Shown: piece after piece, positions 1 to 64,000 of the stretch | Layout: every line of letters starts with the position of its first letter | Numbering within the stretch: position 1 is the first letter of the stretch | DNA from: Syntrophorhabdaceae bacterium | GTDB lineage: Bacteria > Desulfobacterota > Syntrophorhabdia > Syntrophorhabdales > Syntrophorhabdaceae | Length of the DNA: 64,000 nt | Assembly: GCA_035541755.1 (NCBI GenBank) | Contig: DATKMQ010000100.1 | Location: forward strand, 1 to 64,000 | Direction of reading: 5' to 3' | Notes under the pieces: model-generated | The model's input: only the letters and a program-made list of their open reading frames with translations | Databases searched by the model: none | Told to the model about the DNA's origin: nothing | Program-made: the position numbers and the translations under genes

Positions 1-191
1 TGGAGAATCTTTGCAATAGATCATAGTTGGTCGGTTGCGGGTACCCGGTTGAATCAGTCTGTGCCAATGGACATTGGCCTGCGCGCCTCAATTTTCGCGT
101 TTCGTGCAATCCATCAAAAATCGCTTCGGCCAGGAAAATGCCGGTCTTCGACACGCGCTACGCCTAACATCCTAGAGAGGGATAGTGCATG
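1..191. repeat. Direct repeat R1, upstream copy flanking the fic gene
   Basis: This stretch matches 1948-2136 with scattered substitutions and small indels. Shared blocks include catagttggtcggttgcggg, the segment around catcaaaaatcgcttcggcc, and tacgcctaacatcct; both copies end at the same sequence, agtgcatg. The copies bracket the Fic gene and its promoter. A third, shorter related piece lies at 246-280 (catcaagaatcgtttcggcc). No open frame is evident in the repeat. It may be the footprint of a duplication or insertion that brought in the fic module; no transposase is visible. The left end may continue beyond the window. Confidence 0.8.
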
Positions 192-546
192 AGTGTCCCG
201 CATGATCTTTGATATACCGCGGAGGGCGATGCCTCGCTTTCGCATCATGCATCAAGAATCGTTTCGGCCAGAAAACGACGACATGTTCTTCTCAATGGGT
301 TTTCCTTGCGAAAGAAGAATGGGATATCCTTTAATAAGGAGTTACGCTGTGGCAATAGTTTAATAAAACTGAATCCACATAGAGGCAAATACTAATACTA
401 GAAAGATTAGCAGATAATTAGCAATATGGTGAATGATTGAAAATATTACTAAAATCTTGTCATTAGTGGCCCAAAGACTAATGCCGAAAAATGTTTGATG
501 GTCAATTTGGTAAAATACTAATCGCTGGATAATTAGCATTTATTTG
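192..546. other. Non-coding region upstream of fic with GCTAAT-type repeats
   Basis: No gene is seen. From about 300 the sequence becomes much more A/T-rich than the flanks. It carries several copies of an ATTAG/CTAAT-like motif (around 390-425, 470-482 and 518-540) in both orientations, continuing into the fic promoter. A partial third copy of the flanking repeat is at 246-280. The motif cluster looks like an operator array for a DNA-binding regulator, possibly the Fic protein's own C-terminal winged helix; that assignment is inference. Confidence 0.45.
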
Positions 547-593
547 TTGACAGATTTAAATGCTAATGCTAAAATAATTAGCAGGAAATTAGC
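547..593 (+). promoter_or_regulatory. fic promoter with overlapping GCTAAT/ATTAGC operator
   Basis: A consensus -35 TTGACA (547-552) and -10 TAAAAT (570-575) are separated by exactly 17 bp. An inverted pair GCTAAT (562-567) / ATTAGC (577-582) straddles the -10, and a second ATTAGC (588-593) abuts the ATG. Repressor binding here would block RNA polymerase and the start region. The AGGA at 583-586 is a short Shine-Dalgarno, so the transcript leader is only about a dozen bases. Confidence 0.7.
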
Positions 594-1904
594 ATGAAGA
601 TTCCGGAGAAAGCCCCTGACTGGACTAAACTGAGTGCTGAGGAAATCTCGTTTTTTTCGGCGCTATCGGGATATTTCAAAAAAGCCAACAGGGAGTACCT
701 CTATTGGGACCGATTCAAGCACATAGTGCCGGACAAGGCGCATGCGGAGGGCGCTTGGAAGCTGCTCAGAACGTTCAGAGCCTTGAATATGAAAATGATC
801 CCCCTGGAAGACAAGGCAGGAAATCTCTTTAAATATTGGCTACCGGATTGTGCTCTGGAATACCTTCATGAGATAGATCGGGATGCAGGCGGCTTTATCT
901 CCACTGAAAGCCCATTTGTATACTCTTCCGAGAAGAAGCGATATTTGATGAAGTCCATTGTAGAAGAGGCCATTGCGTCGAGCCAGATTGAAGGTGCGGT
1001 AACCACAAGAAAAGTGGCCAGGGAAATGTTCGATTCCGGCCGGAAGCCGAAAGATCGATCTGAACAGATGATATATAACAATTATCTTACGATCTCACGA
1101 ATTAAAACGCTCGTTGATCAGTCGCTCACTGCCGAATTACTCAATAGCCTCCAGGGATCGATGACACATGATACTCTTGACGATCCGAAACATTCAGGTA
1201 GGTTCCGAATCCTTGAGGATGAGCCGATCCGTGTTTACGATTATGAAGGAAATATTCTGCATGATCCTCCGGCCCCTGATAGGATCGAAGAATTCATTGG
1301 CGGTTTGTGCAAGTTTTCAAATGAAAAAGAAGAGGAGTTCATCCATCCTGTCGTGAAAGCAATAATCCTTCATTTCTGGCTGGCCTACGTTCACCCCTTC
1401 AACGACGGCAATGGAAGAACGGCAAGGGCGCTTTTTTACTGGTATATGCTTAAGAGCAGATACTGGCTTTTCGAATACATGTCTATTTCCAGAGTTATAC
1501 TGAAGAGCCGGACTCAATACTATAGATCATTCCTTTATTCGGAAGTCGATGCAGGGGATATGACGTACTTCATTGTGTACCATTTGAGAGCTATATCGGT
1601 TGCCATCAAAGAATTGAAACGGTATATTGAGCGTAAGCAATCGGAACTCGGCTATGCGACACAGCAGTGGTCAAGCTATCCGTCCTTGAATTATCGCCAG
1701 AAAGATATTCTCAAGAAAGCACTTCAAGATAAATCACTTACCTTTTCGATAAAATCTCATATGCAACGCTACGATGTAGTCCATCAAACCGCCAGGGCCG
1801 ATCTGCTTGAGCTCTATGAGATCGGACTGCTCAAGAAGTACAAACAAGGCAAAGCTTTTTATTTTGCCGCTGCGGACGATATAGAAAATAAGTTGCAGAA
1901 GTAG
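594..1904 (+). CDS. Fic family protein (AMPylase) with C-terminal winged helix
   Basis: Fic proteins transfer AMP (or another nucleotide moiety) from ATP to hydroxyl side chains of target proteins. The full catalytic signature HPFNDGNGRTAR is at residues 267-278, with the catalytic His at 267 and the metal/phosphate-binding Asp and Arg residues. An inhibitory-helix motif of the (S/T)xxxE(G/N) type, SSQIEG, is at residues 129-134, N-terminal to the Fic core, so the enzyme should be self-inhibited (class II). The last ~75 residues resemble a winged helix, as in Fic proteins that double as DNA-binding regulators. The 436-aa length is normal for this architecture. The gene is monocistronic, has its own operator-rich promoter and lies between two direct repeats, so it is probably mobile. 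The target is unknown; its activity could be toxin-like or housekeeping. Confidence 0.88.
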   Translation: MKIPEKAPDWTKLSAEEISFFSALSGYFKKANREYLYWDRFKHIVPDKAHAEGAWKLLRTFRALNMKMIPLEDKAGNLFKYWLPDCALEYLHEIDRDAGGFISTESPFVYSSEKKRYLMKSIVEEAIASSQIEGAVTTRKVAREMFDSGRKPKDRSEQMIYNNYLTISRIKTLVDQSLTAELLNSLQGSMTHDTLDDPKHSGRFRILEDEPIRVYDYEGNILHDPPAPDRIEEFIGGLCKFSNEKEEEFIHPVVKAIILHFWLAYVHPFNDGNGRTARALFYWYMLKSRYWLFEYMSISRVILKSRTQYYRSFLYSEVDAGDMTYFIVYHLRAISVAIKELKRYIERKQSELGYATQQWSSYPSLNYRQKDILKKALQDKSLTFSIKSHMQRYDVVHQTARADLLELYEIGLLKKYKQGKAFYFAAADDIENKLQK

Positions 1905-1947
1905 CCAACGGGAGAAATCGCGCGATGCTCAACATTTACCACCGGCA

Positions 1948-2136
1948 TTGAGAATCTTTGTAATCGATCATAGTTGGTCGGTTGCGGGTATCCGGTTAAA
2001 GCAGTGTAAACCAATGAACACTAGCTTCCGGCGCGCGCCCTTGTCGCTTCGTCATCCATCAAAAATCGCTTCGGCCGGAAAGATAGAGGCCTTTGAAACG
2101 TGCTACGCCTAACATCCTAAAGAGGAATAGTGCATG
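1948..2136. repeat. Direct repeat R2, downstream copy flanking the fic gene
   Basis: Second copy of the repeat at 1-191, starting 43 bases after the fic stop codon. The two copies are collinear through the agtgcatg end, where they diverge. Here the terminal ATG (2134) opens a frame encoding an oxidoreductase-like tail; in R1 the corresponding ATG is followed by a stop after seven codons. A fragment resembling part of the repeat (tcgatcgtagttggt) occurs at about 2524-2538. Confidence 0.8.
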
Positions 2137-2412
2137 TATAACGACCGCGAGGTCGGCGCAGTTTTGGGGAAGTCCCGATCGGAAGTCTCCTCCATGGGCC
2201 TTTCGGAGAGACGCAGCGTTCTGCTTAAGGACAGAAAGGAAAAGCTCCGGAGCCTGATACAAGTCTATTATCGGGAGCGGGGGTGGAACGAATATGGCAT
2301 CCCCAGGGTTGAGACGCTGGTAAGGCTCGGATTGTGGGATTATCTGAATCAAGAAGCAAAGGCGGAAATAACGATCCTTGCTGCTAAGGGCACCGATCGG
2401 GAACGTAGTTGA
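2134..2412 (+). pseudogene. C-terminal remnant of an aldehyde:ferredoxin oxidoreductase-like gene
   Basis: The 92-codon frame ends in a stretch typical of the extreme C-terminus of tungsten-dependent aldehyde:ferredoxin oxidoreductases: a YYRERGWNEYGIPRVETL segment followed by a short leucine-rich helix (LGLWDYLNQEAK). In that family this is the last ~50 of some 600 residues; the cofactor-binding domains are absent. The frame opens precisely at the border of repeat R2. I read it as a truncated remnant left when the rest of the gene was lost or displaced. A small independent protein is possible but less likely. The family assignment is from memory of the motif, not a search. Confidence 0.5.
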
Positions 2413-2559
2413 CCAGGCAGAGATTTGAGAATGCTTTGTTTAAGGCCTCTCCCGATCATCCTTGTATATTGAAACACTTATGTTAGATTTGCGCGGTAAA
2501 TGTCAATCGTCAATTGTAACCCGTCGATCGTAGTTGGTGTCGCGCACTCCATCCTGTAC

Positions 2560-3798
2560 TTACCCATGTCGTTTCTCCGCGATAAATAGTCCGCAGATAA
2601 CGGCGATCATGGCCATGGCCGCGGACAGGACAAAGGCTAACTGGTAACTGCCGGTGAGGTCAAAGATGAGGCCGGTTGCGTAGGCCCAAAATCCACCGCC
2701 CAGGAAATGAACGGTATTGACCACGCCGGCGAGGATACCGATGAATCCGAAACCGTAGAGGCGCCCCATGAGCATGGGTGCGAGCGGCGCGGTAACGAGC
2801 TGTGTGAATCCGAAGAGAAGGGCGTAGACATACAGAGCCTGCGCCGTCTTGTACTTGAGCACAAAGACGTAGAGCGCAAACCGCAAGAAGAATGTCACAA
2901 TGATAGGGACCTTTGAACCGATCCTGTCGGCAACGGGTCCGGTAAGGATTACGCCAACCATGCTCATGAGGCCGAATAATCCCATCATCTTTCCGGCGGT
3001 AAATGAGGGAATCCCGATATCCGTAGCGAAATTGATAAAATGCGTGGTTGCGAAGAAGTCGCCGCTGCCGCAGATGAACATTACCACGAGAAAAAGCCAG
3101 AAGGAGCGGGTGCGCGCTGCGGCTCTCAGTCCCATACTTGCTGGCTGCCCGGAAACTGGAGCTGTTCCGGCTGCCCCCTCGGGCTTCTTCGGCACCGCGC
3201 CGAATGGCGCCATCTTGAGGTGGTGCGGATCGCCCTTCATCACAAATAGTGCGATGAGGCAGTCTATCACGAGTATAGTGAGTCCAAGGCAAAGGAAAGC
3301 GGACCTCCACCCGTATGAAGACGCGCCGAGACTCAATGCGGGGATGAGGATGAATGCCCCCATGGAGCTTCCTGCAAGGGAAATGCTGAGCGCCAGTCCG
3401 CGCCTTTTCTCAAACCATTTACTTACGACTGTAGACACCAGGGGAACGCCGAGCCCCGCCGGACCGGCCGCAGCCATAAGCCCATAGGAAAAGAAGAACT
3501 GGCCGAATGTATGCACCAAAGATGTGAGAACGAACCCCATGGCAAGAAGAAGCGCGGAGATTATGATGATCCATTTCGGCCCGAAGCGGTCATAGAGTCT
3601 GCCCACGACCGTGAGCGCAATGGCGAAGACGATCATGTTCATCATAAATACGAAAGAAACAGCGCTTCTGCTCCAGCCGAATTCCCTGATGATGGGTTTG
3701 AATAATACCCCGAGGGCATAGGACGCGCCCGAATTGAAAAAGAGCATAACAAAGGAGGCGGTGACTATGTACCACGGCCAGTATGTTGTGTTTCTCAA
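2560..3798 (-). CDS. MFS transporter, oxalate/formate or monocarboxylate antiporter type
   Basis: Twelve hydrophobic segments in 412 residues with a central hydrophilic loop at about 190-225 give the classic two-times-six MFS layout. The cytoplasmic loop after helix 2 holds motif A (GRLYDRFGPKW, near residue 62). The N-terminus, with WPWYIV and a loop FGWSRS after helix 1, is characteristic of the OFA/monocarboxylate transporter branch, which carries small organic acids across the inner membrane. It stands alone between the AOR remnant and the divergent aldo/keto reductase. The substrate cannot be read from sequence; an organic acid is the best guess. Confidence 0.8.
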   Translation of the reverse strand: MRNTTYWPWYIVTASFVMLFFNSGASYALGVLFKPIIREFGWSRSAVSFVFMMNMIVFAIALTVVGRLYDRFGPKWIIIISALLLAMGFVLTSLVHTFGQFFFSYGLMAAAGPAGLGVPLVSTVVSKWFEKRRGLALSISLAGSSMGAFILIPALSLGASSYGWRSAFLCLGLTILVIDCLIALFVMKGDPHHLKMAPFGAVPKKPEGAAGTAPVSGQPASMGLRAAARTRSFWLFLVVMFICGSGDFFATTHFINFATDIGIPSFTAGKMMGLFGLMSMVGVILTGPVADRIGSKVPIIVTFFLRFALYVFVLKYKTAQALYVYALLFGFTQLVTAPLAPMLMGRLYGFGFIGILAGVVNTVHFLGGGFWAYATGLIFDLTGSYQLAFVLSAAMAMIAVICGLFIAEKRHG

Positions 3799-3895
3799 AG
3801 ACGTTTTGATGTGTTGTGTATCCTCCGTAGCCGGACTTGTTCCAGCCGGAGTATATCATACAGTCTTTCGGAAGAAAAGCACAGTTGCCTTTTCT

Positions 3896-3927
3896 TTCTT
3901 GAGGACATAGGATACGCTACAATTTGT
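3896..3927 (+). repeat. Dispersed intergenic motif, copy 1 (TTCTTGAGGAC element)
   Basis: About 32 bp matching 23367-23402: a shared TTTCTTGAGGAC, then TTAGGATA or ATAGGATA, then CGCTACAATTTG. The two copies differ by a 4-bp change in the middle. In the other copy TTGAGG and TACAAT are 17 bp apart, as in a promoter; here they are 13 bp apart. It lies in the divergent intergenic region about 145 bp upstream of the aldo/keto reductase. Confidence 0.55.
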
Positions 3928-4070
3928 ACAAGAAATCAATAATGGAACGGGAAACGATATGGAGGCCAGTCCGGTTACGAGCTATTATCGTAATTTTGGA
4001 TTATAATTTACGTACGACCGGATGAATTTAATCCGCAAAGAAGCACAGCACAGGATAAAAGGAGGATTAC

Positions 4071-5258
4071 ATGCTCTACAGGCAACTCGGGAAGACAGGC
4101 TTTGAGGTTTCTATTCTTGGGTTCGGCGCCATGCGCCTGCCGGTCGTTGGCGGGAACAAGACTCCAATGGATGGCTTCGATCCCAGGAGCGTCATCGATG
4201 AAGAAAAGACGAAAAGTATGATCGACTACGCCGTGCGCCACGGCATCAACTATTTCGATACAGCTTATCCATACCACACGGGTAAGAGCGAACCCGTTCT
4301 GGGGAAGTATATTAAACCTTACCGTGACAGGGTCTATCTCGTGACGAAGCTGCTCCCTCGGTTTGTTGAGACCGAAGCTGATTACGACCGGCTTCTCGAC
4401 GAACAACTTAAGAAACTGGATACGCCCTATCTCGATATCTACCTGGTACACGGAGTCAACCGGCCGGCGTGGGATAAGCTGAAAACACTGAATATAACCT
4501 CCTTTCTCGACCGCATACAGAAGGACGGGCGGGCCCGCAAGGTCGGCTTTTCCTTTCACGACGACGTAATGTTATTTAAGGAGGTCGTGGATTATTACGA
4601 CTGGGCTGTATGTCAGATTCAGTATAACTATTATGACGAAAATCATCAGGCCGGCAAGACGGGCCTTTTCTACGCCGCATCCAGGGGCATCGGAGTGGTA
4701 ATCATGGAACCGGTGAGAGGTGGGCAGCTCGCAGAACCGATTCCTGCGAAAGTGAAGACCCTCTGGGATACGGCAACCGTAAAGAGGAGTGCCGCAGCGT
4801 GGGCGCTACGCTGGGTCTGGAACCACCCCGAGGTATCCGTGGTATTGAGCGGCATGAGCAACATGGACCAGCTCGTGGAAAATATCAGAATTGCGGACGA
4901 TGGCAGAGCGAACTCGCTCTCCGACGATGAACTTGCCTTGATTAACAAGGTCAAGAATGTTTATAGGGAAGCGGTCCGCGTGAATTGTACCGGCTGCGCC
5001 TATTGCATGCCCTGCGAGAATGGCGTTGCCATACCCGGAATTTTTTCTATGTATAATGACCAGTATATCTTCGACGACTCTAATCTGGCATCAATTCGCT
5101 ACTCGCTCATGCTCTCTCCCAACCAACAGGCAACCTCCTGCACGCAGTGTGGCAAATGTGAAGAGAAATGCCCTCAGCATATCGAGATCAGGAAGGAACT
5201 TGAGCGTGCACATGCGTCCCTGTACCATCCCGAAAGGGTACCCACGGCTCTCCGTTGA
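4071..5258 (+). CDS. Aldo/keto reductase with C-terminal 4Fe-4S ferredoxin domain
   Basis: Residues 1-~290 form an aldo/keto reductase barrel. The FDTAYPYH segment supplies the Asp and Tyr of the catalytic tetrad, VTKL the Lys and YLVHG the His, giving NAD(P)H-dependent carbonyl reduction in the cytoplasm. The C-terminal ~100 residues carry two cysteine clusters, CTGCAYCMPC and CTQCGKCEEKCP, as in the ferredoxin-containing AKR branch common in anaerobes, probably linking the enzyme to ferredoxin. The length of 395 aa is usual for this fusion. A strong AAAGGAGG Shine-Dalgarno lies 5-6 bases before the ATG. It is monocistronic, with its own terminator directly after the stop codon. The substrate is unknown. 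Confidence 0.9.
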   Translation: MLYRQLGKTGFEVSILGFGAMRLPVVGGNKTPMDGFDPRSVIDEEKTKSMIDYAVRHGINYFDTAYPYHTGKSEPVLGKYIKPYRDRVYLVTKLLPRFVETEADYDRLLDEQLKKLDTPYLDIYLVHGVNRPAWDKLKTLNITSFLDRIQKDGRARKVGFSFHDDVMLFKEVVDYYDWAVCQIQYNYYDENHQAGKTGLFYAASRGIGVVIMEPVRGGQLAEPIPAKVKTLWDTATVKRSAAAWALRWVWNHPEVSVVLSGMSNMDQLVENIRIADDGRANSLSDDELALINKVKNVYREAVRVNCTGCAYCMPCENGVAIPGIFSMYNDQYIFDDSNLASIRYSLMLSPNQQATSCTQCGKCEEKCPQHIEIRKELERAHASLYHPERVPTALR

Positions 5259-5287
5259 CGAGGCGCCCGATAAGGCCTCGTTTTCTT
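5259..5287 (+). terminator. Rho-independent terminator of the aldo/keto reductase
   Basis: A perfect 6-bp stem CGAGGC (5259-5264) / GCCTCG (5275-5280) with a 10-nt loop is followed by TTTTCTT. It begins immediately after the TGA stop codon and sits between converging genes. Confidence 0.7.
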
Positions 5288-5313
5288 CGTCCAGCCGGTT
5301 ACTTATATAAGGC

Positions 5314-6879
5314 TTATAGCTCTCCCTCCTGGAGCAGTTCTTTGCGCTTGTTTCTCTGCACGTCATTAATCAACACAATCATCGGCAAAGAGAGGACAAA
5401 CGCAGCCGTGATCAGGAGATAGACATGGTTGAACGCGAGCATGGTCGCCTGCCTTTCGACCGTCCTTTCCACGATCGTGACAGCCCCCGTGCTCGCGGCG
5501 TAGGGATCCAATCCCTTGGATAGCAGGAATGATGATAGCGCGTCCAATGATTGAGACGCTGTATCTCTGTATGGCGTCACGTGCTGTATGAGTATGGCCC
5601 GATTCAATGCCTCTCCGCGGGTCAGAAACGTTGCAGCAAGAGCAATACCCACGCTACCCGATAACTGTCGGACCACGGTGAAGAGTCCTACCGCAGCGGT
5701 CATGTGCGGTTTTTCAATAGTAGATAGTCCCGCGGTGGCGAGAGAAACGAAAACGAGACCGAAGCCCGCCCCCAGGTAGAACTGCGGCCAAAAGATATCC
5801 CAGTAGCCGGTAGCGAGTGAAAGGCGTGAAAATTGGTAGAAGGAAAAGCCACTCACGAATAGCCCTGCGCCTACGAGCACTTTCGGCCCCAGCCTGTTGT
5901 ACATCCTGCCTGCAACGGGCATGACAATAGCCATGGCAAGGCCTCTCGGCAGTAGTGCCAGCCCGGAGTCAGTGGCCGGAAAGCCGAGAAGCTGCTGGAG
6001 GAAGAGCGGCATGGCAAAGAGGCCTGCAAGAAGGCCCATGCCGAGAACACCGTTCACAGCCGTTGCAGAGGCAAAGTTGGTATCCTTGAGTATCTTTAAA
6101 TCTACTGCCGGCTTGTCTGTGGTCAGCTCCCGCCATATGAAGACAACGAGGCTCACTGAAGCTGCCACGGCAAGATACTTGATGAAATTCGAAGCGAGCC
6201 AATCTTTCTCATTGCCTCTCTCTAAAAGGATCTGGAGTGTTCCGAGACCTGCCGCCAGAAAGAAGAGGCCTGTAACATCAAACTTGCCTTTCTCCCGGAC
6301 GAGATACGGTGGATCCTGGATAAACTGCGTCACGAGGAGGATATTTATGATGCCGATAGGCACGTTAATATAGAATATCCACGGCCAGGAGTAATTGTCG
6401 GTGATAAAGCCCCCAAGAGTCGGCCCTAAAGCCGGGCCCAAAATGGTGCCGATCCCGTAGATACCTGTAGCGACCCCTTGTTCTTCGGAAGGAAATGTTT
6501 CCCGCAGTATTGCCTGCGAAATGGGTATGAGCGTGCCGCCTCCCAAGCCCTGAATAATCCGGAACGTGATCATAGACGGCAGATTCCAGGCAAGTCCGCA
6601 TAACATGGAAGCACAGGTAAAAAGGAGTACGGAAAAGATGCAGAACCGCTTGCGCCCGAATCGGGAACTCATGAACGCGATGAGAGGCATGATGATCACA
6701 CACGAGGATATATATCCCGTAGAAACCCAGGCGATCTCTTCAATTGTGGCACCGAGTGTTCCGCGCATACTGGGCAGGGCCACGTTGACTATGCTCGTGT
6801 CCACCGACGCCATGATGGTACCTGTCATCACCGTCACGGTAATGAGCCATTTATTGTGGGGTCTGAAAGCTCCGTCCAT
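5314..6879 (-). CDS. DHA2-family MFS multidrug efflux transporter (EmrB/QacA type)
   Basis: The 521 residues contain about 14 hydrophobic segments, the DHA2 layout. Family signatures are visible: an Asp in helix 1 (ASVDTSIVNVALP), motif A after helix 2 (SSRFGRKRF), and antiporter motif C in helix 5 (GPALGPTLGG). Such proteins expel amphipathic drugs by proton antiport. EmrB partners normally sit beside an EmrA membrane-fusion protein; none is present here, so it either works alone or pairs with a distant adaptor. It converges on the aldo/keto reductase. The drug range is not predictable. Confidence 0.88.
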   Translation of the reverse strand: MDGAFRPHNKWLITVTVMTGTIMASVDTSIVNVALPSMRGTLGATIEEIAWVSTGYISSCVIIMPLIAFMSSRFGRKRFCIFSVLLFTCASMLCGLAWNLPSMITFRIIQGLGGGTLIPISQAILRETFPSEEQGVATGIYGIGTILGPALGPTLGGFITDNYSWPWIFYINVPIGIINILLVTQFIQDPPYLVREKGKFDVTGLFFLAAGLGTLQILLERGNEKDWLASNFIKYLAVAASVSLVVFIWRELTTDKPAVDLKILKDTNFASATAVNGVLGMGLLAGLFAMPLFLQQLLGFPATDSGLALLPRGLAMAIVMPVAGRMYNRLGPKVLVGAGLFVSGFSFYQFSRLSLATGYWDIFWPQFYLGAGFGLVFVSLATAGLSTIEKPHMTAAVGLFTVVRQLSGSVGIALAATFLTRGEALNRAILIQHVTPYRDTASQSLDALSSFLLSKGLDPYAASTGAVTIVERTVERQATMLAFNHVYLLITAAFVLSLPMIVLINDVQRNKRKELLQEGEL

Positions 6880-7146
6880 GAGGTCACCGTTTAACGAATA
6901 ATCTTGAGTTATAAGACAGTTTCGGGCCGGTCTTACTCATCACGCCCCGACTCAAGGATCGACCGGATAGACCCTGCGGGCCCATCTGATTAAGGTATGA
7001 GTCCTCTATTTCATCCCTCACGCACGCGACGTTCATGTCTTGAGAATCCATTCTTTTATAGACCTGCCAACATTTATTGTACCACCTCTAAGGTCGGACA
7101 CTCAACTAAGGATTGCGAGAGAAGGTGCGGAAGGGATTTTTGGGAA

Positions 7147-7872
7147 TTATTCGGCGCAGGTCGATACCTGCACCTGGCCCAGATAGGAGTCTATCACAGC
7201 CTGATTGGCCATCAGCTCCGTTGCTGAGCCTCGAAGAACGATCTTTCCGCTCTCCATGACGTAGCCGTCTGAAGAAACCATAAGGGCCTGGTGGGCATTT
7301 TGTTCCACGAGCAGGATGGTGAGACCCTCGGAGTGGAGCTCACCAACGATATCGAAGATGGTTTGAACGAGAAGGGGAGCGAGCCCCAACGATGGCTCGT
7401 CGAGAAGCAGTAACTTTGGCTTTGCCATGAGACCGCGTGCAATGGCGAGCATCTGCTGCTCCCCGCCGGAGAGCGTGCCGGCTGGCGACTTGCGGCGCTC
7501 CGCCAGGATCGGGAAGCGCGCCTCCATGGCGGCAATGCTCGCCCTGGTCTCGCTCGCGGAGCGGCGGTAGGCACCCAGTTCCAGGTTTTCGCGAACGGTC
7601 ATGGTGGCGAGTACGAGCCGGCCCTCGGGCACCTGGACGATCCCCTCCGATACCCGTCTATGGGCGCTTGCGCGCGTAATATCTTTTCCCTGGAATCGTA
7701 TGGTTCCATGGGCTGCAGGGATCACGCCGCTGATGGCGTTGAGCGTCGTGGTTTTACCCGCACCGTTGGGACCGACGAGCGATACAATGCTGCCTTCAGC
7801 GACCCGAAAGGAGATGTCGCGGACCGCCTCAATGTGGCCGTATGATACGGTGAGCCCGGTTACCTCAAGCAT
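7147..7872 (-). CDS. livF: Branched-chain amino-acid-type ABC transporter ATPase LivF
   Basis: An ABC ATPase of 241 residues with Walker A GPNGAGKTT (near residue 35), ABC signature LSGGEQQ and Walker B LLLLDEPSLGLAP followed by the switch His (LLVEQNAHQ). This pattern and length are those of LivF, one of two ATPases powering HAAT-family uptake of branched-chain amino acids or related small carboxylates. It is the last gene of a leftward operon livK-H-M-G-F and overlaps livG by 8 bases, so translation is probably coupled. In anaerobic aromatic degraders these cassettes often carry aromatic acids or amides; the true ligand here is unknown. Confidence 0.92.
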   Translation of the reverse strand: MLEVTGLTVSYGHIEAVRDISFRVAEGSIVSLVGPNGAGKTTTLNAISGVIPAAHGTIRFQGKDITRASAHRRVSEGIVQVPEGRLVLATMTVRENLELGAYRRSASETRASIAAMEARFPILAERRKSPAGTLSGGEQQMLAIARGLMAKPKLLLLDEPSLGLAPLLVQTIFDIVGELHSEGLTILLVEQNAHQALMVSSDGYVMESGKIVLRGSATELMANQAVIDSYLGQVQVSTCAE

Positions 7873-8635
7873 GTGGTGCTCCCGCGCCCAGGTAGGCTTC
7901 GATCACCTCGCGGCACTCTCGCACTTCCTGAGGGCTGCCCGTGGTGAGCACCCGGCCGAAATCAAGCACCGTGATGCACGAACAGACGCTCATCACAAAG
8001 GACATATTGTGCTCGATCAGAAGGATGGTCATACCTTCCTTACAGAGGGTCCGTAGCAAGTCTGCCACCACCGACGCCTCACCCTGGCGCATACCGGCCA
8101 CCGGCTCATCGAGAAGCAGGAGACTCGGATTGAGGGAGAGTGCCCTTGCGATCTCCAGGCGGCGGCGCTCCCCATAGGAGAGGTTACGTGATTGATAGTA
8201 GGCCTTGTCAGCGAGTCCCACGCGGGAAAGCGTCTGCATGGCACGTTCGTGAAGGTTACGATCCTCGCGGCGTCCTGAGGGCATCTGGAGCAATCGGGGT
8301 AAGAGTGCTCGCCTGGATGTGAGGTGCTGGCCGGCGTTTACGTTCTCCAAACAGGTCATATGCGGAAACAGACGGATGTTCTGAAAGGTTCTCGCAATGC
8401 CTATGGCCGCCATCTGATGTACGGCCAGGCGGTGCAGGTCGTAATTCTTGTAGCTCATCTGACCTGCGCTCGGGGGAAGCAGGCCGCTTAAGACATTGAT
8501 GAGTGTGGTTTTACCCGCCCCGTTCGGGCCGATCAAACCGTGGATGGTCCCGGGCTCAACCACGAAGGAAACATCGTCCAGTGCCCGCACGCCGCCAAAG
8601 TTTCGCGATATGTTCTCTATGCGCAGTCTGTTCAT
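7865..8635 (-). CDS. livG: Branched-chain amino-acid-type ABC transporter ATPase LivG
   Basis: Second ATPase of the uptake system, 256 residues. Walker A is GPNGAGKTT (near residue 36). The ABC signature is a degenerate LSYGERRRLEIARAL, and Walker B is LLLLDEPVAGM; LSYGE in place of LSGGE is typical for LivG. The longer insertion between Walker A and the signature (LPRLLQMPSGRREDRN) is also a LivG hallmark. Its ATG lies inside the end of livM (4-base overlap). It works as a heterodimer with LivF on the cytoplasmic face of LivHM. Confidence 0.92.
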   Translation of the reverse strand: MNRLRIENISRNFGGVRALDDVSFVVEPGTIHGLIGPNGAGKTTLINVLSGLLPPSAGQMSYKNYDLHRLAVHQMAAIGIARTFQNIRLFPHMTCLENVNAGQHLTSRRALLPRLLQMPSGRREDRNLHERAMQTLSRVGLADKAYYQSRNLSYGERRRLEIARALSLNPSLLLLDEPVAGMRQGEASVVADLLRTLCKEGMTILLIEHNMSFVMSVCSCITVLDFGRVLTTGSPQEVRECREVIEAYLGAGAPHA

Positions 8636-9504
8636 CGTGCCTCAACCTTTGCATTGGACGTTCGCCTCCGTGAAAAGAGTGAAGCCAGGCCGTTCGGAAG
8701 GAAGAGAATCACAAGGAGCAGAATGAGTCCGTTAATCCCGAGCCGGATAGGTCCGGCTGTCACGCCGATGCCGCGCAGGACCTCGGGTAGCGCAGTAAGC
8801 ATGGCCGCTCCGAGGATTGGCCCGTACCAGACGCCTATGCCGCCCACAATGTTATAGGTTAATAGGTCCACGGCCACAAAGAAGCCGTAATCACGGGGTG
8901 TAAGCAGGTAATTGAGATGTGCGTACATACCGCCCGCGACCCCTGCCATCATGGCGCCGATCACAAAGGCAACGACCTTGTAGTAGGTGATGCGGATCCC
9001 TAAAGAGCTCGCCGCGGTCTCGTCTTCCCGCATGGCGATGAGTCCCCATCCCAGGCGGGAACGTCGAAGCACCGCCACGAAATAAGCCGCACAAGCGAGA
9101 ACGAGATAGATCATCCACGTGGTCGTGATGTTAGGGATGCCGGTTAGACCTTCTGCGCCGCCGGTAATGTCGAGGTTGACCGCCGCGAGGCGCACCACTT
9201 CGCCAAAGGCAAGCGTTGCCATGGCCAGAAAGACCCCCCGGAGTCTCAGCACCGGCAGGCCGATGATAAGCCCCACGATACCGGCCGCTGCCGCGCCACC
9301 GGCAAGAGATACCACGAACGGGAGTTTGAAGTGAAGGCTTAAGATGCCGGCGGTATAGCCCCCTATGGCAGCGAAAGCCGCGTTACCCACCGAGAGCATG
9401 CCTGCGGACAGAGTCACGTTCATACTCAAGGCGAGCAGGGCGTTAATACCGATGAAGTTTATTACGCTACCGTATATCGCATAGAACTGAAGCAAGTACT
9501 CCAT
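8632..9504 (-). CDS. livM: Branched-chain amino-acid-type ABC permease LivM
   Basis: A hydrophobic 290-residue protein with about nine membrane segments and the permease signature of the HAAT family: the conserved coupling-loop region around RSRLGWGLIAMREDETAASSLGI and the GGIGVWYGPILGA segment. It pairs with LivH to form the transmembrane pathway. It overlaps livG by 4 bases and follows livH after a 10-base gap, so all are probably cotranscribed. Confidence 0.9.
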   Translation of the reverse strand: MEYLLQFYAIYGSVINFIGINALLALSMNVTLSAGMLSVGNAAFAAIGGYTAGILSLHFKLPFVVSLAGGAAAAGIVGLIIGLPVLRLRGVFLAMATLAFGEVVRLAAVNLDITGGAEGLTGIPNITTTWMIYLVLACAAYFVAVLRRSRLGWGLIAMREDETAASSLGIRITYYKVVAFVIGAMMAGVAGGMYAHLNYLLTPRDYGFFVAVDLLTYNIVGGIGVWYGPILGAAMLTALPEVLRGIGVTAGPIRLGINGLILLLVILFLPNGLASLFSRRRTSNAKVEAR

Positions 9505-9514
9505 CGTAGCTTTT

Positions 9515-10405
9515 TCAAGCCTCCCTTGTTTTCCCGCGTCCCAAAAGGCCGGACGGCCGGATGAGAAGAATTACAAAAAGCACCGTAAAGGCCACGGCGT
9601 CTCGCAAATTCGATGTGCCCGTGATCGCCACGGTGAGCACTTCGCTCAAGCCGAACGCAAGGCCTCCCAAGATCGCCCCGGGGATGCTTCCCATGCCGCC
9701 TAAAATGATCACCGCGAGCCCCTTTAGCTCGATGGAACGACCCATATCAGGGGTGAGGTTGTTGAAGTAAAGGCCGAAGAGGATGCCTGCGGCGCCGCCT
9801 AAGGCCGAAGAGACAAAGAATGTAAGGGCAATAATGCCATTCACGTTAATGCCGAGCAGGGTGGCAGTGCGCTCGTTCTCGCCGATTGCACGCACGGCTT
9901 TACCCACGCGGGTGTGTCCGATGAAGATCGTCAGGACGACCATCAAGATCGCAGCCACGCAGGCAATCCCCACCTGCAAGAGAGTGATAGTTACGGAACC
10001 GATATGCCATATATGGGCTGAAACCGTGCCCACAGGAAACCGCACGGAGCGGGCGCCGAATAACCCTAACGCCCCCGCTTCGAAGATAATCGCCATGGCG
10101 ATCGACGATATCAATCCGGAGAACTGGCTGTCGCTCCGCTTACGCAGGGGGGCGAAGGCCACCTGATTGAGCAGAAGCCCCATCACGCCCGCAAAGACTG
10201 TGGCGAGCGGAAAGGCGAGCCAGATGGATAATCCGGCATTTTCTACGAGCCACAGGGCAATGAGGCCCGCAAAGGTGAAGATGGCAGCGTGTGCGAGGTT
10301 CAACATATCGAGCACGCCGAAGACGAGCGTATAGCCCACCGCGAACAGCCCGTACACGCTGCCTATGAAGAGACCATTGATTAACTGTTGGAGAAGTATG
10401 CCCAC
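9515..10405 (-). CDS. livH: Branched-chain amino-acid-type ABC permease LivH
   Basis: A 296-residue integral membrane protein with the LivH features: an N-terminal QQLINGLFIGSVYGLFAVG segment, the coupling loop THTRVGKAVRAIGENERTA, and the GGMGSIPGAILGG motif near the end. It forms the second half of the channel with LivM. It lies 15 bases after livK in the same operon. Confidence 0.9.
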   Translation of the reverse strand: MGILLQQLINGLFIGSVYGLFAVGYTLVFGVLDMLNLAHAAIFTFAGLIALWLVENAGLSIWLAFPLATVFAGVMGLLLNQVAFAPLRKRSDSQFSGLISSIAMAIIFEAGALGLFGARSVRFPVGTVSAHIWHIGSVTITLLQVGIACVAAILMVVLTIFIGHTRVGKAVRAIGENERTATLLGINVNGIIALTFFVSSALGGAAGILFGLYFNNLTPDMGRSIELKGLAVIILGGMGSIPGAILGGLAFGLSEVLTVAITGTSNLRDAVAFTVLFVILLIRPSGLLGRGKTREA

Positions 10406-10420
10406 CGTTCTCCTAAGTCC

Positions 10421-11557
10421 TTAGTTGCTTGTCACCACGAACTTCCCGCCTTTGACTTCCTGGACTATGGCAGCGTGGTTTGCATCGCGACCCTCAGTAA
10501 AGGAGAAGCGGCCGAGCACGGTGTCCATGTTCTTGATCTTGAGGAGCGCTTCGCGCAGCGCCTTTCGGTCTGCGCCGCCGTTAGATGCTTTTGCTGCCTG
10601 ATAGACGATGTGCACGCCCGCGTAGGCCTGTGTCGCAAACTGATCCGGCGCATGGCCGTACTTCTTGGTAAAGTCGCTTACAAACTTGACGTTAAGCGGT
10701 GCAGTGGAAGAGATGTTCCAGGCAGCGCCCACGATGGTACCTTCTGCAGCGTCGCCCGCGTTCTTGATGAGCCCGGGGGAGTTAAGACCGTTACCGCCTA
10801 TGATGCGTACGGTCTTAGGTATCCCCAGCTGGCGAGCCTGGCTTGCGATACCGGATGCCTCTTCCGCCAGGGCAGCGGCGATGATGGCGTCAGGGTTTTG
10901 GGCCTTGATCTGGGTTAACTGCGGCGAAAAATCACGGTCGCCCTTGGCGAAGATCTGTTCGGAGAGGATCTGGATGCCGGCAGCGTGCAACTCCTTTTTG
11001 AAGACCTCATAGGTCGCCTTGGTCATCACGTCATCGTTTCCGTACAGCATGGCGACCTTCTTGATCCCCAGCTTCTCTTTTGCGTATTTGACGGTATGGG
11101 GAATAACCACGTCTTCGGTTAAGGAGTCGCGGAAGATGTAGTCGCCGATCTCGGTGATACCGGAGACGGTGTTGCTGATGGCGAGCACCGGCACCCCGGC
11201 CTTCTGGGCGATCACGTCGGTCGTCTTGGCCGTGTTGCTCAAGGTCGGCCCGATGATGATCGAAACCTTGTCGCCGTTGATCAACTTGTTGAAGACGTTG
11301 GTACCCTGCTGGGGCACGCTGGCGTCATCCTCGAAAATGGGGACAATCTGCAGCCCGTTGGCGCCGGCAGCGGCGTTGATCTGCTCGATAGCTAGGTTGG
11401 CGCCGTCTTTCTGGGCGGTGCCGTATACGGCCGCGCCGCCGGTCATGCTGAAGACAAAGCCGATCTTGATTCCGGCTGAGAAAGCCGGAGCTGCGATGGA
11501 CGCCAGAAGAAACACGCCTGCGGCCACCCCGATCAGAGTGCGAACTGATAATTTCAT
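10421..11557 (-). CDS. livK: Periplasmic substrate-binding protein of the Liv-type ABC transporter
   Basis: A type I periplasmic binding protein of 378 residues. I chose the ATG at 11557 because AAGGAGGT lies just upstream and a clear signal peptide follows (MKLSVRTLIGVAAGVFLLAS, cut after AFSA). The mature start IKIGFVFSMTGG and the DDASVPQQGTNVFNKLI segment are typical of Leu/Ile/Val-binding proteins and of relatives that bind aromatic or other carboxylates. It captures the ligand in the periplasm and hands it to LivHM. It is the first gene of the operon, consistent with its need for the highest expression. Confidence 0.9.
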   Translation of the reverse strand: MKLSVRTLIGVAAGVFLLASIAAPAFSAGIKIGFVFSMTGGAAVYGTAQKDGANLAIEQINAAAGANGLQIVPIFEDDASVPQQGTNVFNKLINGDKVSIIIGPTLSNTAKTTDVIAQKAGVPVLAISNTVSGITEIGDYIFRDSLTEDVVIPHTVKYAKEKLGIKKVAMLYGNDDVMTKATYEVFKKELHAAGIQILSEQIFAKGDRDFSPQLTQIKAQNPDAIIAAALAEEASGIASQARQLGIPKTVRIIGGNGLNSPGLIKNAGDAAEGTIVGAAWNISSTAPLNVKFVSDFTKKYGHAPDQFATQAYAGVHIVYQAAKASNGGADRKALREALLKIKNMDTVLGRFSFTEGRDANHAAIVQEVKGGKFVVTSN

Positions 11558-12413
11558 ATGACCTCCTTGAATGTTATGTATGACTTCCAGGTGAGGCCTG
11601 ACCGCCGCATTGAGCACAAGCGGCTTTAGGCCCCGCCTTTAAGGCCGGTGTCATGTCATGCCGGGCGCGAAAACGGTCTTTTCGCCCCGGTAGAGCGGAA
11701 AAGACGGGATAATTCGGCTAAAACTGCTTTGTCCGAACGGTAAAACACGCGATTCGAGCAAGTTGCTGGTGAATTATATCACTTTTTGCGGCAGGATAGG
11801 AATAGGAATATTTTCCTAATTTGGCCCCTGAAGTCTAAAAGCGTCCAAAATGCGTGAAGAGGCGAAAGACCAAAGGCGAAAGGCGAAAGGCGAAAGGCGA
11901 AAGGCTGTGGGGGTGTGTCTGGACTGAGATTTGTTCGTACGCTAATCTGCGGCGGCTTACTATCGGCACGCGCGCCTTAGCGTTTACCACCCACGTGAAA
12001 GTGGGTTGCTCCTTAACTATGTGACAGCGCGTGGGTACCCGGCAAGCCTATTTTTAGGATGTAATAATGGCCCGCGTTGCCAGCGTGCCGCGTAATCCAT
12101 CCACATCTGTCGCTTAACCTCCAAATCTCAGTCCATTCCACTCTCGAAAGTTGCCTAACCTGTCAACTTTCTCGATCTATCAAGATTGGAATCCACAATT
12201 ATTATGCGCTTATCGCCTACGTTTCACTCGCGAACGCTAGCGGCCAAGAATCGAAGAGTGCAAATGTATTGTCTCGGGGGTCCTAATGAACCCCGCCCCA
12301 CGCAGGCTCCCCAATTCTACTGAGGATCCCAACTTTGGTGGACGGCTGCCTGAAGACTTTCCGAGGACAGCTGTCCCCGACGCATTTTGGTATATTTTTA
12401 CATTAAATAAAAC
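11558..12413. other. Long intergenic region between livK and the accessory cluster
   Basis: No convincing gene is seen in about 850 bases. Structure present: a 7-bp tandem array at 11874-11905; an exact 12-bp inverted pair GGACTGAGATTT (11921-11932) / AAATCTCAGTCC (12123-12134) enclosing about 190 bases; and a 12-bp palindrome GGACAGCTGTCC at 12365-12376. The livK promoter must lie in the first 200 bases, but I could not pick out a clear one. The inverted pair and the change to A/T-rich sequence after 12380 suggest an insertion boundary. Confidence 0.5.
11874..11905. repeat. 7-bp tandem repeat (AGGCGAA)n
   Basis: Four perfect head-to-tail copies of AGGCGAA followed by a partial AGGC. A degenerate copy (gaggcgaaagacca) precedes the array. 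It is non-coding and could vary in copy number by slippage. Confidence 0.85.
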
Positions 12414-12442
12414 TTGACAAAGTAAAATAGTTTACATATATT
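12414..12442 (+). promoter_or_regulatory. Promoter of the DUF4258/MqsA-like/Lon-RNase HIII operon, with operator
   Basis: TTGACA (12414-12419) and TATATT (12437-12442) with exactly 17 bp between them form a near-consensus sigma70 promoter. Inside the spacer is an inverted repeat GTAAA-ATAG-TTTAC (12422-12435), well placed as the operator for the HTH antitoxin encoded second in the operon. Autorepression by an MqsA-type protein is known for the family; for this site it is inference. Confidence 0.7.
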
Positions 12443-12489
12443 ATAAGAAATACTGTTAACCGATATGAAAGGCGGAGACAGGGCTGCAT

Positions 12490-12783
12490 ATGACGATAGA
12501 CGAAATACGAGATTTAGTATTAGAAGGCAGGTACAACTATTCGCAAAAGATAAGAGAATCGATCGAAGATGGCTGGTACGGCGAGGAAGATCTGGAACAA
12601 TGCATACTTACGGGGTGTATCTCGAAAACAGAAAGGGATGAATTGAAGACCTCGGTGGATGGGAAGAAGCACGTCATTCTTGGAAGAGATACCTGTGGGT
12701 GCCCGTTCTATACTTGCGGGAAGGCTATAAAGGACGAAGAAGGCAAACTCTATTTCTTCATAACCGGGCATAAAACAAAATGA
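12490..12783 (+). CDS. DUF4258-type, RelE-like small protein (putative toxin)
   Basis: A 97-residue protein opening with MTIDEIRDLVLEGRYNYSQK and the later ISKTERDE...VILGRDTCGCPFY pattern of DUF4258. Such proteins are compact RelE-like folds usually encoded just upstream of YgiT/MqsA-type zinc-finger antitoxins, exactly as here. The usual invariant His after the first helix is not obvious, so ribonuclease activity is uncertain. The motif CGCPFYTCGK holds three cysteines, unusual for the family. Its stop overlaps the next ATG (ATGA). It is first gene after a strong promoter with an inverted-repeat operator. It may be a toxin, or a ligand or adaptor subunit of the downstream system. Confidence 0.65.
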   Translation: MTIDEIRDLVLEGRYNYSQKIRESIEDGWYGEEDLEQCILTGCISKTERDELKTSVDGKKHVILGRDTCGCPFYTCGKAIKDEEGKLYFFITGHKTK

Positions 12784-13646
12784 GGATGTCAAACATGTTT
12801 AATTATAAGTGCGAAGAATGTGGAAAAGGTGTGGTAAGGGAGACGGGTCTGGAGGATTACAAAACGAAGATCAAGGGGCGTCCATTTGTGGTTGAGAAAG
12901 CAATAGTCGGCATTTGTGACCGTTGTGGGGCGAGGCATTTCGACGCAAGTGAGACCAAGCGTTGGGAAAGACTCTACAACAAAAAATTAGAGGCGAATAA
13001 ACTGTATTTGTCGGCGGAAGAAATAGCAGAAGTTAGGAGGGACTTGGTTCTTTCAATGGAGAGTTTTGCCTCTTTGCTTGGTTGTACCCGTCAGTCGATC
13101 TACAATTGGGAAAAGAAGGATCGAGAAACACCCCAATCTCGCATGGCTGACCTCCTAATCAAGCTGGTGAGGGACTCGGCCAAGGATGGCAGAATTAATG
13201 TGCTCGAATTCTTGGTTGAAGAAGCTGCAAACATTGGGACTCCTGTGCGGGTCGGGAATAATGTGAACGCCCAAAGCGATCCAATTAGGCTTGAAATAAA
13301 AAGAGTCCCTCGACTGTCTCTCGAGGAATCCAACACCGACATGCCGCTTGCAGCCTCCGATGAACAAGGCACGGTGGTTGTTGCGGAATCAAATGACAAA
13401 ACGTTTCGCGGCTTTCTTCGCTACGACTTTTCGACCGCCAACTTATGGTTGCAAATACTGCATGATGCGCTCTGCTTGAAAGCTATCAACGTCACAATAG
13501 CGACCAATGACCAAAATCAGATAGATAGAAAGAACGTTGCAATCGAAGACAATGCGATTCCCCTTATCTTGGAGACGCGATACAGGGAGCGCGACATTCG
13601 GGCCATAATTATGGAACCCTTGGCTGTTCAGGCAAAGAAGTGCTGA
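12780..13646 (+). CDS. MqsA/YgiT-like zinc-finger HTH antitoxin with long C-terminal extension
   Basis: Residues ~5-55 form a YgiT-type zinc ribbon with paired CxxC motifs (CEEC and CDRC). Residues ~75-125 are an XRE helix-turn-helix (SFASLLGCTRQSIYNWEK), as in MqsA antitoxins. MqsA proteins are about 130 residues; this one is 288, with an additional ~160-residue C-terminal region that I cannot assign and that is predicted largely soluble. It probably binds the GTAAA/TTTAC operator upstream and neutralises the preceding DUF4258 protein. Start at 12780 assumes ATGA coupling; ATGs at 12786 and 12795 are also possible. The extra domain may link regulation to the Lon-RNase HIII protein encoded directly after it. 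Confidence 0.75.
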   Translation: MRMSNMFNYKCEECGKGVVRETGLEDYKTKIKGRPFVVEKAIVGICDRCGARHFDASETKRWERLYNKKLEANKLYLSAEEIAEVRRDLVLSMESFASLLGCTRQSIYNWEKKDRETPQSRMADLLIKLVRDSAKDGRINVLEFLVEEAANIGTPVRVGNNVNAQSDPIRLEIKRVPRLSLEESNTDMPLAASDEQGTVVVAESNDKTFRGFLRYDFSTANLWLQILHDALCLKAINVTIATNDQNQIDRKNVAIEDNAIPLILETRYRERDIRAIIMEPLAVQAKKC

Positions 13647-13648
13647 AG

Positions 13649-15961
13649 ATGGATATTAGGAAGGTTCGAAGGCTAAAGTTACTTCTGAGAGAAGTCCAAA
13701 TCATGAGAGACGGGAGCGAGAGGCTAGAACCGACATTCGACGAAATATGTAATTTGGTCTTCACTGACAATGCCTTTATGGAATTCTGGGATGAAGAACT
13801 GCTTAACGGGTTGCGAGAATTGTTTCAGCTAAAGTCACCCAGCGTCAGTGTATATGGCGAACAATTGAGATTTCTAGCAGACAGAAGAGAATTCGTGCAG
13901 ACGGCGAATGATATTTTCTTCTCTTTGCTTGATAGTAAATCAACTTCTACCGACATCGTTGACCGTCTCTCACGCCTTCTTGGTATATCCCATCCGAACC
14001 CTTCGACCGCAATCGATCCTTCCCGTATAGCGGATATCAGAGTAAGCACCTCCTCGCTCTCAGAAAAGGTAAGAACGTTTGTCGACTACCTTTCAACGGA
14101 AACGCCCTTGGTAATGGGTGCTGTAACAAATGATCTGTACCGCATAGCGGAGACGATGAAGGCTCAGGAAACCCCGGGGAAAGTAAACGCCATGCTGGTT
14201 ACGAGCGATAAAGTTGTCGGCGTTCTCATTCCTTTGTCAATCCGCTTGTCTCCAGGAGAGGGCAAGACCATCTGCTTAGTATCGGTCGCAGACCGTTTTA
14301 CGGCTGCCATAGACCGAGCACGGCGCGCTATGGAGAGCAAAGGTTTTCTTGCTTGCGGCCAAGATGTGGATTGCTCGCTGGAAATCACTTCGGCCGAATA
14401 CAGCGGAGACTCTATTGCATTGGCTGCAGCAGTTGGAATTTACTCCGCGGCTTCCAAAGAATGCTTCGATCCCTTCACTGCCTTTACTGGGAACATCAAT
14501 CTTGATGGCTCTATTTTTAAGATTCTACCCGTTTCAGGAATAAATGCCAAACTCTCGGCGGCCGTCAAATCCGGCTGCCGTCGGGTTTTTCTACCGGCGG
14601 AGAATCGGTCTGATGTTGGACCCGAATTCCACGAGCGACTTCAAATACTCTATGTCACTGACATTATCGACGTTCTCCTAAAGCTACAGCTTAACCCTGC
14701 ACCGGTATCTGGTGAATCATTACAAGTTAGGAAACTGAACTTCTTGCGAGCATATTGTCAAAATAGAGGCTGGGACCTTTCTGAAGGTGAGCAAATCCAA
14801 GACGCTTTACAGTTCACCGTCTCGCCGGCCCATCCACCCGAGATCAAGATCAATCTTTACTATAGCGGAACACATACGCCGAAGACCAACGACGGAGAAT
14901 TCTTCCACGATCTGTTAGACGGACTTCAAGGCCTCGACCAACCGAAAATTGCCACCCGGGATGTCAACAAGACGTTTCTGATAAAGGACGTTGATTTAAG
15001 AAGGCAGATAAGAGAACGGCTGGAGCAAATGAGACCCGACAGCATGATAGAACAGTACTGCGACTACAGCTTTCGCTTTCAGAGCGCGGGAGAAAGACTT
15101 GTCGCGAAACAGTATGCCAAAGGAACCTTGCAGTTACAGGGCCGGGCAGGCGATCTCTACAAGCGGGTTCTTGACGTCATCATACCCCCTTACACTATGA
15201 AACACCCAAACGCCACGTTGCTGATCGACGAGTACTTAGACGATTCGGCAGTCGTAGAAGCCAAGGCCAGCGTCAAAGCTACCGGGTTGGTCGTCCGTGA
15301 TATTTTGTATCCACATATCGGCACGGACGAATCAGGAAAAGGCGACTACTTCGGGCCCCTTGTTGTCGCCGGTGTCTGGGTCGACGAAAAGACAGCAGAG
15401 GAATTGGAGGCCCTCGGAGCACGAGATTCCAAGCTTCTGTCGGACAAGCGGTGCAAAGAACTGGCAGCTAAAATCCGTGAGATTTGCCAGGGTAAGTTCG
15501 AAGAGATAGAGTTGGTGCCCGAGCGATATAATGATCTATATGACCAGTTCGCCAAAGAGCGAAAGAATTTAAACCACCTCCTCGCGTGGGGCCATGCTCG
15601 GGCGATAGAGAGTTTGGCTGAGAAACTACCGTGTGATTGTGCGATCGCCGATCAATTCGGCGACGAGAAATATATCCTGTCTAAGCTAATGGCAAAGGGT
15701 AAGAAGCTGGAGTTGATTCAAACCCCAAAGGGTGAGAGATACGTGGCAGTAGCAGCCGCCTCTATCTTGGCTAGGGATCGCTTCTTATCACGCATGGAGA
15801 AGTTTAACCTGAAGTATGGATTGTTGTTGCCCAAAGGGGCATCAGATTTGGTTGTGTCTGTCGCTCGGTCTATCGTCGGGAAGACAGGGCCTCAGGAACT
15901 ACGAAACGTTGCAAAACTGCATCACAGAACCACTCAAAGAGTCATCGAAAGAAAACAATGA
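13649..15961 (+). CDS. Lon-type (S16) protease domain fused to RNase HIII
   Basis: A 770-residue protein with an unfamiliar architecture. Residues ~1-170 are unassigned and helical. Residues ~175-345 resemble the Lon proteolytic domain, including TGNINLDGSIFKILPVSG and KLSAAVKSGCRRVFLP. The candidate dyad is Ser255 (GDS) and Lys301 (INAKLSAA), 46 residues apart, close to the spacing in Lon; no AAA+ motor is present. Residues ~440-540 resemble the TBP-like substrate-binding domain of RNase HIII (KGTLQLQGRAGDLY). Residues ~555-770 are an RNase HIII catalytic domain: DESGKGDYFGP with Asp560-Glu561, DSK at 593, Asp668 (ADQF), and Glu696 before the VAVAAASILAR block. It should cut RNA:DNA hybrids or RNA, coupled to proteolysis. 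A GTG start at 13640 is an alternative. It starts 2 bases after the MqsA-like gene and overlaps the TPR gene. Confidence 0.8.
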   Translation: MDIRKVRRLKLLLREVQIMRDGSERLEPTFDEICNLVFTDNAFMEFWDEELLNGLRELFQLKSPSVSVYGEQLRFLADRREFVQTANDIFFSLLDSKSTSTDIVDRLSRLLGISHPNPSTAIDPSRIADIRVSTSSLSEKVRTFVDYLSTETPLVMGAVTNDLYRIAETMKAQETPGKVNAMLVTSDKVVGVLIPLSIRLSPGEGKTICLVSVADRFTAAIDRARRAMESKGFLACGQDVDCSLEITSAEYSGDSIALAAAVGIYSAASKECFDPFTAFTGNINLDGSIFKILPVSGINAKLSAAVKSGCRRVFLPAENRSDVGPEFHERLQILYVTDIIDVLLKLQLNPAPVSGESLQVRKLNFLRAYCQNRGWDLSEGEQIQDALQFTVSPAHPPEIKINLYYSGTHTPKTNDGEFFHDLLDGLQGLDQPKIATRDVNKTFLIKDVDLRRQIRERLEQMRPDSMIEQYCDYSFRFQSAGERLVAKQYAKGTLQLQGRAGDLYKRVLDVIIPPYTMKHPNATLLIDEYLDDSAVVEAKASVKATGLVVRDILYPHIGTDESGKGDYFGPLVVAGVWVDEKTAEELEALGARDSKLLSDKRCKELAAKIREICQGKFEEIELVPERYNDLYDQFAKERKNLNHLLAWGHARAIESLAEKLPCDCAIADQFGDEKYILSKLMAKGKKLELIQTPKGERYVAVAAASILARDRFLSRMEKFNLKYGLLLPKGASDLVVSVARSIVGKTGPQELRNVAKLHHRTTQRVIERKQ

Positions 15962-17247
15962 CGGACGAACGGTTAGCTTCACAATCGGACGAAACTGTAG
16001 TCCTACAGAGAGCCCGGAAACTTATGGACGAAAAGAAAGTGAGAGATGCGTTGTCACTCCTGCGCTCTGCTCATCAGCAAAATTCGCTGTCCGTCCATGG
16101 ATTGGAAATCCTCGCTTTCTGTTACTCCAAGGCGAAGGAGTACCGAAAGGCTATCTCCATTTATCAGCAACTATCGGCCAAAGATCCGAGCAAGGCAAAA
16201 TGGTTCTATTATCTTGGATACCAATACGGATCCTTGATGCAGGTAGATGAAGCAATCAAGAACTATCGAAAGGCTCTCTATTTATATCCCAAATGGATGA
16301 AGCCTTTTCCGGAACTTGTAAGGCTCCTGAAAGAATCCGGAGATAGGGAAGAATCTATTAAACTCTGTCGGAAAGGGATACAGCTGTACAAAGAACTGAT
16401 TCCTGATTTGCAGAGAAAGTATTCGGACTGCTATGCAGAATTATGTCTATTCGCAGCTCAAGCGCTTGTCACAATTGATAGAGCGGGCGCGGACGCTCTC
16501 ATGCAAGAATACATCACGCTTCGCACAGACGATCTGAACTCTTTATATGTATACGGAAGTTACCTGCTTGATAGCGGAAGGCCGGAAGAAGCGATTGAGT
16601 ACTACCGTCGGGCTCAAGCGCGTGGCCTTACCAAGGAGTATGTCCCTCACAAGATGGCGAAGGCATGGTTGATGCTGGGGAATACTGATCAAGCCTTGAA
16701 GACATACGAGACTATTCCACTCCAGAAAAGAACGGGGTACATTCTCAATGGAATGGGTAAATGTTTCGCAAAAAAGGGCAACAGCCAGGATGCCTTGCTG
16801 TACTTTTACAGGGCTGCGAAGTCTCAGGCCAAATGGTATCACTACCGTGATGTCGGCCTTGCCTTAGCTGATCTCGGCGCAACAATTCAGGCAATTGGGT
16901 TTTTGGGACGGAGTAATGAAATGTACCGACAGGAGACAGGCGACGATTTCACAAAGCTTGTCATGAAAATTGAAGAGCTACGACAGGTGCCTAATACGAC
17001 TCATATAAATCTCAGCGAATTTGATCCCGCTGTTCCGATCTCTAGTTGCGGGAGTGTTGTAGAGTACAATCCGAAAAGAGGATACGGCTTTATAAGGGAC
17101 GACAAGGACAACGGAAAGCTCTTCTTTCACGTTAGTGAAGTAAAAGACCGCATGGAACCTCGGATTGGGCTGCGAGTAAAGTTTGTAAGGGAACACGGTG
17201 AAAAGGGGCCGGTAGCCCGGAAAGTCCGACCAGGTAAGCAGCTGTAA
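15958..17247 (+). CDS. TPR-repeat protein with C-terminal cold-shock domain
   Basis: A 429-residue soluble protein. Residues ~15-320 are TPR-like helical hairpins (for example GYQYGSLMQVDEAIKNYRKALYLYP split over two helices, and LDSGRPEEAIEYYRRAQARG). Residues ~360-425 form a cold-shock/OB domain: GSVVEYNPKRGYGFI contains the RNP1-like element and KLFFHVSEV the RNP2-like element, both used to bind single-stranded RNA or DNA. The ATG overlaps the stop of the Lon-RNase HIII gene (ATGA), so the two are translationally coupled. The TPR part probably scaffolds the nuclease or protease and the CSD presents nucleic acid. I know of no standard family with this pairing in this context. Confidence 0.75.
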   Translation: MTDERLASQSDETVVLQRARKLMDEKKVRDALSLLRSAHQQNSLSVHGLEILAFCYSKAKEYRKAISIYQQLSAKDPSKAKWFYYLGYQYGSLMQVDEAIKNYRKALYLYPKWMKPFPELVRLLKESGDREESIKLCRKGIQLYKELIPDLQRKYSDCYAELCLFAAQALVTIDRAGADALMQEYITLRTDDLNSLYVYGSYLLDSGRPEEAIEYYRRAQARGLTKEYVPHKMAKAWLMLGNTDQALKTYETIPLQKRTGYILNGMGKCFAKKGNSQDALLYFYRAAKSQAKWYHYRDVGLALADLGATIQAIGFLGRSNEMYRQETGDDFTKLVMKIEELRQVPNTTHINLSEFDPAVPISSCGSVVEYNPKRGYGFIRDDKDNGKLFFHVSEVKDRMEPRIGLRVKFVREHGEKGPVARKVRPGKQL

Positions 17248-17314
17248 GGGCGATAAACAGGCTAAGGGGGCCTTATCGATGGAGTGCGTCGGCACCTTTT
17301 TGTGAGAATAAACT

Positions 17315-17983
17315 ATGGACAGCGTGAATAAGGCTATCGCAGATATTAAGTCACAGTTGCAATGGCCTGTGGAGTGCAAAATAAGCGATCTAGAAAACCA
17401 GGCACCCAGTTGGTCCCTGAGTTATACGCATAGAATTTCTTATCCCAAGAACACATGTCTGCTCGACATACTGCACGAACACCTGCATGCGCTGGACCGC
17501 GAACGCTTGCCAGCTCAGTATTCAGACGGGATTCCACCTATTGATAACTGCCCATGGGGATTCGAAGTGCGCGTCAATTACTATTTCAATGTTGTTCGTG
17601 ACTGGACCGTCAACTTCCGAATAGCGACATTATGCCCCGACAGTGCCCGTGAGTGGATAGAACAAGATTACCATGATAAACTGAACATAATTCAGCAGGC
17701 TAGAACCCCGGAGGACAAGTTGATCGTTGGGCTTGCTTTTGCAGAATACGCTAAGTTTCTTGGTAAGTCGGACATCCCAACCATTGAAGACAAAGACATT
17801 CAGCGCGTCTTCGAGGTTATAATTGATGTCCCTACTGAACCAAATTTAGACGAACTTCATATCGCAGTTGATGCTCTGGCATCGATATTTGACGAGTTTC
17901 GAGTCCAGAAGTGTATTGGAACCAAGGAAATATGGTACGTCATTCCAAATCTGTCTCCGGCTTGCGTTCAACCGAAAAAGTAG
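17315..17983 (+). CDS. Putative HExxH zinc metallopeptidase, unknown family
   Basis: A 222-residue soluble protein of no family I recognise. It contains HEHLH at residues 54-58, a perfect HExxH zinc-binding motif within a predicted helix (LLDILHEHLHAL). Downstream, the FEVRVNYYFNVVRDW segment (~80 residues later) could provide a third ligand (Glu) as in gluzincins. It follows the TPR/CSD gene in the same direction after 67 bases and is probably the last member of the cluster. The small gap holds a weak TAAGG/CCTTA inverted repeat. The metallopeptidase role is inferred from the motif only; a chance HExxH cannot be excluded. Confidence 0.55.
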   Translation: MDSVNKAIADIKSQLQWPVECKISDLENQAPSWSLSYTHRISYPKNTCLLDILHEHLHALDRERLPAQYSDGIPPIDNCPWGFEVRVNYYFNVVRDWTVNFRIATLCPDSAREWIEQDYHDKLNIIQQARTPEDKLIVGLAFAEYAKFLGKSDIPTIEDKDIQRVFEVIIDVPTEPNLDELHIAVDALASIFDEFRVQKCIGTKEIWYVIPNLSPACVQPKK

Positions 17984-18014
17984 GAAGACACGCTAAGACC
18001 AAACATAGCGGGTA

Positions 18015-18180
18015 AATTAATCCATTTTAACAGCATGGATAGTCTGCTGTCGGAACGAACCTTCTCCGGGCACCATGATGCATCGAGTGCGTCTTTTACA
18101 CCTATAAGGTACTGTTTCTGCTCACTCGACAATGCGGGCGGTCCGCCAGGCCGGTGATATCCCAGCCTGATGAGCGGGGC
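18015..18180 (-). pseudogene. Degenerate duplicate of the TonB-like lipoprotein gene at 20600-21049
   Basis: The minus strand encodes ALSSEQKQYLIGVKDALDAS and then RSDSRLSML, nearly identical to ALSDEQKEYLIGVKDALYAS and RSDSSLSML of the intact lipoprotein 2.8 kb away; DNA identity is high over about 150 bp. The signal peptide, lipobox and C-terminal beta domain are missing, and the surrounding frame does not match the family. The rest of 17984-18446 holds no gene; it includes a dispersed element at 18307-18345. The two copies bracket the ParA module. Confidence 0.8.
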
Positions 18181-18306
18181 AAGGGTACCGCAATAAAATT
18201 CGACTTGTAAAATCGGTGCAACTGGATCACAATCAAGGTAGAGTGATTGCTCGGGATGGAATACGGAATCATTTGACTGATAGGGTGGCGTATTGTGCGC
18301 TTCACT

Positions 18307-18345
18307 TCTGAACTTTATAGGACTTGCTGCAAATATTTTTCTGAA
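18307..18345. repeat. Dispersed TTGCAAATA element, copy F
   Basis: Plus-strand core GCTGCAAATATTTTTCTG preceded by AACTTTATAGG. It is related to the copies at 20551, 21114, 33597, 44100 and 60573, which share a CTATTTT- or ACTTTT-like box about 15-20 bases before GCAAATA and a T-rich end. All six are in the same orientation. This copy lies on the 5' side (minus sense) of the lipoprotein-gene fragment, as copy E does for the intact gene. Confidence 0.5.
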
Positions 18346-18446
18346 GGGCCCCATGCCAGTGGCGCATTTCTCCGCGATTCGTCGAAAGACTCACGATGCC
18401 AGAAACAAAGATCAGATGATACCGATAAACTTTTCATGTAGGTAGG

Positions 18447-19040
18447 TTACTCTTGACCGTCCGGGGAACTAGAATCCCCATCGCTAGCGTGATTGTGGCT
18501 TTCTCCCAATCGTTGGTAACCTCTGAAGTTGGCAATTTTAGTGATTATTTGATGGACGAGTGAATCTCTACTCAACCTGCCGACGGAACTAATGCCCTGT
18601 ATGAGGGCTACCGCTCTCAATTGCTTGGTCGAATAACGGTTGGTTTGTAGTCCTGATCTTATCTCATCGACCGGAAGCTCCTGGAGTTTATTGAGAATTG
18701 ATCTTGCCGCGTCAAGCTCTTCCTCGCGAGAACCAACGTCAAGAGGCTTCCTCGATGGCCGGGCTCGAAAGCCAAGAACCCTCGAGAGCATAGGTCTTTC
18801 TTGCGTGTTCTCTAGGCGATCTCTTAATCTCTCAATAGATTCCTTTGTCGCAAGAACATCTTCCTGCGCTGGTAAACGCTCAACGACCTCCTTTAGATCG
18901 TTGAGGAACGTAAGCACAACAGACAGATGTTCTGTAATCTCACTTTTCTCTTTTTCGGTAGGCAGAGAACGAAGCAACTTGTCTATATCTGACAAAAACA
19001 CTTTAATGCCACGATTGCTAGGTTCCTTCTTTTTTTGCAT
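18447..19040 (-). CDS. Coiled-coil/SAP-like protein, partner of the adjacent ParA ATPase
   Basis: A 197-residue charged protein. Residues ~15-80 are strongly helical with heptad-like spacing (IDKLLRSLPTEKEKSEITEH, then KESIERLRDRLENTQ), suggesting a coiled coil. Residues ~115-175 (PVDEIRSGLQ...YSTKQLRAVA...LVHQIITKI) look like a SAP-type helix-extended-helix, a common DNA-binding fold. The last 20 residues are polar and disordered (HNHASDGDSSSPDGQE). It follows the ParA gene after 5 bases, so it is probably the cargo or ParB-like partner of that ATPase. No formal family is recognised. Confidence 0.6.
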   Translation of the reverse strand: MQKKKEPSNRGIKVFLSDIDKLLRSLPTEKEKSEITEHLSVVLTFLNDLKEVVERLPAQEDVLATKESIERLRDRLENTQERPMLSRVLGFRARPSRKPLDVGSREEELDAARSILNKLQELPVDEIRSGLQTNRYSTKQLRAVALIQGISSVGRLSRDSLVHQIITKIANFRGYQRLGESHNHASDGDSSSPDGQE

Positions 19041-19045
19041 TTGCT

Positions 19046-19984
19046 CTAAAACCTCCCTAAGAACTCCTGTGTTATTTTCTGATACTCTCGTTTATTGCCG
19101 GCCCGCCTTGCATTCTGACTACCATGTAGCCAAACTGGCAAATTGTTTTCTGCTGCCTCGCTGTACCCTATTAGTTCAGTCGTATACACTGGAAAAACAT
19201 AGCTCCCATTTAGAAGGTTCCTAACTTCTTCCATTTTACTAAAATGAGTGGCGGTAAGCAAGCTGCCGCCGATTCTAACCTTAACGAAAATGACGCCTCC
19301 AAGCTGTGCTATCTTGAGTGGATCTTTCGTGGAGCCTGCAAACGTCTGGGCTGAGCCTAGTAACTCACCTATTCGCTTGACTTTACTCTGTAGGATTCTC
19401 AATCCAATCGTTGAAAGATGATCTGGTATAGCAGAAATCACATACCAAGCGCTTGCTGCTAGGGCGTTCTGTGTCATCAAGTAAAGATTGGGCGGACAAT
19501 CGATCAGAACATAATCATACTTATCTTCGACTTCTTGGATAGCACTATTTAGAAAAAGTCTTTCTCTAAGATACTCTTTGGATGATTGTCTAAGTGCTTC
19601 AAGGCTTGGAAAACTCCCAGAAACTTGGCCTCCACTAAGGTCTTCTCCAAGGAGATCTATGTCGCAAGGAATAAGATCGAGAGTATTGATTTTTAACGAA
19701 CCAGATCCAACGGGCGATCTCCAAATATATCGTTTTGTATCGATAGCTTTCCTATTCAAGTAATTTTGATACATGGTCGCAATCGTGCCCTTCTTCTTCT
19801 TAACGTCTTCCCAGTCCTCGATTGTTGCACAGAGAAAGGTAAGATTCGTTTGCGGATCAATGTCGATAAGAAGTACTCTCTTGCCATGGTGCTGTGCAAG
19901 CGAACATCCGATATGGTATGTGGTTGTTGTTTTACCCACACCGCCCTTGTAATTAATGAATGAGATAACTTTGGCTCTCTGCAT
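19046..19984 (-). CDS. ParA/Soj-family ATPase
   Basis: A 312-residue P-loop ATPase with deviant Walker A KGGVGKTT at residues 13-20, Walker A' LLIDIDPQTNLTF and Walker B YDYVLIDCPP. These ATPases form DNA-bound dimers that position plasmids, chromosomes or protein cargos. The long insertion between Walker A' and B (~45-130) and the C-terminal VYTTELIGYSEAAENNLPVW are typical of the plasmid/phage-type ParA clade rather than chromosomal Soj. It is first gene of a two-gene leftward operon, facing the HExxH gene, and no ParB or parS sites are evident. It could be a segregation relic of an integrated element or the ATPase of a defence or positioning module. Confidence 0.85.
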   Translation of the reverse strand: MQRAKVISFINYKGGVGKTTTTYHIGCSLAQHHGKRVLLIDIDPQTNLTFLCATIEDWEDVKKKKGTIATMYQNYLNRKAIDTKRYIWRSPVGSGSLKINTLDLIPCDIDLLGEDLSGGQVSGSFPSLEALRQSSKEYLRERLFLNSAIQEVEDKYDYVLIDCPPNLYLMTQNALAASAWYVISAIPDHLSTIGLRILQSKVKRIGELLGSAQTFAGSTKDPLKIAQLGGVIFVKVRIGGSLLTATHFSKMEEVRNLLNGSYVFPVYTTELIGYSEAAENNLPVWLHGSQNARRAGNKREYQKITQEFLGRF

Positions 19985-20193
19985 AACAAAACCCCCCTTA
20001 ATTATAATTAGGCTTAGCGACTACGTTCTAGCCCTGTTCTTATTCAACATGCTATTAGCATTGGCGCCACCTCCATCGACGAATCCGAGCGATATTTAGC
20101 CAAAAAATTACCAAACGAGTTTCGGCTTTTTAAAAAACGATAAACTCTGTCTGTAAGAAAGGCAATAAATATGGCCATACAATCTGCTTGGCA

Positions 20194-20496
20194 TCATTTC
20201 CTAATTCCGTGGTCAGCCCGATCCGCTTGGTCTTTCCGGACCATGAGCAATGACGGCTGCACCAATGGGTACACGTAGTTGAAATGTTCTCCCAAAAAGT
20301 AATAGGTAATGTCTTCTTCATCAAAGATAGACTTAAGAAAGGCAATGTCTCCGGTGTTGAATGTGCCGAGAATCTTTACAAACTCAACATACTCCGGAGT
20401 GGGTTCGCCACTCTGTTCCGGGACCAAAGCGACCCCGCAGTCAGCGCAGACGCCGACACCTTCTACATATTCGGTACGACATTTAGGGCAGAACAT
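20194..20496 (-). CDS. Zinc-ribbon protein with DUF2007-like signal domain
   Basis: A 100-residue protein. Residues 1-25 are a zinc ribbon with CPKC (3-6) and CADC (18-21). Residues ~40-95 resemble the DUF2007 putative signal-transducing domain: EFVKILGTFNTGDIAFLKSIFDEEDITYYFLGE, which binds small ligands or acts as an adaptor in other proteins. The C-terminus (DQADRADHGIRK) is a little shorter than usual. A dispersed element (20551-20588) precedes it and on this strand contains an extended -10-like TGAAATAAT. Confidence 0.7.
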   Translation of the reverse strand: MFCPKCRTEYVEGVGVCADCGVALVPEQSGEPTPEYVEFVKILGTFNTGDIAFLKSIFDEEDITYYFLGEHFNYVYPLVQPSLLMVRKDQADRADHGIRK

Positions 20497-20550
20497 CTTC
20501 CCCTCCCTACATGTACCTTGCGCCGGTTTGTACCCGCCAATACCATCAAA

Positions 20551-20588
20551 TTCTCCAACTTTTATAAAATTATTTCAAATACTTTTTG
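20551..20588. repeat. Dispersed TTGCAAATA element, copy D
   Basis: TTCTCCAACTTTTATAAAAT followed by TATTTCAAATACTTTTTG, matching copy C at 60573-60610 in layout. On the minus strand it reads TATTTGAAATAAT, an extended -10-like sequence 55-90 bases upstream of the zinc-ribbon gene start. Confidence 0.5.
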
Positions 20589-20599
20589 ACAGGGCATTG

Positions 20600-21049
20600 T
20601 CATGGGGTTTTAGCCTTAAATGCGAAGGCGATTTTGGCGGCGTCTGCGTTAAGCGATGCAGGAATAGACGGGAGGCCCCTGGCCGTCTGGATTGCCGTAA
20701 GAACCGACTCATCGAACTTATTGTTGCCGGAGCGTTTGTCTACCGTAACATCAAGGACCTTGCCGTCTTTGCTGGCCTTAAGTACTACAAGCATGGATAG
20801 ACTGCTGTCGGAGCGAAACTCCTCCGGGCAGTGCCATGATGCATAGAGAGCGTCTTTTACACCTATAAGGTACTCTTTCTGCTCATCCGACAATGCGGAC
20901 GGTCCGCCGGCGCCGGTGACATCCCAAACGGCCTGATGAGTAGATCGGGTATCCGTGCTTGCACACGAAGCAAGCAGCGCCAAAACAAGCAATGCGTACG
21001 GGGCAATGTTACGTGAGATACGACCCTGCTGCAGACGGACAGAAATCAT
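20600..21049 (-). CDS. Lipoprotein with TonB/TolA-like C-terminal domain
   Basis: 149 residues starting at the ATG at 21049, which follows AAGGAGGAATT; a longer upstream frame exists but lacks a ribosome site. The N-terminus is a lipoprotein signal (ALLVLALLASC lipobox, Cys ~29). The rest, DALYASWHCPEEFRSDSSLS through VVLKASKDGKVLDVTVDKRS and SNKFDESVLTAIQTA-like text, follows the TolA/TonB C-terminal pattern, usually seen in cell-envelope energy-transfer proteins. As a free lipoprotein it probably works in the periplasm. A copy of its middle section lies at 18015-18180. Copy E of the dispersed element overlaps its likely promoter. Confidence 0.75.
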   Translation of the reverse strand: MISVRLQQGRISRNIAPYALLVLALLASCASTDTRSTHQAVWDVTGAGGPSALSDEQKEYLIGVKDALYASWHCPEEFRSDSSLSMLVVLKASKDGKVLDVTVDKRSGNNKFDESVLTAIQTARGLPSIPASLNADAAKIAFAFKAKTP

Positions 21050-21113
21050 AATTCCTCCTTTATGATATCGGGGTCGCGCTTTTGTGGATGACAACGATGT
21101 TGAACGAATCTAT

Positions 21114-21156
21114 TTTAACTACTTTGGCGGAATTATAGCAAATATTCTCTTGCCTG
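21114..21156. repeat. Dispersed TTGCAAATA element, copy E, with extended -10 promoter
   Basis: Plus strand: TATTTTAACTACTTTGGCGG, then AATTATAGCAAATATTCTC. On the minus strand this contains TGCTATAAT (21132-21140), a perfect extended -10, about 80 bases upstream of the lipoprotein gene. It is the best evidence that the element family marks promoters. Confidence 0.55.
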
Positions 21157-21409
21157 CCGCAAGGTCTATTGATAGATTTCCCTTCGGTGGCCGATGCGGA
21201 CTATTGATATAATGGACTCGCGCCCACCCTTCAAGCGTTCCCTTGCTCTGTACAAAATACACAAAGTCTGTATTTTCTTCTTGAAATTAGATCAGGATTT
21301 GAAAATAATGTAGTAAAAAGCGATTGTTTGCGGATGGCCGCGATAACTATCTCTTGGATGTGTTTCTGAGTGTGCACGTTAATAGAAACGACGTACAAAG
21401 GAGGTGCAA

Positions 21410-22327
21410 ATGCCCCACTCTGTAAGCATGAGAAACACCTGGGTCGCCCTGATCCTAGCGATGAGTATCGCATTCCCGTGCGCAGGACAGGATACATCGA
21501 TCATCAGGAAAAGCCCTGCGACAGGCACAATCGTTCAACCGGCCCCCTCGGCGCAGACACCCAAAGCCAGTCAACAACCCCAAGCCGTGCAGACTCCGGC
21601 GAAGCAGGGCGCCCCGATCCTTAAGCAACAACCGGTAACGGGCGGAGCTATTCAACAGATAAGCCCTGCTCATGTGGCGCCCAGGACAGGCCTGTTACCC
21701 GGTGCCGGACAACCTCCTATCACAGCCAAAACATGCAAGAGCAACAGCGATTGCCCAACGTGGGAATGCTGGGACGGCTACTGCTGCGATCGCCATTGCA
21801 TGGGGAAATGCGAATCCTGCGGTATGCCCGGTCATGAAGGCATTTGTACACCGGTCCCCGACGGTCAGGATCCGCGGCGCGCGTGCACGATTGTCCAGGG
21901 TGGACATCCCGCCTGCAATACTGCCTGCTATTCTGGCCAGTGCATGTGGCCGGACGTCGGCACGCCATGTGAAATCTGCGCTGTGTGCGACGGCACCGGC
22001 CGATGCACCAAGACACCGGACGATGACGAGCGCTGCGGTGTAATCTCATGCAAATCCATGAATGATGGGTGTCGAACGTACGAGGACATTCGGACATACC
22101 GCTGCGAAGGTTTCGCTTTATGCAAGACCGCCAACCTGGCGAACTGTACACGCTACACCGAAAATTACTCTTGGAAGGACTCGAGCGGAGTTTACCGCGA
22201 GTGCTCGTCCGGCAGAATAATGTACTGTTACAAAGACGGCATCCACCTGGTTTGGCAGGATGGACCGGTGATCAAGGAGTGTGCCAACGGCAACGTATGC
22301 AAAACCTGCAAGCCACAGCAGCCATAG
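21410..22327 (+). CDS. Secreted cysteine-rich protein, myxobacterial/delta type
   Basis: 305 residues from ATG 21410, preceded by AAGGAGG with 5-base spacing (a GTG two codons earlier overlaps that site). A signal peptide (MRNTWVALILAMSIAFPCAG within the first 30 residues) is followed by a Pro/Gln-rich low-complexity linker (~35-110). Then come repeated cysteine modules such as CKSNSDCPTWECWDGYCCD, CMGKCESCGMPGHEG and CNTACYSGQC, similar to the cysteine-rich repeats of secreted proteins in delta-proteobacteria. About 30 cysteines suggest a heavily disulfide-bonded surface or exported protein. The function is unknown. Confidence 0.7.
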   Translation: MPHSVSMRNTWVALILAMSIAFPCAGQDTSIIRKSPATGTIVQPAPSAQTPKASQQPQAVQTPAKQGAPILKQQPVTGGAIQQISPAHVAPRTGLLPGAGQPPITAKTCKSNSDCPTWECWDGYCCDRHCMGKCESCGMPGHEGICTPVPDGQDPRRACTIVQGGHPACNTACYSGQCMWPDVGTPCEICAVCDGTGRCTKTPDDDERCGVISCKSMNDGCRTYEDIRTYRCEGFALCKTANLANCTRYTENYSWKDSSGVYRECSSGRIMYCYKDGIHLVWQDGPVIKECANGNVCKTCKPQQP

Positions 22328-22470
22328 AGACCTGAAGGCCGGACGGATCTTTATCTTGTGGAAACCGGTTCGCTATTTGCATACGGAAGCTGCCGCGGAT
22401 TGAGGATCATGCGCGGACAAGGGAACAATGATAGACAGTCCCTCTACCCACAACAGCTTCCAGGCATCAC

Positions 22471-22551
22471 TTAACTCGCCTTAAGCGCATCCAACACCGT
22501 CTGCCTGTCGAGCGGCATGCGTCTTTTGCGCACGCCCCAAGCGAGTTGGCC
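22471..22551 (-). pseudogene. C-terminal tail of a xanthine-dehydrogenase/IorB-type molybdoenzyme gene
   Basis: On the minus strand, in frame to a TAA, is WGVRKRRMPLDRQTVLDALK, closely resembling TGVRIRRLPLDPVTVKEALK at the end of the fragment at 25175-25426 (residues aligned through GVR-RR-PLD--TV--ALK). This is the last ~25 residues of the molybdopterin-binding subunit of isoquinoline-1-oxidoreductase/aldehyde-oxidase-type enzymes. Nothing upstream continues the frame, so only the 3' tip survives. Confidence 0.65.
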
Positions 22552-22572
22552 TCTGCACGTTACAGAAAGCTC

Positions 22573-22601
22573 TTGACATATTGTAGCTTATACACTACAA
22601 T
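22573..22601 (+). promoter_or_regulatory. Toxin-antitoxin promoter and palindromic operator
   Basis: TTGACA (22573-22578) and TACAAT (22596-22601) are 17 bp apart. A perfect inverted repeat ATTGTAG-N8-CTACAAT (22580-22586 / 22595-22601) fills the spacer and covers the -10. This is the expected binding site for the HTH antitoxin encoded downstream. The -10 ends 6 bases before the toxin GTG, implying an almost or fully leaderless transcript. Confidence 0.75.
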
Positions 22602-22607
22602 TGGTGT

Positions 22608-22949
22608 GTGCAGGCGTTTCCTTACGAACTGGAGTACTATATTACAGAGGATGGAAGGAGGCCTTTCAAAGAATGGCTGGACGGAATGAAAGACATCAAT
22701 GCGCGGGCAAAAATACGTATCAGGCTGGACCACGTGAGACTTGGCAGTCTCGGAGATAGTCGTTCTGTCGGAGACGGTGTTCAGGAATTAAGAATCAACT
22801 ATGGGCCTGGTTATCGTGCGTATTTTGCACATGAAGCAAACCGTATCATCCTTCTTCTCTTGGGCGGAGACAAAAAGACCCAACGGAATGACATTGTGAA
22901 GGCAAAGAGTTTTTTGCGTGACCTTAAAAGAAGGAGAACGTCATCATGA
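22608..22949 (+). CDS. RelE/HigB-type toxin (phage-derived Gp49-like)
   Basis: 113 residues with the HigB/Gp49-like pattern: ELEYYITEDGRRPFKEWLD, INARAKIRIRLDHVRLG, VQELRINYGPGYRAYFA and IILLLLGGDKKTQRNDI. Toxins of this group cut mRNA on the ribosome. The conserved Arg/Lys-rich surface and the KKTQ..DI..A segment before the last helix are present, so it looks intact. The GTG start is inferred from homologous length and the lack of any other start before residue 26. Its stop overlaps the antitoxin ATG (ATGA), giving the reversed toxin-antitoxin gene order usual for HigBA. Confidence 0.88.
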   Translation: MQAFPYELEYYITEDGRRPFKEWLDGMKDINARAKIRIRLDHVRLGSLGDSRSVGDGVQELRINYGPGYRAYFAHEANRIILLLLGGDKKTQRNDIVKAKSFLRDLKRRRTSS

Positions 22950-23251
22950 GTAGAAAGTCCTCGTATCAGAAAGATCTTATCGAATCGCTCAAAGATCCTC
23001 GTGAAGCGGCGGCGTATCTTAACGCCGCTATCGAAGAAAATGACCGCGCCATCTTTCTTCTCGCTCTGAGAAACGTGGCAAAAGCGCATGGCGGAATGGC
23101 TTCTATTGCCGAAAAAGCGAAATTGAACCGCGAGAGCCTGTACCGAATGCTATCGAAAAAGGGTAATCCGGAAATCGAGAGCCTCTACAGCCTTCTGAAT
23201 GCCATGGGATTACGATTGGCTATAGAAACAGGCGAATCCCAGGCTGCGTAA
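22946..23251 (+). CDS. HigA-type antitoxin with HTH domain
   Basis: 101 residues matching the 'probable addiction module antidote' family: an N-terminal DLIESLKDPREAAAYLNAAI helix pair, then an XRE-like helix-turn-helix around GGMASIAEKAKLNRESLYRM and the characteristic NPEIESLYSLLNAMGLRLAI end. It should bind the toxin and repress the shared promoter through the ATTGTAG/CTACAAT palindrome. It overlaps the toxin gene by 4 bases. Confidence 0.9.
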   Translation: MSRKSSYQKDLIESLKDPREAAAYLNAAIEENDRAIFLLALRNVAKAHGGMASIAEKAKLNRESLYRMLSKKGNPEIESLYSLLNAMGLRLAIETGESQAA

Positions 23252-23366
23252 GCCGTGCGTTGGTGGAAGCAACCGAGCGCATATGTACATACCAGGGGCA
23301 GCCGAATTCATCACCAATCTAACCTGAGCCGCACGTCAATTCACTAAACCGGTAAAGTTGTCTATT

Positions 23367-23402
23367 TTTCTTGAGGACTTAGGATAATTCCGCTACAATT
23401 TG
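23367..23402 (+). promoter_or_regulatory. Promoter-like dispersed motif, copy 2 (TTCTTGAGGAC element)
   Basis: Second copy of the motif at 3896-3927. Here TTGAGG (23371-23376) and TACAAT (23394-23399) are 17 bp apart, a plausible promoter. The start site would lie near 23406, ahead of the nucleotidyltransferase remnant and the arylsulfotransferase gene. Confidence 0.5.
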
Positions 23403-23420
23403 AGATACAGGAAGTGACAG

Positions 23421-23555
23421 GTGGAAGGGGAGGAGATATTCAAAACAGTTGTATCAGCACGTACAAAGCATGGAGTAAAACAAGTGGCGGTGTTCGGTTC
23501 CTACGCGCGAGGCGACATGCATTTAGAGAAATATCTTGTACAGATCACCAATTGA
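23421..23555 (+). pseudogene. Remnant of a minimal nucleotidyltransferase (MNT) gene
   Basis: From a GTG at 23421 the frame encodes 44 residues ending KHGVKQVAVFGSYARGDM plus a dozen more before TGA. The VFGSYARGD block is the nucleotide-binding signature of MNT-type transferases, normally followed by SDIDL with the catalytic aspartates; that part is missing. It is a truncated gene, possibly the residue of an MNT/HEPN toxin-antitoxin pair. The following gene starts 16 bases later. Confidence 0.6.
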
Positions 23556-23571
23556 AAAAGGAGGGAAATGT

Positions 23572-24915
23572 ATGGGAAGAAGAATCGCGGGCAGTTTTTT
23601 ATTTACGACGTTTATACTAATTTTCTTATTAAGCTCCGCAATGGCTTATGAAGCCCTGAACGGCCCCACAGGGGTGCTCAAGTACGACAAGGCCAAGGCC
23701 TATGACGGCTACACTCTGTTTTCACCCTCGACCAGTAAAACAGTCTATCTCATCGACATGGAAGGGAACATAGTCCATAAGTGGGAGACCCAGTACTTAC
23801 CGTGGGCCACGATGTTGCTCGAAAATGGTAATCTTCTTAGGAGCGGAAAATTACCGGATCCCCCTGTGAACATGGGAGGAGTTGGAGGTAGCGTCCAGGA
23901 AATAGACTGGGACGGCAAAGTGGTCTGGGAATACAAGATGTTTTCACCAACGGAGGTGCAACATCACTGTTTTTCTCGAATGCCCAATGGCAACACCCTG
24001 GTCCTGGGTTGGGAGTACAAGGGTATTGAAGAAGCCCTTGTCAAGGGCAGGGACCCGAAGACGGTTCCTGCATCTGTTTTTGCAGGAGGAAAGTGGATCT
24101 ACGGTTTCTGGTCTGACTTTGTTCGAGAAGTGGACAAGACAGGAAAGACCGTGTGGGAATGGCACGCCTGGGACCATATCGGCAAGGGTCCTACCAGGCT
24201 GGATATCAATTATAAACTCCCGGAACCGGTAGGCGAATACTATCCCAACTTCGACTGGACCCATTTTAACACCGCGGACTATAATCCCAAAACGGACCAG
24301 GTCATTGTGAATTCAAGAAACTTCAGCGAGACATATTTGATAGATCACAAGACCGGGCAGATTCAGTGGCGCTGGGGCAATCCCTGTGCCTATGGCCAGG
24401 GGAAATGCCCGTCCTATTACGATAACGGAGATCAGCAGCTTTTTGGATCCCACCATGCCTCCGTCCTGGATAACGGGAACATTCAGATCTTTGACAACGG
24501 CTCAGAAAGACCTGAAGGAAATCGCTCACGTGTTGTTGAAGTTAATCCGAAGACAAACAAGATCGTATGGGAATACTATTCAAACGATTCCACAAGCTTC
24601 TTTTCTTATCGCCAGGGTTCAGCGCAGCGGCTTCCCAATGGGAATGTCCTTGTCACATCAACCGCGAAGGGGCATATCTTTGAAGTAACACCCAAAAAGG
24701 AAATCGTGTGGGAGTATGTGATCCCGGTCGATAACGCTGAAGTCAAGTGCTTCCTGGAAGATGCTCCTAGAGCCAACTCCATGGACAATCAGACCCATAG
24801 ATCCTATCGTTACGGCGCTGACTATCCCGGCCTGAAGGGCAAGGACCTCACCAAGAAAGTGCCTTTGACACCGGACTGCCCTGAGTTCTGGAAGCTCTAC
24901 AAAACCACGAAATAG
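23572..24915 (+). CDS. Exported arylsulfotransferase (ASST) family protein
   Basis: 447 residues from the ATG at 23572, which follows AAAAAGGAGGG. A signal peptide (MGRRIAGSFLFTTFILIFLL, cut after AMA) directs it to the periplasm. The body is a beta-propeller of the ASST family, with repeated blade motifs YLIDMEGNIVHKWE, QEIDWDGKVVWEY, NGNTLVLGWEYKG, HHASVLDNGNIQIFDNG and VVEVNPKTNKIVWEY. Family members move sulfate between phenolic esters through a catalytic histidine; HH pairs at ~HHCFSRMPNG and ~HHASVLDNG are candidates. In anaerobes many relatives have unknown roles. No DsbA/B-like partner is adjacent. The exact reaction is uncertain. Confidence 0.8.
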   Translation: MGRRIAGSFLFTTFILIFLLSSAMAYEALNGPTGVLKYDKAKAYDGYTLFSPSTSKTVYLIDMEGNIVHKWETQYLPWATMLLENGNLLRSGKLPDPPVNMGGVGGSVQEIDWDGKVVWEYKMFSPTEVQHHCFSRMPNGNTLVLGWEYKGIEEALVKGRDPKTVPASVFAGGKWIYGFWSDFVREVDKTGKTVWEWHAWDHIGKGPTRLDINYKLPEPVGEYYPNFDWTHFNTADYNPKTDQVIVNSRNFSETYLIDHKTGQIQWRWGNPCAYGQGKCPSYYDNGDQQLFGSHHASVLDNGNIQIFDNGSERPEGNRSRVVEVNPKTNKIVWEYYSNDSTSFFSYRQGSAQRLPNGNVLVTSTAKGHIFEVTPKKEIVWEYVIPVDNAEVKCFLEDAPRANSMDNQTHRSYRYGADYPGLKGKDLTKKVPLTPDCPEFWKLYKTTK

Positions 24916-25107
24916 TGCGGGTTGAAGTGTCTATGGGAATAGATTGAATATTCATTTGACTTGAGGGCATATGCTTTATCCTGGAGGAGAAGCCATGGCA
25001 AAAGATCCACGATGAGATATGATTCATTGCAGGAGCTTCTCCCCGGGGATTGTGCAATGACTTTTGACGCGTCCTCTGCGTATGCCATGGATCTCTTAAC
25101 GTGAGGA

Positions 25108-25158
25108 AAAAAGACTTCCGGCGGAATCGGCGATGAGGCTCACCGGCTCCGCCGGAAG
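25108..25158 (-). terminator. Rho-independent terminator on the minus strand
   Basis: A perfect 11-bp stem CTTCCGGCGGA (25115-25125) / TCCGCCGGAAG (25148-25158) is followed, on the minus strand, by TCTTTTTTCC. It lies 17 bases beyond the stop codon of the molybdoenzyme fragment, showing that the terminator of the lost gene has been preserved. Confidence 0.75.
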
Positions 25159-25174
25159 ATGGTCTTTCACTCTT

Positions 25175-25426
25175 CTAGATCTTCTGCTTTAATGCTTCCT
25201 TAACCGTTACAGGGTCGAGCGGCAGGCGTCTTATGCGAACACCCGTGGCGTTGAAGAAAGCGTTTGCCACTGCCGGTGCAACCGGCGGCACACCCGGCTC
25301 ACCGATGCCTCCGATCTTATCAGTGCTCTTTACGATGTGGACCTCTATCTCCGGCGTTTCGCTCATGGAGAGTATCTTGTAATCGTCGAAGTTAGACGAT
25401 TTCACACCGCCGTTTGCAAAGATCAC
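25175..25426 (-). pseudogene. 3' fragment of a xanthine-dehydrogenase/IorB-type molybdenum-binding subunit gene
   Basis: The minus strand encodes ~85 residues matching the C-terminus of isoquinoline-1-oxidoreductase/aldehyde-oxidase large subunits: SNFDDYKILSM, then EIEVHIVKST, then GGIGEPGVPPVAPAVANAFF and TGVRIRRLPLDP. In these enzymes GGIGEPG contains the catalytic Glu that activates the Mo-bound water. The usual ~700 upstream residues are gone; an in-frame TAG lies just upstream, next to the end of the neighbouring lipoprotein gene. The intact terminator follows, so this is a 5' deletion remnant. Confidence 0.8.
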
Positions 25427-25458
25427 CTGTTCTTTCTGCGCTGAGAGCTTACGCTATC

Positions 25459-28098
25459 TCAGGGGCTCATCATTCTTTCCAATTTCCGTTTTTCCACCGT
25501 ATATTCCTGAATCAATCTCGCCCTCATGCGCTCAATCTCGCCCAGATCTTTCGCGTGTTCGCCGAGCGAGTCTGCGATTTCGGCATTTGCTCTGTACATA
25601 TCCAGGTATTCAAAACTCTTCATTTCAATCGAGGCTGCGCCAAATGCCACGCCCGCCACCACAGAGGATTTGGTTGCCACATCTTCCGCCCTGGTCCATT
25701 CCGGCGCATGCGCCATTCTTACATTCTTGGGATCAAAGATATCGCCCTCGCGAACCCAGTCCTGACCTTCAGGCGTGAGTACTTTTCTGACCTCAATCGC
25801 ATCATCTGCGAGTTCTTTCCCCACTTTGATGAGGCGGTCGGGATCGGCTTCTCCCTTCTTTATTCTTTCCAGTTCCTCAAGAAAGCCATTTGCCAGCTCC
25901 TTTATACGGGAGAGGTCCTCGACAGTTTCGAGGAATTTTTCCGCATTCCTTCTCTCCGCAGTGGCCGGCGCAGCTGCCCAGTCAAGTTTGCGGAGATTGA
26001 CAAGCACAGAGAAAGCAAGACCCTGCGCCTCATCGAGCAATTCCTGTTTCTTCTTATCGCTTTCCTCTTTAAGCCTTGTCATTTCCTGAACGGCCAACAT
26101 GCGTTCTTTGGTTTGAGCGTTAATGAGTCGATCGTAATAGTCGAGCAGCTCCGCCTTCTTTTTCACCTTTTGAAGCTGAAGCAATATCTCGGCGGAATCA
26201 GTCTTCTGGTTGAGCTCACTCTGTTTCACACTCACGTATTGGAGCGCCTGTTGTCCGCTTTTTGCCTGCGCTACCCAGCCGGGCAGATCACGCGCCGGGC
26301 TCGGGGGCTCAACAATCTTGAGCGTTTTGTAGACTTTATTAAGCTCACTATCGGGTTCTTTGAGAGACGGCACCGTCATGCTCTTTACAACCGGGACGTC
26401 AAGATAATCCCCCTTTCGCAAGTTCCACCAGTCTTCGACTCGCATATCCACGCCGCCCGCCGCCGTAATGATCGCGCCAACCGGTCCCGATTGGATAGCA
26501 ATGGCCATATGTATGACCCCCGGGTAGTCGGCAGGGGGATTCCATGAACCACGTCCTTGCTCAGGGAAATGAAGTCGCGCGCCCTTCTTATTGATCCATT
26601 CGGCCACCGCCACAACCTTCATTGCTTCACGCATCTGCCTCAAGACTGGATATTCCCTGCTTATCTCATCATACCGGGCGCTAAGCTCCAGGGCGTATTC
26701 GGAGAGCAGCGGATCGGAGACGCTCTTTCCATTAACATACTTTTCGAGATTGAATTTCATCTTGAAATTACTAAAACGCATGGCATTGCCGTCCTGCGAT
26801 TCTACGATGTCGATAACGCCCGGAGAAATCCAGGTGTGCCCGTCTGTTGCCGGGGCCCGCGTCTTGGTCCTGCGCCATTCAAAATACGTTCGATACTGCG
26901 GAACTTTGTTCTTGAGCTCAGGGATATTGGGCAAAGATTTGCAGAAAACATCGGCTTCGAATGCGGTGTGTGCCAGCAGTGACTGCGGCGGAAGGCCCGT
27001 AAATACGGGCCTTACTCGTGGCTCTACGTTGAGTATCTGCTTCATGATTGCGGGTGGAACGTAGACCTCAGATTTATTTCTGAACAGATCGTCATACGCA
27101 TTTCTCAGCCATGCCTTCTGGTTCTCACGCGTCACGATCTCCGAAACAGCTTGCTCAAGGGCCGCGTCAAAACCGACACCGCGACTTCTCAACAGACGGT
27201 ATCGCTGTATGTACGTATCGGGGTTCTGTCCGAAAACCTCCGCAATACCTCCGACATAAAGAGGCATGGCGTAATCCATGAGCTCAACCTGCGATATCTG
27301 ACCCGCCCTGTAACGCCCCGCATAATCGGCTAACTGGTCGTAGATGCCGAGGACCCGTGCCAGCTCTTCGAATTCCTCCCGGCCCTGTTCTCCCCTGTTT
27401 AATGCCTCATCACGGGCCCCGATCAGTTGAAGCGCACGCGCCTCTTTCGTGCGTCCGGTCGCCTCAAATACTTTGCTGTTTGCATCATACCGGGTCATTC
27501 CGGCGCGCACCTGGGCGCCTCCCTGTTTCAACCACCATTCACCTATGGGTGTGAGTCGCCCGTTCTGATCGAAGATATCCCCAAGCTTATCTACCAGTTC
27601 ACTGTCGCTTATCGTAAGCGCCCGGTCTACCTGCCTTTCTGAAGCTGCCGTCCATTCGAGGCTGAATATCGGCGACTTGCTTTCAAGAGCGGTCGCCAGA
27701 TAGTCTAAGTAAGGAACAGCGGTGGAGTAATTGTTGCTCTCCCTGTGACCGAATAGAGAGACGGTGCCTGTTGCAGGATCGTAGATTGCTCCGTCGAGAT
27801 CATCAAACGCGATAAGCGCCTGAAGGCTGTAAACGCCGGCCAGGGGTTGTGTTACGGTGATCACGGGGGTGCCCGAACCCGTAGTAGCAGATGCGTCGGC
27901 CATGCCTGATCTTGAGAGACTCGCACCCGGAGAACTGCCGGAACGCTTGAGGGCTGCTTGAGGAGCGCCTTTCTTCTGGGCTAATCTCCCCCCTGAAGAT
28001 CCATAGGTACCATCACCTGGTTGCGGCAGGGGCATACAACCGGAGAGTACCGAAACTATAACGAGGGCGTACAATTTTAGCATCCAGCTCTTTCTCAT
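25459..28098 (-). CDS. Large lipoprotein of unknown function (879 aa)
   Basis: The N-terminus MRKSWMLKLYALVIVSVLSGC is a clear lipoprotein signal (lipobox LSGC, Cys 21), followed by a Gly/Ser-rich tether of ~60 residues. Residues ~85-400 are mixed alpha/beta with a low-complexity start; residues ~400-560 include an FEWRRTKTR...WISPGVIDIVE section and AIQSGPVGAIITAAGGVDMR; residues ~600-870 are almost entirely charged helix with coiled-coil character. I recognise no family with confidence. It is isolated between a molybdoenzyme remnant and the redox cluster. The outer-membrane-anchored, coiled-coil design suggests an envelope-associated structural or assembly protein. Confidence 0.75.
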   Translation of the reverse strand: MRKSWMLKLYALVIVSVLSGCMPLPQPGDGTYGSSGGRLAQKKGAPQAALKRSGSSPGASLSRSGMADASATTGSGTPVITVTQPLAGVYSLQALIAFDDLDGAIYDPATGTVSLFGHRESNNYSTAVPYLDYLATALESKSPIFSLEWTAASERQVDRALTISDSELVDKLGDIFDQNGRLTPIGEWWLKQGGAQVRAGMTRYDANSKVFEATGRTKEARALQLIGARDEALNRGEQGREEFEELARVLGIYDQLADYAGRYRAGQISQVELMDYAMPLYVGGIAEVFGQNPDTYIQRYRLLRSRGVGFDAALEQAVSEIVTRENQKAWLRNAYDDLFRNKSEVYVPPAIMKQILNVEPRVRPVFTGLPPQSLLAHTAFEADVFCKSLPNIPELKNKVPQYRTYFEWRRTKTRAPATDGHTWISPGVIDIVESQDGNAMRFSNFKMKFNLEKYVNGKSVSDPLLSEYALELSARYDEISREYPVLRQMREAMKVVAVAEWINKKGARLHFPEQGRGSWNPPADYPGVIHMAIAIQSGPVGAIITAAGGVDMRVEDWWNLRKGDYLDVPVVKSMTVPSLKEPDSELNKVYKTLKIVEPPSPARDLPGWVAQAKSGQQALQYVSVKQSELNQKTDSAEILLQLQKVKKKAELLDYYDRLINAQTKERMLAVQEMTRLKEESDKKKQELLDEAQGLAFSVLVNLRKLDWAAAPATAERRNAEKFLETVEDLSRIKELANGFLEELERIKKGEADPDRLIKVGKELADDAIEVRKVLTPEGQDWVREGDIFDPKNVRMAHAPEWTRAEDVATKSSVVAGVAFGAASIEMKSFEYLDMYRANAEIADSLGEHAKDLGEIERMRARLIQEYTVEKRKLERMMSP

Positions 28099-28446
28099 CT
28101 TTTCACCTCAAGTTTTGTCATGATTGTGTAAGAATTTGTGGGGCGGCCATCTAAGGGAGTGTGTTCTAGCGGCAATATCATTTCCAAATTGGATTATATA
28201 CGTTTTTTTGAAGAATGTGTACAGGTAAATTCAGACATTGTCAGACCGCTGCAGATTTGTGGATAGTCAGGTGTTCATAGGGCAATTGCTCGTGGGGCAG
28301 TACCTGAATGCTTTGGTTGTGATGCATGCCGGTGCAATACTGATGAGGCCGAGCTATCCGGAGGAATTGGTTTGCTTTTTCTCTCACGGTATCGGATGAT
28401 ATAGGGCCAATGATAAATCACACTTTACATCGGGAGAAGAAACATC
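28099..28446. other. Divergent intergenic region without a gene
   Basis: About 350 bases between the large lipoprotein gene and the EFR1 gene. No open frame or RNA gene is apparent. The central part is A/T-rich (28185-28225), and a GGGAGAAG ribosome site precedes the EFR1 start. I see no clear repeat or promoter box. Confidence 0.4.
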
Positions 28447-29340
28447 ATGAAAGCCATCATCATTTATTTTTCCTTGAGCGGAAACACAAAGAAGATTGCA
28501 CAGGCCATACGGAAAGGTATGAGCCCCTTGCTCGAGTCATGCGATCTTGTTAAACTCAAGGACGTCGATAGTAAGCGCATCGAAAACTACGATCTCATAG
28601 GCATTGGGAGCCCCGTGTGGGGCGGACCCCCAAAACAGCTCATGTGGTTTGTTGAGGCCCTGCCTGATTTACATGGAAAATATGCATTTGCTTTTTCCAC
28701 GCATGGCGCCCGCGGGGGAAGATTCTTTCCCGTACTTATAAAACTCTTGAAGAAGAAAGGGCTCAAGGTTATAGGACTACGTGACTGGTACGGGAGCGTG
28801 TTCCTTCCCATGATGCCCAAGCCATATTTCACGGAAGGCCATCCCGATGAGATTGATCTCGCCGAAGCAAGGGCATTCGGTGAAGAGATGGCTAAGCTAC
28901 GGCTGCGTGTAGAGGCGGAAGGGCTACGGGCGGTCCCGCGCCTTCCGAAACTGCCTCTGCCTCGCGCAACCCGCCTCAAGAGGCCCCGACCAAAATTCAA
29001 TGCTGAGAAGTGTACCTACCCTGCATGCACGCTCTGCATCGACCATTGCCCTGTGAACGGTATCGATCTCAATGCACGTCCTGTGGTCTTTGGCAAGAAC
29101 TGCCATACCTGTCACTTCTGTGAGATGATCTGTCCGCAAGGGGCCATATCGGTTGACTATGATTCCTTCATAAAGAAAGGACACAGGCGCGGGAAGACCA
29201 TTTACGTGAGTAGTCTCGCACAGGCTGAAGCAGAGGGGACTTTCAGGCCGCTCGTGCCGATTGAGAGCATACGCTGGGATATACCTTACTATAAAATCTA
29301 TAGCGAGCACCCGCGTTATATCATCCCGGACGAAGATTGA
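28447..29340 (+). CDS. EFR1-family flavodoxin-ferredoxin electron carrier
   Basis: 297 residues. Residues 1-~150 are a flavodoxin fold with FMN phosphate loop SLSGNTKKIA and the GSPVWGGPPK loop. Residues ~190-240 bear two 4Fe-4S motifs, CTYPACTLCIDHCP and CHTCHFCEMICP. EFR1 proteins are soluble carriers combining FMN and iron-sulfur clusters in anaerobes. It lies 66 bases upstream of a DHOD-like ferredoxin fusion in the same direction, and the RdhA-like gene follows, so it may feed electrons to either. Confidence 0.85.
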   Translation: MKAIIIYFSLSGNTKKIAQAIRKGMSPLLESCDLVKLKDVDSKRIENYDLIGIGSPVWGGPPKQLMWFVEALPDLHGKYAFAFSTHGARGGRFFPVLIKLLKKKGLKVIGLRDWYGSVFLPMMPKPYFTEGHPDEIDLAEARAFGEEMAKLRLRVEAEGLRAVPRLPKLPLPRATRLKRPRPKFNAEKCTYPACTLCIDHCPVNGIDLNARPVVFGKNCHTCHFCEMICPQGAISVDYDSFIKKGHRRGKTIYVSSLAQAEAEGTFRPLVPIESIRWDIPYYKIYSEHPRYIIPDED

Positions 29341-29406
29341 GAAAGGTTTAAGGTTCACACACGTGTACGGGCGTCGCGTATTTTTCGATCTTTCAGGAGG
29401 TCTGCC

Positions 29407-30762
29407 ATGAAGAATGCAAAGAGTACCGGTGCTAAAGATACGAGCGTGCGAGTCGCCGGGGTCAAGTTCCGGACACCGGTGGGTGTGGGATCAGTTGGCG
29501 GGCCGCCGATGCAGCGGGAACGCCTGACCCTTGACCTCTATGCGTCCATATTTCTCAAACACATTGCCGCCGGCGCCGGGTTTATTTGTCTACCGAGCAC
29601 CATCCATGTGCCTGATGCACTCCTCTCTGACCTCCAGAAAAGAGCCAAACCGCTCATCCCGCCCAAAGCATCGAAGCGCCCTGCGATCTTTCTTAAGGCC
29701 GGCCAGAAAGATTCCATTTATTCGCTCGCACCGAGCGGCAACACCCCTCAGATTTCAGCCGGTATCTTCAAAAACAGCACGTCAATGCTCATCGAGAAAC
29801 TAAAAGAGCTAAAACCAAAAGACATACCGCTCATCGCAAATGTGAGTGGCCTGGGTTTTTATGCGGAGACCTTCGTGGCAGGCGCTAAAGCCCACGAGGA
29901 GGCGGGTGTGGACCTTATCGAACTCAATCTCAGCTCTCCGGCTACCGTTCAAGCCACTCTTGAAGAAGGGGTCGCGTCCTATTTTGAAAAGGATTTTCCG
30001 CTTGCCCCTCCGGGGCTCTTTCTTGGCGATCAGCCTGACCTTGTGGAGAGGGTGACGCGGGAGGTGTCAAGGGCCGTCGGCATTCCGGTGGGCGTCAAAA
30101 TTAGCGCGGAGACAGGTTTCCCTCGCGTGATCGAGCTCGCGAGAAGGATACGTGACGCAGGGGGTAAGTTCATCACCTGCAGTAATTTCAGCTTGACCGT
30201 GGTCCCCCCCGATATCTATAACAGGGGAGAAGCCATGTGGCCGCATCTGACAGACGGCCCCATGGCAACCATAGGAGGCGAATGGCTGCGGCCGCTCGTG
30301 TATAAACAGATCGCGAGTGTCGCCCGTTTTGCCCCCGGGATTCAAATCATAGGCTGCGGAGGTATGAGTAAGCCTGAGCACGTAGTAGAATCGATCATGC
30401 TCGGCGCCACCGCTGTTCAGACGGTGACCCCCGTGCTCATGCAGGGGAGAAACCTGATCAAAAGGGATGTCCGCTTCCTTGAGAAGTATATGGAGGATCA
30501 GGCCTATACCACACCCGAGGATTTTAGAGGCCTGGCGTTAAGCCACATCAAACCCGCAAAGACGCTTCACTCGACCTACGACGAGCGTCGCGTGCTCGCG
30601 AAAGTTGACACAAAGAAGTGCAAGGGATGCGGTATCTGCTCTGATAGTATCTGTCTCGCCATTGCTGTTGAGAACAAAAAGGCACGGGTTGACGTCAATA
30701 TGTGCTCGGGATGCGGTATGTGTGTGGCTGTCTGTCCCTACGAGGCAGTAAAGCTGCAGTGA
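29407..30762 (+). CDS. Dihydroorotate-dehydrogenase-like flavoprotein with C-terminal ferredoxin domain
   Basis: 451 residues. Residues ~1-360 form a TIM-barrel FMN enzyme of the DHOD/PreA group: GVKFRTPVGVGSVGG, the IELNLSSP segment (Asn/Ser substrate loop), VGVKISAETG (Lys contacting FMN) and IIGCGGMSKPEHVVE (phosphate site). Residues ~400-450 have CKGCGICSDSIC and CSGCGMCVAVCP clusters. Real DHODs lack this tail and pyrimidine genes are not nearby, so it probably reduces a different substrate (PreA-like dihydropyrimidine or another enoate). GGAGG precedes the ATG. Confidence 0.75.
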   Translation: MKNAKSTGAKDTSVRVAGVKFRTPVGVGSVGGPPMQRERLTLDLYASIFLKHIAAGAGFICLPSTIHVPDALLSDLQKRAKPLIPPKASKRPAIFLKAGQKDSIYSLAPSGNTPQISAGIFKNSTSMLIEKLKELKPKDIPLIANVSGLGFYAETFVAGAKAHEEAGVDLIELNLSSPATVQATLEEGVASYFEKDFPLAPPGLFLGDQPDLVERVTREVSRAVGIPVGVKISAETGFPRVIELARRIRDAGGKFITCSNFSLTVVPPDIYNRGEAMWPHLTDGPMATIGGEWLRPLVYKQIASVARFAPGIQIIGCGGMSKPEHVVESIMLGATAVQTVTPVLMQGRNLIKRDVRFLEKYMEDQAYTTPEDFRGLALSHIKPAKTLHSTYDERRVLAKVDTKKCKGCGICSDSICLAIAVENKKARVDVNMCSGCGMCVAVCPYEAVKLQ

Positions 30763-30772
30763 AGTTTTCCGT

Positions 30773-30802
30773 TTGTAGACGCTTAAGCTTCCGTGTTAGA
30801 AT
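30773..30802 (+). promoter_or_regulatory. Putative promoter of the RdhA-like gene
   Basis: TTGTAG (30773-30778) and TAGAAT (30797-30802) with an 18-bp spacer, directly after the DHOD-like gene. The -10 ends 9 bases before the ATG at 30812 and there is no Shine-Dalgarno, so the transcript is probably leaderless or nearly so. Confidence 0.45.
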
Positions 30803-30811
30803 GCACCTGTT

Positions 30812-31981
30812 ATGAAGCGTGCGCAGAGACTAAATAGAGAACCTTTCCCCGTACACCGACTCAAACGGGTGGATCGGCCAACCACGATCATCCACGATGA
30901 AGAAGTGAAGCCCGTGAGCGAGATGGACGCCGGCTTCATGAAGGCACGGCGCGGGATCTACGGGCCGGGGCTAAAGCGTGAAGTCGCTCGATTTGTCGGT
31001 AAACACCCATTATCCGGGGCCGAGCGCTGGATGATGAACCGCATGAGGGAGTTCGTGGACGGCATGGTGGCCGGACAAAAAGCCCCGATCCCTGACGACC
31101 CTGCGATACTCTCCCGCCATATCAAGAATGCGGCGTACTTCTTACGGGCCGATCTCGTAGGTATATGCGCGCTGCCACGCTACGCAGTCTACAGCGAGAG
31201 CTTCGACTGGACGGGAAAGATTGAAGAGGGCATACCGGTCAATCTTACCCATAAGAATGCGATCGCTATCCTGATCGACCAGGACGGGCCCACCTCAGAA
31301 GCTTTTACAGGAAACGACTGGATCAGCAATTCCATGAGCATGCTTGCCTACTCCACATCCGGATTCGTGGCAATGACGCTCGCGGAATATATCCGGCGGC
31401 TCGGTTATCCCGCGAGGGCCCACTTCGCCGTCAACTATCAGGTTGTCCTGCCGCCGATCCTCCTCTGGGCTGGGCTCGGCGAGATGAGCCGGATCGGCGA
31501 CTGCGTGGTAAACCCGTTCCTCGGTCCCCGCTTCAAGGCCGCTATCGTAACCACGGATTTGCCGTTATTGCCCGACAAGCCCATCGATTTCGGTTTGCAG
31601 GACTTCTGTTCCAAATGCAAGAAATGTGCGCGTGAGTGTCCCTCCGGGGCTCTACCCCACGGCGGCAAGGTCATGTATAACGGATACGAAAAGTGGCCTG
31701 TCAACGTTGAGGCGTGTACAAAGATGAGGGTCGGCAATCCCAGGGGATCCGGGTGCGGTACCTGCTTCAAGGTCTGTCCGTGGAACAAACCGTACACACC
31801 GTTCCATCGGGCTGTGGGCTGGGCCATGCGAAAATCGGCGTTTGCCCGTACGCTCGCGATCATGGGTGATGACCTCTTCGGATACGGCAGACCGGATTAC
31901 TCGAAGAAGTGGTGGTTCGACCTTGAAGACGTGCACGGCGACGGAGTCCTTACCGTTCCCCCCGAGCCAGACGGAAAATAA
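30812..31981 (+). CDS. Reductive dehalogenase-like (RdhA) protein without Tat signal
   Basis: 389 residues. The C-terminal half is RdhA-like: AGLGEMSRIGDCVVNPFLGP and RFKAAIVTTDLPLLPDKPI, followed by two 4Fe-4S motifs, the first CSKCKKCARECP with Cys266/269/272/276 and the second ending CGTCFKVCPWN. In this family corrinoid and iron-sulfur clusters reduce organohalides; epoxyqueuosine reductase is a relative. There is no twin-arginine signal, so it should be cytoplasmic, unlike respiratory RdhA; no small membrane anchor RdhB is nearby. It sits between redox carriers and a ClC chloride channel. Halide removal from an aromatic substrate is the best guess; a non-dehalogenating corrinoid reductase is possible. 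Confidence 0.78.
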   Translation: MKRAQRLNREPFPVHRLKRVDRPTTIIHDEEVKPVSEMDAGFMKARRGIYGPGLKREVARFVGKHPLSGAERWMMNRMREFVDGMVAGQKAPIPDDPAILSRHIKNAAYFLRADLVGICALPRYAVYSESFDWTGKIEEGIPVNLTHKNAIAILIDQDGPTSEAFTGNDWISNSMSMLAYSTSGFVAMTLAEYIRRLGYPARAHFAVNYQVVLPPILLWAGLGEMSRIGDCVVNPFLGPRFKAAIVTTDLPLLPDKPIDFGLQDFCSKCKKCARECPSGALPHGGKVMYNGYEKWPVNVEACTKMRVGNPRGSGCGTCFKVCPWNKPYTPFHRAVGWAMRKSAFARTLAIMGDDLFGYGRPDYSKKWWFDLEDVHGDGVLTVPPEPDGK

Positions 31982-32058
31982 GAACCGCAAGCCCCTTAAT
32001 CCTTCTTCCCTTTCAATCTGTGCTATATTTTGTATGATACTATGACGGGACCTGATAT

Positions 32059-33405
32059 ATGAAAAGAAAGGTGATGGAACAATCGGTGCTTCTCGTAAGC
32101 ATCGTAAAATGGATCGTTCTTGCCTCCTGCACCGGCATCCTCGTCGGAGCATCGACCGCGGTCTTTCTCAAGCTGTTAAACGGCGGCATCTGGCTCACAT
32201 CCCGACTTCCCTATTTTTTCCTGCTCATGCCTTTTGCGTTTTTGGCGAGCACATTGCTCGTCAAGTATCTGGCTCCGGATGCGCGCGGTCATGGCACCGA
32301 GAAGATTATCGAGGCCGTGCATCGCAGATCAGGCAAGATCAAACTCGCTGTGGTTCCTGTTAAACTTCTGGCGACCGTGGTTACCATAGCGTGCGGCGGC
32401 TCTGCGGGTAAGGAAGGACCTGCTGCGCAGATAGGCGCCGCCCTCTGTTCAGGATTCGCCGATCTGTTCAGGTTTGATAACAAAGACCGGAAGAAACTCG
32501 TTATATGCGGCATCAGCGCCGGCTTTGCCACAGTTTTCGGAACCCCGATAGCGGGGGCCATATTCGGCGTGGAGGTGCTTTACGTGGGCGGTCTGCTCTA
32601 TGATGTGCTCCTCCCGTCTTTCATCGCGGGCATGGTCGGATACCATGTATCTTCGTTGATGGGGACAACCTATTTCCATCACCCGCTTTCTTTCGTTCCC
32701 AGCTTCACGAGCCTTTTCTTTCTTAAAGTCTGCCTGGGCGGTATTTTTTTCGGTCTTTGCTCCATTCTTCTCATCGAATCACTGACATACTTTGGCAAAA
32801 TTGCTCGGGCGATCAAAGTCCGTGAAGAATGGAAAGCGTTCGCTGCCGGGGTTGTTCTTATTCTGCTTACACTCGTATTTTCCACTCAATATCTCGGTCT
32901 GGGGCTCGATACGATTGAGCAAGCCCTTCAGGGCCATAATCCACCCTGGTACGCCTTCATTCTCAAGGTCATTTTTACATCAATTACGCTCGGCTTCGGC
33001 GGCAGCGGCGGCATCATCACGCCGATCTTTTTCGTCGGGTCTACCGCCGGCAACCTTTTTGGTCAGATACCCGGATTCGGTTCCGCTATTTTCGCTGCCA
33101 TAGGTATGGTGAGTCTCATCGCCGGGGCCGCCAACACGCCCATTGCGGCAAGTATAATGGCGGTAGAGTTCTTCGGTCCGCAGGTCGCCCCTTTTGCGGC
33201 AGTTTCCTGTGTGATCAGTTTTCTCATGACCGGACACCGCAGCGTGTATCCGAGCCAGATACTATCCATGTCGAAATCGTCCTCTCTATCGGTCGAACCC
33301 GGTAAAGAGATGAGACAAATAGATGGTGTACAATACGAAGAACGAGAGAAAAGCCTCACGGGTATTATTCTCAAAGGGATCAGGAAAATAACGGGAAACC
33401 GATGA
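32059..33405 (+). CDS. ClC-family chloride channel/antiporter
   Basis: 448 residues with about ten or more membrane helices and the ClC selectivity signatures: GSAGKEGPAAQIGAAL (the GKEGP motif, including the proton/gating Glu) and GSGGIITPIFFVGSTAGN near the end. Known members conduct chloride or exchange it for protons; the GREGT motif of fluoride-specific members is absent. It starts 77 bases after the RdhA-like gene in the same direction, and a possible -10 (TATGAT) is in between. Removing chloride released by dehalogenation is an attractive but unproved role. Confidence 0.88.
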   Translation: MKRKVMEQSVLLVSIVKWIVLASCTGILVGASTAVFLKLLNGGIWLTSRLPYFFLLMPFAFLASTLLVKYLAPDARGHGTEKIIEAVHRRSGKIKLAVVPVKLLATVVTIACGGSAGKEGPAAQIGAALCSGFADLFRFDNKDRKKLVICGISAGFATVFGTPIAGAIFGVEVLYVGGLLYDVLLPSFIAGMVGYHVSSLMGTTYFHHPLSFVPSFTSLFFLKVCLGGIFFGLCSILLIESLTYFGKIARAIKVREEWKAFAAGVVLILLTLVFSTQYLGLGLDTIEQALQGHNPPWYAFILKVIFTSITLGFGGSGGIITPIFFVGSTAGNLFGQIPGFGSAIFAAIGMVSLIAGAANTPIAASIMAVEFFGPQVAPFAAVSCVISFLMTGHRSVYPSQILSMSKSSSLSVEPGKEMRQIDGVQYEEREKSLTGIILKGIRKITGNR

Positions 33406-33710
33406 ACGTAATCGGGATCAGTCGAATAGTCGAATGGTCAAATCGTCAAATCGTGCAGTAGTCGATTGAATACTTTCCATTGGCAACGCCAATCGTGATG
33501 TTAGGCGGGATAGGGTGGACGCGGCTAAACGGGATAGGGCGGCCACCATGCCGCGGAAGAGGCACATCTTTGCTAATTTGGAGCGTTACCGGTAATTTTC
33601 CTATTTTCAACGCGTTATTGCAAATATTATTTGCTGCGACAAGCTGTGAGTGTACATCGATATATCTTAATGACTTGACTTCCGCTGTCTCTCTGTTTTA
33701 CCGTTCTCAT
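33406..33710. other. Intergenic region before the HDAC-family gene
   Basis: A string of near-repeats with gtcgaatggtc and caaatcgtc units spans 33418-33460, and a dispersed element lies at 33597-33632. No gene is apparent. A weak promoter, TTGACT (33675-33680) with TTTACC (33697-33702), ends 8 bases before the ATG at 33711. Confidence 0.4.
33597..33632. repeat. Dispersed TTGCAAATA element, copy A
   Basis: TTTTCCTATTTTCAACGCG, then TTATTGCAAATATTATTT. Same orientation as the other five copies. It lies about 80 bases upstream of the HDAC-family start. Confidence 0.5.
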
Positions 33711-34457
33711 ATGCAAAAAGTCCCCGTAGTTTACTCGGATACTTTCCTCACAGACTACCAGACTGTGGACTGTGAGTGCCCCGACAGGGTAACTGAAATT
33801 TATTATGACATCGAAAAGATGGCCGATTTTATCGCACCTCAACCGTGTGAGGAGTCGGAGCTTACCCTCTGTCATACGGAGAGGCTCATCGAGATCGTAA
33901 AGAAGTCTGATGCACACAGCGCTGCTAGCCTCGCCGCGGGCGGAGCAATCACGGCTGCAGAAATAGCGTCGGTGAGGCCGTCTTTTGCGCTTATCAGGCC
34001 ACCGGGCCATCATGCCGGGCGCGACTTCAACGGCGGTTTCTGCTTCTTCAACAACATGGCCATTGCCGTAATGAAACTCTTGAACGACGGACGCGCCGAA
34101 AGGGTTCTTATCATAGACATCGACCTCCACTACGGCAACGGCACTGAGGACATTGTGCACGGAGATAAGCGCATCTCATTCTGGAATATCGACGCGGCCA
34201 CGCGGGATGAGTTCTTCCGGGACCTTGAGAGGGCGGTGAGGACCGCTACCGATTTCGATATGGTCGGCTGCTCGGCGGGATTCGACACATACGTGAAAGA
34301 TTGGGGCGGTCTCCTTACCACTGAAGATTTCAGGCGCATCGGCGGCATGATAGCTTCATCGAATCGTCGGTTCTTTTCAATCCTGGAAGGAGGGTATTAC
34401 ATTCCTGACCTGGGCAGGAATGTGAAGGCATATCTGGAAGGCATTGAGGCAGGCTAA
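33711..34457 (+). CDS. HDAC-family (acetoin-utilisation-like) deacetylase, short form
   Basis: 248 residues from ATG 33711; the longer frame upstream reads through a repeat-rich intergenic stretch and lacks family features. The histone-deacetylase/acetylpolyamine-amidohydrolase pattern is clear: RPPGHHAGRDFNGGFCFFNN with the catalytic His pair, IDIDLHYGNGTEDI with the zinc-binding Asp and His, and SAGFDTYVKD with the second zinc Asp. Most relatives have ~300-370 residues, so this is a compact version missing some N-terminal sequence. It removes acetyl groups from small amines or protein lysines. No partner gene is obvious. Confidence 0.85.
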   Translation: MQKVPVVYSDTFLTDYQTVDCECPDRVTEIYYDIEKMADFIAPQPCEESELTLCHTERLIEIVKKSDAHSAASLAAGGAITAAEIASVRPSFALIRPPGHHAGRDFNGGFCFFNNMAIAVMKLLNDGRAERVLIIDIDLHYGNGTEDIVHGDKRISFWNIDAATRDEFFRDLERAVRTATDFDMVGCSAGFDTYVKDWGGLLTTEDFRRIGGMIASSNRRFFSILEGGYYIPDLGRNVKAYLEGIEAG

Positions 34458-34557
34458 GCTCCGACCACTCTGGCCGTCAACGCGCGTCCGCAACATGAAG
34501 TGATATGGATATGTTCGACCGCTGGTTTGTGTCTGATAGAAAAGGGGGTGACGAGGG

Positions 34558-35235
34558 ATGTTCAAGGTAAAATGTACGTTGATTGCCTTTGACGGGGACG
34601 TGGAGAATTTCCCATGCCATTTCCACTACAAGATAGGCGATGAGATAACCTACGACGGCGTTTATTTTACGGGCAGGATCTGCCAGGGTCTCTTTCCCAC
34701 TATGTTTCCCGTTGTCCACAACGTCCATCTCATGGGTAATCGGTACTCTGAGGGGATTGCCTTCAAGTACCGGGCCTCCGATGTGGCGGACCCCGAGATG
34801 GCCAAGTATGACGGCGCAGGCTTCTCGCCGAGAAAGACCCTGCCTGAGAAACTGCTGCCCTCCATGCTCACGCTTCATCCGTTGCTCACGAAAAAGAAGA
34901 TCAGGGGTGGGCGCTTCGCATGCCTCGATACGAGGACCCTGGCACAGTTCTTGTGCGAGGCCGTTGACATAAGCGACTCCGACTACTGTCAACCCTTCTA
35001 CAGGAGGGCTATTTCGATCCTGGACCGTATAGTTGCTCAGCCGGGGATCAATGCGGCCGGGTTATTTGAAATGTTTTCTCCGTTTGAGCGGGAGGAAATA
35101 TCGCCGGTGCTCACCATGCCTTTTCTTCAGGTGATGCTCAACGGCCTTGAAGATGTAGGCTACGTAGAGTTAAGCGGTGACGGCTCCGTCTTGGCTACGG
35201 GTAAAGAGCCTCCGAGCCGGCCGAAGATAGGGTAG
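34558..35235 (+). CDS. Conserved hypothetical protein, possibly TIGR04076-like
   Basis: 225 soluble residues. The N-terminus MFKVKCTLIAFDGDVEN, followed by a CHFHYKIGDEITYDG segment, resembles the beta-rich start of TIGR04076-type proteins of anaerobes. The rest has no family I can name. Two cysteines in RICQGLFPTMF and FACLDTRTLAQFLCE are notable. A GGGGGTGACGAGGG purine tract precedes the ATG. It lies 100 bases after the HDAC gene in the same direction. Confidence 0.6.
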   Translation: MFKVKCTLIAFDGDVENFPCHFHYKIGDEITYDGVYFTGRICQGLFPTMFPVVHNVHLMGNRYSEGIAFKYRASDVADPEMAKYDGAGFSPRKTLPEKLLPSMLTLHPLLTKKKIRGGRFACLDTRTLAQFLCEAVDISDSDYCQPFYRRAISILDRIVAQPGINAAGLFEMFSPFEREEISPVLTMPFLQVMLNGLEDVGYVELSGDGSVLATGKEPPSRPKIG

Positions 35236-35252
35236 GGAAACGCATCGGGCGC

Positions 35253-35331
35253 GGGTTGAATGGCCGAATGGTCGAATGGGGAAATAGGAATCGTGAAATG
35301 GAGGATCGTGAAACGTGAATCGGGGAAGGGA
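35253..35331. repeat. Direct repeat upstream of the secreted hydrolase gene
   Basis: A ~50-bp core (35274-35324; gggaaataggaatcgtgaaa and then ggatcgtgaaacgtgaatcg) is repeated with few changes at 36556-36607 beyond the end of the hydrolase gene. The left part contains near-tandem units like gaatggtcgaatgg, also seen at 33418-33460. Confidence 0.8.
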
Positions 35332-35345
35332 GCTTCAGGTGTGCC

Positions 35346-35374
35346 TTGACACGACGAGTTCTCGTTGCTATCAT
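35346..35374 (+). promoter_or_regulatory. Promoter of the secreted alpha/beta hydrolase gene
   Basis: TTGACA (35346-35351) and TATCAT (35369-35374) are separated by 17 bp. The -10 ends 6 bases before the ATG at 35381, so transcription should start at or next to the A of the start codon. No Shine-Dalgarno is present. Confidence 0.65.
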
Positions 35375-35380
35375 GGTCGG

Positions 35381-36484
35381 ATGAGAACTTTTATCCCCTC
35401 CAAGCTTAAATACCTGTTTCTGTTTGTCGCTCTAAATCTTACGGCGCTTTGCGTTCCTGGGTTTTGCTCGGCGCCTACCGTTGGCGTCACCATGCTGCCG
35501 GCGCTCGGACCTCAGTCAGGGCCACTCACTGTCTGGTATCCGAGCCAAGCAGTGGAAACCGAGCGCACCATGGGGCCCTTTGTCCTCAAAGGCGCCTGGG
35601 ACGGTGAGCCCGTTCAGGGCAACAGGGGACTCGTGATCCTGTCTCACGGGACGGGTGGCTCGGGTGAGACTTACTATGATCTGGCCCGCGTGCTCGTGGC
35701 AGAGGGGTTCGTAGTAGCAGCGCCGGAACATGTGGGCGATAACTGGCGTGACCACACGAAAGGCGGTCCCGCCTCGTGGAGAGGCCGGCCGGCCGAGGTG
35801 TCGCAGGCCATTGACCATGTGCAGAGTGAGGCGCGCTTTGCAGCTCTTCTCGATAAAGGAAACGTAGGCGTCTTCGGCATGTCGGCCGGAGGGCTCACCG
35901 CGCTCGAATTCTCCGGTGCTACCTGGAGCCTTGCCCGTCTCGTGACCCATTGCGCTCTCCACCTTGAGGAGGATATCCGTTTCTGCGCGTTCGGGGAGGT
36001 GAGGGCAGCGGGTGGAAGAGGCCTCGATGAGCAGACGATTAAGCGTCTTAAAACACAATTAGCGACGGGCGCCCAATCGGGCATGGTGGACGCAACGGAA
36101 TACAGTTATGAGGATAAAAGAGTCAAAGCTGTGGTTGCCGCTGTCCCGGCTTCTGCCCTCATCGATCCGGCAAGCTTGCGCACACCACGGGTGCCCACAG
36201 CGCTGATAGCAGCCGACATGGACCAGGAACTTGCACCCAAGTGGCACGTGCTTGCCATCGAGATGGCGTGCACTACCTGTGTTGTCCTCGCCACACTTGA
36301 ACACGGAGGCCACATGTCCATCCTCTCCCCCATGCCGCAAGGTATCGCCCATGATCTTGGCCCGTGGGCCGAAGATCCTCCGGGATTTGACCGTAAGGTC
36401 CTCACTCGCGTCTACAAGGATATCGCTTTATTCTTCCGGAGCCACATTTTAGGCAAAGACGAGGCCGCGCCCGGCAAAATTTGA
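35381..36484 (+). CDS. Secreted alpha/beta hydrolase, PAF-acetylhydrolase-like
   Basis: 367 residues from ATG 35381, chosen because a signal peptide (SKLKYLFLFVALNLTALCVP, cut after FCSA) starts there and a consensus promoter ends just before it. An alpha/beta-hydrolase fold follows: oxyanion region LVILSHGTGGSG, nucleophile elbow GVFGMSAGG (Ser), and LIAADMDQE and EHGGHMS near the end for the Asp and His. It resembles the platelet-activating-factor acetylhydrolase/dienelactone hydrolase-like group. It acts in the periplasm or outside; the substrate is unknown. It is flanked by two copies of a 50-bp repeat. Confidence 0.78.
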   Translation: MRTFIPSKLKYLFLFVALNLTALCVPGFCSAPTVGVTMLPALGPQSGPLTVWYPSQAVETERTMGPFVLKGAWDGEPVQGNRGLVILSHGTGGSGETYYDLARVLVAEGFVVAAPEHVGDNWRDHTKGGPASWRGRPAEVSQAIDHVQSEARFAALLDKGNVGVFGMSAGGLTALEFSGATWSLARLVTHCALHLEEDIRFCAFGEVRAAGGRGLDEQTIKRLKTQLATGAQSGMVDATEYSYEDKRVKAVVAAVPASALIDPASLRTPRVPTALIAADMDQELAPKWHVLAIEMACTTCVVLATLEHGGHMSILSPMPQGIAHDLGPWAEDPPGFDRKVLTRVYKDIALFFRSHILGKDEAAPGKI

Positions 36485-36491
36485 AATTTGA

Positions 36492-36528
36492 AATCTCAAA
36501 TTTGAGATTGCCCGCGCGAGACGCGGGC
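36492..36528. other. 18-bp palindrome followed by a GC hairpin
   Basis: AATCTCAAATTTGAGATT (36492-36509) is perfectly palindromic and directly followed by GCCCGCG-CGAGA-CGCGGGC (36510-36528), a perfect 7-bp stem with a 5-nt loop. It lies just after the hydrolase stop codon. Without a T-tract it is not a standard terminator, but it may act as one or protect the transcript end. Confidence 0.6.
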
Positions 36529-36550
36529 CAAGGGCCAGGAAACGGGAAAA

Positions 36551-36615
36551 TGGTTGAATGGGGAAATAGGAATCGTGAAACGGAAGGATCGTGAACCGTG
36601 AATCGGGAGAAAGGA
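36551..36615. repeat. Direct repeat downstream of the secreted hydrolase gene
   Basis: Second copy of the repeat described at 35253-35331 (core 36556-36607). The copies bracket the hydrolase gene plus its promoter. Confidence 0.8.
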
Positions 36616-36736
36616 AAGAACATGGTGTCTCACCCCTTACCGTCTCCCGATCCCCGAGCCACGTTTATTGATACACAATCAATCACCATTTGACCGCCTC
36701 ACGAATCCCCGTCGGTAATAATGCGCCGTATGCGAG

Positions 36737-38557
36737 TTACGCGCGGAATACCTGGGAGAGTTTCATAAGCAGACCAAGGTCTCCTTCCACCTTGTACTTG
36801 CCGGACATAAACGCCACTTGCCCGGAGAGCTCTCCGTTTGAAATGGCCAGCCAGACCTCTGCAGGGGACTTGATAATCACATCAGGTTTGGGTGCGGGTC
36901 CATCCACGTAGGTGCAGGTCCTATCCGATATGACGAGGTGGGCCGTGAACACCTCGGATCCCGTAATATCGAACTGATAGACGGCCTTCATGTCGCCCGC
37001 GGCCTCTCTGTTGAACCCCTGGGGCATGTTCCTGATCAGCTCTCTGCAGCTTATGCTGTGAGCAGGTTTTGTTGCTTCCGCAGGCTTCTCTTTTTTTTGT
37101 CTGGTTTGGGCCGCCTCTTGCGCCACCATCTGTTTTATCCACTCTTTTCGCATCTCATCGTTCACGACCTGTTTGGTGAAGGTCTGCCCCACAAATGCCT
37201 CAAAACCCGCGTAGAGTCCTGAGTCCTGCCAGTAGCGGTAATCGTCACGCATGAACTCTTTTTCGCGGCTCACGAGATCCCCCATGAAGAGATAATTGGT
37301 GAGCATGTTATCTGTGACGGGATACGACCGTTTGTCCTTGATGGCGCGTGCGAGATCGCGTGCCAGATCACGTGCCCGCGCCTCTACCGCTTCTTTTCCC
37401 AGAAAGCCGCCGGGGCCTACCGCAATGGAAGTGAGGGCACCCACGGAAAAGGCCCCATAGGTCCCGAGTACGCCGGAAAGATAGGCAGCTGTGGCAGTTT
37501 CACCCTTGCCGGCGGAGACACTCACGGCGAGTCCCGGTTTCCAGGTGGTCCGCGGCTTGTGACCGAATGCCAAAGACCGGTCAAGAAAGACCTTCATCTG
37601 GGCCGTCACGTGTCCGAAATAGACGGGGGATGCGAGAATCAGACCATGCGCTTCAAGCAGTGTGGCAACAATCGAGGCGTGATCGTCATTGCGCCAGCAC
37701 CGTCCTTTCTCGAGACAGACCCCGCAACCCACGCAGAACTCGATTCTTTTCTGTGCGAGGAAAATTTCCTCGGTGGCTATTCCCTCTGTTTTGAGGGCTT
37801 GTGCAACCATCTGAGTCATCTGGCTCGTGTTGCCTATAGCGCCGTGAGGGGTGCCATTGATTATTACTACTTTGTAGTTGTCTTCCATGGTTTGCTCCTT
37901 TTGTGATTCGGATTTGGCTTGAACGGCAACATCTCGCGCGGCGCCGGCTTGAGACATTTGCGCTGGACTGATGCCGATCTTTCTTTGATAGTATGCCGGA
38001 TACCGTTTGTTTACCTGCACACCGATACCAAGCTGGATCAAGGCGGGTAAGAGTATTTGAAAAGCCACGGCCATGATTGCGTTTCGTTGAAGTTGGAAGA
38101 GAACGGGGATTGCCCCGACAACGAGGGAAGCGGCAAATAGCCCGCACCAGATCCATGACATGTTTCTATTGATCTTCTTGAATAGCTCGGTCTTCCACAG
38201 GATTTCGGGTGTGGTTTTACGCGCGAAATACTCGGTGAAATAAGTCCCTCCCGCAAGAGGCGGGACGATTGCTACTGCAAGGAAACACGCATACAGGAGG
38301 CTCGCGGGTAGTGTGCCTAAAACGCGCATAGACTCACCAGGGGCTAACCAGAGACCGGCCGCGTTCAGCACAAAGTAGACCAAGTAAGCCTTGACAACAG
38401 GGGATGCCCCTCTTTGTCCCGCCACAATAGCGCCTATAATAATGAGGGCTGCGAGGCTTGCGAGTTTCACTGATGCGAGTTGAACGTGAGATGAACATAT
38501 GAGCAGGGTGTAAACGGCTATAATTACATGGGGTAAACTACCTGATAAACGTTTCAT
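36737..38557 (-). CDS. Membrane / FMN-reductase-like flavodoxin / SCP2 tri-domain protein
   Basis: 606 residues. Residues 1-~205 contain five to six hydrophobic segments. Residues ~225-430 form a flavodoxin-like NAD(P)H-FMN reductase: VVIINGTPHGAIGNTSQMTQ (phosphate loop), FCVGCGVCLEKGRCW (cysteine motif of iron-sulfur flavoproteins) and GLILASPVYFGHVTAQMKVF. Residues ~510-606 resemble an SCP2 sterol-carrier domain (DGPAPKPDVIIKSPAEVWLA, GQVAFMSGKYKVEGD). An internal ATG at 37888 preceded by AAAGGAGCAAACC could yield the soluble flavodoxin-SCP2 part alone. It overlaps the preceding MerR gene by 4 bases. A role in lipid- or quinone-linked redox chemistry is inference. Confidence 0.75.
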   Translation of the reverse strand: MKRLSGSLPHVIIAVYTLLICSSHVQLASVKLASLAALIIIGAIVAGQRGASPVVKAYLVYFVLNAAGLWLAPGESMRVLGTLPASLLYACFLAVAIVPPLAGGTYFTEYFARKTTPEILWKTELFKKINRNMSWIWCGLFAASLVVGAIPVLFQLQRNAIMAVAFQILLPALIQLGIGVQVNKRYPAYYQRKIGISPAQMSQAGAARDVAVQAKSESQKEQTMEDNYKVVIINGTPHGAIGNTSQMTQMVAQALKTEGIATEEIFLAQKRIEFCVGCGVCLEKGRCWRNDDHASIVATLLEAHGLILASPVYFGHVTAQMKVFLDRSLAFGHKPRTTWKPGLAVSVSAGKGETATAAYLSGVLGTYGAFSVGALTSIAVGPGGFLGKEAVEARARDLARDLARAIKDKRSYPVTDNMLTNYLFMGDLVSREKEFMRDDYRYWQDSGLYAGFEAFVGQTFTKQVVNDEMRKEWIKQMVAQEAAQTRQKKEKPAEATKPAHSISCRELIRNMPQGFNREAAGDMKAVYQFDITGSEVFTAHLVISDRTCTYVDGPAPKPDVIIKSPAEVWLAISNGELSGQVAFMSGKYKVEGDLGLLMKLSQVFRA

Positions 38558-39252
38558 GAGAGAAGCTCCTTGTCTTTAAGACTCTTGGCCGCCGATACGC
38601 GGCGCTGAAAAGTATGGTCGAGCACGTAGTTGCGTAACAGTCTGGCGCCGTGCGTGAGCTCTGCGGTAACGCGCGCATCCTCTTCGTCTGGAAGGTGGCT
38701 GGTAAGACGCTCACGCAGGCGCATCATGTGGTCGCTTAGGTCCCTGGCGGCTCTCACGAAGAACGTAAGGTCCCTTGCCTTGATCCCTCTCTTGAGGGCA
38801 GCGGCCAGCGCCCGACCGGCTTCTATGTCGTCAGGCCTGTAAGAGCCGTCCGCCCACGGTAAAATGAGGTTAGCCGCAAGAAGCTCGGAGAGCTCTTCGC
38901 GAGTAAGGCCGGTTGCCCTCAGGTATTCCTTTTCGTCTACGCTTACGGCCTCTTCCGCCCCGAAGATGACCGCATCCAGCTCCACCAGATGGGTGATGTC
39001 TTTACCTTCATCGCTCAACCGAAGGAGTTTCTTGATCCTGTCAAGAGGGAACGAGTAACGCCCCTGCATCCTTTTGATGAATTTTGCCCGTTCTATGCAG
39101 GCCGGATTATAGTAGGCCATGTTCCGCCCCGTCCTTGTCGGTTCCGGCAAGAGACCCTGCGCCACGTAGTGGAGAATTGTCGATTTAGGTAGACCCGTTG
39201 CCTCGGTCAAATCTTTCATTCTCAGGGTATCTCTGCTGGTTTTCTTTATCAT
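38554..39252 (-). CDS. MerR-family transcriptional regulator
   Basis: 232 residues. Residues ~10-80 are a MerR winged helix (MKDLTEATGLPKSTILHYVA, then YYNPACIERAKFIKRMQGRYSFPLDRIKKLL). The C-terminal part is helical with DELTREELSELL-like pieces and no obvious metal-binding cysteines, so it probably senses an organic ligand. Its stop codon overlaps the start of the membrane/flavodoxin/SCP2 gene (ATGA), so it likely controls that gene and itself through the operator-bearing promoter upstream. Confidence 0.88.
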   Translation of the reverse strand: MIKKTSRDTLRMKDLTEATGLPKSTILHYVAQGLLPEPTRTGRNMAYYNPACIERAKFIKRMQGRYSFPLDRIKKLLRLSDEGKDITHLVELDAVIFGAEEAVSVDEKEYLRATGLTREELSELLAANLILPWADGSYRPDDIEAGRALAAALKRGIKARDLTFFVRAARDLSDHMMRLRERLTSHLPDEEDARVTAELTHGARLLRNYVLDHTFQRRVSAAKSLKDKELLS

Positions 39253-39281
39253 TTGCGCTGCCTCCTTAACCGTCTGGGGAC

Positions 39282-39326
39282 ATTATAACACCGATTATAT
39301 CAAGTGTCAAGTGTTACTTTACACTT
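39282..39326 (-). promoter_or_regulatory. Consensus promoter and MerR operator
   Basis: Read on the minus strand: TTGACA (39305-39310), a 17-bp spacer and TATAAT (39282-39287), a perfect sigma70 promoter. Upstream, overlapping the -35, is AAGTGT-N6-ACACTT (39309-39326) with an extra CAAGTGT half-site at 39301-39307. The half-sites fit a dimeric regulator such as the MerR protein encoded immediately downstream. Unlike classic MerR promoters the spacer is 17, not 19, so repression rather than DNA-untwisting activation is expected. Confidence 0.75.
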
Positions 39327-39495
39327 ATTATACCAAAGGTCTCTTTTGTGCCTGGAATGAGCAGCAGGATTATTTACTATTAAGAAGAGCTAAAGAGATT
39401 GCCCGTGTGGGCATCTTGGGACGTGCTTTACGGATGCCGTTTAAGCGCCCGTGGAGACGTCCCGAATTTCTACCTGAATCGGAAGATATGACACC

Positions 39496-40008
39496 TCACC
39501 ATTCTGCCACGATATAGTCGGTTGGCTCCTTATAGTCGTAGTATTGCCACCGCTCGATTCTTCGCACCTCAACGATGTTCATATTCCGCTGGATGTTTCT
39601 GCTCAAACTGTTTGATACCCGTGCGTGCAAACTTATTCTTGAAATGTCTCTTTGTTTCAATTCTTCTTTGAGACACGAGAGCATCTTACTGAAGGCCCCT
39701 TTTTTCCGATACGCCTGAAGGACTGCCACATTTTCAATGTAGTACGCTTGGGAATCCGGCTTCATGAGGGGGTCGGCGTCCTTTAATTCATCCACGGCGA
39801 TATTGTGAGGGATGGCAAAAAGAAAGCCCACCTCTTTTTCGTCGCTATGCAGCACGACATGAATATTGTCCTCTTTGATGAGCATTTGACTGTAATACTC
39901 TTGAGGGTTGCCGCAGGCCCATCCCACAGGATAGACATCTCGACTGATCAAGACGGTAGTCTCCACGATCTTGTCATCGACCGTACGCACAACCTCCGCC
40001 TTTAACAT
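39496..40008 (-). CDS. GNAT-family N-acetyltransferase
   Basis: 170 residues with a GNAT core: a strand-rich centre EVGFLFAIPHN, the AYYIENVAVLQAYRKKGAFSKML acetyl-CoA-binding segment (QxxRxxG-like loop YRKKGA), and a helix-strand end. It transfers acetyl from acetyl-CoA to an amine; the acceptor is unknown. It is monocistronic, between the MerR operon promoter and a flavodoxin gene. Confidence 0.75.
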   Translation of the reverse strand: MLKAEVVRTVDDKIVETTVLISRDVYPVGWACGNPQEYYSQMLIKEDNIHVVLHSDEKEVGFLFAIPHNIAVDELKDADPLMKPDSQAYYIENVAVLQAYRKKGAFSKMLSCLKEELKQRDISRISLHARVSNSLSRNIQRNMNIVEVRRIERWQYYDYKEPTDYIVAEW

Positions 40009-40190
40009 GTCCGTCCTTCCACCAGATCTGCGTGTACGGCGAAGCCGCCCTGCCGTAGTTGAAAACCCATCACTATCTCCCTCATCATGATTGGCGCCTT
40101 GCCGGACTCTTGAAAGCTAAAACCGAGCTTCTTCTATTTAACTATTTTTGTCGCCTGCGTGCAAACGCAGGTTTTGAAACGAGCATCTCT

Positions 40191-40688
40191 TCATTTCGTA
40201 ATGGTGATTTTTTGCAGCCATTCAGACACTTTGTTTTGTGCAACTTTGGCATCCCTTCCCCAAAAGGCAGCGCCATTAAGCACGATCGATTTTGGACAGA
40301 GTTTTGAAATATCGGTAACGCTCCGTCCGAGGCCGCTTCCTGCGTGTGTGCAAAATGGTACGATGGTCTTTCCCGACAAATCGTACAGAGACAAGAAGGT
40401 TTTCACCGGACCGGGCACGGTGCCCCACCAATTAGGGTATCCTATAAATACCAGATCGTACGATTTGATATTTTCGATCTTTGTCTTCAATTCCGGTTTA
40501 TAGCCGGAATTGAGCTCCTGCCTTGCCTGTTTTACAACTGCATCGTAGTCATGAGGATAGGGCGCCTTAGCCTCAATCTCAAAAGCATCGCCGCCCACAC
40601 CCCGGCGGATGTGATCGGCGAATTCACGTGTGTTGCCACTATGGGAAAAATAGGCGACCAGTATCTTCCTGGTTGTGTCAACTTGCAT
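40191..40688 (-). CDS. Flavodoxin-family protein
   Basis: 165 residues with the flavodoxin pattern VAYFSHSGNTREFADHI (FMN phosphate loop SHSGNT), DLVFIGYPNWWGTVPGPVK (second FMN loop with Trp) and IVPFCTHAGSGLGRS (third loop). This is the class of short flavodoxins usually annotated as NAD(P)H-dependent flavin oxidoreductase or flavodoxin 4. It acts as a cytoplasmic electron carrier or quinone-type reductase. AGGAGCAGC precedes the ATG. Confidence 0.82.
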   Translation of the reverse strand: MQVDTTRKILVAYFSHSGNTREFADHIRRGVGGDAFEIEAKAPYPHDYDAVVKQARQELNSGYKPELKTKIENIKSYDLVFIGYPNWWGTVPGPVKTFLSLYDLSGKTIVPFCTHAGSGLGRSVTDISKLCPKSIVLNGAAFWGRDAKVAQNKVSEWLQKITITK

Positions 40689-41023
40689 GCTGCTCCTCCC
40701 GTATTTTTGCAGTTCCCGGCACGCGCCCGAAAATAGGGTTTATGTCTCTGTCTCCTGCCCGCGCCATGGTTACAAGGACTCTTTCTTTGATGCTTTTACG
40801 TATGATCCTTTCTTATCCGGCTTGTTGTTCTTGAAATAGTATAATGCTGAAACAATGCAGGTGGTAGACTAATCCTGCCAAATTATTGCCTGATAGCGCG
40901 ACTCATTCGATAAAATATTGTACCCCGGGTTCGAGTCTGGTAAAATAAAGGCCGCCGATACGGGATGCGGCGAGGTTGCGACGCCTCGCCGGTAACGCCT
41001 CGGTCTAAAACAGGGAGGAAACA
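40689..41023. other. Divergent intergenic region
   Basis: No gene is seen. It contains the leader of the GlpM-like gene (GGGAGG at 41013-41018) and an in-frame TAA (41006-41008) that excludes a longer frame. TAGTATAAT at about 40837-40845 could be a -10 for rightward transcription. A T-loop-like GGGTTCGAGTC at about 40927 is not part of a tRNA. Confidence 0.4.
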
Positions 41024-41356
41024 CTGCAGGTTCTCATCAAGGCTTTTATCAGCGTTGCAATCATTCTTGCCGCCACGGCAATCGGAAAGAGGCTTCCCGC
41101 GGCGGCCGGGCTCATAGCCACCATGCCTCTTGCCGGGGCGCTGGTTCTTGTCTGGATATATTTGGAAAACAGGGGCGACCCGCGTATCATGCAAGCGTTT
41201 TCCAGGGGCGCGCTCTGGGGAATCCTGCCGAGCATCCTTTTCTATCTTGTAGCGTTCGTCTGCTTCAAAAAGGAGCTTCCACTTCCGATCGTTCTTGTGG
41301 CAAGCTTCGGTGTCTGGGCAATAGCCGCATGCATCCATCAACTGATGATCAAATGA
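41024..41356 (+). CDS. GlpM/DUF3147-like small membrane protein with apparent CTG start
   Basis: 110 residues with four hydrophobic segments, similar to GlpM (DUF3147): KAFISVAIILAATAIGKRLP, GLIATMPLAGALVLVWIYLE, SRGALWGILPSILFYLVAFV and a final helix. The first ATG (41123) would remove the first transmembrane helix, which is conserved in the family. An in-frame TAA at 41006-41008 leaves CTG 41024 as the best start: GGGAGG ends 5 bases before it, and no ATG, GTG or TTG exists between the TAA and 41123. GlpM has been linked to glycerol/alginate metabolism in Pseudomonas; the function here is unknown. Confidence 0.7.
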   Translation: MQVLIKAFISVAIILAATAIGKRLPAAAGLIATMPLAGALVLVWIYLENRGDPRIMQAFSRGALWGILPSILFYLVAFVCFKKELPLPIVLVASFGVWAIAACIHQLMIK

Positions 41357-41435
41357 AGGAGACCTTACCTGTTTCGCGCTTCAAACGGTCACAAGGAACG
41401 AATCACGTAAGCGTTTTTCCCGCTGACTGCCGCAG

Positions 41436-41987
41436 CTAAAGCCGAAACCATAGAGTGCTGCGAAAGGTGAGAAGCGGCTGCCTGTCATCTTTTCCCACCA
41501 AAAAGACGGCCCAGCCCTCTGCACTTTCACCTGAAGATATCTTCTTCCCGAAAAAGGTTGGATCCGGTGGCGCCGCGGACGGGGCATTGTACTCTTTGCC
41601 GTCGGAAGAGATGGCTGTAAAGTCTTCCTCACTCAATTCGTATACACAATCCCCTGGTTTTGTCCTTGCATAGAACTCAAGGCGTAGACGGGCAAGAACG
41701 TATTCGAAACCGACCTCGGGAGTCTCACGCGCGGGCGGAACTGATTTGATGCGTTTAAGCGCTCCCTCGCCGCGCGCGGTTTCCAGGACAGTGATTTTTA
41801 CGTCATACGTTTGGTGCGAGTCATACCCGCTCCCGCATGAGATGATATCTGCCAGGGTTACTCCGATTGGCGCGGGATTAACCGGAGAATCGCCCGCCGG
41901 CAAGGAAGGGCTTTGAGCGTAAAGGCGGCCGGCTAAAATCGGCACGAGACATATCAAAAATAAGCAAGACAACATCTTCTTTCTCAT
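41436..41987 (-). CDS. Exported DUF4352-like protein
   Basis: 183 residues. A signal peptide (MRKKMLSCLFLICLVPILAG, cut after LYA) is followed by an immunoglobulin-like beta domain with the DUF4352 pattern: an early strand pair, FEYVLARLRLEFYA, FTAISSDGKEYNAPS and the SAEGWAVFLVGKDDRQPLL motif. Such domains are extracytoplasmic and of unknown function. It lies 90 bases upstream of the selenoprotein gene... on the same strand but transcribed after it. Confidence 0.7.
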   Translation of the reverse strand: MRKKMLSCLFLICLVPILAGRLYAQSPSLPAGDSPVNPAPIGVTLADIISCGSGYDSHQTYDVKITVLETARGEGALKRIKSVPPARETPEVGFEYVLARLRLEFYARTKPGDCVYELSEEDFTAISSDGKEYNAPSAAPPDPTFFGKKISSGESAEGWAVFLVGKDDRQPLLTFRSTLWFRL

Positions 41988-42076
41988 TTAGCACTTCCTC
42001 CGTAGACGGTGCTCTTGGATGCAAAGCACGGGGACAGGAAACCCACTGTGCGTTCCTGCCCCCGCGAACTGTCCGA

Positions 42077-43876
42077 TCATTTCCACTTGTCTACCGATGC
42101 ACTCGTTATATAATCGAAGTTTCCAACATACCAGACAGGAAGTGTTTCTCCGCCCACTACTATTATGCTGATAGGGTCTTTCAGGATTATGCCGGGAACT
42201 TCGTATGGCTTCGGCGGATTATACTTCTTGACCGGAACTATTGTTTCCGGAGGCAGCTTCAACCACGATGCGAAGGGCTCGGTCCCTGATTTGCCTGCCT
42301 GGTAATCTTTGGGATAGGTGACCCAATACTCCCAGACCGGTATCATTATGTTGTCCTTGAGCCACTGTTCCAACTGTTCCTTGCTGCCGAAGCCTTCCAC
42401 GTCTTTCATTCTTTTTGCGGCTGTCGGATCGAGCAGTATGGTTGCCTTCACCGTGCGATACGGCCCGACGGAATTAAAATCCTGTATCATAAACTTTATC
42501 AATTCCGAGTACCGGCATTGCTCAACGGGAGGCGAGCAGCGTGAATTGGCAAGCGCGTCACCGTAAATCAGATAATGGCCTGAGAAGACGCTTACAACGC
42601 TTTCTTCCGCTTTAAACCCTTTCTGGACATGGAAGGGTTTCCACCCTTCGGGCAGGCTCTGCTCTTTTTCTGGAAAACAAAGATTGTTGTAGTTCAAATT
42701 ATTTCCGTGACTGCCCATGTAAACGGACCCGGGTGACCCTGCATTACCGAGATTCTTCGAAAGCAATGTCCAGGCTCGTCCGATGACGGCATTGGCCTCA
42801 TTAAAGGGACCGAGCGCACCTATGCCGGCATTCATGTTGATCTTGTTGCGGATGGGTCCGTTCACGACTACCATTCTTGCGAACGAAGTTGTTGAGGTGA
42901 AGATAGCGGGCACCCCTGTTGACGCTATGGCCAGAATTACGGGGAAATGCTCCGGTTTGGCCCCTGCCATTACTGCATTGATGGCGACCTTCTCCACCGT
43001 GTAGGACCAGAATTCGCGTACCGAAGAGGCCTGCATCTTGCCTGCCAGTTCATCGGGCCTGTGACTCGTTCCTTTGAGCATGGCCCGTACTCTCTCTTCC
43101 GTGGGAAGCACGATGGGAAGTCCATCTGTAAAGCCGTTTGCATAGAAGAGGCGCTGGAGTCTTTCTTCCGTATCCGGACCGATGAGTCTTGAGCGTACCG
43201 GTCTCTGTATAAATCCCGTTTTCTTTTCCTCATCTGTCAAGGGTGAGGTAAGCGCAGAGACAAGCTCCTGAACGATGGGCCTACCCGTGACCGGATCATT
43301 GCCCGACAAATACTCCCGGCATGTGGCTGCCGGTATATTGGCAATCGGGTGAGGGGTAAAAACGAATCTCTGGCCGGGCATCCCCTTGTCCAGGGCAAAA
43401 CCCTTTACAACATCTTCAAAGGCGAAAGTCATAACAGGTGCAGTAGGCACCCCCATTTTCTCAAGTTTCCAACAGTGCTCGACGACCGCCGGCGCACAGG
43501 TACTTCAGTGGCCGATGGCGAGTATGGCCGCATGGCCCTTCTCCTTGATTTCGGCCCACAACTTGGGATCGTCATCAAAGTAAGCCCCTCTCTTGTCCCT
43601 AAGTATCCAGTTGGTCTGAGGGAATTTCTGGGAAAGGAGTTTTTGCATCTCCTCAAGGAAAGGTTTAGTTCCGGGAAACTGGGTGTCTACGATGTAGACG
43701 GTTTTACCGGTCAAGGTATCGAGACGGGGCGCCATGGGTACTCTCGGTATGGGCGGAGGCGTCCCCAAAGGGTCCAACACCATGATCTTGCCTTCTTGCG
43801 CATGGGATACGGGCGAGAAGGGCAGACTCGCCGCCAAGAAAAACCCCATGAGCAACAGATTCACCAACTTCTTCAT
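42077..43876 (-). CDS. Exported UGSC-family selenoprotein, read through an in-frame TGA
   Basis: Two frames in the same register, 43876-43508 and 43504-42077, are separated only by a TGA at 43505-43507. Joined, they give 599 residues: a signal peptide (MKKLVNLLLMGFFLAASLPF, cut after SHA), then AAILAIGH-U-STCAPAVVEH at residue 124, LEKMGVPTAPVMTFAF, and a long C-terminal domain with FTDGLPIVLPTEERV, YTVEKVAINAVMAGAKPEHF and VNGPIRNKINMNAGIGALGP. The UxxC motif, the LE-x-GxPT pattern and the C-terminal domain match UGSC-family (seleno)proteins, where the first position is Sec or Cys. Here it is U-S-T-C. The enzyme is presumably a periplasmic redox protein. Without readthrough only a useless 123-residue stub is made. 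A nonsense mutation is the alternative. Confidence 0.8.
43475..43497 (-). promoter_or_regulatory. Candidate bacterial SECIS hairpin after the UGA codon
   Basis: Starting 11 bases from the T of the TGA, on the minus strand, GTGC pairs with GCAC around a 15-nt G/C-rich segment with a likely extra C-G pair and guanines in the apical loop. Bacterial SECIS elements lie immediately 3' of UGA, inside the coding sequence, and often have only a short stem with a G-containing loop. The fit is plausible, not decisive. Confidence 0.35.
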
Positions 43877-44219
43877 AGGCCTCCTCCTAGTTTTAAGTTT
43901 ATTGAAACGCTCTGGATCTTTGTATCGTTCTACCGGAATTGTGAATCAGCATGGGCCCTCCACTTTCTGAAGGATCGTCGAACGGACTCGGGTTAAAGTT
44001 CTGTGCTTTAGATGCCGCGATTTGAAATTCCTATGTTGCAGTCGAACCTCAATATCCTCTGGAGCGATCAATTCAAGCTCAGAACCGTATAGTCTATTTT
44101 TCCTATTTTCCTACTTTTGCGAAGTGGTTGCAAATATTTTTTTGTGGCCGCCTCTTGAGCTTTGGCGAGAAAGGCGCACCCGGTGAGGCGCTTTTGATTT
44201 AAAGAAAGACCCTATTGGC
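43877..44219. other. Intergenic region between selenoprotein gene and a small gene
   Basis: No gene is apparent. It includes a dispersed element at 44100-44143, preceded by a second TCTATTTTTCC box. The selenoprotein gene's promoter must lie here; a GGAGGAGGCC ribosome site is just upstream of its ATG. Confidence 0.4.
44100..44143. repeat. Dispersed TTGCAAATA element, copy B
   Basis: TTCCTATTTTCCTACTTTTG, then CGAAGTGGTTGCAAATATTT. Same orientation and arrangement as the other copies; it lies about 225 bases upstream of the selenoprotein gene on that gene's strand. Confidence 0.5.
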
Positions 44220-44543
44220 TTAGCCTTCGCTTTTCCCTCTTAACAGCCGATACAACTGAGTTGCGAAGCGTTCCCGGGCCGAGGACCCTTTGTCACGATC
44301 GGCGAAGTCCCCTTCGTGAAAATGGATAAGAAAATCCCTCAGGTGGTCCTGCTTTCTGACCCAACTCAAAAGCCTCGAAAAGTCCTCCTCCTGCGAAAAA
44401 TCATTGTTTCCTAGGATAAAGCCTTTACATTTATTGCACACGTATGCCTCGAGGGAATAGGTGTTTACGGGTTTGTCCGGATCAAAATCATGCCAGCACC
44501 AGCCCATGGCTTCGGTAAGAAATCTATCCCTTTCCTCGTCCAT
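44220..44543 (-). CDS. Small Cys-containing protein, phage ABA-sandwich (BC1872)-like
   Basis: 107 residues from the ATG at 44543 (a longer frame lacks similarity). The start DRFLTEAMGWCWHDFD and later YVCNKCKGFILG are reminiscent of the small phage-associated family whose members begin 'RDRFLTEAMGECWHE'; the CxxC could bind zinc. The following FSRLLSWVRKQDHLRDFLIHF fits the same pattern. Function is unknown and the assignment is tentative. Confidence 0.5.
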   Translation of the reverse strand: MDEERDRFLTEAMGWCWHDFDPDKPVNTYSLEAYVCNKCKGFILGNNDFSQEEDFSRLLSWVRKQDHLRDFLIHFHEGDFADRDKGSSARERFATQLYRLLRGKSEG

Positions 44544-44814
44544 ATCTGCCACCTCCGGCTTCACTATACCATGGAACGGCCCGGATCTTCGACTGATTGA
44601 GCTGGAAGTAAGTAATGCTTGAGGTTGACCCCGCAACCGAGGCGGGATAGCTTATGCCGTCCCAAAGATGCATTGGTGTATGCGTCCGATTAGAAAAGGA
44701 TTGACGATTCGATTAGGTGTGATAGTATAGATTCATAAAAACGCATACATATGACTAGTGTGGTAAAAGCCATGCCCGACGGTTCAATAGATTTGACCAA
44801 AAGGAGGTATACCC

Positions 44815-45282
44815 ATGATGAAATACTATGTATTTGTTGGTACGATCAGGCAGTGTTCTAACGCTGCAATGAATCATAAGGTTGTCTCGTTTACTATCGA
44901 GATAGATTTCGACAGTGACGTGCACAATGCGCCCAATTACCGTTCTTTTCATGCGGACTACGTAAGTGGGCCTGCCTTTGAGAAGGACTACAACATCCCT
45001 CAGGGGATAGATAAACACGGATATGACATGGCTCAGGCTGATCCATATGGCGCCCATGGCAGTATATTCTGTGCACCCAATGTGGGTGACGATTACGGGG
45101 ACTCGCGGCTGGTGCTTTGGTCCACAAAAAAAATGGTGTCTCAATGGGCTGTGGGCGAGCTCGTGCAGGGCCATCAATTTGGGGGTGCACTCAACCCCAC
45201 TATAGAATACGACCTGACGCTCGTCTGTGTCACTTCTCTACCATCGACGTTATCACCCCCGAGCGGGTTGCACGTCAAATAG
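44815..45282 (+). CDS. Hypothetical protein (155 aa) with strong ribosome-binding site
   Basis: AAAAGGAGGTATACCC precedes the ATG, and a possible promoter (TTGACG 44701-44706, TAGTAT 44723-44728) lies upstream, so it is probably expressed. The protein begins MMKYYVFVGTIRQCSNAAMN and continues as beta-rich soluble sequence with many aromatic residues (HGYDMAQADPYGAHGSIF). I recognise no family. The C-terminus is low in conserved features. It precedes a 365-base gene-free region. Confidence 0.55.
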   Translation: MMKYYVFVGTIRQCSNAAMNHKVVSFTIEIDFDSDVHNAPNYRSFHADYVSGPAFEKDYNIPQGIDKHGYDMAQADPYGAHGSIFCAPNVGDDYGDSRLVLWSTKKMVSQWAVGELVQGHQFGGALNPTIEYDLTLVCVTSLPSTLSPPSGLHVK

Positions 45283-45647
45283 ATGATGCTGGATTGTCAG
45301 GAATGACATTCTCAAGCGGGCCCTCGTGAAGAGTCTCTCGTGCCTGGTGAAAGAGCTATACGGCGTCCCTAACGGACGCCAGGACGCCTCCGATATTCTG
45401 CATACGGTTGTGACGCCAGGACTTCTCGTGCGCATGAGATATGCCCCGACCGCAGGACGCCTCCACCGCCTACTGCTGACGACCGATATATCTTGACTAA
45501 TCATGGTTGTCGTACGTATGATTACTGAGTCGGCCGCGCAGCGGACAAGACCCAATCAGGATGGAATGCTCGGCGTAAATTCGGTCCATCGGCCCCTGCC
45601 GCTAAAGAAACGTATGCACGATCCAGCATAACCTTAAGAGGCCCATA
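45283..45647. other. Gene-free region
   Basis: No open frame with family features, repeat or RNA gene was recognised. Several gacgcc and aggacgcc words recur (45372-45470), giving a mildly repetitive texture. The segment may contain remnants I cannot identify. Confidence 0.35.
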
Positions 45648-45866
45648 ATGGATGAAAAACTGTCATGTCCCATATCAAAGGCTGCATGTATCGAATGTGG
45701 GCTTTTCAGAGGCCGACACGTACATTGTTCATTTTTCAAGAGGAATATCGAAACAGATATTCCTCACAAAGAGATCGAGCGTCGCCGTAGGGAGGCCGAA
45801 AAAGAGTTAACAGCGGAAGGGGTTTGGGACATAGTGAAGACGCCCAAGAAGACCCCCAAGGACTGA
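45648..45866 (+). CDS. Small cysteine-rich protein
   Basis: 72 residues starting MDEKLSCPISKAACIECGLF, with Cys at 7, 14 and 17 and another at 27 (HVHC), a pattern suited to binding a metal or cluster. The C-terminal half is a charged helix (ERRRREAEKELTAEG). Short proteins with a CPISK-ACIEC start recur in sulfate-reducing and syntrophic anaerobes, as I recall, with no known function. AAGAGG precedes the ATG. Confidence 0.6.
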   Translation: MDEKLSCPISKAACIECGLFRGRHVHCSFFKRNIETDIPHKEIERRRREAEKELTAEGVWDIVKTPKKTPKD

Positions 45867-45896
45867 CTTCAAACGGCGTGCTGATTATGGAAGAAT

Positions 45897-47111
45897 CTAT
45901 TTAGGGAGCTTAAACCCGCTTACCGCCTGTTCCAAAGCTATGGAGAGCTTGGCAAGCTCCGTGGCCGCCTCTGACGTCTGCCCGGAGCTTGCAGAGGTCT
46001 CTCTGGAAACAGATGCGATCTGCTCTATGTCCCTGTTTATTTCCTCGGATGTGGCGCTCATCTGTTCGGTGGCAGACGCTATCTGCTGGGACATGGCAAG
46101 AAGCTCGTTGACCCGCTCGACAATATCGTTGAGAGAATTACCCCCTTCAATCGAAAGTTGAACACCTGCCTCGGCCTTTCTTGTGGCATTTTCCATGGCA
46201 ACGATGGCGTTCTTCACTCCGTCCTGTATTGCCTTGATCATGGTGCCAATTTCCGATGTCGCGTTGGCCGTTCTCTCGGCCAGTTTTCTGACTTCATCGG
46301 CGACAACGGCAAATCCCCTGCCCTGTTCTCCGGCCCGGGCCGCTTCGATTGCCGCATTCAGGGCGAGAAGATTGGTCTGGTCAGCAATATCGTTTATGAC
46401 GTTGACGATTTCACCTATTTGGTTGGAACGGTCTCCGAGAGTTTTGATGAATGTGGAGGTTTCGTCCACGGTCTCGGCAATCTCCCTCACCTCCCTCACC
46501 GAATTGCCCACTATTTCCTGCCCGCCCTTGGCCACTTTCGCTGTCTCAGAAGCGGACTCTGCGATGTTGCCTGTGTTTCGCGCTATGTCAAGGATGGTCT
46601 GAGACATTTCCTCGGATGAGGTGGCAACCTGCGATGTCCTCTCCATTTGCAAAAGGGAGCCCTTGGACATCTGCTCTGCGCTGGCGCTCAATTGGTTTCC
46701 GGCTGACGAAATGTTGGCCGCCACGGATTTGACGTTCCCGATGATTTGCCTCCATCGTTCAATGAGTCCCTTGATTTCCACCATGTCCTTACCGAGCTCG
46801 TCCTTCCTGTTTACTCTGACGTCAATGGTAAGGTCTCCGCTGCCCAACAGATGATGCAGAGCGTTGAGTCTGCCTATGGGTGCTGTAATGCTGCGGACAA
46901 GCATGAAGGAGAAAAGACATCCGACGGTGATCCATCCCGCCAGGCTCACGACGATAATGAGCCAGGCACCCACGCTCAAATCAGGCATGGGGATTTTATC
47001 GATGCCGCGTATGCCCGCAGATACGACGAGCCAGAGAAGGACCGTTATCAGCATGAAGAACCCGAACCCGCCTGTCAGACGTAGGCCTATTCTGATATCC
47101 TTGAGTTTCAT
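45897..47111 (-). CDS. Methyl-accepting chemotaxis protein with minimal periplasmic region
   Basis: 404 residues from the ATG at 47111, where [15 protein letters not shown] begins a normal MCP N-terminus and AAGGGGAT lies upstream. Two membrane helices (~12-35 and ~58-80) are separated by only ~20 residues, so there is no periplasmic sensor. A HAMP domain (~80-135) and the signalling coiled coil follow, with the conserved hairpin [20 protein letters not shown]. It must sense inside the membrane or cytoplasm, or act as a partner. The adjacent PAS histidine kinase is on the same strand upstream. Confidence 0.9.
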
Positions 47112-47244
47112 TGTGGTATATCCCCTTTTTACAATATATCGTTCAAACGCCCGCCTTCTTAAGCAGATATCCCTTGAGGCCGGCGCACCTCCGTCTCTTT
47201 CCGGATACCATGCCGCTTCACACCAATGCTCGGCGTGGGTTGTT

Positions 47245-50200
47245 TCATCGATCAAGTATTGTTCTTATTTTCGAAAGCAGATCATCGGGCACGATCGGTT
47301 TCTGTATGAAGTTGTATTCTTTTTCAAGGATCCCCTTGTCGATGACCACATCTCCCGTGTATCCGCTCGTGAAAAGAACCTTGAGATCCGCCTTTACCCT
47401 CCTCATTTCTTCGTATGCCTCCTTCCCATTTTTTCGAGGCATAACCACATCGAGAAAAGCAAGCGCGATGGCGTCTTTGTTCTCCATGAATTTCTCCACC
47501 GCGTTTTCTCCGTCGGTCGCTTCTATGACCGTATATCCAGCCTGAGACAGAATTGTCCTGGTGAGATTTCGCACCATCACCTCATCTTCAGCCACGAGGA
47601 TCGTCTCTGTGCCGCCCTCAACGGCCGGAGATTTTACCTCTTTTTCCTGAGCGGCGGCCTTGACGGAGGGGATATATATATTGAATGATGTTCCTACTTC
47701 AGGCTCACTGTACACAGTAATGTACCCGTGGTGCTGCTTCACAATCCCGTAAACTATGGAGAGGCCGAGCCCTGTTCCTTTGCCCACCTCTTTTGTGGTA
47801 AAGAAGGGCTCAAAGATCTTTTCGACGGTCTTTGCATTCATTCCGAAGCCTGTATCGCCAACGCTGATTAAAGCGTACAATCCAGGTTCGCCATATCCGT
47901 GCTGTTGCAGAAATGTTCTGTTCAATTCGACTTCCCGTAATTCGATTGTCAGCTTACCACCATGCGGCATAGCATCCCGCGCGTTTGTGGCGAGGTTGAG
48001 GAGTATCTGGTCCATTTGAGAAATATCTGCCATGACGGTCACATTCTTCTCCGACGGAATAAGCTTGAGCTCGATATCCTCCGTTAGCAGCCGTCTCAAA
48101 AGCCTCTCCATGCTGTCGAGAATTGTATTGATCTTGATGGGTTTCAGCTCAATAATCTGTCTACGGCTGAAGGCGAGAAGATTCTGAGTGAGGTTTGCCG
48201 CCTTTTCTGACGATGACAGCATGTGCCCGACATAGACTCTCAACGGATCATCTTTGCCCATCTGCATCTGGAGCAGATTTCCATAACCGATGATGGCCGT
48301 GAGAATGTTGTTAAAGTCATGGGCGATACCCCCGGCGAGGGTTCCTATGGCCTCCATCTTCTGCGCCTGGAAAAGCTGAGTTTCAAGCACCTTCTCTTTG
48401 GTAATATCTATGACGGAGACCATGGCTGCCGGTCGACCGTTATAAACCGTTGTGCTCCCGAGGGCCTTGAGGGTGACAATACGGCCATCTTTTCGTATGG
48501 CCTTGAGATCATATTCGATGCGGGCCGTCTCGTCTGCCAGACGCTTTCTCACATTTTCCTCAACCATTTTCAAATCATCAGGATGAACGAAATCGCTGGG
48601 CCCCATTTTTCCGGCAAGCTCCTCCCGCGTGTATCCGTGGATCTCACAAAACCTCTTGTTCGCAAAGTGATAAACATTATCCTGTACGATGGCAACGCCG
48701 ACGAGGGAGTTTTCTACGACATTACGGTAATTAATCTCCGACTCTCGAAGCGCTTCTTCAATGAGCTTTCGTTCGGTCACATCAATGATTGTGCCTATTG
48801 ACGCGGGCCTACCCTCAAACATCGTATGAGAACTGTGGACCTCGATGTATCTTGTCCCCTGCGTTGGTGTGATGATTCTGAATTCGTGACCGGAAGAAAC
48901 TGGCGGGCCTGATGATCCTGCCGCAGCGCCTTGTTCGAGGGGAGGGACGGGTTCCAGAAATACAAAGTCCTGCGAAGTCTTCCCGCCTATAATCTCGTCC
49001 ACGGAGTAACCGCATATTTGAGCGAATTTGTTGTTTATGTATTTGAAGGCGTTATCCTGAATGATGTAGATGCCCGCAGGTGATTTCTCGGCCAGATCCC
49101 TGAATTTGTTTTCCGATTCATGGAGTGCTTCCTCGGCTGCCTTTCGTTCTGTGATGTCACGGATATTTGCCACCATCGATTGAATACCCGGTTCATCAAG
49201 CAGGTTGCTCATGGTCCGCTCAGTCCAGCGCCAGTTTCCGTCTTTGTGGCGGAGCCTGCACACGGTTGTGATGGTCTCGCCGGGACGAATGCTCAACCGG
49301 GCTCTTTCCGTTGAAAGCAAGTCGTCTGGATGCACAAGCTCGGATCGATCAAGAGACAGATACTCCTCTGCAGAATACCCGAGGACCCTGGTGACCGCTG
49401 GTGACACATAGGTGCGCTCACTGTTTCTATCATAGAGAATAATGACTTCAGATGATTTTTCCACCAGGGCGCGGAACCGTTCCTCGCTCTGTTTCAGTGC
49501 TTTTTCCGCCCGCTTGCGTTCGGTAATGTCCCTCAGATAGGCGAGAACCATGGGTTCGCCCCGATAGACTGTTTCTGTGGTAGAAGCCTCGACAGAAATC
49601 ACGGTTCCATCCTTTTTCATTCCTTTATATTCGTATCGATCGGGAACTGGTCTTCCCTCACGTCTTCTCGCCCCGTACCCAAGAATCCTTGCACGATCCT
49701 CAGGGTGGACTACAACGAGCGGAGATTCTCCGATGATTTCTTTCGGTTTATCGTAGCCGAACATTTCCAGGAATTTTTGATTCACATAGATGTATTGATC
49801 CTGAGCGGTAATCGCTACCCCGTCATTTGAGTGCTCTATCGCGGTTCTGTACCGTTCCTCAGACTCGAGGAGTTTTTTCTCCGCCTCCTTTTGTTCCGTG
49901 ACATCTATTACCGTGCTGACAGCTCCCCCCAAGGGATCACCCGGGTCTATAGGGGCGAGACTGAGATGAATATCGCGTACGGCCCCATCCTTGCGGACCC
50001 AGGTGGTATCAGCCTCAGCAGTAACCCCTCTTCTGATCTTTTCTCCGATGATTGCGCCCACACGAGCGAATTCTTCTTCGGTAGGATAGAAGATTCTCGG
50101 GCTTGCGTCCGCAAGATCCTCGAGAGAATATCCCGTAATAGCGGTCATTCTCTGATTCATCAGGGTGATTCTTCTGTCCGAAGAGATAAACATGATACCC

Positions 50201-50472
50201 ACCGGAGAGGCTAAGAAGATGGATCTCAGGGTGGATTCACTTTTGGTCAAAGCCTCGCTTGCTTGAGCAGCCACCAGTATCCCCTGTTCGGACTTATTTT
50301 GGATTATGGCCTCTTGCGTCTGTTGCTTGCCGGTTTGCTCCGTTGCGAGCGGTTGAACACTTTTTTGCCCCGTGCCGTGCCCTCCTTTGGATGATTTGCC
50401 CTTGTGGCTTTGTACCCTCACGGGGTTTGTCACACCGTCGGAGCGTTTTCTATCGGTCAGTCGGTCACTCAT
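47245..50472 (-). CDS. Multi-PAS hybrid sensor histidine kinase
   Basis: 1075 residues without membrane helices. After a low-complexity N-terminus (~1-75) come five PAS domains (starting near [60 protein letters not shown] and [15 protein letters not shown]). A HisKA domain with [19 protein letters not shown] (phospho-His), HATPase_c ([31 protein letters not shown]) and a C-terminal receiver ([17 protein letters not shown] with the phospho-Asp, TSGYT) follow. It is a soluble sensor, perhaps of redox state or small ligands, relaying phosphate through its own receiver. No output regulator is next to it. Confidence 0.92.
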
Positions 50473-50988
50473 TTCTGGACTGTCTTATATATTACACTAT
50501 ATTTTCGAATAAAAGGAGCGCTTCTTAAGGAGAAATCCTTCCGTACTCCCAAAGATGCAAATCCGCCCGATATGAAAGGTTCGAATCGATGCTTTTGCTC
50601 CTAAGAAGGGACTTGTTTCCCCGGGCATATGGCGTCGCATAGGTCCTCTTGACAGCTTCCGGAAACTGCACTAAGGATATCTTAACAGTAAGGCGCGAGA
50701 GGTGGTTTCTTGAGGACGCTAGCGGGTTTCAGTTTCGACGTTGTTTCAAATGACAGGCGTTATGGCGCACATAATTACAAACACGCGAAACAACTTCTCA
50801 CGGATTGAGTAGCGAAAGCCGCCGATATGAAGACCCTTCGCTTTTCTCCCTCCGGGGCGGCTTCAGAGTTCGTTCAGAGCTAAGAAGCCGCCCTTCCCAT
50901 AACCTGACGGTGAGCATGATCCGAGGCGCTTTCTTTCGTCCGTACAGCTCTTGACATGCCCACTGGTATACCGCATACTTTAAAGCCC
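50473..50988. other. Intergenic region containing the helicase promoter
   Basis: No gene is apparent in about 515 bases between the divergent kinase and helicase genes. The helicase promoter at 50951-50979 is the one clear feature. Rightward short frames here lack ribosome sites and family features. Confidence 0.4.
50951..50979 (+). promoter_or_regulatory. Promoter of the UvrD/Rep helicase gene
   Basis: TTGACA (50951-50956), 17-bp spacer, CATACT (50974-50979). The -10 ends 9 bases before the ATG at 50989. The earlier in-frame ATG at 50956 overlaps the -35 hexamer, so it cannot be in this transcript; this decides the start. Confidence 0.6.
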
Positions 50989-52977
50989 ATGAAGCGATAT
51001 ACGATTCACAGAGACGCGGCCGCCTCTTCACCTTTCATCGACTACGATAAAGAGTTGAACGAAGAACAACGCAGGGTCGTCCTTTCCGAGAACGGCCCCA
51101 TCCTTGTCATCGCCGGGGCCGGAAGCGGTAAGACGCGAGTTGTCACCTACCGGGTGGCGCGTCTACTTGAAAAAGGCGTGCAGGCCAACTCCATTCTTCT
51201 TCTCACGTTTACCAATAAAGCGGCCAGGGAGATGCTTCACAGGGTAGAGCACCTGATGAAGATCGATACACGCTATATCTGGGGCGGCACTTTTCACCAC
51301 ATCGGAAACATGATCTTAAGACAGCAGAGCGAACGCGTAGGTTACAAACGAAATTTCACGATTCTTGACAACGAAGACGCCAAGGATATGATCGACGTGG
51401 TGCTCAAGGCTTCCAAAATAGACACAAAGTCAAAGATGTTCCCCAAAGGCAGCGTGCTCAAGGGTATCTTCAGCTACGCCATCAACACGATGAGCACCAT
51501 TGAGGAAGCTGTCCGGGAAAGAAGCCCCTTCTTCTATGACATTCTCGAGGAAATAGCCACCCTCTTCAATTCCTACACAGAAAAGAAAAGGGCCGCGAAC
51601 GCTATGGACTTCGACGACCTTCTTTACTACTGGCACAAGGTGCTTTCCGAAAACGAAGATATCCGCAAGGCCTACGCCGCGACTTTCTCCCGAATCCTCG
51701 TCGACGAGTACCAGGATACTAACAGGATTCAGGCGGAGATTGTAGATTTCATGGGCCTTCTGAACAGAAACGTCATGGTGGTGGGCGACGACGCGCAGAG
51801 CATCTATTCTTTTCGAGGAGCTAATTTCCAGAACATTCTCGAATTTCCAAAGAAATATGAAGACACGCAGATTTTCAAGCTCGAAACGAATTATCGGAGC
51901 ACCCCGGAAATACTCGGGCTCGCTAACAATACAATCTCCCAGAATAAATATCAGTTCGAAAAAACCTTAAGGAGCATCAAACCGAGCGGCATTATCCCGG
52001 TGCTCGCCCCTTCGCGGGATGTGATCCAGCAGGCAGAATTCGTCGCTCAGAGGATCACGGAGTTGCAGGATGAGGAGGGCGTACCCCTTAACCGGATCGC
52101 CGTCTTGTACCGGGCACACTACCACTCCATGGAAGTCCAGATGGAGCTCACCCGCAGAGGCATACCCTTTGAGATCAGGAGCGGCCTTCGCTTTTTTGAG
52201 CAGGCCCATATCAAGGACGTGGTCTCTTTTTTACGGGTCATGGACAACCCCCATGACGAGATATCCTGGAAGAGGATGTTGAAAATATTTCCGAAAATCG
52301 GAAATAAGACAGCAGAACGCATCTACGAATACATTCAAGCTTGCGAGGACCCTTTTGATGAACTTATTTCAAAGAAGATTGCCGGTACCTTCAAGAACGT
52401 TTTGAAAGAGAACGTCGAAACATGGTCGCGCCTGTTTAGGGACCTTAAGGAACTCTATGAGCGTGAAGCACCCTCGGACATGATTTCCGCTGTGCTCAAA
52501 CAGGGTTATGTGGATTACCTGAAATTTGCGTACCCCAATTATGAGACCCGTCTGGAAGACCTGAACCAGTTGATCAATTTCTCAACCAAGTATCAATCGT
52601 TGGAGACCTTTTTGAGCGAATTATCACTGATGAGCGGTCTCTCAGGAGAGGAGATCGTATCGGCGGCCGATGAAGATGAAGGACGGGTAGTCCTATCCAC
52701 TATTCACCAGGCCAAAGGCCTGGAATGGCAGGTGGTCTTCATCATCTGGTGCGCCGAAGGAAGGTTTCCCAACCCGAAATCCATAGAGGACGGCGGCCTG
52801 GAAGAGGAACGGCGGCTCTTCTACGTGGCAGTGACCCGCGCCATGGATGAGCTCTATCTCTGTTATCCGCTATTAACTTTCGATAGACAGGCCGGCCACA
52901 TTATTCTTCGACCATCGCGGTTTCTCACCGAGCTCTCCGGCTCCCACTACGAGGAGTGGTCTATTGCGGACTATTAG
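50989..52977 (+). CDS. UvrD/Rep-family superfamily 1 DNA helicase
   Basis: 662 residues. All SF1A helicase motifs are visible: Q-motif ELNEEQRRVV, motif I GAGSGKTRV, Ia LTFTNKAAREM, II LVDEYQDTN, III GDDAQSIYSFRGA, IV NYRSTPEIL, V TIHQAKGLEWQVVFI and VI FYVAVTRAMDELYL. It unwinds DNA 3' to 5' using ATP, in repair or replication restart. It is slightly shorter than PcrA/UvrD (~720), without their C-terminal RNA-polymerase-binding tail. The start was set by the promoter; the transcript appears leaderless. Monocistronic. Confidence 0.92.
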   Translation: MKRYTIHRDAAASSPFIDYDKELNEEQRRVVLSENGPILVIAGAGSGKTRVVTYRVARLLEKGVQANSILLLTFTNKAAREMLHRVEHLMKIDTRYIWGGTFHHIGNMILRQQSERVGYKRNFTILDNEDAKDMIDVVLKASKIDTKSKMFPKGSVLKGIFSYAINTMSTIEEAVRERSPFFYDILEEIATLFNSYTEKKRAANAMDFDDLLYYWHKVLSENEDIRKAYAATFSRILVDEYQDTNRIQAEIVDFMGLLNRNVMVVGDDAQSIYSFRGANFQNILEFPKKYEDTQIFKLETNYRSTPEILGLANNTISQNKYQFEKTLRSIKPSGIIPVLAPSRDVIQQAEFVAQRITELQDEEGVPLNRIAVLYRAHYHSMEVQMELTRRGIPFEIRSGLRFFEQAHIKDVVSFLRVMDNPHDEISWKRMLKIFPKIGNKTAERIYEYIQACEDPFDELISKKIAGTFKNVLKENVETWSRLFRDLKELYEREAPSDMISAVLKQGYVDYLKFAYPNYETRLEDLNQLINFSTKYQSLETFLSELSLMSGLSGEEIVSAADEDEGRVVLSTIHQAKGLEWQVVFIIWCAEGRFPNPKSIEDGGLEEERRLFYVAVTRAMDELYLCYPLLTFDRQAGHIILRPSRFLTELSGSHYEEWSIADY

Positions 52978-53026
52978 AAGCCCTATCGTGTCGGGCTCGC
53001 TACCCGCGCCTCATCGGTCGGTTCCA

Positions 53027-53363
53027 TCAGATCCGTGAGGCAAGCATATATATGACCGTCCCGGCAAATATGCTCAGCAACGCATTTCTCTTCCAAGGGT
53101 GAAGCGCCGCTACGAGCCCGATCGCGACCAGCTCAGGCGCACCGTATGGTCACGAACAGGGCGTTTTTAATGAAGAACCCCACGGCCAGAAATTGGTTTG
53201 CACCCGAGTAAACGACGATGCTCATGAGCACAGCAAAGAACCAGGGATATCCGGATTTGGTGAGCAACAATCCGAAGGCGATCCCGATAGGCACGTATCC
53301 GAACATGACCGGGATCGTGTACCGGAAGGCTTTCTTTAGAATTGAGCGCCGGATTTCTCCCAT
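53027..53363 (-). pseudogene. azlC-azlD deletion remnant (branched-chain amino acid exporter)
   Basis: The N-terminal part encodes MGEIRRSILKKAFRYTIPVM, GYVPIGIAFGLLLTKSGYPW and VVYSGANQFLAVGFF, the first ~70 residues of AzlC. Its frame then stops at 53133-53135. In another frame immediately after is APELVAIGLVAALHPWKRNA and LLSIFAGTVIYMLASRI, the C-terminal ~38 residues of AzlD, ending at TGA 53027-53029. About 500-600 bases of the normal azlCD pair are missing and the frames no longer match, so the exporter is inactivated. Confidence 0.8.
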
Positions 53364-53595
53364 TTGGTTCTAATGGAGTGGCCTGGCACCCGTCCCGCAT
53401 GGTTCACGGGATGCGGCATTCACAATGGGAAACGTATGATTGCACCGGTTCGGAGGGTCGCTCTTCGGCATTCCCAGTATTTTATTCCTCGCCCCTTCTC
53501 AAGGGCATTCTTCTTTGACGCCTGAACGAACTGACGCTCTCGATAGGGGACGACTGAGCCCCAAGGGTCAGGGGTCTTTCTTGCTTCAGGCGGGT

Positions 53596-54228
53596 TTATC
53601 TGTTGCCATGGCCAAGGCCATGACCTCTGCCTTCTTCCCCGCCGTAATCTTTATTGATCTGTCCCGGAGGAGTCCCTCCATGTCCCGGGGGAGTGCCTCC
53701 GTGTCCAGGAGGGGTTCCAGGGGGCGGCCCTCCATGTTTGTCTTCCCATCTGCCATTGCCCCTTTCTTCTCCATGTTCACGCCGACCTTCGCGCCATTCC
53801 CTGTCGTTTTCCCAATATCTATCGCGCTCCCATCCCCTCCAGTTCTTTTTCAACTGTCCGTAGGGGATCCGGGTGTGTCCCGGGGGCATCCGACGGTAAT
53901 CCGGTGGCAACTCAACGATTACCCGGGGAACCCTGGGTGGAGCGATGTATGCCCAGGGACCGTTATAGGAGCTGCCTCTGTACCAGCGTCCCTCATAGGG
54001 CCTGTACCAGTAACCGTGATAGAAGAGAATCTCGACTTCTATGTCGGGCACCCTGTATACATAGGTCCCCGGTATGACGATCACCGGCGGGGGTGCGGGG
54101 GCTCTATATACGGGCGGGGGTGCGAATACCCCTATATTCACGTTGACTTCCGCGGCGCTTATCGACGGACCCAAAAGTATACAGAGAGCGACCGCGCATA
54201 AGACCAAGGCAGCTATTTTTATTCTCAT
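53596..54228 (-). CDS. Secreted proline/glycine/tryptophan-rich protein with GTPPGHG repeats
   Basis: 210 residues. A signal peptide (MRIKIAALVLCAVALCILLG, cut after ISA) is followed by a Pro-rich part (FAPPPVYRAPAPPP), a compact aromatic domain (FYHGYWYRPYEGRWYRGSSY then GPWAYIAPPRVPRV) and a basic, Arg/Trp-rich region. The C-terminus has three near-perfect repeats of GGTPPGH. The aromatic domain resembles that of small exported proteins of environmental bacteria with YxW-rich repeats. It is probably periplasmic or surface-attached; function unknown. It follows an opposite-strand gap and has AGGAGGC upstream. Confidence 0.65.
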   Translation of the reverse strand: MRIKIAALVLCAVALCILLGPSISAAEVNVNIGVFAPPPVYRAPAPPPVIVIPGTYVYRVPDIEVEILFYHGYWYRPYEGRWYRGSSYNGPWAYIAPPRVPRVIVELPPDYRRMPPGHTRIPYGQLKKNWRGWERDRYWENDREWREGRREHGEERGNGRWEDKHGGPPPGTPPGHGGTPPGHGGTPPGQINKDYGGEEGRGHGLGHGNR

Positions 54229-54467
54229 TGGAAGCCTCCTTCAATCATCGGTTTATATTATAACCAGCAGGCCAGGGGATTATCAATCCTTACCCCATGC
54301 TCGCCGAATTTGGCTCGACAGCCAACCTTTATGCACCCGTAATGGTTCGTATGGAATCTACCTTATAACCCGTAGGTAAGTCTGTGCTCTCCGTCAAGGA
54401 TTTGAGCAGATGTGAATGAAAATGCAGGAAGAAAGAGGCTTGCGCACTCGACGGTGAGGAATTGCGC

Positions 54468-54704
54468 CTACCAGGAACTTTTCTTCTTCCATCCCTTGGT
54501 GTTCTCGAGACAACGACCTGTCTCTTTGCTTATTTCGTTAGGTCAGGTGACGCCCTGCACCGCCAATGTCTTTTGAGCTACAGCCTCACAAGCGGCCCTG
54601 TCCCGCTCGAAATCGCCCGCATCCTTGGTGGGATGGGTATACGTTATCGCGCAGCCCGCGATAAGGAACAAGAGAAGAAGCAAACCGCACGTGGTCCTTA
54701 TCAT
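54468..54704 (-). pseudogene. Small lipoprotein gene interrupted by an in-frame TGA
   Basis: From the ATG at 54704 the frame reads MIRTTCGLLLLLFLIAGCAI (lipobox IAGC), THPTKDAGDFERDRAACEAV and AQKTLAVQGVT, then TGA (54543-54545). It continues in frame as PNEISKETGRCLENTKGW to a TAG at 54468-54470. The downstream piece (E...RCL..KGW) is the normal C-terminus of this family of ~80-residue lipoproteins, whose members have the acidic FERD..ACE pattern before it. So a full-length 78-residue product would need readthrough of TGA at codon 54. A nonsense mutation is the simpler explanation; selenocysteine cannot be excluded because another probable selenoprotein exists in this window. Confidence 0.6.
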
Positions 54705-54979
54705 TTTTTTTTGCCATCCCTTATTTGTGTGCCCGGGCAAGAATTCCTTAGACCTCATTTGATATTTTCCCAGAATCATGGCGATATTGCAAGAGTCTTG
54801 ATACTCCACCCGATTCATCCGTCATGCGCATAGCACAAGGACGACAAAGGGACCTCATGTCATAGGTCTTTTGCTTGCATTCTTGATATCTCGGAAAAAA
54901 AATCTTATCTTTCTTAGTACATGCTCTGATAAAGAAATCGGTTTCTGTGAGATAACGTCCAAATCAAAAGGAGGGAAAT

Positions 54980-55531
54980 ATGGCTACAAAAGAGGATCGA
55001 AGAGCAAAGGTGATAGAGGTCTTAAACAAGGCGCGATCTATGGAGCTCATGGCCATTCACCAATACATGAACCAACATTATAATCTCGACAACATGGACT
55101 ATGGGGATCTGGCGGCCAAAGTTAAGCTTATCGCCATAGACGAGATGCGGCACGCTGAAATGTTCGCGGATCGGATTGAAGAGCTCAATGCGCAGCCGAC
55201 TACCGAGCTTGCGGCGCCTGTTCAGAAAGGGCAGAAAGTAGAGGCCGCCTTCTCTTTCGATGCCGACCTCGAAGACAATACCATTGCAAGCTACAATGAG
55301 TTTCACCTGGTCTGCAGAGAAAACGGGGACAGTATCAGCATGAAGCTTTTTGAAACCATCATCGATGAGGAACAGATACATTTCAACTATTTTGACAATG
55401 TGAAAGATCATATCGAAGAGCTCGATGGTGCCTATCTTGCCAAGATAGCCGGAACGCCGTCCGCCACGGGTTTGAACACCCTCGGGTTTGCGGCGCGATT
55501 CGGGGGCGGCACTCCGCAGGCAGGCGCATAG
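54980..55531 (+). CDS. Bacterioferritin/ferritin-like di-iron protein
   Basis: 183 residues, mostly four long helices. Iron-ligand motifs are in the right places: ELMAIHQY (Glu in helix 1), DEMRHAEMF (ExxH in helix 2), and EEQIHFNYF (helix 4, ExxH). This is the bacterioferritin type seen in anaerobes, storing iron and detoxifying oxygen or peroxide. The C-terminal ~25 residues (TGLNTLGFAARFGGG) form an extra tail. AAAAGGAGGGAAAT precedes the ATG. It is monocistronic. Confidence 0.85.
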   Translation: MATKEDRRAKVIEVLNKARSMELMAIHQYMNQHYNLDNMDYGDLAAKVKLIAIDEMRHAEMFADRIEELNAQPTTELAAPVQKGQKVEAAFSFDADLEDNTIASYNEFHLVCRENGDSISMKLFETIIDEEQIHFNYFDNVKDHIEELDGAYLAKIAGTPSATGLNTLGFAARFGGGTPQAGA

Positions 55532-55777
55532 ATCCCGATTTTATCGGGCGGAGCTGCGTAGTTGTCCAAAAGAGACGGCCTGCCATGGTTTTACCTGCAC
55601 CCCGCACAGTATGCGTCGCGATGCCGAGGGAACCCGTGAAGCGACCCAATCGTTTCAGCCGTTGATTTGGTGATTTTTCAAGTGTTTCTTTGAAGCCCCA
55701 TAATCTCGCGTCCTCGTGATACCAGGCGAGCAATGCTTAAGGATCTTGCGACGAGCGCCCGAACAGAGCCTTATTTA

Positions 55778-55807
55778 TTGACTTTTTTACCCTCTTAGGT
55801 CTATCTT
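55778..55807 (+). promoter_or_regulatory. Putative promoter of the EF-G paralogue operon
   Basis: TTGACT (55778-55783) and TATCTT (55802-55807) with an 18-bp spacer. The -10 ends 7 bases before the ATG at 55815, with no Shine-Dalgarno, so a leaderless transcript is likely. Confidence 0.5.
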
Positions 55808-55814
55808 ATCGGCA

Positions 55815-57857
55815 ATGAAAAAGGAATTGCAGCGCTTGGCCAAGATACGCAACATAGGCATTGCGGCCCATATTGACGCAGGCAAGACCACGGTTACCGA
55901 GCGTATTCTTTACTATACCGGTAAGACCCACAAGATCGGAGAAGTCCACGAAGGAACCGCGATCATGGATTATCTCCCGCAGGAGCAAGAGCGGGGTATC
56001 ACCATTACATCGGCGGTGACCACGTTCTACTGGGAAGACCACGAGATACAGCTTATCGATACGCCGGGACATGTGGATTTCACCATCGAGGTGGAACGGT
56101 CGCTTCGGGTCCTCGACGGGATGGTGGCCGTATTTTGCGGTGTGGGAGGGGTCGAACCCCAATCCGAGACGGTCTGGCACCAGGCGGACAAATACCACGT
56201 GCCGAGGATCGCCTTCATAAACAAGCTCGACAGGCTGGGTTCCGATTTTTTTCGTGTCGTGGACCTCATCGTGGAGAAATTCGGGGCCAACCCCATTATG
56301 CTTCAGATACCGCTCGGCAGGGAAGACGGTTTCTACGGCGTTGTCGACCTCATTGCCATGAAAGGCATCGTCTGGGACGAGGAAGACATGGGGGCTACCT
56401 ACCGCTCTATAGCCATACCACCTGAATACCAGGAAACTGCTCGTCGGTACCGGGAGAAGCTCTTCGACAAGCTGTCTCTTCTCGATGACGAATTCATGGA
56501 ACACTATCTGGAAGGCGGAGAGATCGACGAGGCCCTGATTGTAAAAGCGCTGAGGACTGCGACTATCGCCCTGAAATGCGTACCGGTTCTCTGCGGATCG
56601 GCGCTCAAGAATAAGGGCATCCAACCGCTTATCGATGCGGTGGTCAAGTATCTGCCGTCTCCCCTCGACGTTCCGCCGGTAACGGGAGAGAACCCGGACA
56701 ACTCCGAACTGGAAGAGAGGAAGGCAAGTGTAGACGAAGACCTCGCCGCGCTTGCCTTCAAGATCGTCATTGAAGAAGGAAGGAAACTTACCTATATTCG
56801 CATTTATTCGGGCAAACTCAAGGTGGGCGAAGAGATTTATAATGTAAATCTTCGCAAGAGGGAGAAGGTCAGCCGCATCTACAGGATTCACGCGAACCAT
56901 AAAGACAGGATTGAGGGGGCTGAGGCAGGTGCCATAGTTGGCATCGTGGGATTAAAAGAGACCTCCACCGGCCATACGCTCACCAGGGCTAAACCCATAC
57001 TCCTCGAACCCATTGAGATCTATGAGCCCGTTATCTCCATTGCCGTTGAGCCCGTGCGCAATGTGGACCAGGACAAACTCATGCTCGCGCTCACGAGGAT
57101 CGCGGAGGAAGACCCCACATTCGTGCTGAGAGCAGACGAAGATGCCTATCAAACGGTCGTTTCCGGCATGGGTGAGCTGCACCTCGATGTAGTTGTGAAG
57201 AGGATCAAGGAAGAGTTCGGCATCGACCTCCATGTGGGCAAGCCCCAGGTAGTTTACAAGGAAAGTATAGAAAAGCCCGTATCCAGGGAGCACAGCTTCG
57301 AAAAGATCATCAACGGCGTGCCCTGCAGAGGATGGGTGTCGCTTAGTATCGCGCCCAACCGAAGAGGCAAGGGGATTGTCACGACAAATCGTATTTTAGA
57401 GACGCATCCCGTGTTTCCTTTTGTCGAGGCAATCGAGGAGGGCGTCCTGGAAGCTTCAAACATAGGGGTTCTCAAGGGGTATCCTCTCACCGACGTGATG
57501 ATCGCCATCAACGATGCCTCATTCAGCAATCCCGAATTTGCCCGGCTCACTCTGAAAATGGCCGCATATGATGGATTCCGCGAGGCATGTTCCGAGGCGA
57601 ACCCTATCGTGCTCGTGCCCGTCATGTCCCTCACGGTGACCACGCCGAATGAATTTCTCGGTGATGTTATCGGCGATCTTAATGCCCGCAGGTGCCAGAT
57701 TGCCGAGATACTGGCCAAGGACAGGATCACGGTGGTAAAGGCAGCCGCGCCACTCACGAATATGTTCGGTTATTCCACAGACATCCGTTCCCTCTCCCAG
57801 GGCAGAGCCTCCTTCACCATGTATTTCTCGCACTATGACAGGATAGAAAATGGATAA
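55815..57857 (+). CDS. Elongation factor G paralogue
   Basis: 680 residues with the GTPase motifs [17 protein letters not shown] and NKLD, the switch I segment [12 protein letters not shown], and the full five-domain EF-G length. The loop I tail and the divergent domain IV ([19 protein letters not shown]) differ from the str-operon EF-G, fitting the EF-G2/FusA2 paralogues that act in ribosome recycling or fine-tune translation. Its location with birA and coaX, not with rpsG/tuf, supports a paralogue. It overlaps birA by 8 bases. Confidence 0.85.
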
Positions 57858-58815
57858 CATCAGCGAAGTGCTGAAATCCCTGCGTGAGCGGCAGAGCTTT
57901 GTATCGGGAGATCATATTTCTGCAAAATTGAAGGTTTCGAGAACGGCGGTCTGGAAGTACATGAATCAGCTTGAACGATGCGGGTATGTGATCAGCAAGG
58001 CCAAAGGCAAGGGATACATGCTCGTTTCCACGCCGGACAAGCTTTATTCCTGGGAGATAGACAGGTACCGCGACACTTCGATAATCGGGCAAAAGATTAT
58101 TTACAAGGAGAACGTGGACTCCACGAATACCCTTGCCTTTAAGCTGGCCATGGCCGGAGAGGTGGAGGGCGCGTGCGTGATAGCCGAATCGCAAGAAAGA
58201 GGAAAGGGGAGACTGGGGAGAAGGTGGTGTTCGACTACGGGGCGAAATATCTACCTTTCTGTGATCGTGAGGCCGAGGGTCCACCCTTCGCAGGTCTATC
58301 CCATTACGTTTCTATCCTCTCTCGCCGCCTTCGACACCGTTTATGCGCTGACCTCCATTACGCCCACGCTCAAATGGCCGAACGACGTGTTACTCTCCGG
58401 GAGGAAGGTGTGCGGGACATTACTCGAGCTTTCAACGGAAGCCGATATGGTCAGATTCGTGGTCATTGGCATTGGATTGAACGTTAACATGCGTGAAGAC
58501 GAGCTCGATGCTGAGATCAGAGAAAAGGCGGGCTCACTCTCGATGGCTACGAAAAAGGTCTTTGAAAGAGCATCGGTCTGTGGTATGCTTCTTTCCAATC
58601 TGGAGAAATACTACCTCCGTTTTCGGGAACAGGGGGCAGAAAAGATGTGTCGCCTCTGGGAAGAAAGGGCCGGGATAAAAGGAAAATACCTGGAGATAAC
58701 CCAGATGGGTGAGACGCACAAAGGCGTTGCCCGCGGCGTGGATAAGGATGGCGCGATTCTGCTTGATATCGACGGAATTACAAAGAAAATCATTGCAGGG
58801 GATGTGAGTTACTAG
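57850..58815 (+). CDS. birA: Bifunctional biotin-protein ligase and biotin-operon repressor BirA
   Basis: 321 residues. Residues ~1-60 are a winged HTH ([20 protein letters not shown], then [20 protein letters not shown]); residues ~75-265 are the ligase, with the ATP/biotin loop [11 protein letters not shown] and [19 protein letters not shown]. The C-terminal SH3-like domain follows. It makes biotinyl-AMP and attaches biotin to acyl carboxylases, and represses biotin genes when in excess. It lies in an operon between the EF-G paralogue (8-base overlap) and coaX (adjacent). Confidence 0.93.
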
Positions 58816-59598
58816 ATGCTCCTCGTTATCGACATCGGAAATACAAACATAGTCTTCGGCGTATATGACGGCGATACCTTCATCAACCACTGGAGGCTAA
58901 GCACCGTCCTTAATAAAACTCACGACGAATACGCTATCCTTCTCAATAGCCTTCTCTACATGGAGAAAATACGATTAAGCGAAATTGACAGCGCCATCGT
59001 CTCCTGCGTCGTGCCCCCACTTCGTATCCCCTTCGAGATTACCTGCCGCAAATATACCGGCATCACACCGATCTTCGTGGAGCCCGGCATCAAGACAGGT
59101 ATGCCGATCCTTTCGGAAAATACGTCCGAGGTCGGAGCCGACAGGATCGTGAACGCCGTAGCAGGTTACGACAAATACAAACGACCCCTCATTATCGTGG
59201 ATTTCGGTACGGCGACGACATTTGACTACGTGACGCCCAAAGGTGAATACGTGGGCGGCTGTATTGCCCCGGGGATCATGATATCCTTGGAGGCGCTTTT
59301 CGAACGGGCATCCAAGCTTCCCAGGGTGGAACTCGCCCAGCCCAAGAATATAGTGGGAAGAAACACCGTGCATGCCATGCAGGCGGGTATCACATACGGC
59401 TACGTGAGCCTGGTCGACGGGATCGTGAAAAGGATGAAAGACGAGGTGAAAACCGACCCATACGTGATCGCGACCGGAGGGCTCTCAACGCTCATATACA
59501 AGGGCTCAGAGACGATCGACGAGGTGGACGAATTCTTAACCCTGCGCGGTCTCAAGCTCCTCTACGAAAAAAACAAAGAGTATCACAAGTTCAAATAG
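58816..59598 (+). CDS. coaX: Type III pantothenate kinase CoaX
   Basis: 260 residues: [20 protein letters not shown] (ASKHA phosphate-1 motif), [35 protein letters not shown] (phosphate-2), GGCIAPGI (adenosine loop) and a C-terminal ATGGLSTLI. It phosphorylates pantothenate as the first step of CoA synthesis. The gene begins directly after the birA stop; birA-coaX linkage is common because both serve cofactor supply. It ends the operon; no clear terminator follows. Confidence 0.93.
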
Positions 59599-59679
59599 CA
59601 AAAACAACGGCTTTATTCTTTCACATCTCAAGGAATCATGTTTGAGGATGTGCTTGCCGGATGATTGCGCCGATCGGCG

Positions 59680-60495
59680 TCAGGCTAGGCACGTCATGGC
59701 CGCTTGAGCGGCCTTTGTGTCTTCGCCTTTTTCGGTGCGGGCGATGAAATCGAGAACCGTACGCGTATAATCTTCGGGCCGCTGCTCATACGTGTTGTGG
59801 CCGCATCTGGGAAAAACGGCCAACTCTCCTTTAGGGAGATGGCGATAGAAGGCGATTGCCTGCTCTACATCGAAGATGGAACTGCGGTCCGGATAGAGTA
59901 CGAGTGTGGGACATGATACGTGATGCAGAACTGGCCTCAGGTCGAAATAATCCACACCATAGGCCCCGCCGTATTTGGCAAACTGGTCGTAATTCGTCTC
60001 AGCCGCTTCGCCATGCCAGTCAATCATCTTGGCCTTGAGCTCGGGCGCAAGGTCTGAGAATCTGTTGACGAGCCTCATACGATTGAGCTCCACCATGGGG
60101 ACTTCGCTGAAACATTGAGTGCTGGCAACAACGAGGCTTTTGACTTCTTCGGGGTATTTGACCGCATAGTCCACCCCGACCACGCCGCCTTCGCATTGTC
60201 CTACGAGGTGGCACGCCCCGATGCCGAGACTTTGTTTGACCGTCCTCAGTTCTGCCACACTTTCCGGCCGATACCGCTCGGTTTCATAAAAATTCTGAAA
60301 GTCACTACCCCGCTCTGATCGACCAAAACCACGGCGGTCGAACATCACCACCGTGTAACCTCGGGCCATAACCGCGGGATAAACGGCTTTCCATATCTTG
60401 CTGCACCCGAACCCGTGATGCATTAAAATCACCACATCGCCCTCACCGTGGACCTCGTAATAAACAGAAAGATGGTTTACGTTAATAAAGGGCAT
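59680..60495 (-). CDS. Alpha/beta-fold hydrolase
   Basis: 271 residues with a typical lipase/esterase-like hydrolase fold: oxyanion region ILMHHGFGCSKIW, nucleophile elbow HLVGQCEGGVVG (Cys in place of the usual Ser at GQCEG), Asp in TLVLYPDRSS and the His in FPRCGHNTYEQ. A Cys nucleophile is seen in some dienelactone-type members and may mean the activity is unusual. The substrate is unknown. It diverges from the DLH-like gene at 60803, and a dispersed element is in its upstream region. Confidence 0.8.
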   Translation of the reverse strand: MPFINVNHLSVYYEVHGEGDVVILMHHGFGCSKIWKAVYPAVMARGYTVVMFDRRGFGRSERGSDFQNFYETERYRPESVAELRTVKQSLGIGACHLVGQCEGGVVGVDYAVKYPEEVKSLVVASTQCFSEVPMVELNRMRLVNRFSDLAPELKAKMIDWHGEAAETNYDQFAKYGGAYGVDYFDLRPVLHHVSCPTLVLYPDRSSIFDVEQAIAFYRHLPKGELAVFPRCGHNTYEQRPEDYTRTVLDFIARTEKGEDTKAAQAAMTCLA

Positions 60496-60572
60496 CGATC
60501 ACACCGCTTACGACAAAAAATGGGGCCTAAGCTCATAAAGAGAGAACGCCTACGATTTTTGACACGTGCAGA

Positions 60573-60610
60573 TTCTCCTATTTTTGCCGGATAATTGCAA
60601 ATACTTTCTC
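60573..60610. repeat. Dispersed TTGCAAATA element, copy C
   Basis: TTCTCCTATTTTTGCCGG, then ATAATTGCAAATACTTTCTC. On the minus strand it reads TATTTGCAATTAT, an extended -10-like sequence about 80-115 bases upstream of the alpha/beta hydrolase start. The rest of the 307-base intergenic region holds the divergent promoter at 60731 and no gene. Confidence 0.5.
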
Positions 60611-60730
60611 TAGGAAGGGATGGCGCGCTACTCAGCGCACGCTCTCATCAGCTTGCGGTTGCGCGCCCTTGATTTTAAAGGTCTTCTTCTACGGCACACG
60701 CCGCACGTATCCGGTTCCTTTTGTTTAGGC

Positions 60731-60759
60731 TTGACATGAGAGGCGTGCGCCCTTACACT
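60731..60759 (+). promoter_or_regulatory. Promoter of the dienelactone-hydrolase-family gene
   Basis: TTGACA (60731-60736), 17-bp spacer, TACACT (60754-60759). A conventional leader of about 37 bases with a GGGAGGA ribosome site precedes the ATG, a normal arrangement. Confidence 0.7.
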
Positions 60760-60802
60760 TTTTTCATAGACAAAACCAGAGAGAAAGAAAGGGAGGATAG
60801 CC

Positions 60803-61663
60803 ATGGATAAGAGAGTGTTCGATCTCTATGACGAATACAGTCGAGGATTGCTCGACCGCCGCGGGTTTCTCAAAAGATTATCTCTCATCGCAGGCGGCGT
60901 GGTAGCCGCAAATGCCCTGTTTGCGATGCTGGAGGACAGGTATGCGGCAGCAGATATAGTTGCCAAGGATGATCCACGCCTCTCAAACGAGGATATTACC
61001 TATCAGGGCGCCACTGGCGATATTCGTGCCAAATTATCCCGACCGCGAAAGGATGGAAAAGTGCCAGGTGTGGTCGTTATCCCTGAGAACAGGGGCCTCA
61101 ATGCCCACATTGCCGATGTGACGAGACGTATCGCCCTGGAAGGCTTTCTCGCCCTTGCCCCCGATCCTTTATCGCCTCTTGGAGGGACACCGGAAGATGA
61201 GAGCAAGGCCGTGTCGCTCATCGCTCAACTCGACCAGCAATCCACCATAAAGAATTATGTTGCGGCCGTAAAGTATCTGAAGACACATCCCATGTCCACA
61301 GGTAAAGTGGGGGTTGTGGGGTTCTGCTGGGGCGGCGCCATGGCCAACCAGGTTGCGGTGAATTCGCCCGATGTTTCGGCTGTAGTCCCATACTATGGCG
61401 CGCAGCCTGCTTCTGAAGACGTACCCAAAATCAAAGCGTCTCTACTACTCCATTACGCAGGCCTCGATCAGCGCATCAATGCGGGTATTCCCGCCTACGA
61501 GGCGGCCTTAAAGAGGGCGTCGGTCGATTACAAGCTATATATGTATGAGGGCGCTCAGCATGGTTTCAATAACGACACGAACGCCGAACGATATAGCAAA
61601 GAGGCGGCCGGGCTTGCATGGGGACGCACCATTGCCTTTTTCAAAGAGAAACTGAAAATCTAG
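60803..61663 (+). CDS. Exported dienelactone-hydrolase-family protein
   Basis: 286 residues. An N-terminal DRRGFLKRLSLIAGGVVAAN segment looks like a twin-arginine signal (residues ~18-37), so export is probable. The dienelactone hydrolase fold follows, with VVVIPENRGLNAHI, the nucleophile elbow GVVGFCWGGAMAN (Cys), a LLHYAGLDQRI loop (Asp) and YEGAQHGFNNDT (His), the usual Cys-Asp-His triad. It hydrolyses a lactone or ester; several copies of this family occur in aromatic degraders. It converges on the anSME gene. Confidence 0.83.
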   Translation: MDKRVFDLYDEYSRGLLDRRGFLKRLSLIAGGVVAANALFAMLEDRYAAADIVAKDDPRLSNEDITYQGATGDIRAKLSRPRKDGKVPGVVVIPENRGLNAHIADVTRRIALEGFLALAPDPLSPLGGTPEDESKAVSLIAQLDQQSTIKNYVAAVKYLKTHPMSTGKVGVVGFCWGGAMANQVAVNSPDVSAVVPYYGAQPASEDVPKIKASLLLHYAGLDQRINAGIPAYEAALKRASVDYKLYMYEGAQHGFNNDTNAERYSKEAAGLAWGRTIAFFKEKLKI

Positions 61664-61678
61664 TAAGGTGCGAAAGAC

Positions 61679-61694
61679 CGCTCACGCTTGAGCG
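61679..61694. terminator. Small hairpin between convergent genes
   Basis: CGCTCA (61679-61684) / TGAGCG (61689-61694) with a 4-nt loop lies between the converging DLH-family and radical SAM genes. T-tracts are absent, so termination is possible but weakly supported. Confidence 0.35.
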
Positions 61695-61730
61695 TCAAAG
61701 AAAGGCCCGGACATCTTCGCACAGGGCTTC

Positions 61731-62981
61731 TCACTTACCCATGCAGCACTTTTTGTATTTTTTTCCGCTGCCACAGGGGCAGGGATCGTTGCGACCTGCT
61801 TTAATACCGGGTTTCGCGCTCCGGTTCGGAGTTTCCAACGCTCTATCCTGCTTGTTTCCTTGCCACAAGGCTGACACCTCGTCAATAAAAGGGCGGCAAT
61901 GGGTGAAGAAACGTTTGTAGCCGGCACAGAGGTAGTTGAGATCCCGTGCGCCGCGGGGCGCGGGCATAAACCGGTCCTTGGGGCAACCCCCATTGCAGAG
62001 GGTAAGGACTTCGCAGGTTTTGCACGCGAGGGGCAGACGATCGAACTTATCCTGCCCGAAAGCCCTTTGCCGGGGACTTTCGAGAAGCTGGGCGAGGGGA
62101 GTATCACAGATATTGCCGAGCCGATAGCGCTGATGCACAAAGTGATCGCAACAAAAGACATCTCCGTTGTGTTCGACCACGGGAATATCCCCGCATGTCT
62201 TCCGGAAAATGCAGAGTGCATGTTCCCCTCTTATGCCCCCTCCGATCGCCTCTTCGAATATCTGCACGGTGACGCGGCCTATGTCACACGCGAGCCACTC
62301 ATCAAAGATCGCGCAGAGGAAATCACCAAGAGCCTCGGCAGGCACCGTACTATCGCTTACCCGGCGTGTGCGAGAGTCAAATTCAACGAGCGGTAAAAAG
62401 CCGATATAGCGGACGCCGGTCTGCTTGAAGAATCGATATACCTCGGTGGGATGGCGCACGTTTTTGTCATTTACCACACAGAGCACATCGAAGGGGATCC
62501 GGTGCTTTTGCAGGAGTGTAATCCCGCGCATGACCTGTTTGTGCGTAGGCCCCTGCGCCCTGGTCAGGCGATAAAGGTCGTGGAATTGCTCGGGACCATC
62601 GAGACTCACCCCCACTCCGAAACCCTCCGAAGCAAGAAACTCGCACCACTCTTCGTCGAGGAGGGTACCGTTTGTCTGGATGCCGTTTTGTATACGCTGC
62701 CCGTGACCACGATGTCTGCGTTGCAACTCAACAATCTTTCGAAAGTAGTCGAGCCCCAGGAGAGTGGGCTCGCCTCCATGCCAGGAGAAATGTATGACCT
62801 GTTCATCAAAAGCCTCGATATGCTGGGTAATGTACGTTTCGAGGATCTCATCGGACATGCGAAAGGAGTTACCCTTTCCATAGAGATCTTCCTTGTTCAG
62901 GTAGTAACAGTAGCGACAGGCGAGGTTGCAGGCTGGCCCGGCGGGCTTGGCGAAAATCTGGAATTCACGGGAAACCTTCAC
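61731..62981 (-). CDS. Anaerobic sulfatase-maturase-type radical SAM enzyme with SEC-C tail
   Basis: 416 residues. The radical SAM cluster motif CNLACRYC has Cys18, Cys22 and Cys25. Further family features are SWHGGEPTLLGLDYF, GIQTNGTLLDEEW and the SPASM region with CxxD/CxxC groupings (VFCCDHFVHQRYRLG, CKTCEVLTLCNGGCPKDRF). The enzymes oxidise a Cys or Ser in sulfatases to formylglycine. Residues ~395-416 add a SEC-C motif, GRNDPCPCGSGKKYKKCC, absent from typical members; it binds zinc and often mediates protein interactions. No sulfatase gene is in this window. Confidence 0.88.
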   Translation of the reverse strand: MKVSREFQIFAKPAGPACNLACRYCYYLNKEDLYGKGNSFRMSDEILETYITQHIEAFDEQVIHFSWHGGEPTLLGLDYFRKIVELQRRHRGHGQRIQNGIQTNGTLLDEEWCEFLASEGFGVGVSLDGPEQFHDLYRLTRAQGPTHKQVMRGITLLQKHRIPFDVLCVVNDKNVRHPTEVYRFFKQTGVRYIGFLPLVEFDSRTRRVSDSTVPAEALGDFLCAIFDEWLACDIGRVTVQIFEEAIGGGIRGEHALCIFRKTCGDIPVVEHNGDVFCCDHFVHQRYRLGNICDTPLAQLLESPRQRAFGQDKFDRLPLACKTCEVLTLCNGGCPKDRFMPAPRGARDLNYLCAGYKRFFTHCRPFIDEVSALWQGNKQDRALETPNRSAKPGIKAGRNDPCPCGSGKKYKKCCMGK

Positions 62982-63183
62982 TTGTGGTCACCTCTTTGCG
63001 CCGGTCATGAAGAAAATGATCAATAGCTACAACAACGATCGCACATTCAAGGAGTATAAGGAAATTGGGCTAGCCGGTCAACCCCGATGGCCGCCCGGAG
63101 AAGTTGTAATCGCGTTCACATGAAATCTCAAAATCCCGGTGCGTACAAAAACGGCTTTCAGACAGAACACAACCGTATTGCCA

Positions 63184-63744
63184 TCAACGGGTCGCTTTTA
63201 GATAGGAGGTCACGTCTCTTACGCTTCCCACGCTCTTTGCATGGGCAATAGCCTTGGCGATTTCATTCTCTGAGCCGACGATACCCAGGAGAACGACATT
63301 GCACTGTACTACTTTCACATCGATGTTCGTTGACCAGATGTCCTTATCCGCGATGAGCTTGGCTTTGAGCTTGGTGCTGATTTCAAGGTTGTCCGTTATC
63401 CCGCATGTATCTGACTTTTTCTTGCGAAGCAGGTAGGGAATTACGGACTTGACGCCCGACGCGGTACTTGCGAGCTGCATCGCCCTGTCTCTCTCTTTTT
63501 CGGTCTCGTATTCACCCACAAGATAGACCTGACCGTAGTAGCAGTACGTTGAGATATCAAGGATCTTCACCGTATCGTCTTGCAGGAATCTCTGCTGGAT
63601 CGTGAGTTTAATTTTCTCGTCAGAGGCGATTGTCTTGACGCTGCGCTCTTCCACGGCAACACCGTAAGTCGATTGATAGACCGTGGAGCAGCCGCATAAC
63701 ACCGACGAAATAAGTGCACAGATTATCATGAGATGCTTCTTCAT
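63184..63744 (-). CDS. Lipoprotein with two BON domains
   Basis: 186 residues. A lipoprotein signal (MKKHLMIICALISSVLCGCS, Cys ~19) precedes two BON domains (~45-110 and ~120-185), with DEKIKLTIQQRFLQDD, YCYYGQVYLVGEYETEKERD, VKSVIPYL, and the repeat ISTKLKAKLIADKD, QCNVVLLGIVGSENEIAKA and VRDVTSYLK. BON proteins attach to membranes and help maintain the envelope (OsmY/DolP-like). It is monocistronic, downstream of a gap with no gene. Confidence 0.85.
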   Translation of the reverse strand: MKKHLMIICALISSVLCGCSTVYQSTYGVAVEERSVKTIASDEKIKLTIQQRFLQDDTVKILDISTYCYYGQVYLVGEYETEKERDRAMQLASTASGVKSVIPYLLRKKKSDTCGITDNLEISTKLKAKLIADKDIWSTNIDVKVVQCNVVLLGIVGSENEIAKAIAHAKSVGSVRDVTSYLKATR

Positions 63745-63852
63745 CTATATTTTCTCCTTTTCTCTTTCTGTATCGGTTGAGGTCTCTTTCTCACAACACA
63801 CGGTCTCGCGCACGACGTCACCGTCAGGGAAGCCTCAGCTTTGCCCACGAGG

Positions 63853-64000
63853 TCATTTCAGTGCCTTGCCAAAAGTATCGAGAAAAGCTATCTCGCTTAG
63901 AGGCTTGCGTGGCGTCTCGGGGCCGACAGGATCATCGAAATAACCGAGAGGCGTCATTTCGACCATGCTGAATCCTTCGGGAATTTTCAAGAGAGCTTCG
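63853..64000 (-). CDS. Nitroreductase-family protein, C-terminal part (runs off the window)
   Basis: The minus strand from the window edge encodes 48 residues: EALLKIPEGFSMVEMTPLGY, FDDPVGPETPRKPLSE and IAFLDTFGKALK before TGA at 63853-63855. IPEG...V...PLGYP and the basic PRKPL..I are the standard end of FMN-dependent nitroreductases. The catalytic part is outside the window, so completeness is not known. Confidence 0.75.
   Translation of the reverse strand, partial: EALLKIPEGFSMVEMTPLGYFDDPVGPETPRKPLSEIAFLDTFGKALK

Follow-up and report, generated by a model that had tools for sequence, protein, structure and literature searches.

A rare four-gene cassette joining a putative MqsA-type toxin-antitoxin pair to a Lon-TBP-RNase HIII fusion, possibly an undescribed alarm-and-shutdown system

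Fusions of DUF4258 to MqsA have been reported as fused toxin-antitoxin (TA) modules (PMC11980606). In the RnlA/RnlB system, the antitoxin RnlB reaches RnlA through recruitment by RNase HI (PMC5308261), and it has been proposed that hybrids are attacked by RNase LS proteins carrying a fused RNase H or TBP domain (PMC3710099). A nucleotide ligand activates the Lon protease CalpL, which cleaves a protein partner within its complex and also breaks down the activating ligand (PMC11417357), and the caspase homologue MaOC1 cleaves a neighbouring antitoxin (PMC7935541).

In the 64-kb stretch of DNA analysed here (the window), we find a rare cassette of four genes whose order is kept in three bacterial phyla and which looks like an undescribed alarm-and-shutdown system, probably anti-phage. 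All four genes lie on the forward strand: gene 1 (12490..12783, 97 aa), gene 2 (12780..13646, 288 aa), gene 3 (13649..15961, 770 aa) and gene 4 (15958..17247, 429 aa). Genes 1 and 2 overlap by 4 bp, genes 2 and 3 are separated by 2 bp and genes 3 and 4 overlap by 4 bp, in agreement with the original prediction that these reading frames overlap or lie at most 2 bp apart, and this anatomy supports their predicted co-transcription. Gene 3 is taken to start at the ATG at 13649, an alternative GTG at 13640 being possible. The single near-consensus promoter proposed ahead of the unit was recovered as a sigma-70-type site, TTGACA-17-TATATT (12414..12442, + strand), with TTGACA at the same position in relatives. 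With 11/12 matches, it ranks first among 10 promoter-like sites in 6.9 kb, a number close to the chance mean of 7.8, and no other site reaches that score.

Between the -35 and -10 elements lies a palindrome, AGTAAAATAGTTTACA (12421..12436, + strand), which is presumed to be the site of the gene 2 repressor, an arrangement as in a self-repressing TA pair. Such an operator overlapping the promoter is found in MqsRA-like TA loci, the binding here being predicted. Allowing up to 3 mismatches, TGTAAAATATTTTACA has one match in the 64-kb window (expected 0.2), and the 14-bp core of the operator occurs in exact form at a single place in the 3.85-Mb genome. The palindrome is exact or near-exact at the same position in the window and in four MqsA-type relatives. 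No operator of this type was seen at the BrnT-type locus G299, which has a different one, and a full-promoter pattern that we composed ourselves matched none of the relative loci compared. The operator sequence is unlike that of E. coli MqsA.

The view that a TA-like pair heads a protease-nuclease unit gains support from family matches and from the structure model of gene 1. The AF2 model of gene 1 (pLDDT 92) aligns over 86 residues with MqsR (3hi2_B) at Z 9.4, a score that stands out from the unrelated entries, and matches BrnT (3u97) with Z 6.3. Foldseek gave no significant match for this model; on the same candidates, VIA-align ranked MqsR first. Together with a family alignment, these structure matches support gene 1 as a putative toxin of the MqsR/RelE (BECR) fold, of MqsR/BrnT and DUF4258-like type. 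For DUF4258 itself the family match is weak and below cut-off (E 0.13), but the BECR toxin is backed by the model.

Gene 2 encodes an MqsA-type antitoxin/repressor with an N-terminal YgiT-type zinc finger and HTH, in line with the MqsA-like HTH first noted, and scores above cut-off for both TIGR03830 (63.9 bits, cut-off 61.8) and PF15731 (33.4 against a cut-off of 30). Its C-terminal domain (13320..13643, + strand) is constant across toxin types. This domain shares 33% identity with that of the BrnT-type locus, where the N-terminal part could not be aligned with confidence; by BLAST, the C-terminal 97 residues match at ~1e-19 and the N-terminal part only marginally (E 0.006). The domain is present in 2 of 395 genomes, exactly those with a full-length gene 3, and is proposed to be the docking or cleavage region for the gene 3 protease.

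Gene 3 consists of a helical N-terminal domain, a Lon S16 protease domain, two TBP-like lobes and an RNase HIII domain. The Lon domain (14174..14701, + strand) matches the Lon_C family, and in structure comparison reaches Z 23-24 against Lon proteolytic domains. The serine of its catalytic dyad, in GDS (codon 14411-14413), and the lysine, in GINAKL (codon 14549-14551), align with those of the A. fulgidus Lon protease domain and are kept in every aligned relative. Pfam and NCBIfam scans found no AAA+ domain in gene 3, and the protease is an S16 peptidase domain set in another architecture than the ATPases LonA and LonB. The two lobes (14720..15202, + strand) are akin to the N-terminal region of RnlA: profile comparison by hhalign relates them to RnlA-like proteins with 97.5% probability (E 7e-12), as expected of RnlA/RNase LS, and it is on this comparison that the predicted TBP assignment rests. 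The RnlA Pfam match is weak and the TBP region alone matched no PDB sequence. The Pfam scan gave no HEPN or RnlA-toxin_DBD match in gene 3; directly after the lobes comes the RNase HIII domain (15317..15943, + strand). This domain scores 180.1 bits with the rnhC equivalog TIGR00716 (cut-off 161.2) and matches PDB 2d0a and 3asm, its acidic active-site residues being conserved in the alignments; the Lon-RNase HIII fusion originally described is borne out by Lon_C and TIGR00716. AF2 modelled the RNase HIII part of gene 3 poorly, and in a structure search with the whole model Lon alone was matched. BrxL of BREX was considered and rejected, the match covering only profile positions 496-675 of 680, which is the Lon part, and not the full length with AAA+.

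In gene 4, TPR and cold-shock (CSD) families were matched as anticipated, the cold-shock domain being C-terminal (17050-17229). Whole or partial relatives of this gene adjoin gene 3 at five loci (G299, G973, G397, L044 and L047). The unit had been proposed to comprise five genes; genes 1 to 4 stand, but gene 5 (17315-17983) is rejected as a cassette member, as it lies 67 bp 3' of gene 4, beyond a weak hairpin and T run that may mark the operon end (17250..17302, + strand), and no counterpart was seen at the relatives readable downstream of gene 4. Across 247 genomes from this phylum, it gave only two weak matches apart from the window itself; it belongs to no Pfam family and is probably a passenger. 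Nor does its HEHLH motif by itself establish a protease, and the claim of two protease-like folds is not supported. Further downstream, the gene fragments noted on one flank were confirmed: part of the TonB-type gene at 20790-20940 recurs at 18032-18174 as an 87% copy. On the other side, the segment described as gene-free contains a ~90-bp repeat present on other contigs of the genome and had no Rfam match; as to the inverted repeats claimed for it, the repeat finder gave none of at least 16 bp there.

The same order of genes 1 to 4 recurs at seven loci in MAGs of Desulfobacterota-type, Nitrospirota and Acidobacteria affiliation, some of these loci being incomplete or degraded. The members are few and all come from MAGs. 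Querying genome contigs with full gene 3 gave no match, and an alignment of the Lon-TBP part did. Gene 3 of the relatives is 42-54% identical to that of the window, and the conserved neighbourhood on which the original prediction depended was found in other genomes for these four genes. At the BrnT-type locus, the toxin is recognised by Pfam (3.5e-5) and has no BLAST match to gene 1; the antitoxin N-terminus and the operator also differ, and the gene 2 C-terminal domain is retained together with genes 3 and 4 (51% and 42% identity to the window). Judged from these alignments, the toxin/antitoxin end is exchangeable while the gene 2 C-terminal domain stays constant. The gene 3 tree is weakly supported, and the exchange is read without a direction.

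Two of the loci are damaged, one lacking RNase HIII along with the greater part of gene 4 (G397) and the other interrupted by an IS (L048). The presence of the cassette is patchy, its flanks carry IS and integrase genes, and two Acidobacteria MAGs share a near-identical copy, in keeping with the mobile-looking character ascribed to the region. Restriction-modification (R-M) genes lie nearby at three loci, of type III (G299), type I (G397) and type IIG/DrmMI-like (G973), and from such neighbourhoods of the relatives we infer a role in defence; among the genes scanned next to the window copy, none belonged to R-M or to another known form of defence. Viral contigs gave no relative. On plasmids, gene 3 was matched only in its RNase HIII or in its Lon part and genes 2 and 5 had no match; phages gave RNase HIII parts only, besides one TBP-RNase HIII protein. 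The latter sits on a record labelled as a Microcystis phage, which looks bacterial.

Taken as a whole, the set may be a self-repressing TA operon with its own nucleic-acid-sensing protease, in which the toxin is freed by antitoxin cleavage, a tentative reading to which we give somewhat less than an even chance. At rest, gene 2 would hold the MqsR-like toxin and occupy the promoter palindrome. Gene 3, probably together with gene 4, would use its TBP lobes and RNase HIII domain to recognise RNA:DNA hybrids or related nucleic acids that arise as phages or plasmids replicate, and this binding would activate the ATP-independent Lon domain. The activated Lon would cut gene 2 in its C-terminal domain or next to it, freeing the toxin, an RNA-cutting BECR enzyme that would arrest the cell, and derepressing the operon. 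RNase HIII would remove the hybrid, and the protease may thereby switch off again. CalpL, MaOC1 and the recruitment of RnlB by RNase HI serve as precedents for this reading. More doubtful is that the set represents a new class of bacterial system for immunity or stress: a sensor of RNA:DNA hybrids, made up of the TBP lobes and RNase HIII, would directly gate a Lon protease, exchangeable BECR toxins would be activated by cutting a constant antitoxin adaptor domain, and RNase H would serve as a built-in timer.

The RNase HIII could simply be the effector. With gene 4, it would destroy an invader's RNA primers or R-loops, the TA pair would be a back-up or addiction element, and Lon would merely turn over the antitoxin or its complex. 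The kept active site is consistent with this, as are the RnlA-like protein fused to RNase HIII at G424 and the attack on hybrids proposed for RNase LS fusions. However, such an effector leaves unexplained why the gene 2 C-terminal domain is kept while the toxin-binding end is exchanged, and why protease and sensor are fused, and we consider it unlikely. The anatomy is equally compatible with a stress or element-stabilisation (addiction) module acting without phage defence, whose sensor would report replication stress, such as R-loops or unrepaired hybrids, and trigger dormancy. The patchy presence, the mobile flanks and the near-identical Acidobacteria copy fit a mobile module of this kind, but the R-M neighbours at three loci speak against it, and we regard it as rather unlikely. 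That a common TA pair happens to precede unrelated housekeeping genes in an ordinary operon is, by comparison, highly improbable. Both TA pairs and RNase HIII are frequent, and matches to RNase HIII standing alone are widespread in the searched phyla, but the comparative data contradict chance: the four genes, their order and their tight spacing are kept across distant phyla, the operator is shared and the gene 2 C-terminal domain co-occurs with gene 3, the divergence of which disfavours a recent shared transfer.

Should the cleavage reading be right, a portable domain of the antitoxin would let one sensor-protease arm different toxins, and what triggers a TA system would be answered for at least one family. 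The operator and the domain swap open the idea to direct test with cloned genes.

In the literature found there is no description of the four-gene set, and, in line with the earlier statement that no known defence system fits it, the PADLOC models gave only partial domain matches in the cassette, with no model for the set. With type II TA systems of the MqsRA and DUF4258/MqsA types the cassette shares a toxin gene in first place, a BECR-fold toxin, an MqsA-type zinc-finger/HTH antitoxin and a promoter palindrome; in contrast to these, its antitoxin has an extra C-terminal domain and its operon runs on into the protease-RNase HIII fusion and the TPR-cold-shock protein. RnlA/RnlB (RNase LS) and the RnlA-RNase HIII operons likewise couple TBP-like lobes to an RNase H-type enzyme, and in one such operon (G194) genes for RNase HIII and a TPR-cold-shock/OB protein are present as well, but the RnlA/RnlB effector is a HEPN RNase, whereas the cassette has a Lon protease instead. 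Like CalpL/CalpT/CalpS (SAVED-Lon, type III CRISPR), gene 3 joins Lon to a ligand-binding nuclease domain and is proposed to act on a partner protein. It differs from CalpL in having no CARF or SAVED domain, the PADLOC CARF/SAVED-Lon models matching only its Lon region; its sensor would be TBP plus RNase HIII, and its proposed substrate is an antitoxin and not an anti-sigma factor. MaOC1 also adjoins a TA pair, ParDE-like, whose antitoxin it cleaves, but it is an unrelated cysteine protease, and its abstract describes no nucleic-acid-sensing domain (PMC7935541). Among the described systems that we found, RNA:DNA hybrids read by a protease as a signal of infection would be new.

Genes 1 to 4 of the cassette lie tightly packed on the + strand at 12490-17247, with spacings of -4, +2 and -4 bp (the +2 being counted from the gene 3 ATG at 13649), and a promoter keeping 11 of 12 consensus bases is found at 12414-12442. 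The G+C content of the cassette (45-51%) is lower than that of the upstream transport genes (about 58%). Gene 5 (17315-17983, + strand; 222 aa, HEHLH motif) follows after a gap of +67 bp, in which a weak hairpin is followed by a T run. It matches no Pfam family, displays only two weak matches among 247 genomes of the phylum and is probably a passenger of the operon. From 48 bp past gene 5, an 87% partial copy (18032-18174) of part of the downstream TonB-type gene (20790-20940) suggests the edge of an insertion or a duplication; between this copy and the TonB-type gene lie a ParA-like gene and the one next to it (18447-19984). Upstream of the promoter, an element of about 90 bp with inverted-repeat character (11972-12072) is without Rfam match; it recurs at roughly 74-80% identity both in a same-genus genome and across several further contigs of its own.

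Gene 2 is assigned by NCBIfam and Pfam as an MqsA-type antitoxin, followed by about 150 additional residues. The likeness of gene 1 to DUF4258 is marginal; a recent survey counts DUF4258 among the BECR toxin families, with its activity unknown, and lists DUF4258-MqsA fusions (PMC11980606). The AlphaFold2 model of gene 1 (pLDDT 92, alignment input of four sequences) shows the toxin MqsR as top structural match (Z 9.4 over 86 residues), then a chain of a Salmonella toxin-antitoxin complex (Z 7.4), BrnT (Z 6.3) and, at Z about 4-5, entries for YoeB, RelK and HigB2. The predicted toxin fold is thus supported well but not overwhelmingly, because Foldseek alone did not rank these toxin matches as significant.

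Three parts are recognised in gene 3: Lon S16, a stretch weakly matching RnlA, and an RNase HIII that scores above the rnhC cut-off. No AAA+ domain was found in it. The Ser (codon 14411-14413, + strand) and Lys (codon 14549-14551, + strand) of the Lon dyad align with those of A. fulgidus Lon and are kept in every aligned relative, and the model of this protease domain is structurally similar to Lon proteolytic domains (Z 23-24). On profile comparison the TBP-like portion found in RnlA-type proteins aligns to the segment following Lon (97.5% probability, E 7e-12); such domains bind RNA:DNA hybrids in RNase HIII and are present in RNase LS/RnlA proteins too (PMC3710099, PMC7221094). The model has low confidence in the RNase HIII part, the identity of which is clear from sequence. 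Gene 4 displays TPR and a cold-shock domain (CSD).

Among 395 genomes of the phylum, a full-length gene 3 was observed, besides the window genome, in G299 only. Later searches added G397, L044 (Thermodesulfovibrionales), L047 (Acidobacteria gp2) and L048 (Acidobacteria gp1), and sampling of the phylum around L044 brought in G973; of 297 Acidobacteriota genomes searched, none but the starting genome had a full-length gene 3. The cassette is rare, and the named records are metagenome-assembled throughout. The order toxin, antitoxin, Lon-TBP-RNase HIII, TPR-CSD is seen at G973, G299 and L047, the last with its CSD in a shifted frame. At L044 the contig runs out early in gene 4, after the first three genes; RNase HIII and the greater part of gene 4 have been lost at G397, and the L048 copy breaks off inside gene 3, adjoining a transposase gene. 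Over 3.9 kb L047 and L048 are 99.6% identical, the outcome of either recent transfer or mis-binning, and the number of independent loci is therefore about six rather than seven.

The upstream regions of the MqsA-type cassettes have in common a TTGACA, a -10 box and, between the two, the palindrome TGTAAAATATTTTACA. L044, G973 and L047 match the palindrome exactly, the window differs from it at 2 positions and G397 at 3; a second copy is found upstream in G973 and L047, and weaker ones in L044 and G397. The window site is the sole match at ≤3 mismatches in 64 kb (0.2 expected), and the exact 14-bp core occurs once in the genome. A palindrome within the promoter is the arrangement of a self-repressing toxin-antitoxin operon, and TGTAAAATATTTTACA is a putative operator.

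At G299 the palindrome is absent from the upstream region and a different inverted repeat, TATCCTA-CACTT-TAGGATA, overlaps the -10. The first gene there is a BrnT-type toxin (Pfam E 3.5e-5, below Pfam's own cut-off) without BLAST similarity to gene 1, and the N-terminal part of its antitoxin matches gene 2 marginally (E 0.006). The last ~97 residues of the two antitoxins are 33% identical (about 1e-19), gene 3 is 51% and gene 4 42% identical. In a profile search of 395 genomes the C-terminal domain of gene 2 was confined to the two genomes with full-length gene 3; its absence elsewhere is the informative part, because the search profile included both carriers. On the simplest reading, this domain would link the protease unit to whichever toxin-antitoxin pair is present.

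Restriction-modification genes are observed near several cassettes: a type III system at G299, where a ZacB-like protein lies nearby as well, a type I locus at G397 and a type IIG/DrmMI-like enzyme at G973. Upstream of the BrnT-type cassette, a 586-aa protein of no known family (L034 5650-7410) is flanked by type III genes and a ZacB-like PLD protein.

Related layouts were found without Lon. In G194 an RnlA-type toxin, RNase HIII and a TPR-cold-shock/OB protein are consecutive (operon L036 11143-14516), the TPR protein matching the PADLOC TPR-cold-shock model at E 1.8e-30. In G424 an RnlA-like protein is fused to RNase HIII; in the 610-aa fusion of this kind at L041 295-2127, the RnlA-like portion has TBP lobes and a region resembling the HEPN part. 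These layouts hint that TBP, RNase HIII and TPR-CSD recur together as a sensing core paired with different effectors, a suggestion only, as one full-type RnlA operon was seen. A TBP-RNase HIII protein is also present at L032 5986-6972; its record bears the name Microcystis phage MaAM05, and its neighbours purF, gatA and aspS look like bacterial chromosome.

The chain we favour, tentatively and as an inference, is that gene 3/4 would sense RNA:DNA hybrids, upon which the Lon domain would cut gene 2 and free the toxin of gene 1, while RNase HIII would reset the hybrid signal. The main alternatives are that RNase HIII would itself be the effector, or that the cassette would be a stress or addiction module unrelated to defence.

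No PADLOC model covers gene 3 outside its Lon part, and no description of the gene set was found in the literature searched, which took in few subscription papers or bioRxiv preprints; there is a real chance that the cassette is a new class. For each element of the favoured chain there is a precedent: CalpL, a nucleotide-activated Lon protease cutting a partner protein (PMC11417357), RNase HI, which recruits RnlB to RnlA (PMC5308261), and the caspase homologue MaOC1, which cleaves a neighbouring antitoxin (PMC7935541).

Follow-up and report, generated by a model that had tools for sequence, protein, structure and literature searches.

A single open reading frame in the genome of a Syntrophorhabdaceae bacterium joins a motor-less Lon-type (S16) protease domain, a tandem module resembling RnlA NTD-NRD, and the catalytic domain of RNase HIII. 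The frame is the third gene of an operon that runs in the order small putative toxin, MqsA-like antitoxin, fusion protein and TPR-cold-shock protein. Counting the copy in the window (the 64,000-nucleotide stretch of contig DATKMQ010000100.1 analysed here), five full-length copies of the fusion were identified, in three phyla. We give an even chance to reading the operon as a protease-gated toxin-antitoxin system, in which the RnlA/RNase HIII part is the sensor and the antitoxin is the substrate. The parts are each already known; neither a Lon-RNase HIII protein nor such a four-gene operon was found in the open-access literature, in keeping with the statement of the first-pass annotation that it knew of no described protein joining these activities.

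Gene 3 (13649..15961, on the plus strand like all features of the operon described here) encodes 770 amino acids in an uninterrupted frame, as the first-pass annotation had reported; an alternative GTG start at 13640 would give a product of 773 residues. The first 170 residues (13649..14158) are predicted to be all-helical, with pLDDT mostly 70-88, and match neither Pfam nor any known family. The S16 domain (14174..14689) follows. Residues 252-344 match Lon_C (PF05362) with 37.6 bits against a cut-off of 21.1, the fold matches of this part include 1z0b and other Lon domains, and in an alignment with the solved structure of A. fulgidus LonB, Ser255 (codon 14411-14413) matches the serine of the GDS motif and Lys301 (codon 14549-14551) the catalytic lysine. 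No AAA+ motor was detected in Pfam and NCBIfam searches, and the protein is thus neither LonA nor LonB. The same searches detected no SAVED or CARF sensor, and a PADLOC match to CARF_LON covers the S16 part only. At the other end of the chain, the RNase HIII catalytic domain (15311..15946) matches RNase_HII (PF01351) over residues 557-761 with 98.3 bits (cut-off 25.8), and the fusion scores 180.2 bits against the rnhC (RNase HIII) equivalog TIGR00716 (cut-off 161.2). Asp560-Glu561 (15326-15331), Asp668 and Glu696 occupy the positions of the equivalent D-E, D and E in an alignment with the solved structure of Bst RNase HIII. These DEDE residues and the score above the curated cut-off are shared with ordinary RnhC; that enzyme, however, is a solo protein of ~220-330 residues, whereas here it makes up the C-terminal third of 770. 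Both catalytic assignments of the first-pass annotation are therefore upheld, including the Ser255-Lys301 dyad and Glu696, which it had offered as candidates, and the profile similarity to S16, whose absence would have spoken against it, is significant. An AlphaFold model of the whole fusion (5 sequences) was poor, with a pLDDT of 57, and domain contacts were not taken from it.

The fusion is also present in distantly related bacteria. Among 395 genomes of the host phylum, one other full-length copy was identified (G299/L003, 52% identity). A scan of 84,980 genomes gave five fusion records (L016 to L020), a count that is a lower bound because the pattern step of the scan was narrow. They come from a Thermodesulfovibrionales MAG (L016), a Deltaproteobacteria MAG (L017, the same copy as L003), a Syntrophaceae MAG (L018) and two Acidobacteria MAGs (L019 and L020). 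A search of 296 genomes from the phylum of L016 added G647/L053, and a search of 297 genomes from the phylum of the Acidobacteria copy returned that copy alone, which indicates that the system is rare. Identities of the full-length relatives G399/L016 and G400/L019 are 54% and 43%. Two further copies are damaged, one (G397) lacking RNase HIII and the other (L020) truncated by an IS. L019 and L020 are 99.6% identical across 3.9 kb; this near-identity reflects a recent transfer or overlapping bins, and the two are not independent. The first-pass annotation had suggested that other genomes be searched for the same fusion and its neighbors, and both were found, with the order of the operon conserved.

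The serine-lysine dyad is invariant in 7/7 copies, both damaged ones included, and the four RNase H residues (D560, E561, D668, E696) are invariant in all 5 copies that retain the domain. In a comparison of L016 with L053, dN/dS is below 0.4 in every domain of the fusion. The RNase HIII parts of these two copies are 99% identical, with a dS of 0.035, and dS over the rest of the fusion is 0.24-0.65; the nuclease domain alone thus appears to have undergone recent recombination. A tree of RNase HIII domains is compatible, weakly (71/76), with a single origin of the fusion. In G397 (L012/L018), RNase HIII and most of gene 4, with nearly all of its TPR repeats, have been deleted, and the operon retains the S16 dyad, the antitoxin gene and the toxin gene. 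This could mean that the G397 operon is in decay, or else that some copies can do without RNase HIII.

The phylum of G399 commonly carries an ordinary RNase HIII, which could favor viewing the protein as a housekeeping RNase HIII whose fusion is decorative, or else as a product of sequencing or assembly. The joining of two genes by error, a possibility that the first-pass annotation had itself raised, fails to account for a fusion that recurs full length in independent assemblies from three phyla and is under purifying selection, and we reject an assembly error or chimera. Each host tested carries another RNase HII-family gene, which leads us to reject the housekeeping role as well, and the fusion is rare and lies in a toxin-antitoxin operon. 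This explanation is largely refuted, and we consider it very improbable. An origin in phages or plasmids is likewise rejected: three scans of viral contigs and the phage and plasmid records gave solo RNase HIII or Lon only, with no full-length fusion, and plasmid searches with rnlA (of L004) and with gene 2 gave nothing. Among the phage records, that of the Microcystis 'phage' MaAM05 (L009, MW495066.1) carries aspS, dephospho-CoA kinase, gatA and rnhC, a stretch that looks bacterial.

Between the protease and the nuclease, residues ~356-530 (14714..15238) form a tandem pair of TBP-like domains. The TBP-like label given in the first-pass annotation stands in part: the region looks less like the single N-domain of an ordinary RNase HIII than like a pair in the middle of the chain, closest to RnlA NTD-NRD. 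The family profile of the fusion aligns with residues 6-168 of the RnlA of L004 at a probability of 96.5% (hhalign, E 7e-10). RnlA_toxin (PF15935) is listed in 5/5 fusion copies at a loose threshold, with a best value of 1.2e-5 and a value of 0.0016, under the family cut-off, for the window copy; DUF3378, the TBP-like N-terminal domain of RNase HIII, is found in 2/5 (best E 0.0049). A second, more distant RnlA (L060) gave no alignment with the module, and a search of the PDB with the RnlA-like pair returned chance antibody matches only. A 2013 paper (PMC3710099) pointed out a TBP-like domain that RNase HIII shares with some RNase LS proteins. The fusion system differs from RnlA-RnlB in several respects: Pfam finds in the fusion no C-terminal HEPN/Dmd-binding toxin domain of RnlA (PF19034 / PF18869), the operon contains no rnlB gene, the RNase H is RNase HIII and belongs to the same polypeptide, there is a Lon-type protease in addition, and a pair of the DUF4258/MqsA kind adjoins.

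The likeness to RnlA extends to a published association, both physical and functional, of an RNase H with the module and an antitoxin. In E. coli, RNase HI binds the NRD of RnlA, to which it recruits the antitoxin RnlB; it is needed both for the inhibition of RnlA by RnlB and for the activation of RnlA (PMC5308261). By analogy, the fusion might serve as an RNase H cofactor and bring the antitoxin to the toxin, with S16 as an assembly scaffold in the manner of BrxL and RadA and not a working protease. BrxL and RadA are indeed among the profile and fold matches of the fusion. The BrxL match is confined to the S16 part; the fusion lacks the AAA+ module and the operon contains no BREX gene. Against a purely structural S16 domain stands the Ser255/Lys301 pair, which is retained even in the two damaged copies and aligns with that of an active LonB. 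To our knowledge, RadA and BrxL lack a serine-lysine dyad. We regard a scaffolding role as unlikely.

Gene order is identical across the copies, with intergenic gaps of -14 to +50 bp. In the window the operon is preceded by a sigma-70-type promoter, TTGACA-17-TATATT (12414..12442; 11/12 consensus matches), and the promoter arrangement is the same in L016 and L053. Within its spacer lies the operator AGTAAAATAGTTTACA (12421..12436), whose family consensus is the palindrome TGTAAAATATTTTACA and for which 0.01 chance matches are expected in the window. The palindrome is found in the spacer of every copy whose antitoxin retains the helix-turn-helix (HTH) domain. Upstream of gene 1 there are two palindromes each in L016, L053, L019 and L020, one in the window, and two degenerate ones, at 3337 and 3361, in L018; there is none upstream of gene 1 in L003/L014, where the antitoxin has no recognised HTH. 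The operator is probably the binding site of the HTH of the gene 2 antitoxin. Given its position in the promoter of the operon, the fusion, too, is probably under antitoxin control.

Gene 1 (12490..12783) encodes a 97-residue putative toxin that weakly resembles DUF4258, with E values of 0.024-0.13, under the cut-off; its profile gave no match to solved structures. At the same position in G299/L003 is a BrnT-like gene (E 3.5e-5, under the curated cut-off). DUF4258-MqsA is a known toxin-antitoxin pairing (PMC11980606). The first 4 bp of gene 4 overlap the end of gene 3. Gene 4 (15958..17247) encodes 429 amino acids with TPR repeats (PF00515) and a C-terminal cold-shock domain (PF00313), and has a PADLOC match to CSD_V (E 3.4e-10). 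At L019:6050-6400 the cold-shock domain of gene 4 is in a different frame from the TPR part, by a frameshift that may be an assembly error or real.

Gene 2 (12780..13646) encodes an antitoxin of the MqsA/YgiT type, with a zinc finger and HTH (PF15731, 33.4 bits; TIGR03830, 63.9 bits), and its best fold match is MqsA (3gn5, E 3e-6). The zinc finger and HTH, the position of the toxin gene first, and the operator in the promoter are all as in MqsRA and DUF4258-MqsA. In contrast to those systems, an extra linker and C-terminal domain are attached to the antitoxin here, and the next genes of the operon are those for the protease-RNase HIII fusion and the TPR-cold-shock protein. The linker, residues 180-196 (13317..13367), is predicted to be disordered (AlphaFold pLDDT <50). 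Over residues 150-197 of 7 sequences, only Gly153 and a Leu-Ala-Ala (LAA) at residues 190-192 (13347-13355) are invariant, and the latter is a candidate cleavage or docking site. The domain that follows (13368..13643) is modeled by AlphaFold as seven beta strands. Among the 395 genomes of the host phylum, none but the two with the fusion has this domain. Both LAA and the C-terminal domain persist in G299/L003 despite the BrnT-like toxin and a different antitoxin head. From this conservation we infer that the linker and C-terminal domain are where the fusion docks and cuts, and the first-pass annotation, which had named the upstream antitoxin as a possible partner, gains support; LAA could instead be a docking or degradation motif rather than a cut site. 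The C-terminal domain showed no similarity to RnlB or to the anti-sigma protein of L008 (see below).

Two other roles for the protease may be considered. One, proposed in the first-pass annotation, is that RNase HIII is the effector, released or activated when the Lon domain cuts its own polypeptide or a bound partner. A protease and a nuclease, both apparently catalytically intact, do share one chain. However, the interval of ~200 residues that separates S16 from RNase HIII resembles folded RnlA-type domains and showed no recognisable conserved, disordered site for self-cleavage, and the conserved LAA and C-terminal domain of the antitoxin would be left unexplained. We know of no requirement for proteolytic activation in ordinary RNase HIII. 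Activation of the nuclease by self-cleavage is thus less well supported than a coupling of the protease to the antitoxin, and we think it improbable. The other is that the protease is a conventional turnover factor, constantly degrading the antitoxin or excess toxin in an ordinary stress or plasmid-type system, with no sensing of phages. Antitoxins are normally degraded by host proteases such as Lon, and the genes share one operon with an operator of the autorepressor type. Constant turnover leaves unexplained why a catalytically conserved RNase HIII and an RnlA-type module are attached and why a TPR-cold-shock partner of the RnlA style is present, and we assign it a low probability.

Several loci without the fusion combine similar parts. 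In L004/L015 (G194:C101), one operon with gaps of ~10 bp encodes RnlA, then RNase HIII, then a TPR protein whose S1/CSD-TOTE match is weak. This RnlA beside an RNase H echoes the published RnlA-RNase HI interaction. Consecutive genes in one orientation in L064 (G208:C27:34000-39385) encode hsdM, hsdS, a TPR(DUF7017)-cold-shock protein, RnlA and RnlB. In L062 (G219:C93), an RnlA that has HEPN is fused to an RNase HI that has a viroplasmin-type domain; fusions of this class have been described (PMC3710099). RNase H, TPR-cold-shock proteins and RnlA-type domains are thus associated in several combinations, and the accompaniment of some rnlA genes by TPR-cold-shock genes, a further likeness to the fusion operon, suggests that RnlA systems regularly have a TPR-cold-shock protein as a partner.

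The protease domain has relatives of another kind. In L008 (G361:C38), consecutive genes encode a sigma-like factor, a zf-HC2 anti-sigma factor and a Lon-CARF protein, the Lon domain of which aligns with the S16 domain of the fusion at a probability of 98.4% (E 5e-15). L008 looks like a CalpL-type system with CARF in place of the SAVED sensor. For CalpL, the activator is cA4 and the protein that is cut is an anti-sigma factor (PMC11417357). Judged by its sequence, the S16 domain of the fusion is related to the class used in CRISPR-linked signalling, and the protease-nuclease coupling and CalpL analogy put forward in the first-pass annotation are strengthened. As in CalpL-CalpT-CalpS and CARF-Lon, a motor-less S16 domain is joined to a nucleic-acid-related sensor, and the gene for an inhibitor protein that is the likely substrate (here, as a candidate, the antitoxin) adjoins. 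The fusion has RnlA/RNase HIII where those proteins have SAVED or CARF, and antitoxin and toxin take the place of the anti-sigma and sigma factors of CalpL; no CRISPR genes were seen in the fusion loci examined. The first-pass interpretation was right in part, and overlooked the RnlA relationship, the TPR-cold-shock gene, the operator and the C-terminal domain of the antitoxin.

The copies in G299, G397 and G647 adjoin restriction or other defence genes, and the Acidobacteria copies adjoin transposase-like and integrase-like genes. No restriction genes adjoin the window copy, which lies at the start of a stretch of lower GC content (43-51% over 12 to 21 kb, vs 55-58% before). Just 3' of the operon, at 17315-17983, is a 222-residue protein with no Pfam or NCBIfam match. 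The same low-GC stretch includes, on the minus strand at 18447-19984, a ParA-type ATPase beside a 197-residue protein of unknown family. At 22608-23251, a small protein resembling RelE/HigB precedes an XRE-type antitoxin (both recognised by eye); the two are probably an ordinary toxin-antitoxin pair.

In the protease-gated system that we propose, the MqsA-like antitoxin would at rest hold the small toxin and repress the operon through TGTAAAATATTTTACA, with its extra C-terminal domain docked on the fusion protein. The RnlA NTD/NRD-like and RNase HIII parts, aided by the gene 4 protein, would recognise abnormal nucleic acid, the likeliest ligand being an RNA-DNA hybrid from phage replication or transcription. 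Engagement of the ligand would switch on the Ser255-Lys301 protease, which would cut the antitoxin in the disordered LAA linker and so free the toxin, and RNase HIII would degrade the hybrid as well. In this reading, the four genes would probably serve in anti-phage defence by abortive infection.

In favor of protease gating we count the full-length recurrence of the fusion with invariant catalytic residues and low dN/dS, and the conserved gene order with loss of the operator along with the HTH. We also count the LAA and C-terminal domain, which are kept in G299, the domain being found only with the fusion among the 395 genomes and LAA lying in a linker predicted to be disordered. The CARF-Lon protein beside a sigma/anti-sigma pair and the RNase HI-RnlA precedent weigh on the same side, as do the operons combining RnlA, RNase H and TPR proteins, the flanking defence genes, and the second RNase HII-family gene of the hosts. 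Counted against it are the absence of RNase HIII from G397, the weak assignment of gene 1, the negative comparison with L060, the poor full-length model and the lack of restriction genes next to the window copy.

A bolder form of the proposal, which we advance tentatively and as the less probable of the two, is an immune or stress switch in which a nuclease-type hybrid sensor made of RnlA NTD/NRD and RNase HIII directly gates a Lon-type protease on the same chain. Interchangeable toxin-antitoxin pairs would then be activated by the cutting of a portable antitoxin tag, the LAA and C-terminal domain, and RNA-DNA hybrids would release the toxin with neither a second messenger nor an ATPase.

The operon joins three themes: the control of RnlA by RNase H, the use of motor-less Lon proteases in CRISPR signalling, and toxin-antitoxin pairs of the MqsA type. 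It offers a concrete test of how an RNase H controls a toxin, a question that the work on RnlA and RNase HI left open. If the proposal is correct, the protease of this toxin-antitoxin system is built in and gated by a stimulus, and the tag that it cuts can be transferred; if hybrid-gated cleavage is shown, there is a real chance that the operon represents a new kind of system.

Follow-up and report, generated by a model that had tools for sequence, protein, structure and literature searches.

A predicted, probably exported selenoprotein of the UGSC family with a U-S-T-C motif, and its likely relation to glycine and proline reductases

UGSC selenoproteins are treated in a survey whose authors we take to be Zhang and Gladyshev (2008). 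In the portion of PMC2398784 available to us, the family has a UxxC motif, 255 Sec and 21 Cys forms and a fold termed 'likely' thioredoxin-like; a fusion of the UGSC domain to a domain called Unknown_1 is described, and the function is given as unknown as of 2008. Neither the UGSC family nor a UGSC fusion is new to the literature, and the gene reported here is a variant member with a known kind of fusion. With the family as now defined (PF24696; NF041046) it shares the domain, the Sec site, the UxxC spacing and the exchange of Sec for Cys, but it differs from canonical members in its U-S-T-C motif, in falling below the NF041046 cut-off, in its large fused C-terminal domain and in its probable export. 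Like UGSC/Unknown_1 it joins a UGSC domain to a conserved domain of no described function, a likeness drawn from the available text only, so that Unknown_1 may differ from the C-terminal domain seen here.

Two other groups of selenoproteins invite comparison. The Sec domain of GrdB and PrdB (PF07355, TIGR01918, TIGR04483), subunits of glycine and proline reductases, aligns with the UGSC domain over 98-135 columns, with UGTC where our protein has USTC; GrdB differs in a longer N-terminus and the extended motif UGTCTRC, whereas our protein has no PF07355 match and its genome no PF09338 match. UxxC selenoproteins of the thioredoxin fold share the spacing of the motif, but the UGSC domain differs from them in predicted fold and shows no profile similarity to the thioredoxin-like domains tested. 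A connection between UGSC proteins and GrdB is not mentioned in the passages on UGSC selenoproteins that were searched in the main text of open-access papers.

The window is a 64,000-nt stretch of a contig from a Syntrophorhabdaceae bacterium, whose draft genome comprises 3.85 Mb in 180 contigs and is 95.8% complete. The gene runs from an ATG at 43876, through a TGA at codon 124 (43507-43505), to a terminal TGA at 42079-42077 (Table 1). A preliminary description had the span 42077-43876 right and left the strand unstated; it is the minus strand. As that description also anticipated, a standard gene caller would break the gene into a 123-aa ORF (43505..43876) and a separate 459-aa ORF (42077..43456), exactly as proposed. 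Translation of 43876..42077 meets no frameshift and no stop other than the TGA at codon 124. By a hydrophobicity measure alone, the N-terminus reaches 2.41 in a 12-residue window, which makes the signal peptide earlier placed ahead of the TGA plausible and the product probably an exported, periplasmic one. Scans of the 64-kb window returned no Rfam matches and no tRNAs. Elsewhere in the window, a single minus-strand ORF at 36737-38557 combines FMN-reductase and SCP2 sterol-carrier domains and is preceded by a MerR-type regulator (38554-39252).

Table 1. Positions of the selenoprotein gene, its parts and the following gene within the window
Feature	Coordinates	Strand	Basis
Selenoprotein gene, 599 aa, UGSC domain and C-terminal domain, one in-frame TGA	42077..43876	-	Translation; full-length homologues
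Strong-looking ribosome-binding site AGGAGGAGG, shortly 5' of the ATG	43880..43888	-	Sequence
Probable signal peptide, residues 1-26 (MKK...SHA)	43799..43876	-	Hydrophobicity; cleavage point by eye
UGSC domain, residues 33-188	43313..43780	-	PF24696; predicted Rossmann/flavodoxin-like
In-frame TGA, putative Sec124 of the U-S-T-C motif; partner Cys127	43505..43507	-	Frame and homologue alignment
SECIS-like hairpin	43475..43497	-	RNA pairing; clade comparison
C-terminal domain, residues 226-599	42080..43201	-	Matches no family in Pfam or NCBIfam; AlphaFold model confident, with nothing matching in the PDB
Following gene (183 aa) for a DUF4352-like protein that looks exported	41436..41987	-	89 nt past the selenoprotein gene

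Family sequence lies on both sides of the TGA, as had been claimed. The Pfam model PF24696 matches the protein at 96.6 bits over residues 33-188, straight across the TGA, and each half taken alone still exceeds the gathering cut-off of 25 (36.1 and 40.8 bits). The NCBIfam UGSC equivalog NF041046 gives 77.8 bits, under its cut-off of 125, and residues 226-599 match no family in either collection. Although a query for related loci with the single protein returned no relatives, a search of the same phylum found matches in 37 of 395 genomes, and full-length homologues at 50-58% identity carry a TGA at the same codon. One set of loci was retrieved through a motif of the C-terminal domain, which means that this sample was assembled without reference to the Sec site. 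Across 136 distinct homologous sites (alignments short of residue 124, ORFs of under 60 residues, sites with less than 60 nt of DNA and repeated site DNA being left out), the column of residue 124 holds TGA in 112, Cys in 11 and another residue in 13 (three Ser, three Ala, two Leu, two Asn and one each of Met, Thr and Ile), a distribution well outside what chance would give. The expectation of Cys or U at position 124 was thus largely borne out, and the 13 remaining sites imply that some family members either work without Sec or Cys or do something else. The partner Cys127 is kept at 110 of the 112 Sec sites and at all 11 Cys sites. The only two Sec sites without it (L143 and L144, from Chloroflexi/Dehalococcoidia metagenome-assembled genomes) have Ala in its place, in the form W-U-x-G-A. 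UGSC genes with a TGA also occur in two metagenome-assembled records bearing the names Klebsiella pneumoniae and Bordetella parapertussis (L111 and L159), which may be wrong labels.

These counts bear directly on whether the TGA is simply a stop, which would leave two genes, one for an exported UGSC half of 123 aa and one for a protein of 459 aa. The standard bacterial code reads TGA as a stop, and separate genes for the UGSC and C-terminal domains do exist in the family; however, those split forms break after a complete UGSC domain, whereas the break here would fall inside it, the TGA recurs at a site where other members have Cys, and the STCAP that follows it, 5' of the 459-aa ORF, is conserved in relatives, as earlier noted. 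Together with a full set of Sec machinery in the genome, this leaves two separate genes highly improbable. That the TGA instead stands for a Cys codon through sequencing error or pseudogene decay might be entertained for so fragmented a draft, but we regard it as exceedingly improbable, given independent genomes with TGA at the same codon, among them those of the full-length homologues at 57-58% identity that are closest, and a frame with no other lesion. The sequence evidence makes it almost certain that codon 124 is read as Sec and that the gene encodes a genuine selenoprotein.

The literal U-G-S-C is absent, and U-S-T-C stands in its place. Sec forms of the fused proteins read GHUSTCAP where Cys forms read GHCSTCAP, which makes U-S-T-C standard for the fused clade. 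In a clade chosen by motif pattern (U/C-S-x-C), U-S-x-C occurs in 34 distinct Sec members (from 38 entries) and C-S-T-C in eight Cys members. The motif reported in the preliminary description is therefore correct, but its reading as a one-off variant is not: a lone oddity is ruled out by its use throughout a broad fused clade, Cys forms included.

The look-up of selA, selB, selD and tRNA-Sec suggested earlier found all four in the genome above curated cut-offs: selA at 583.5 bits, selB at 377.6, selD at 373 and tRNA-Sec, with anticodon TCA (UCA), at 76.3. The selD gene itself has one in-frame TGA. Among 30 of 79 named loci, genomes of Sec carriers have a tRNA-Sec more often (16 of 21) than those of Cys carriers (three of nine; one-sided Fisher p 0.035), and one of those three, L091, holds a Sec copy as well. 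As a separator of UGSC carriers from non-carriers in the phylum, tRNA-Sec fails (14 of 18 versus 16 of 18, at a line of ≥57 bits that was our own and was set after the gap was seen).

Bacterial SECIS elements are hairpins that place a loop G at an appropriate spacing from the UGA, and a GGU loop at about this distance is a hallmark of the fdhF element of E. coli. Within 43440-43507, the interval singled out earlier, the hairpin GUGC-GC-CGGC-[GGUC]-GUCG-A-GCAC lies 3' of the TGA, with its GGUC loop spanning nt 21-24 when the U of UGA is numbered 1, and so has both the loop G and the distance. In the U/C-S-x-C clade the GGTC loop is found in 26 of 34 distinct Sec sequences, two of eight Cys sequences and neither of two Leu sequences (Sec versus Cys, one-sided Fisher p 0.010); where residue 131 is Val, the counts are 26 of 28 and two of seven (p 0.0012), kinship being ignored in both tests. 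Relative to synonymous re-codings, mean stability z is -1.06 for the 112 Sec sites, -0.43 for the 11 Cys sites and -0.29 for the 13 others, and the hairpin in the window, at +0.24, shows no gain in stability. Stability alone is weak evidence for Sec.

The genome holds ten UGSC-domain loci, of which six have an in-frame TGA. The other four (on C122, in two tandem copies on C137 and on C180) read Ser, Ala, Ile and Ala in the Sec column, so the family includes members unable to use Sec or Cys chemistry; these four may be non-redox proteins or pseudo-enzymes.

The AlphaFold2 model of the whole protein, built from 68 sequences, is confident (pLDDT 90.4, pTM 0.90). Its UGSC domain alternates strands and helices, and Sec124 is placed between a strand (116-122) and a helix (127-140), after the third core strand. 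Neighbours in the PDB are flavodoxin- or Rossmann-like, namely AerR (7te2; Z 10.0, 2.4 Å over 113 residues) and CheY-like domains. The predicted fold is Rossmann/flavodoxin-like in the broad sense only, and no neighbour stands out. Thioredoxin is not among the structural matches listed for this model, an absence that does not exclude a thioredoxin fold. By sequence, the PDB yielded nothing better than E 0.044 with the selenoprotein itself, and searches with alignment profiles gave no matches in one case and a single one at E 0.079 in the other. The 374-residue C-terminal domain modelled alone is just as confident (pLDDT 90.5, pTM 0.91) and matches no known family or fold: Foldseek against the PDB gave nothing at E ≤0.001, and the best VIA-align match, to tubulin (Z 5.4, 3.3 Å over 90 residues), is at an ordinary level. 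A likeness to fumarate hydratase came from weak matches (probability ≤0.28) and is disbelieved, and profile comparison detects no relation to the GrdE/PrdA type (PF09338), at 0.2%. In split forms the UGSC gene adjoins a separate gene for the C-terminal domain, and some of the latter proteins have an N-terminal thioredoxin-like domain (PF00578 at 26.4 bits against a cut-off of 26 in L041, below the cut-off in L040).

Profile comparison points to a different relative. The GrdB sequences compared come from loci with PF07355 within the same phylum and have the Sec motif AVILTSTUGTCTRC. With hhalign, the UGSC profile (68 sequences) aligns to the GrdB profile (nine sequences) with Sec on Sec (probability 94.1, pairwise E 1.3e-7, 98 columns), and a profile of 49 canonical UGSC sequences does so over 135 columns (probability 95.5, E 1.4e-8). 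The score of 56.0 compares with at most 26.4 in 150 column shuffles, at most 31.0 in 150 motif-preserving shuffles and 25.0 for a reversed profile. Masking Sec lowers it to 48.1, and masking Sec and Cys127 together to 38.3 (probability 61.5), with the register unchanged. In a database of 2356 sequences, at least five of the nine GrdB proteins are among the matches listed (best 20) for a UGSC HMM, at E 1e-8 to 1.3e-4; the remaining entries bear the names of ORFs from UGSC loci that were left in the database. The reverse search, with a GrdB HMM against UGSC sequences, is weaker (best E 1.2e-5), as is the comparison of short GrdB-like proteins with UGSC (52.6 and 59.4%). NF041046 matches one GrdB at residues 340-419 (E 2.7e-6; 27.4 bits, below the cut-off of 125). 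PF07355, the Pfam GRDB model, does not match the window protein even at E ≤1, PF09338, the model for GrdE/PrdA-type partners, has no match in the genome, and a sequence search of the PDB found no GrdB structure, the best match being a glutamate racemase at E 0.13. We infer that the UGSC domain is detectably related, Sec on Sec, to the Sec-bearing part of the glycine and proline reductases. PF07355 matches of some kind occur in 67 of 297 genomes of the phylum, and related proteins of about 180 residues (L175-L179 and similar) have U-G-I-C, U-G-L-C or U-P-V-C where read.

Should the protein instead be a thiol:disulfide oxidoreductase of thioredoxin-like fold, Sec124 and Cys127 would form a CxxC-type redox pair acting on proteins. 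The UxxC spacing, the 'likely' thioredoxin-like fold given in the available text of PMC2398784 and an export that would suit a DsbA-like role all speak for this. Against it stand the predicted strand/helix alternation with Sec after the third core strand, the flavodoxin/Rossmann-like neighbours of the model and a profile comparison with thioredoxin-like domains that reached 1.2%, the same value as with thioredoxin reductase (TrxR)-like proteins. We think an oxidoreductase of this type unlikely, although it is the reading to which the published fold assignment would lead.

Gene neighbourhoods offer some indication of partners. UGSC relatives adjoin Dpp-type or TRAP transporters, short-chain dehydrogenases and MmgE/PrpD, cyclase and rhodanese proteins. 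A TrxR-like flavoprotein (PF07992; TIGR01292 below its cut-off) is encoded near UGSC genes in this genome and at other loci: the 79 loci L081-L159 contain 23 matches, of which 15 lie within 300 nt and all 15 on the same strand, counted with a profile seeded by four proteins picked by eye beside UGSC genes, one of which (L108) is itself among the 15 of 79. No such gene was recognised among ten window proteins near the selenoprotein gene. The gene that follows, 41436-41987, has an exported-looking product that scores 24.0 bits, below the DUF4352 cut-off of 25.9. At five of 84 other loci (L068, L069 twice, L084, L092 and L146) a UGSC-fusion gene has a relative of this gene as its immediate 3' neighbour, and none was found at the loci of the closest homologues (L070-L072). 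Judged mostly by eye, both the UGSC-fusion and the DUF4352-like proteins have hydrophobic N-termini in the window, L084 and L146, and neither protein has one in L068 and L069, with L092 ambiguous. At L068 a Sec copy with UGSC (1237-2916) is followed directly by a copy that looks exported and has Thr in the Sec position (2965-4662); beyond these come an operon for a Dpp-type transporter and a third copy, with USTC. In three acidobacterial metagenome-assembled genomes (L085, L087, L088) the N-termini, NRRKLLS.LG.., resemble twin-arginine-type signals by eye, and export may take another route there.

Several other bacterial selenoproteins are thought to bind metals or metalloids or to scavenge peroxide, according to the available text of PMC13188914, and Sec124 could be such a selenol, reducing no substrate. 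Of ten window proteins encoded close by, none was recognised as belonging to metal or peroxide metabolism, and the genes around relatives are for solute transport, TrxR-like proteins and metabolic enzymes, which makes this role rather improbable.

We lean towards an explanation of the whole in which decoding of TGA124 as Sec would yield one exported, periplasmic protein of 599 residues whose UGSC domain, as a relative of GrdB and PrdB, works in a similar way. That domain would then act like the Sec domain of the glycine, sarcosine, betaine and D-proline reductases: the selenol of Sec124, which sits where a strand gives way to a helix, would serve as nucleophile when a small substrate is reduced or reductively cleaved, Cys127 would resolve the oxidised Sec124 as a selenenylsulfide, and the C-terminal domain, here part of the same chain but encoded apart in split forms, would supply the substrate pocket. 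For the selenol-based, periplasmic, GrdB-like reductase mechanism as such, we put the chances at about even. Cytosolic relatives are probably recharged by the TrxR-like flavoprotein encoded alongside them. A TrxR-like partner in the cytosol would be out of reach of an exported protein, and the exported form would have to draw on a thiol donor in the periplasm. The DUF4352-like protein encoded next to it is a candidate partner.

Gene callers split UGSC Sec genes and so hide the active site, and this one genome has six loci with such a TGA. Somewhat more tentatively, and at slightly less than even chances, UGSC may be a third wide branch of the GrdB/PrdB superfamily of Sec reductases, and not a thioredoxin-fold family, with the fused clade comprising one-chain reductases, some of them periplasmic. 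The link to GrdB and PrdB turns an 'unknown redox protein' into a concrete, testable hypothesis, in which Sec serves as nucleophile in a reductase that acts on a substrate. Were UGSC indeed such a third branch, its fused clade would represent a reductive catabolism that depends on Sec and lies outside the Stickland complexes of the cytosol.
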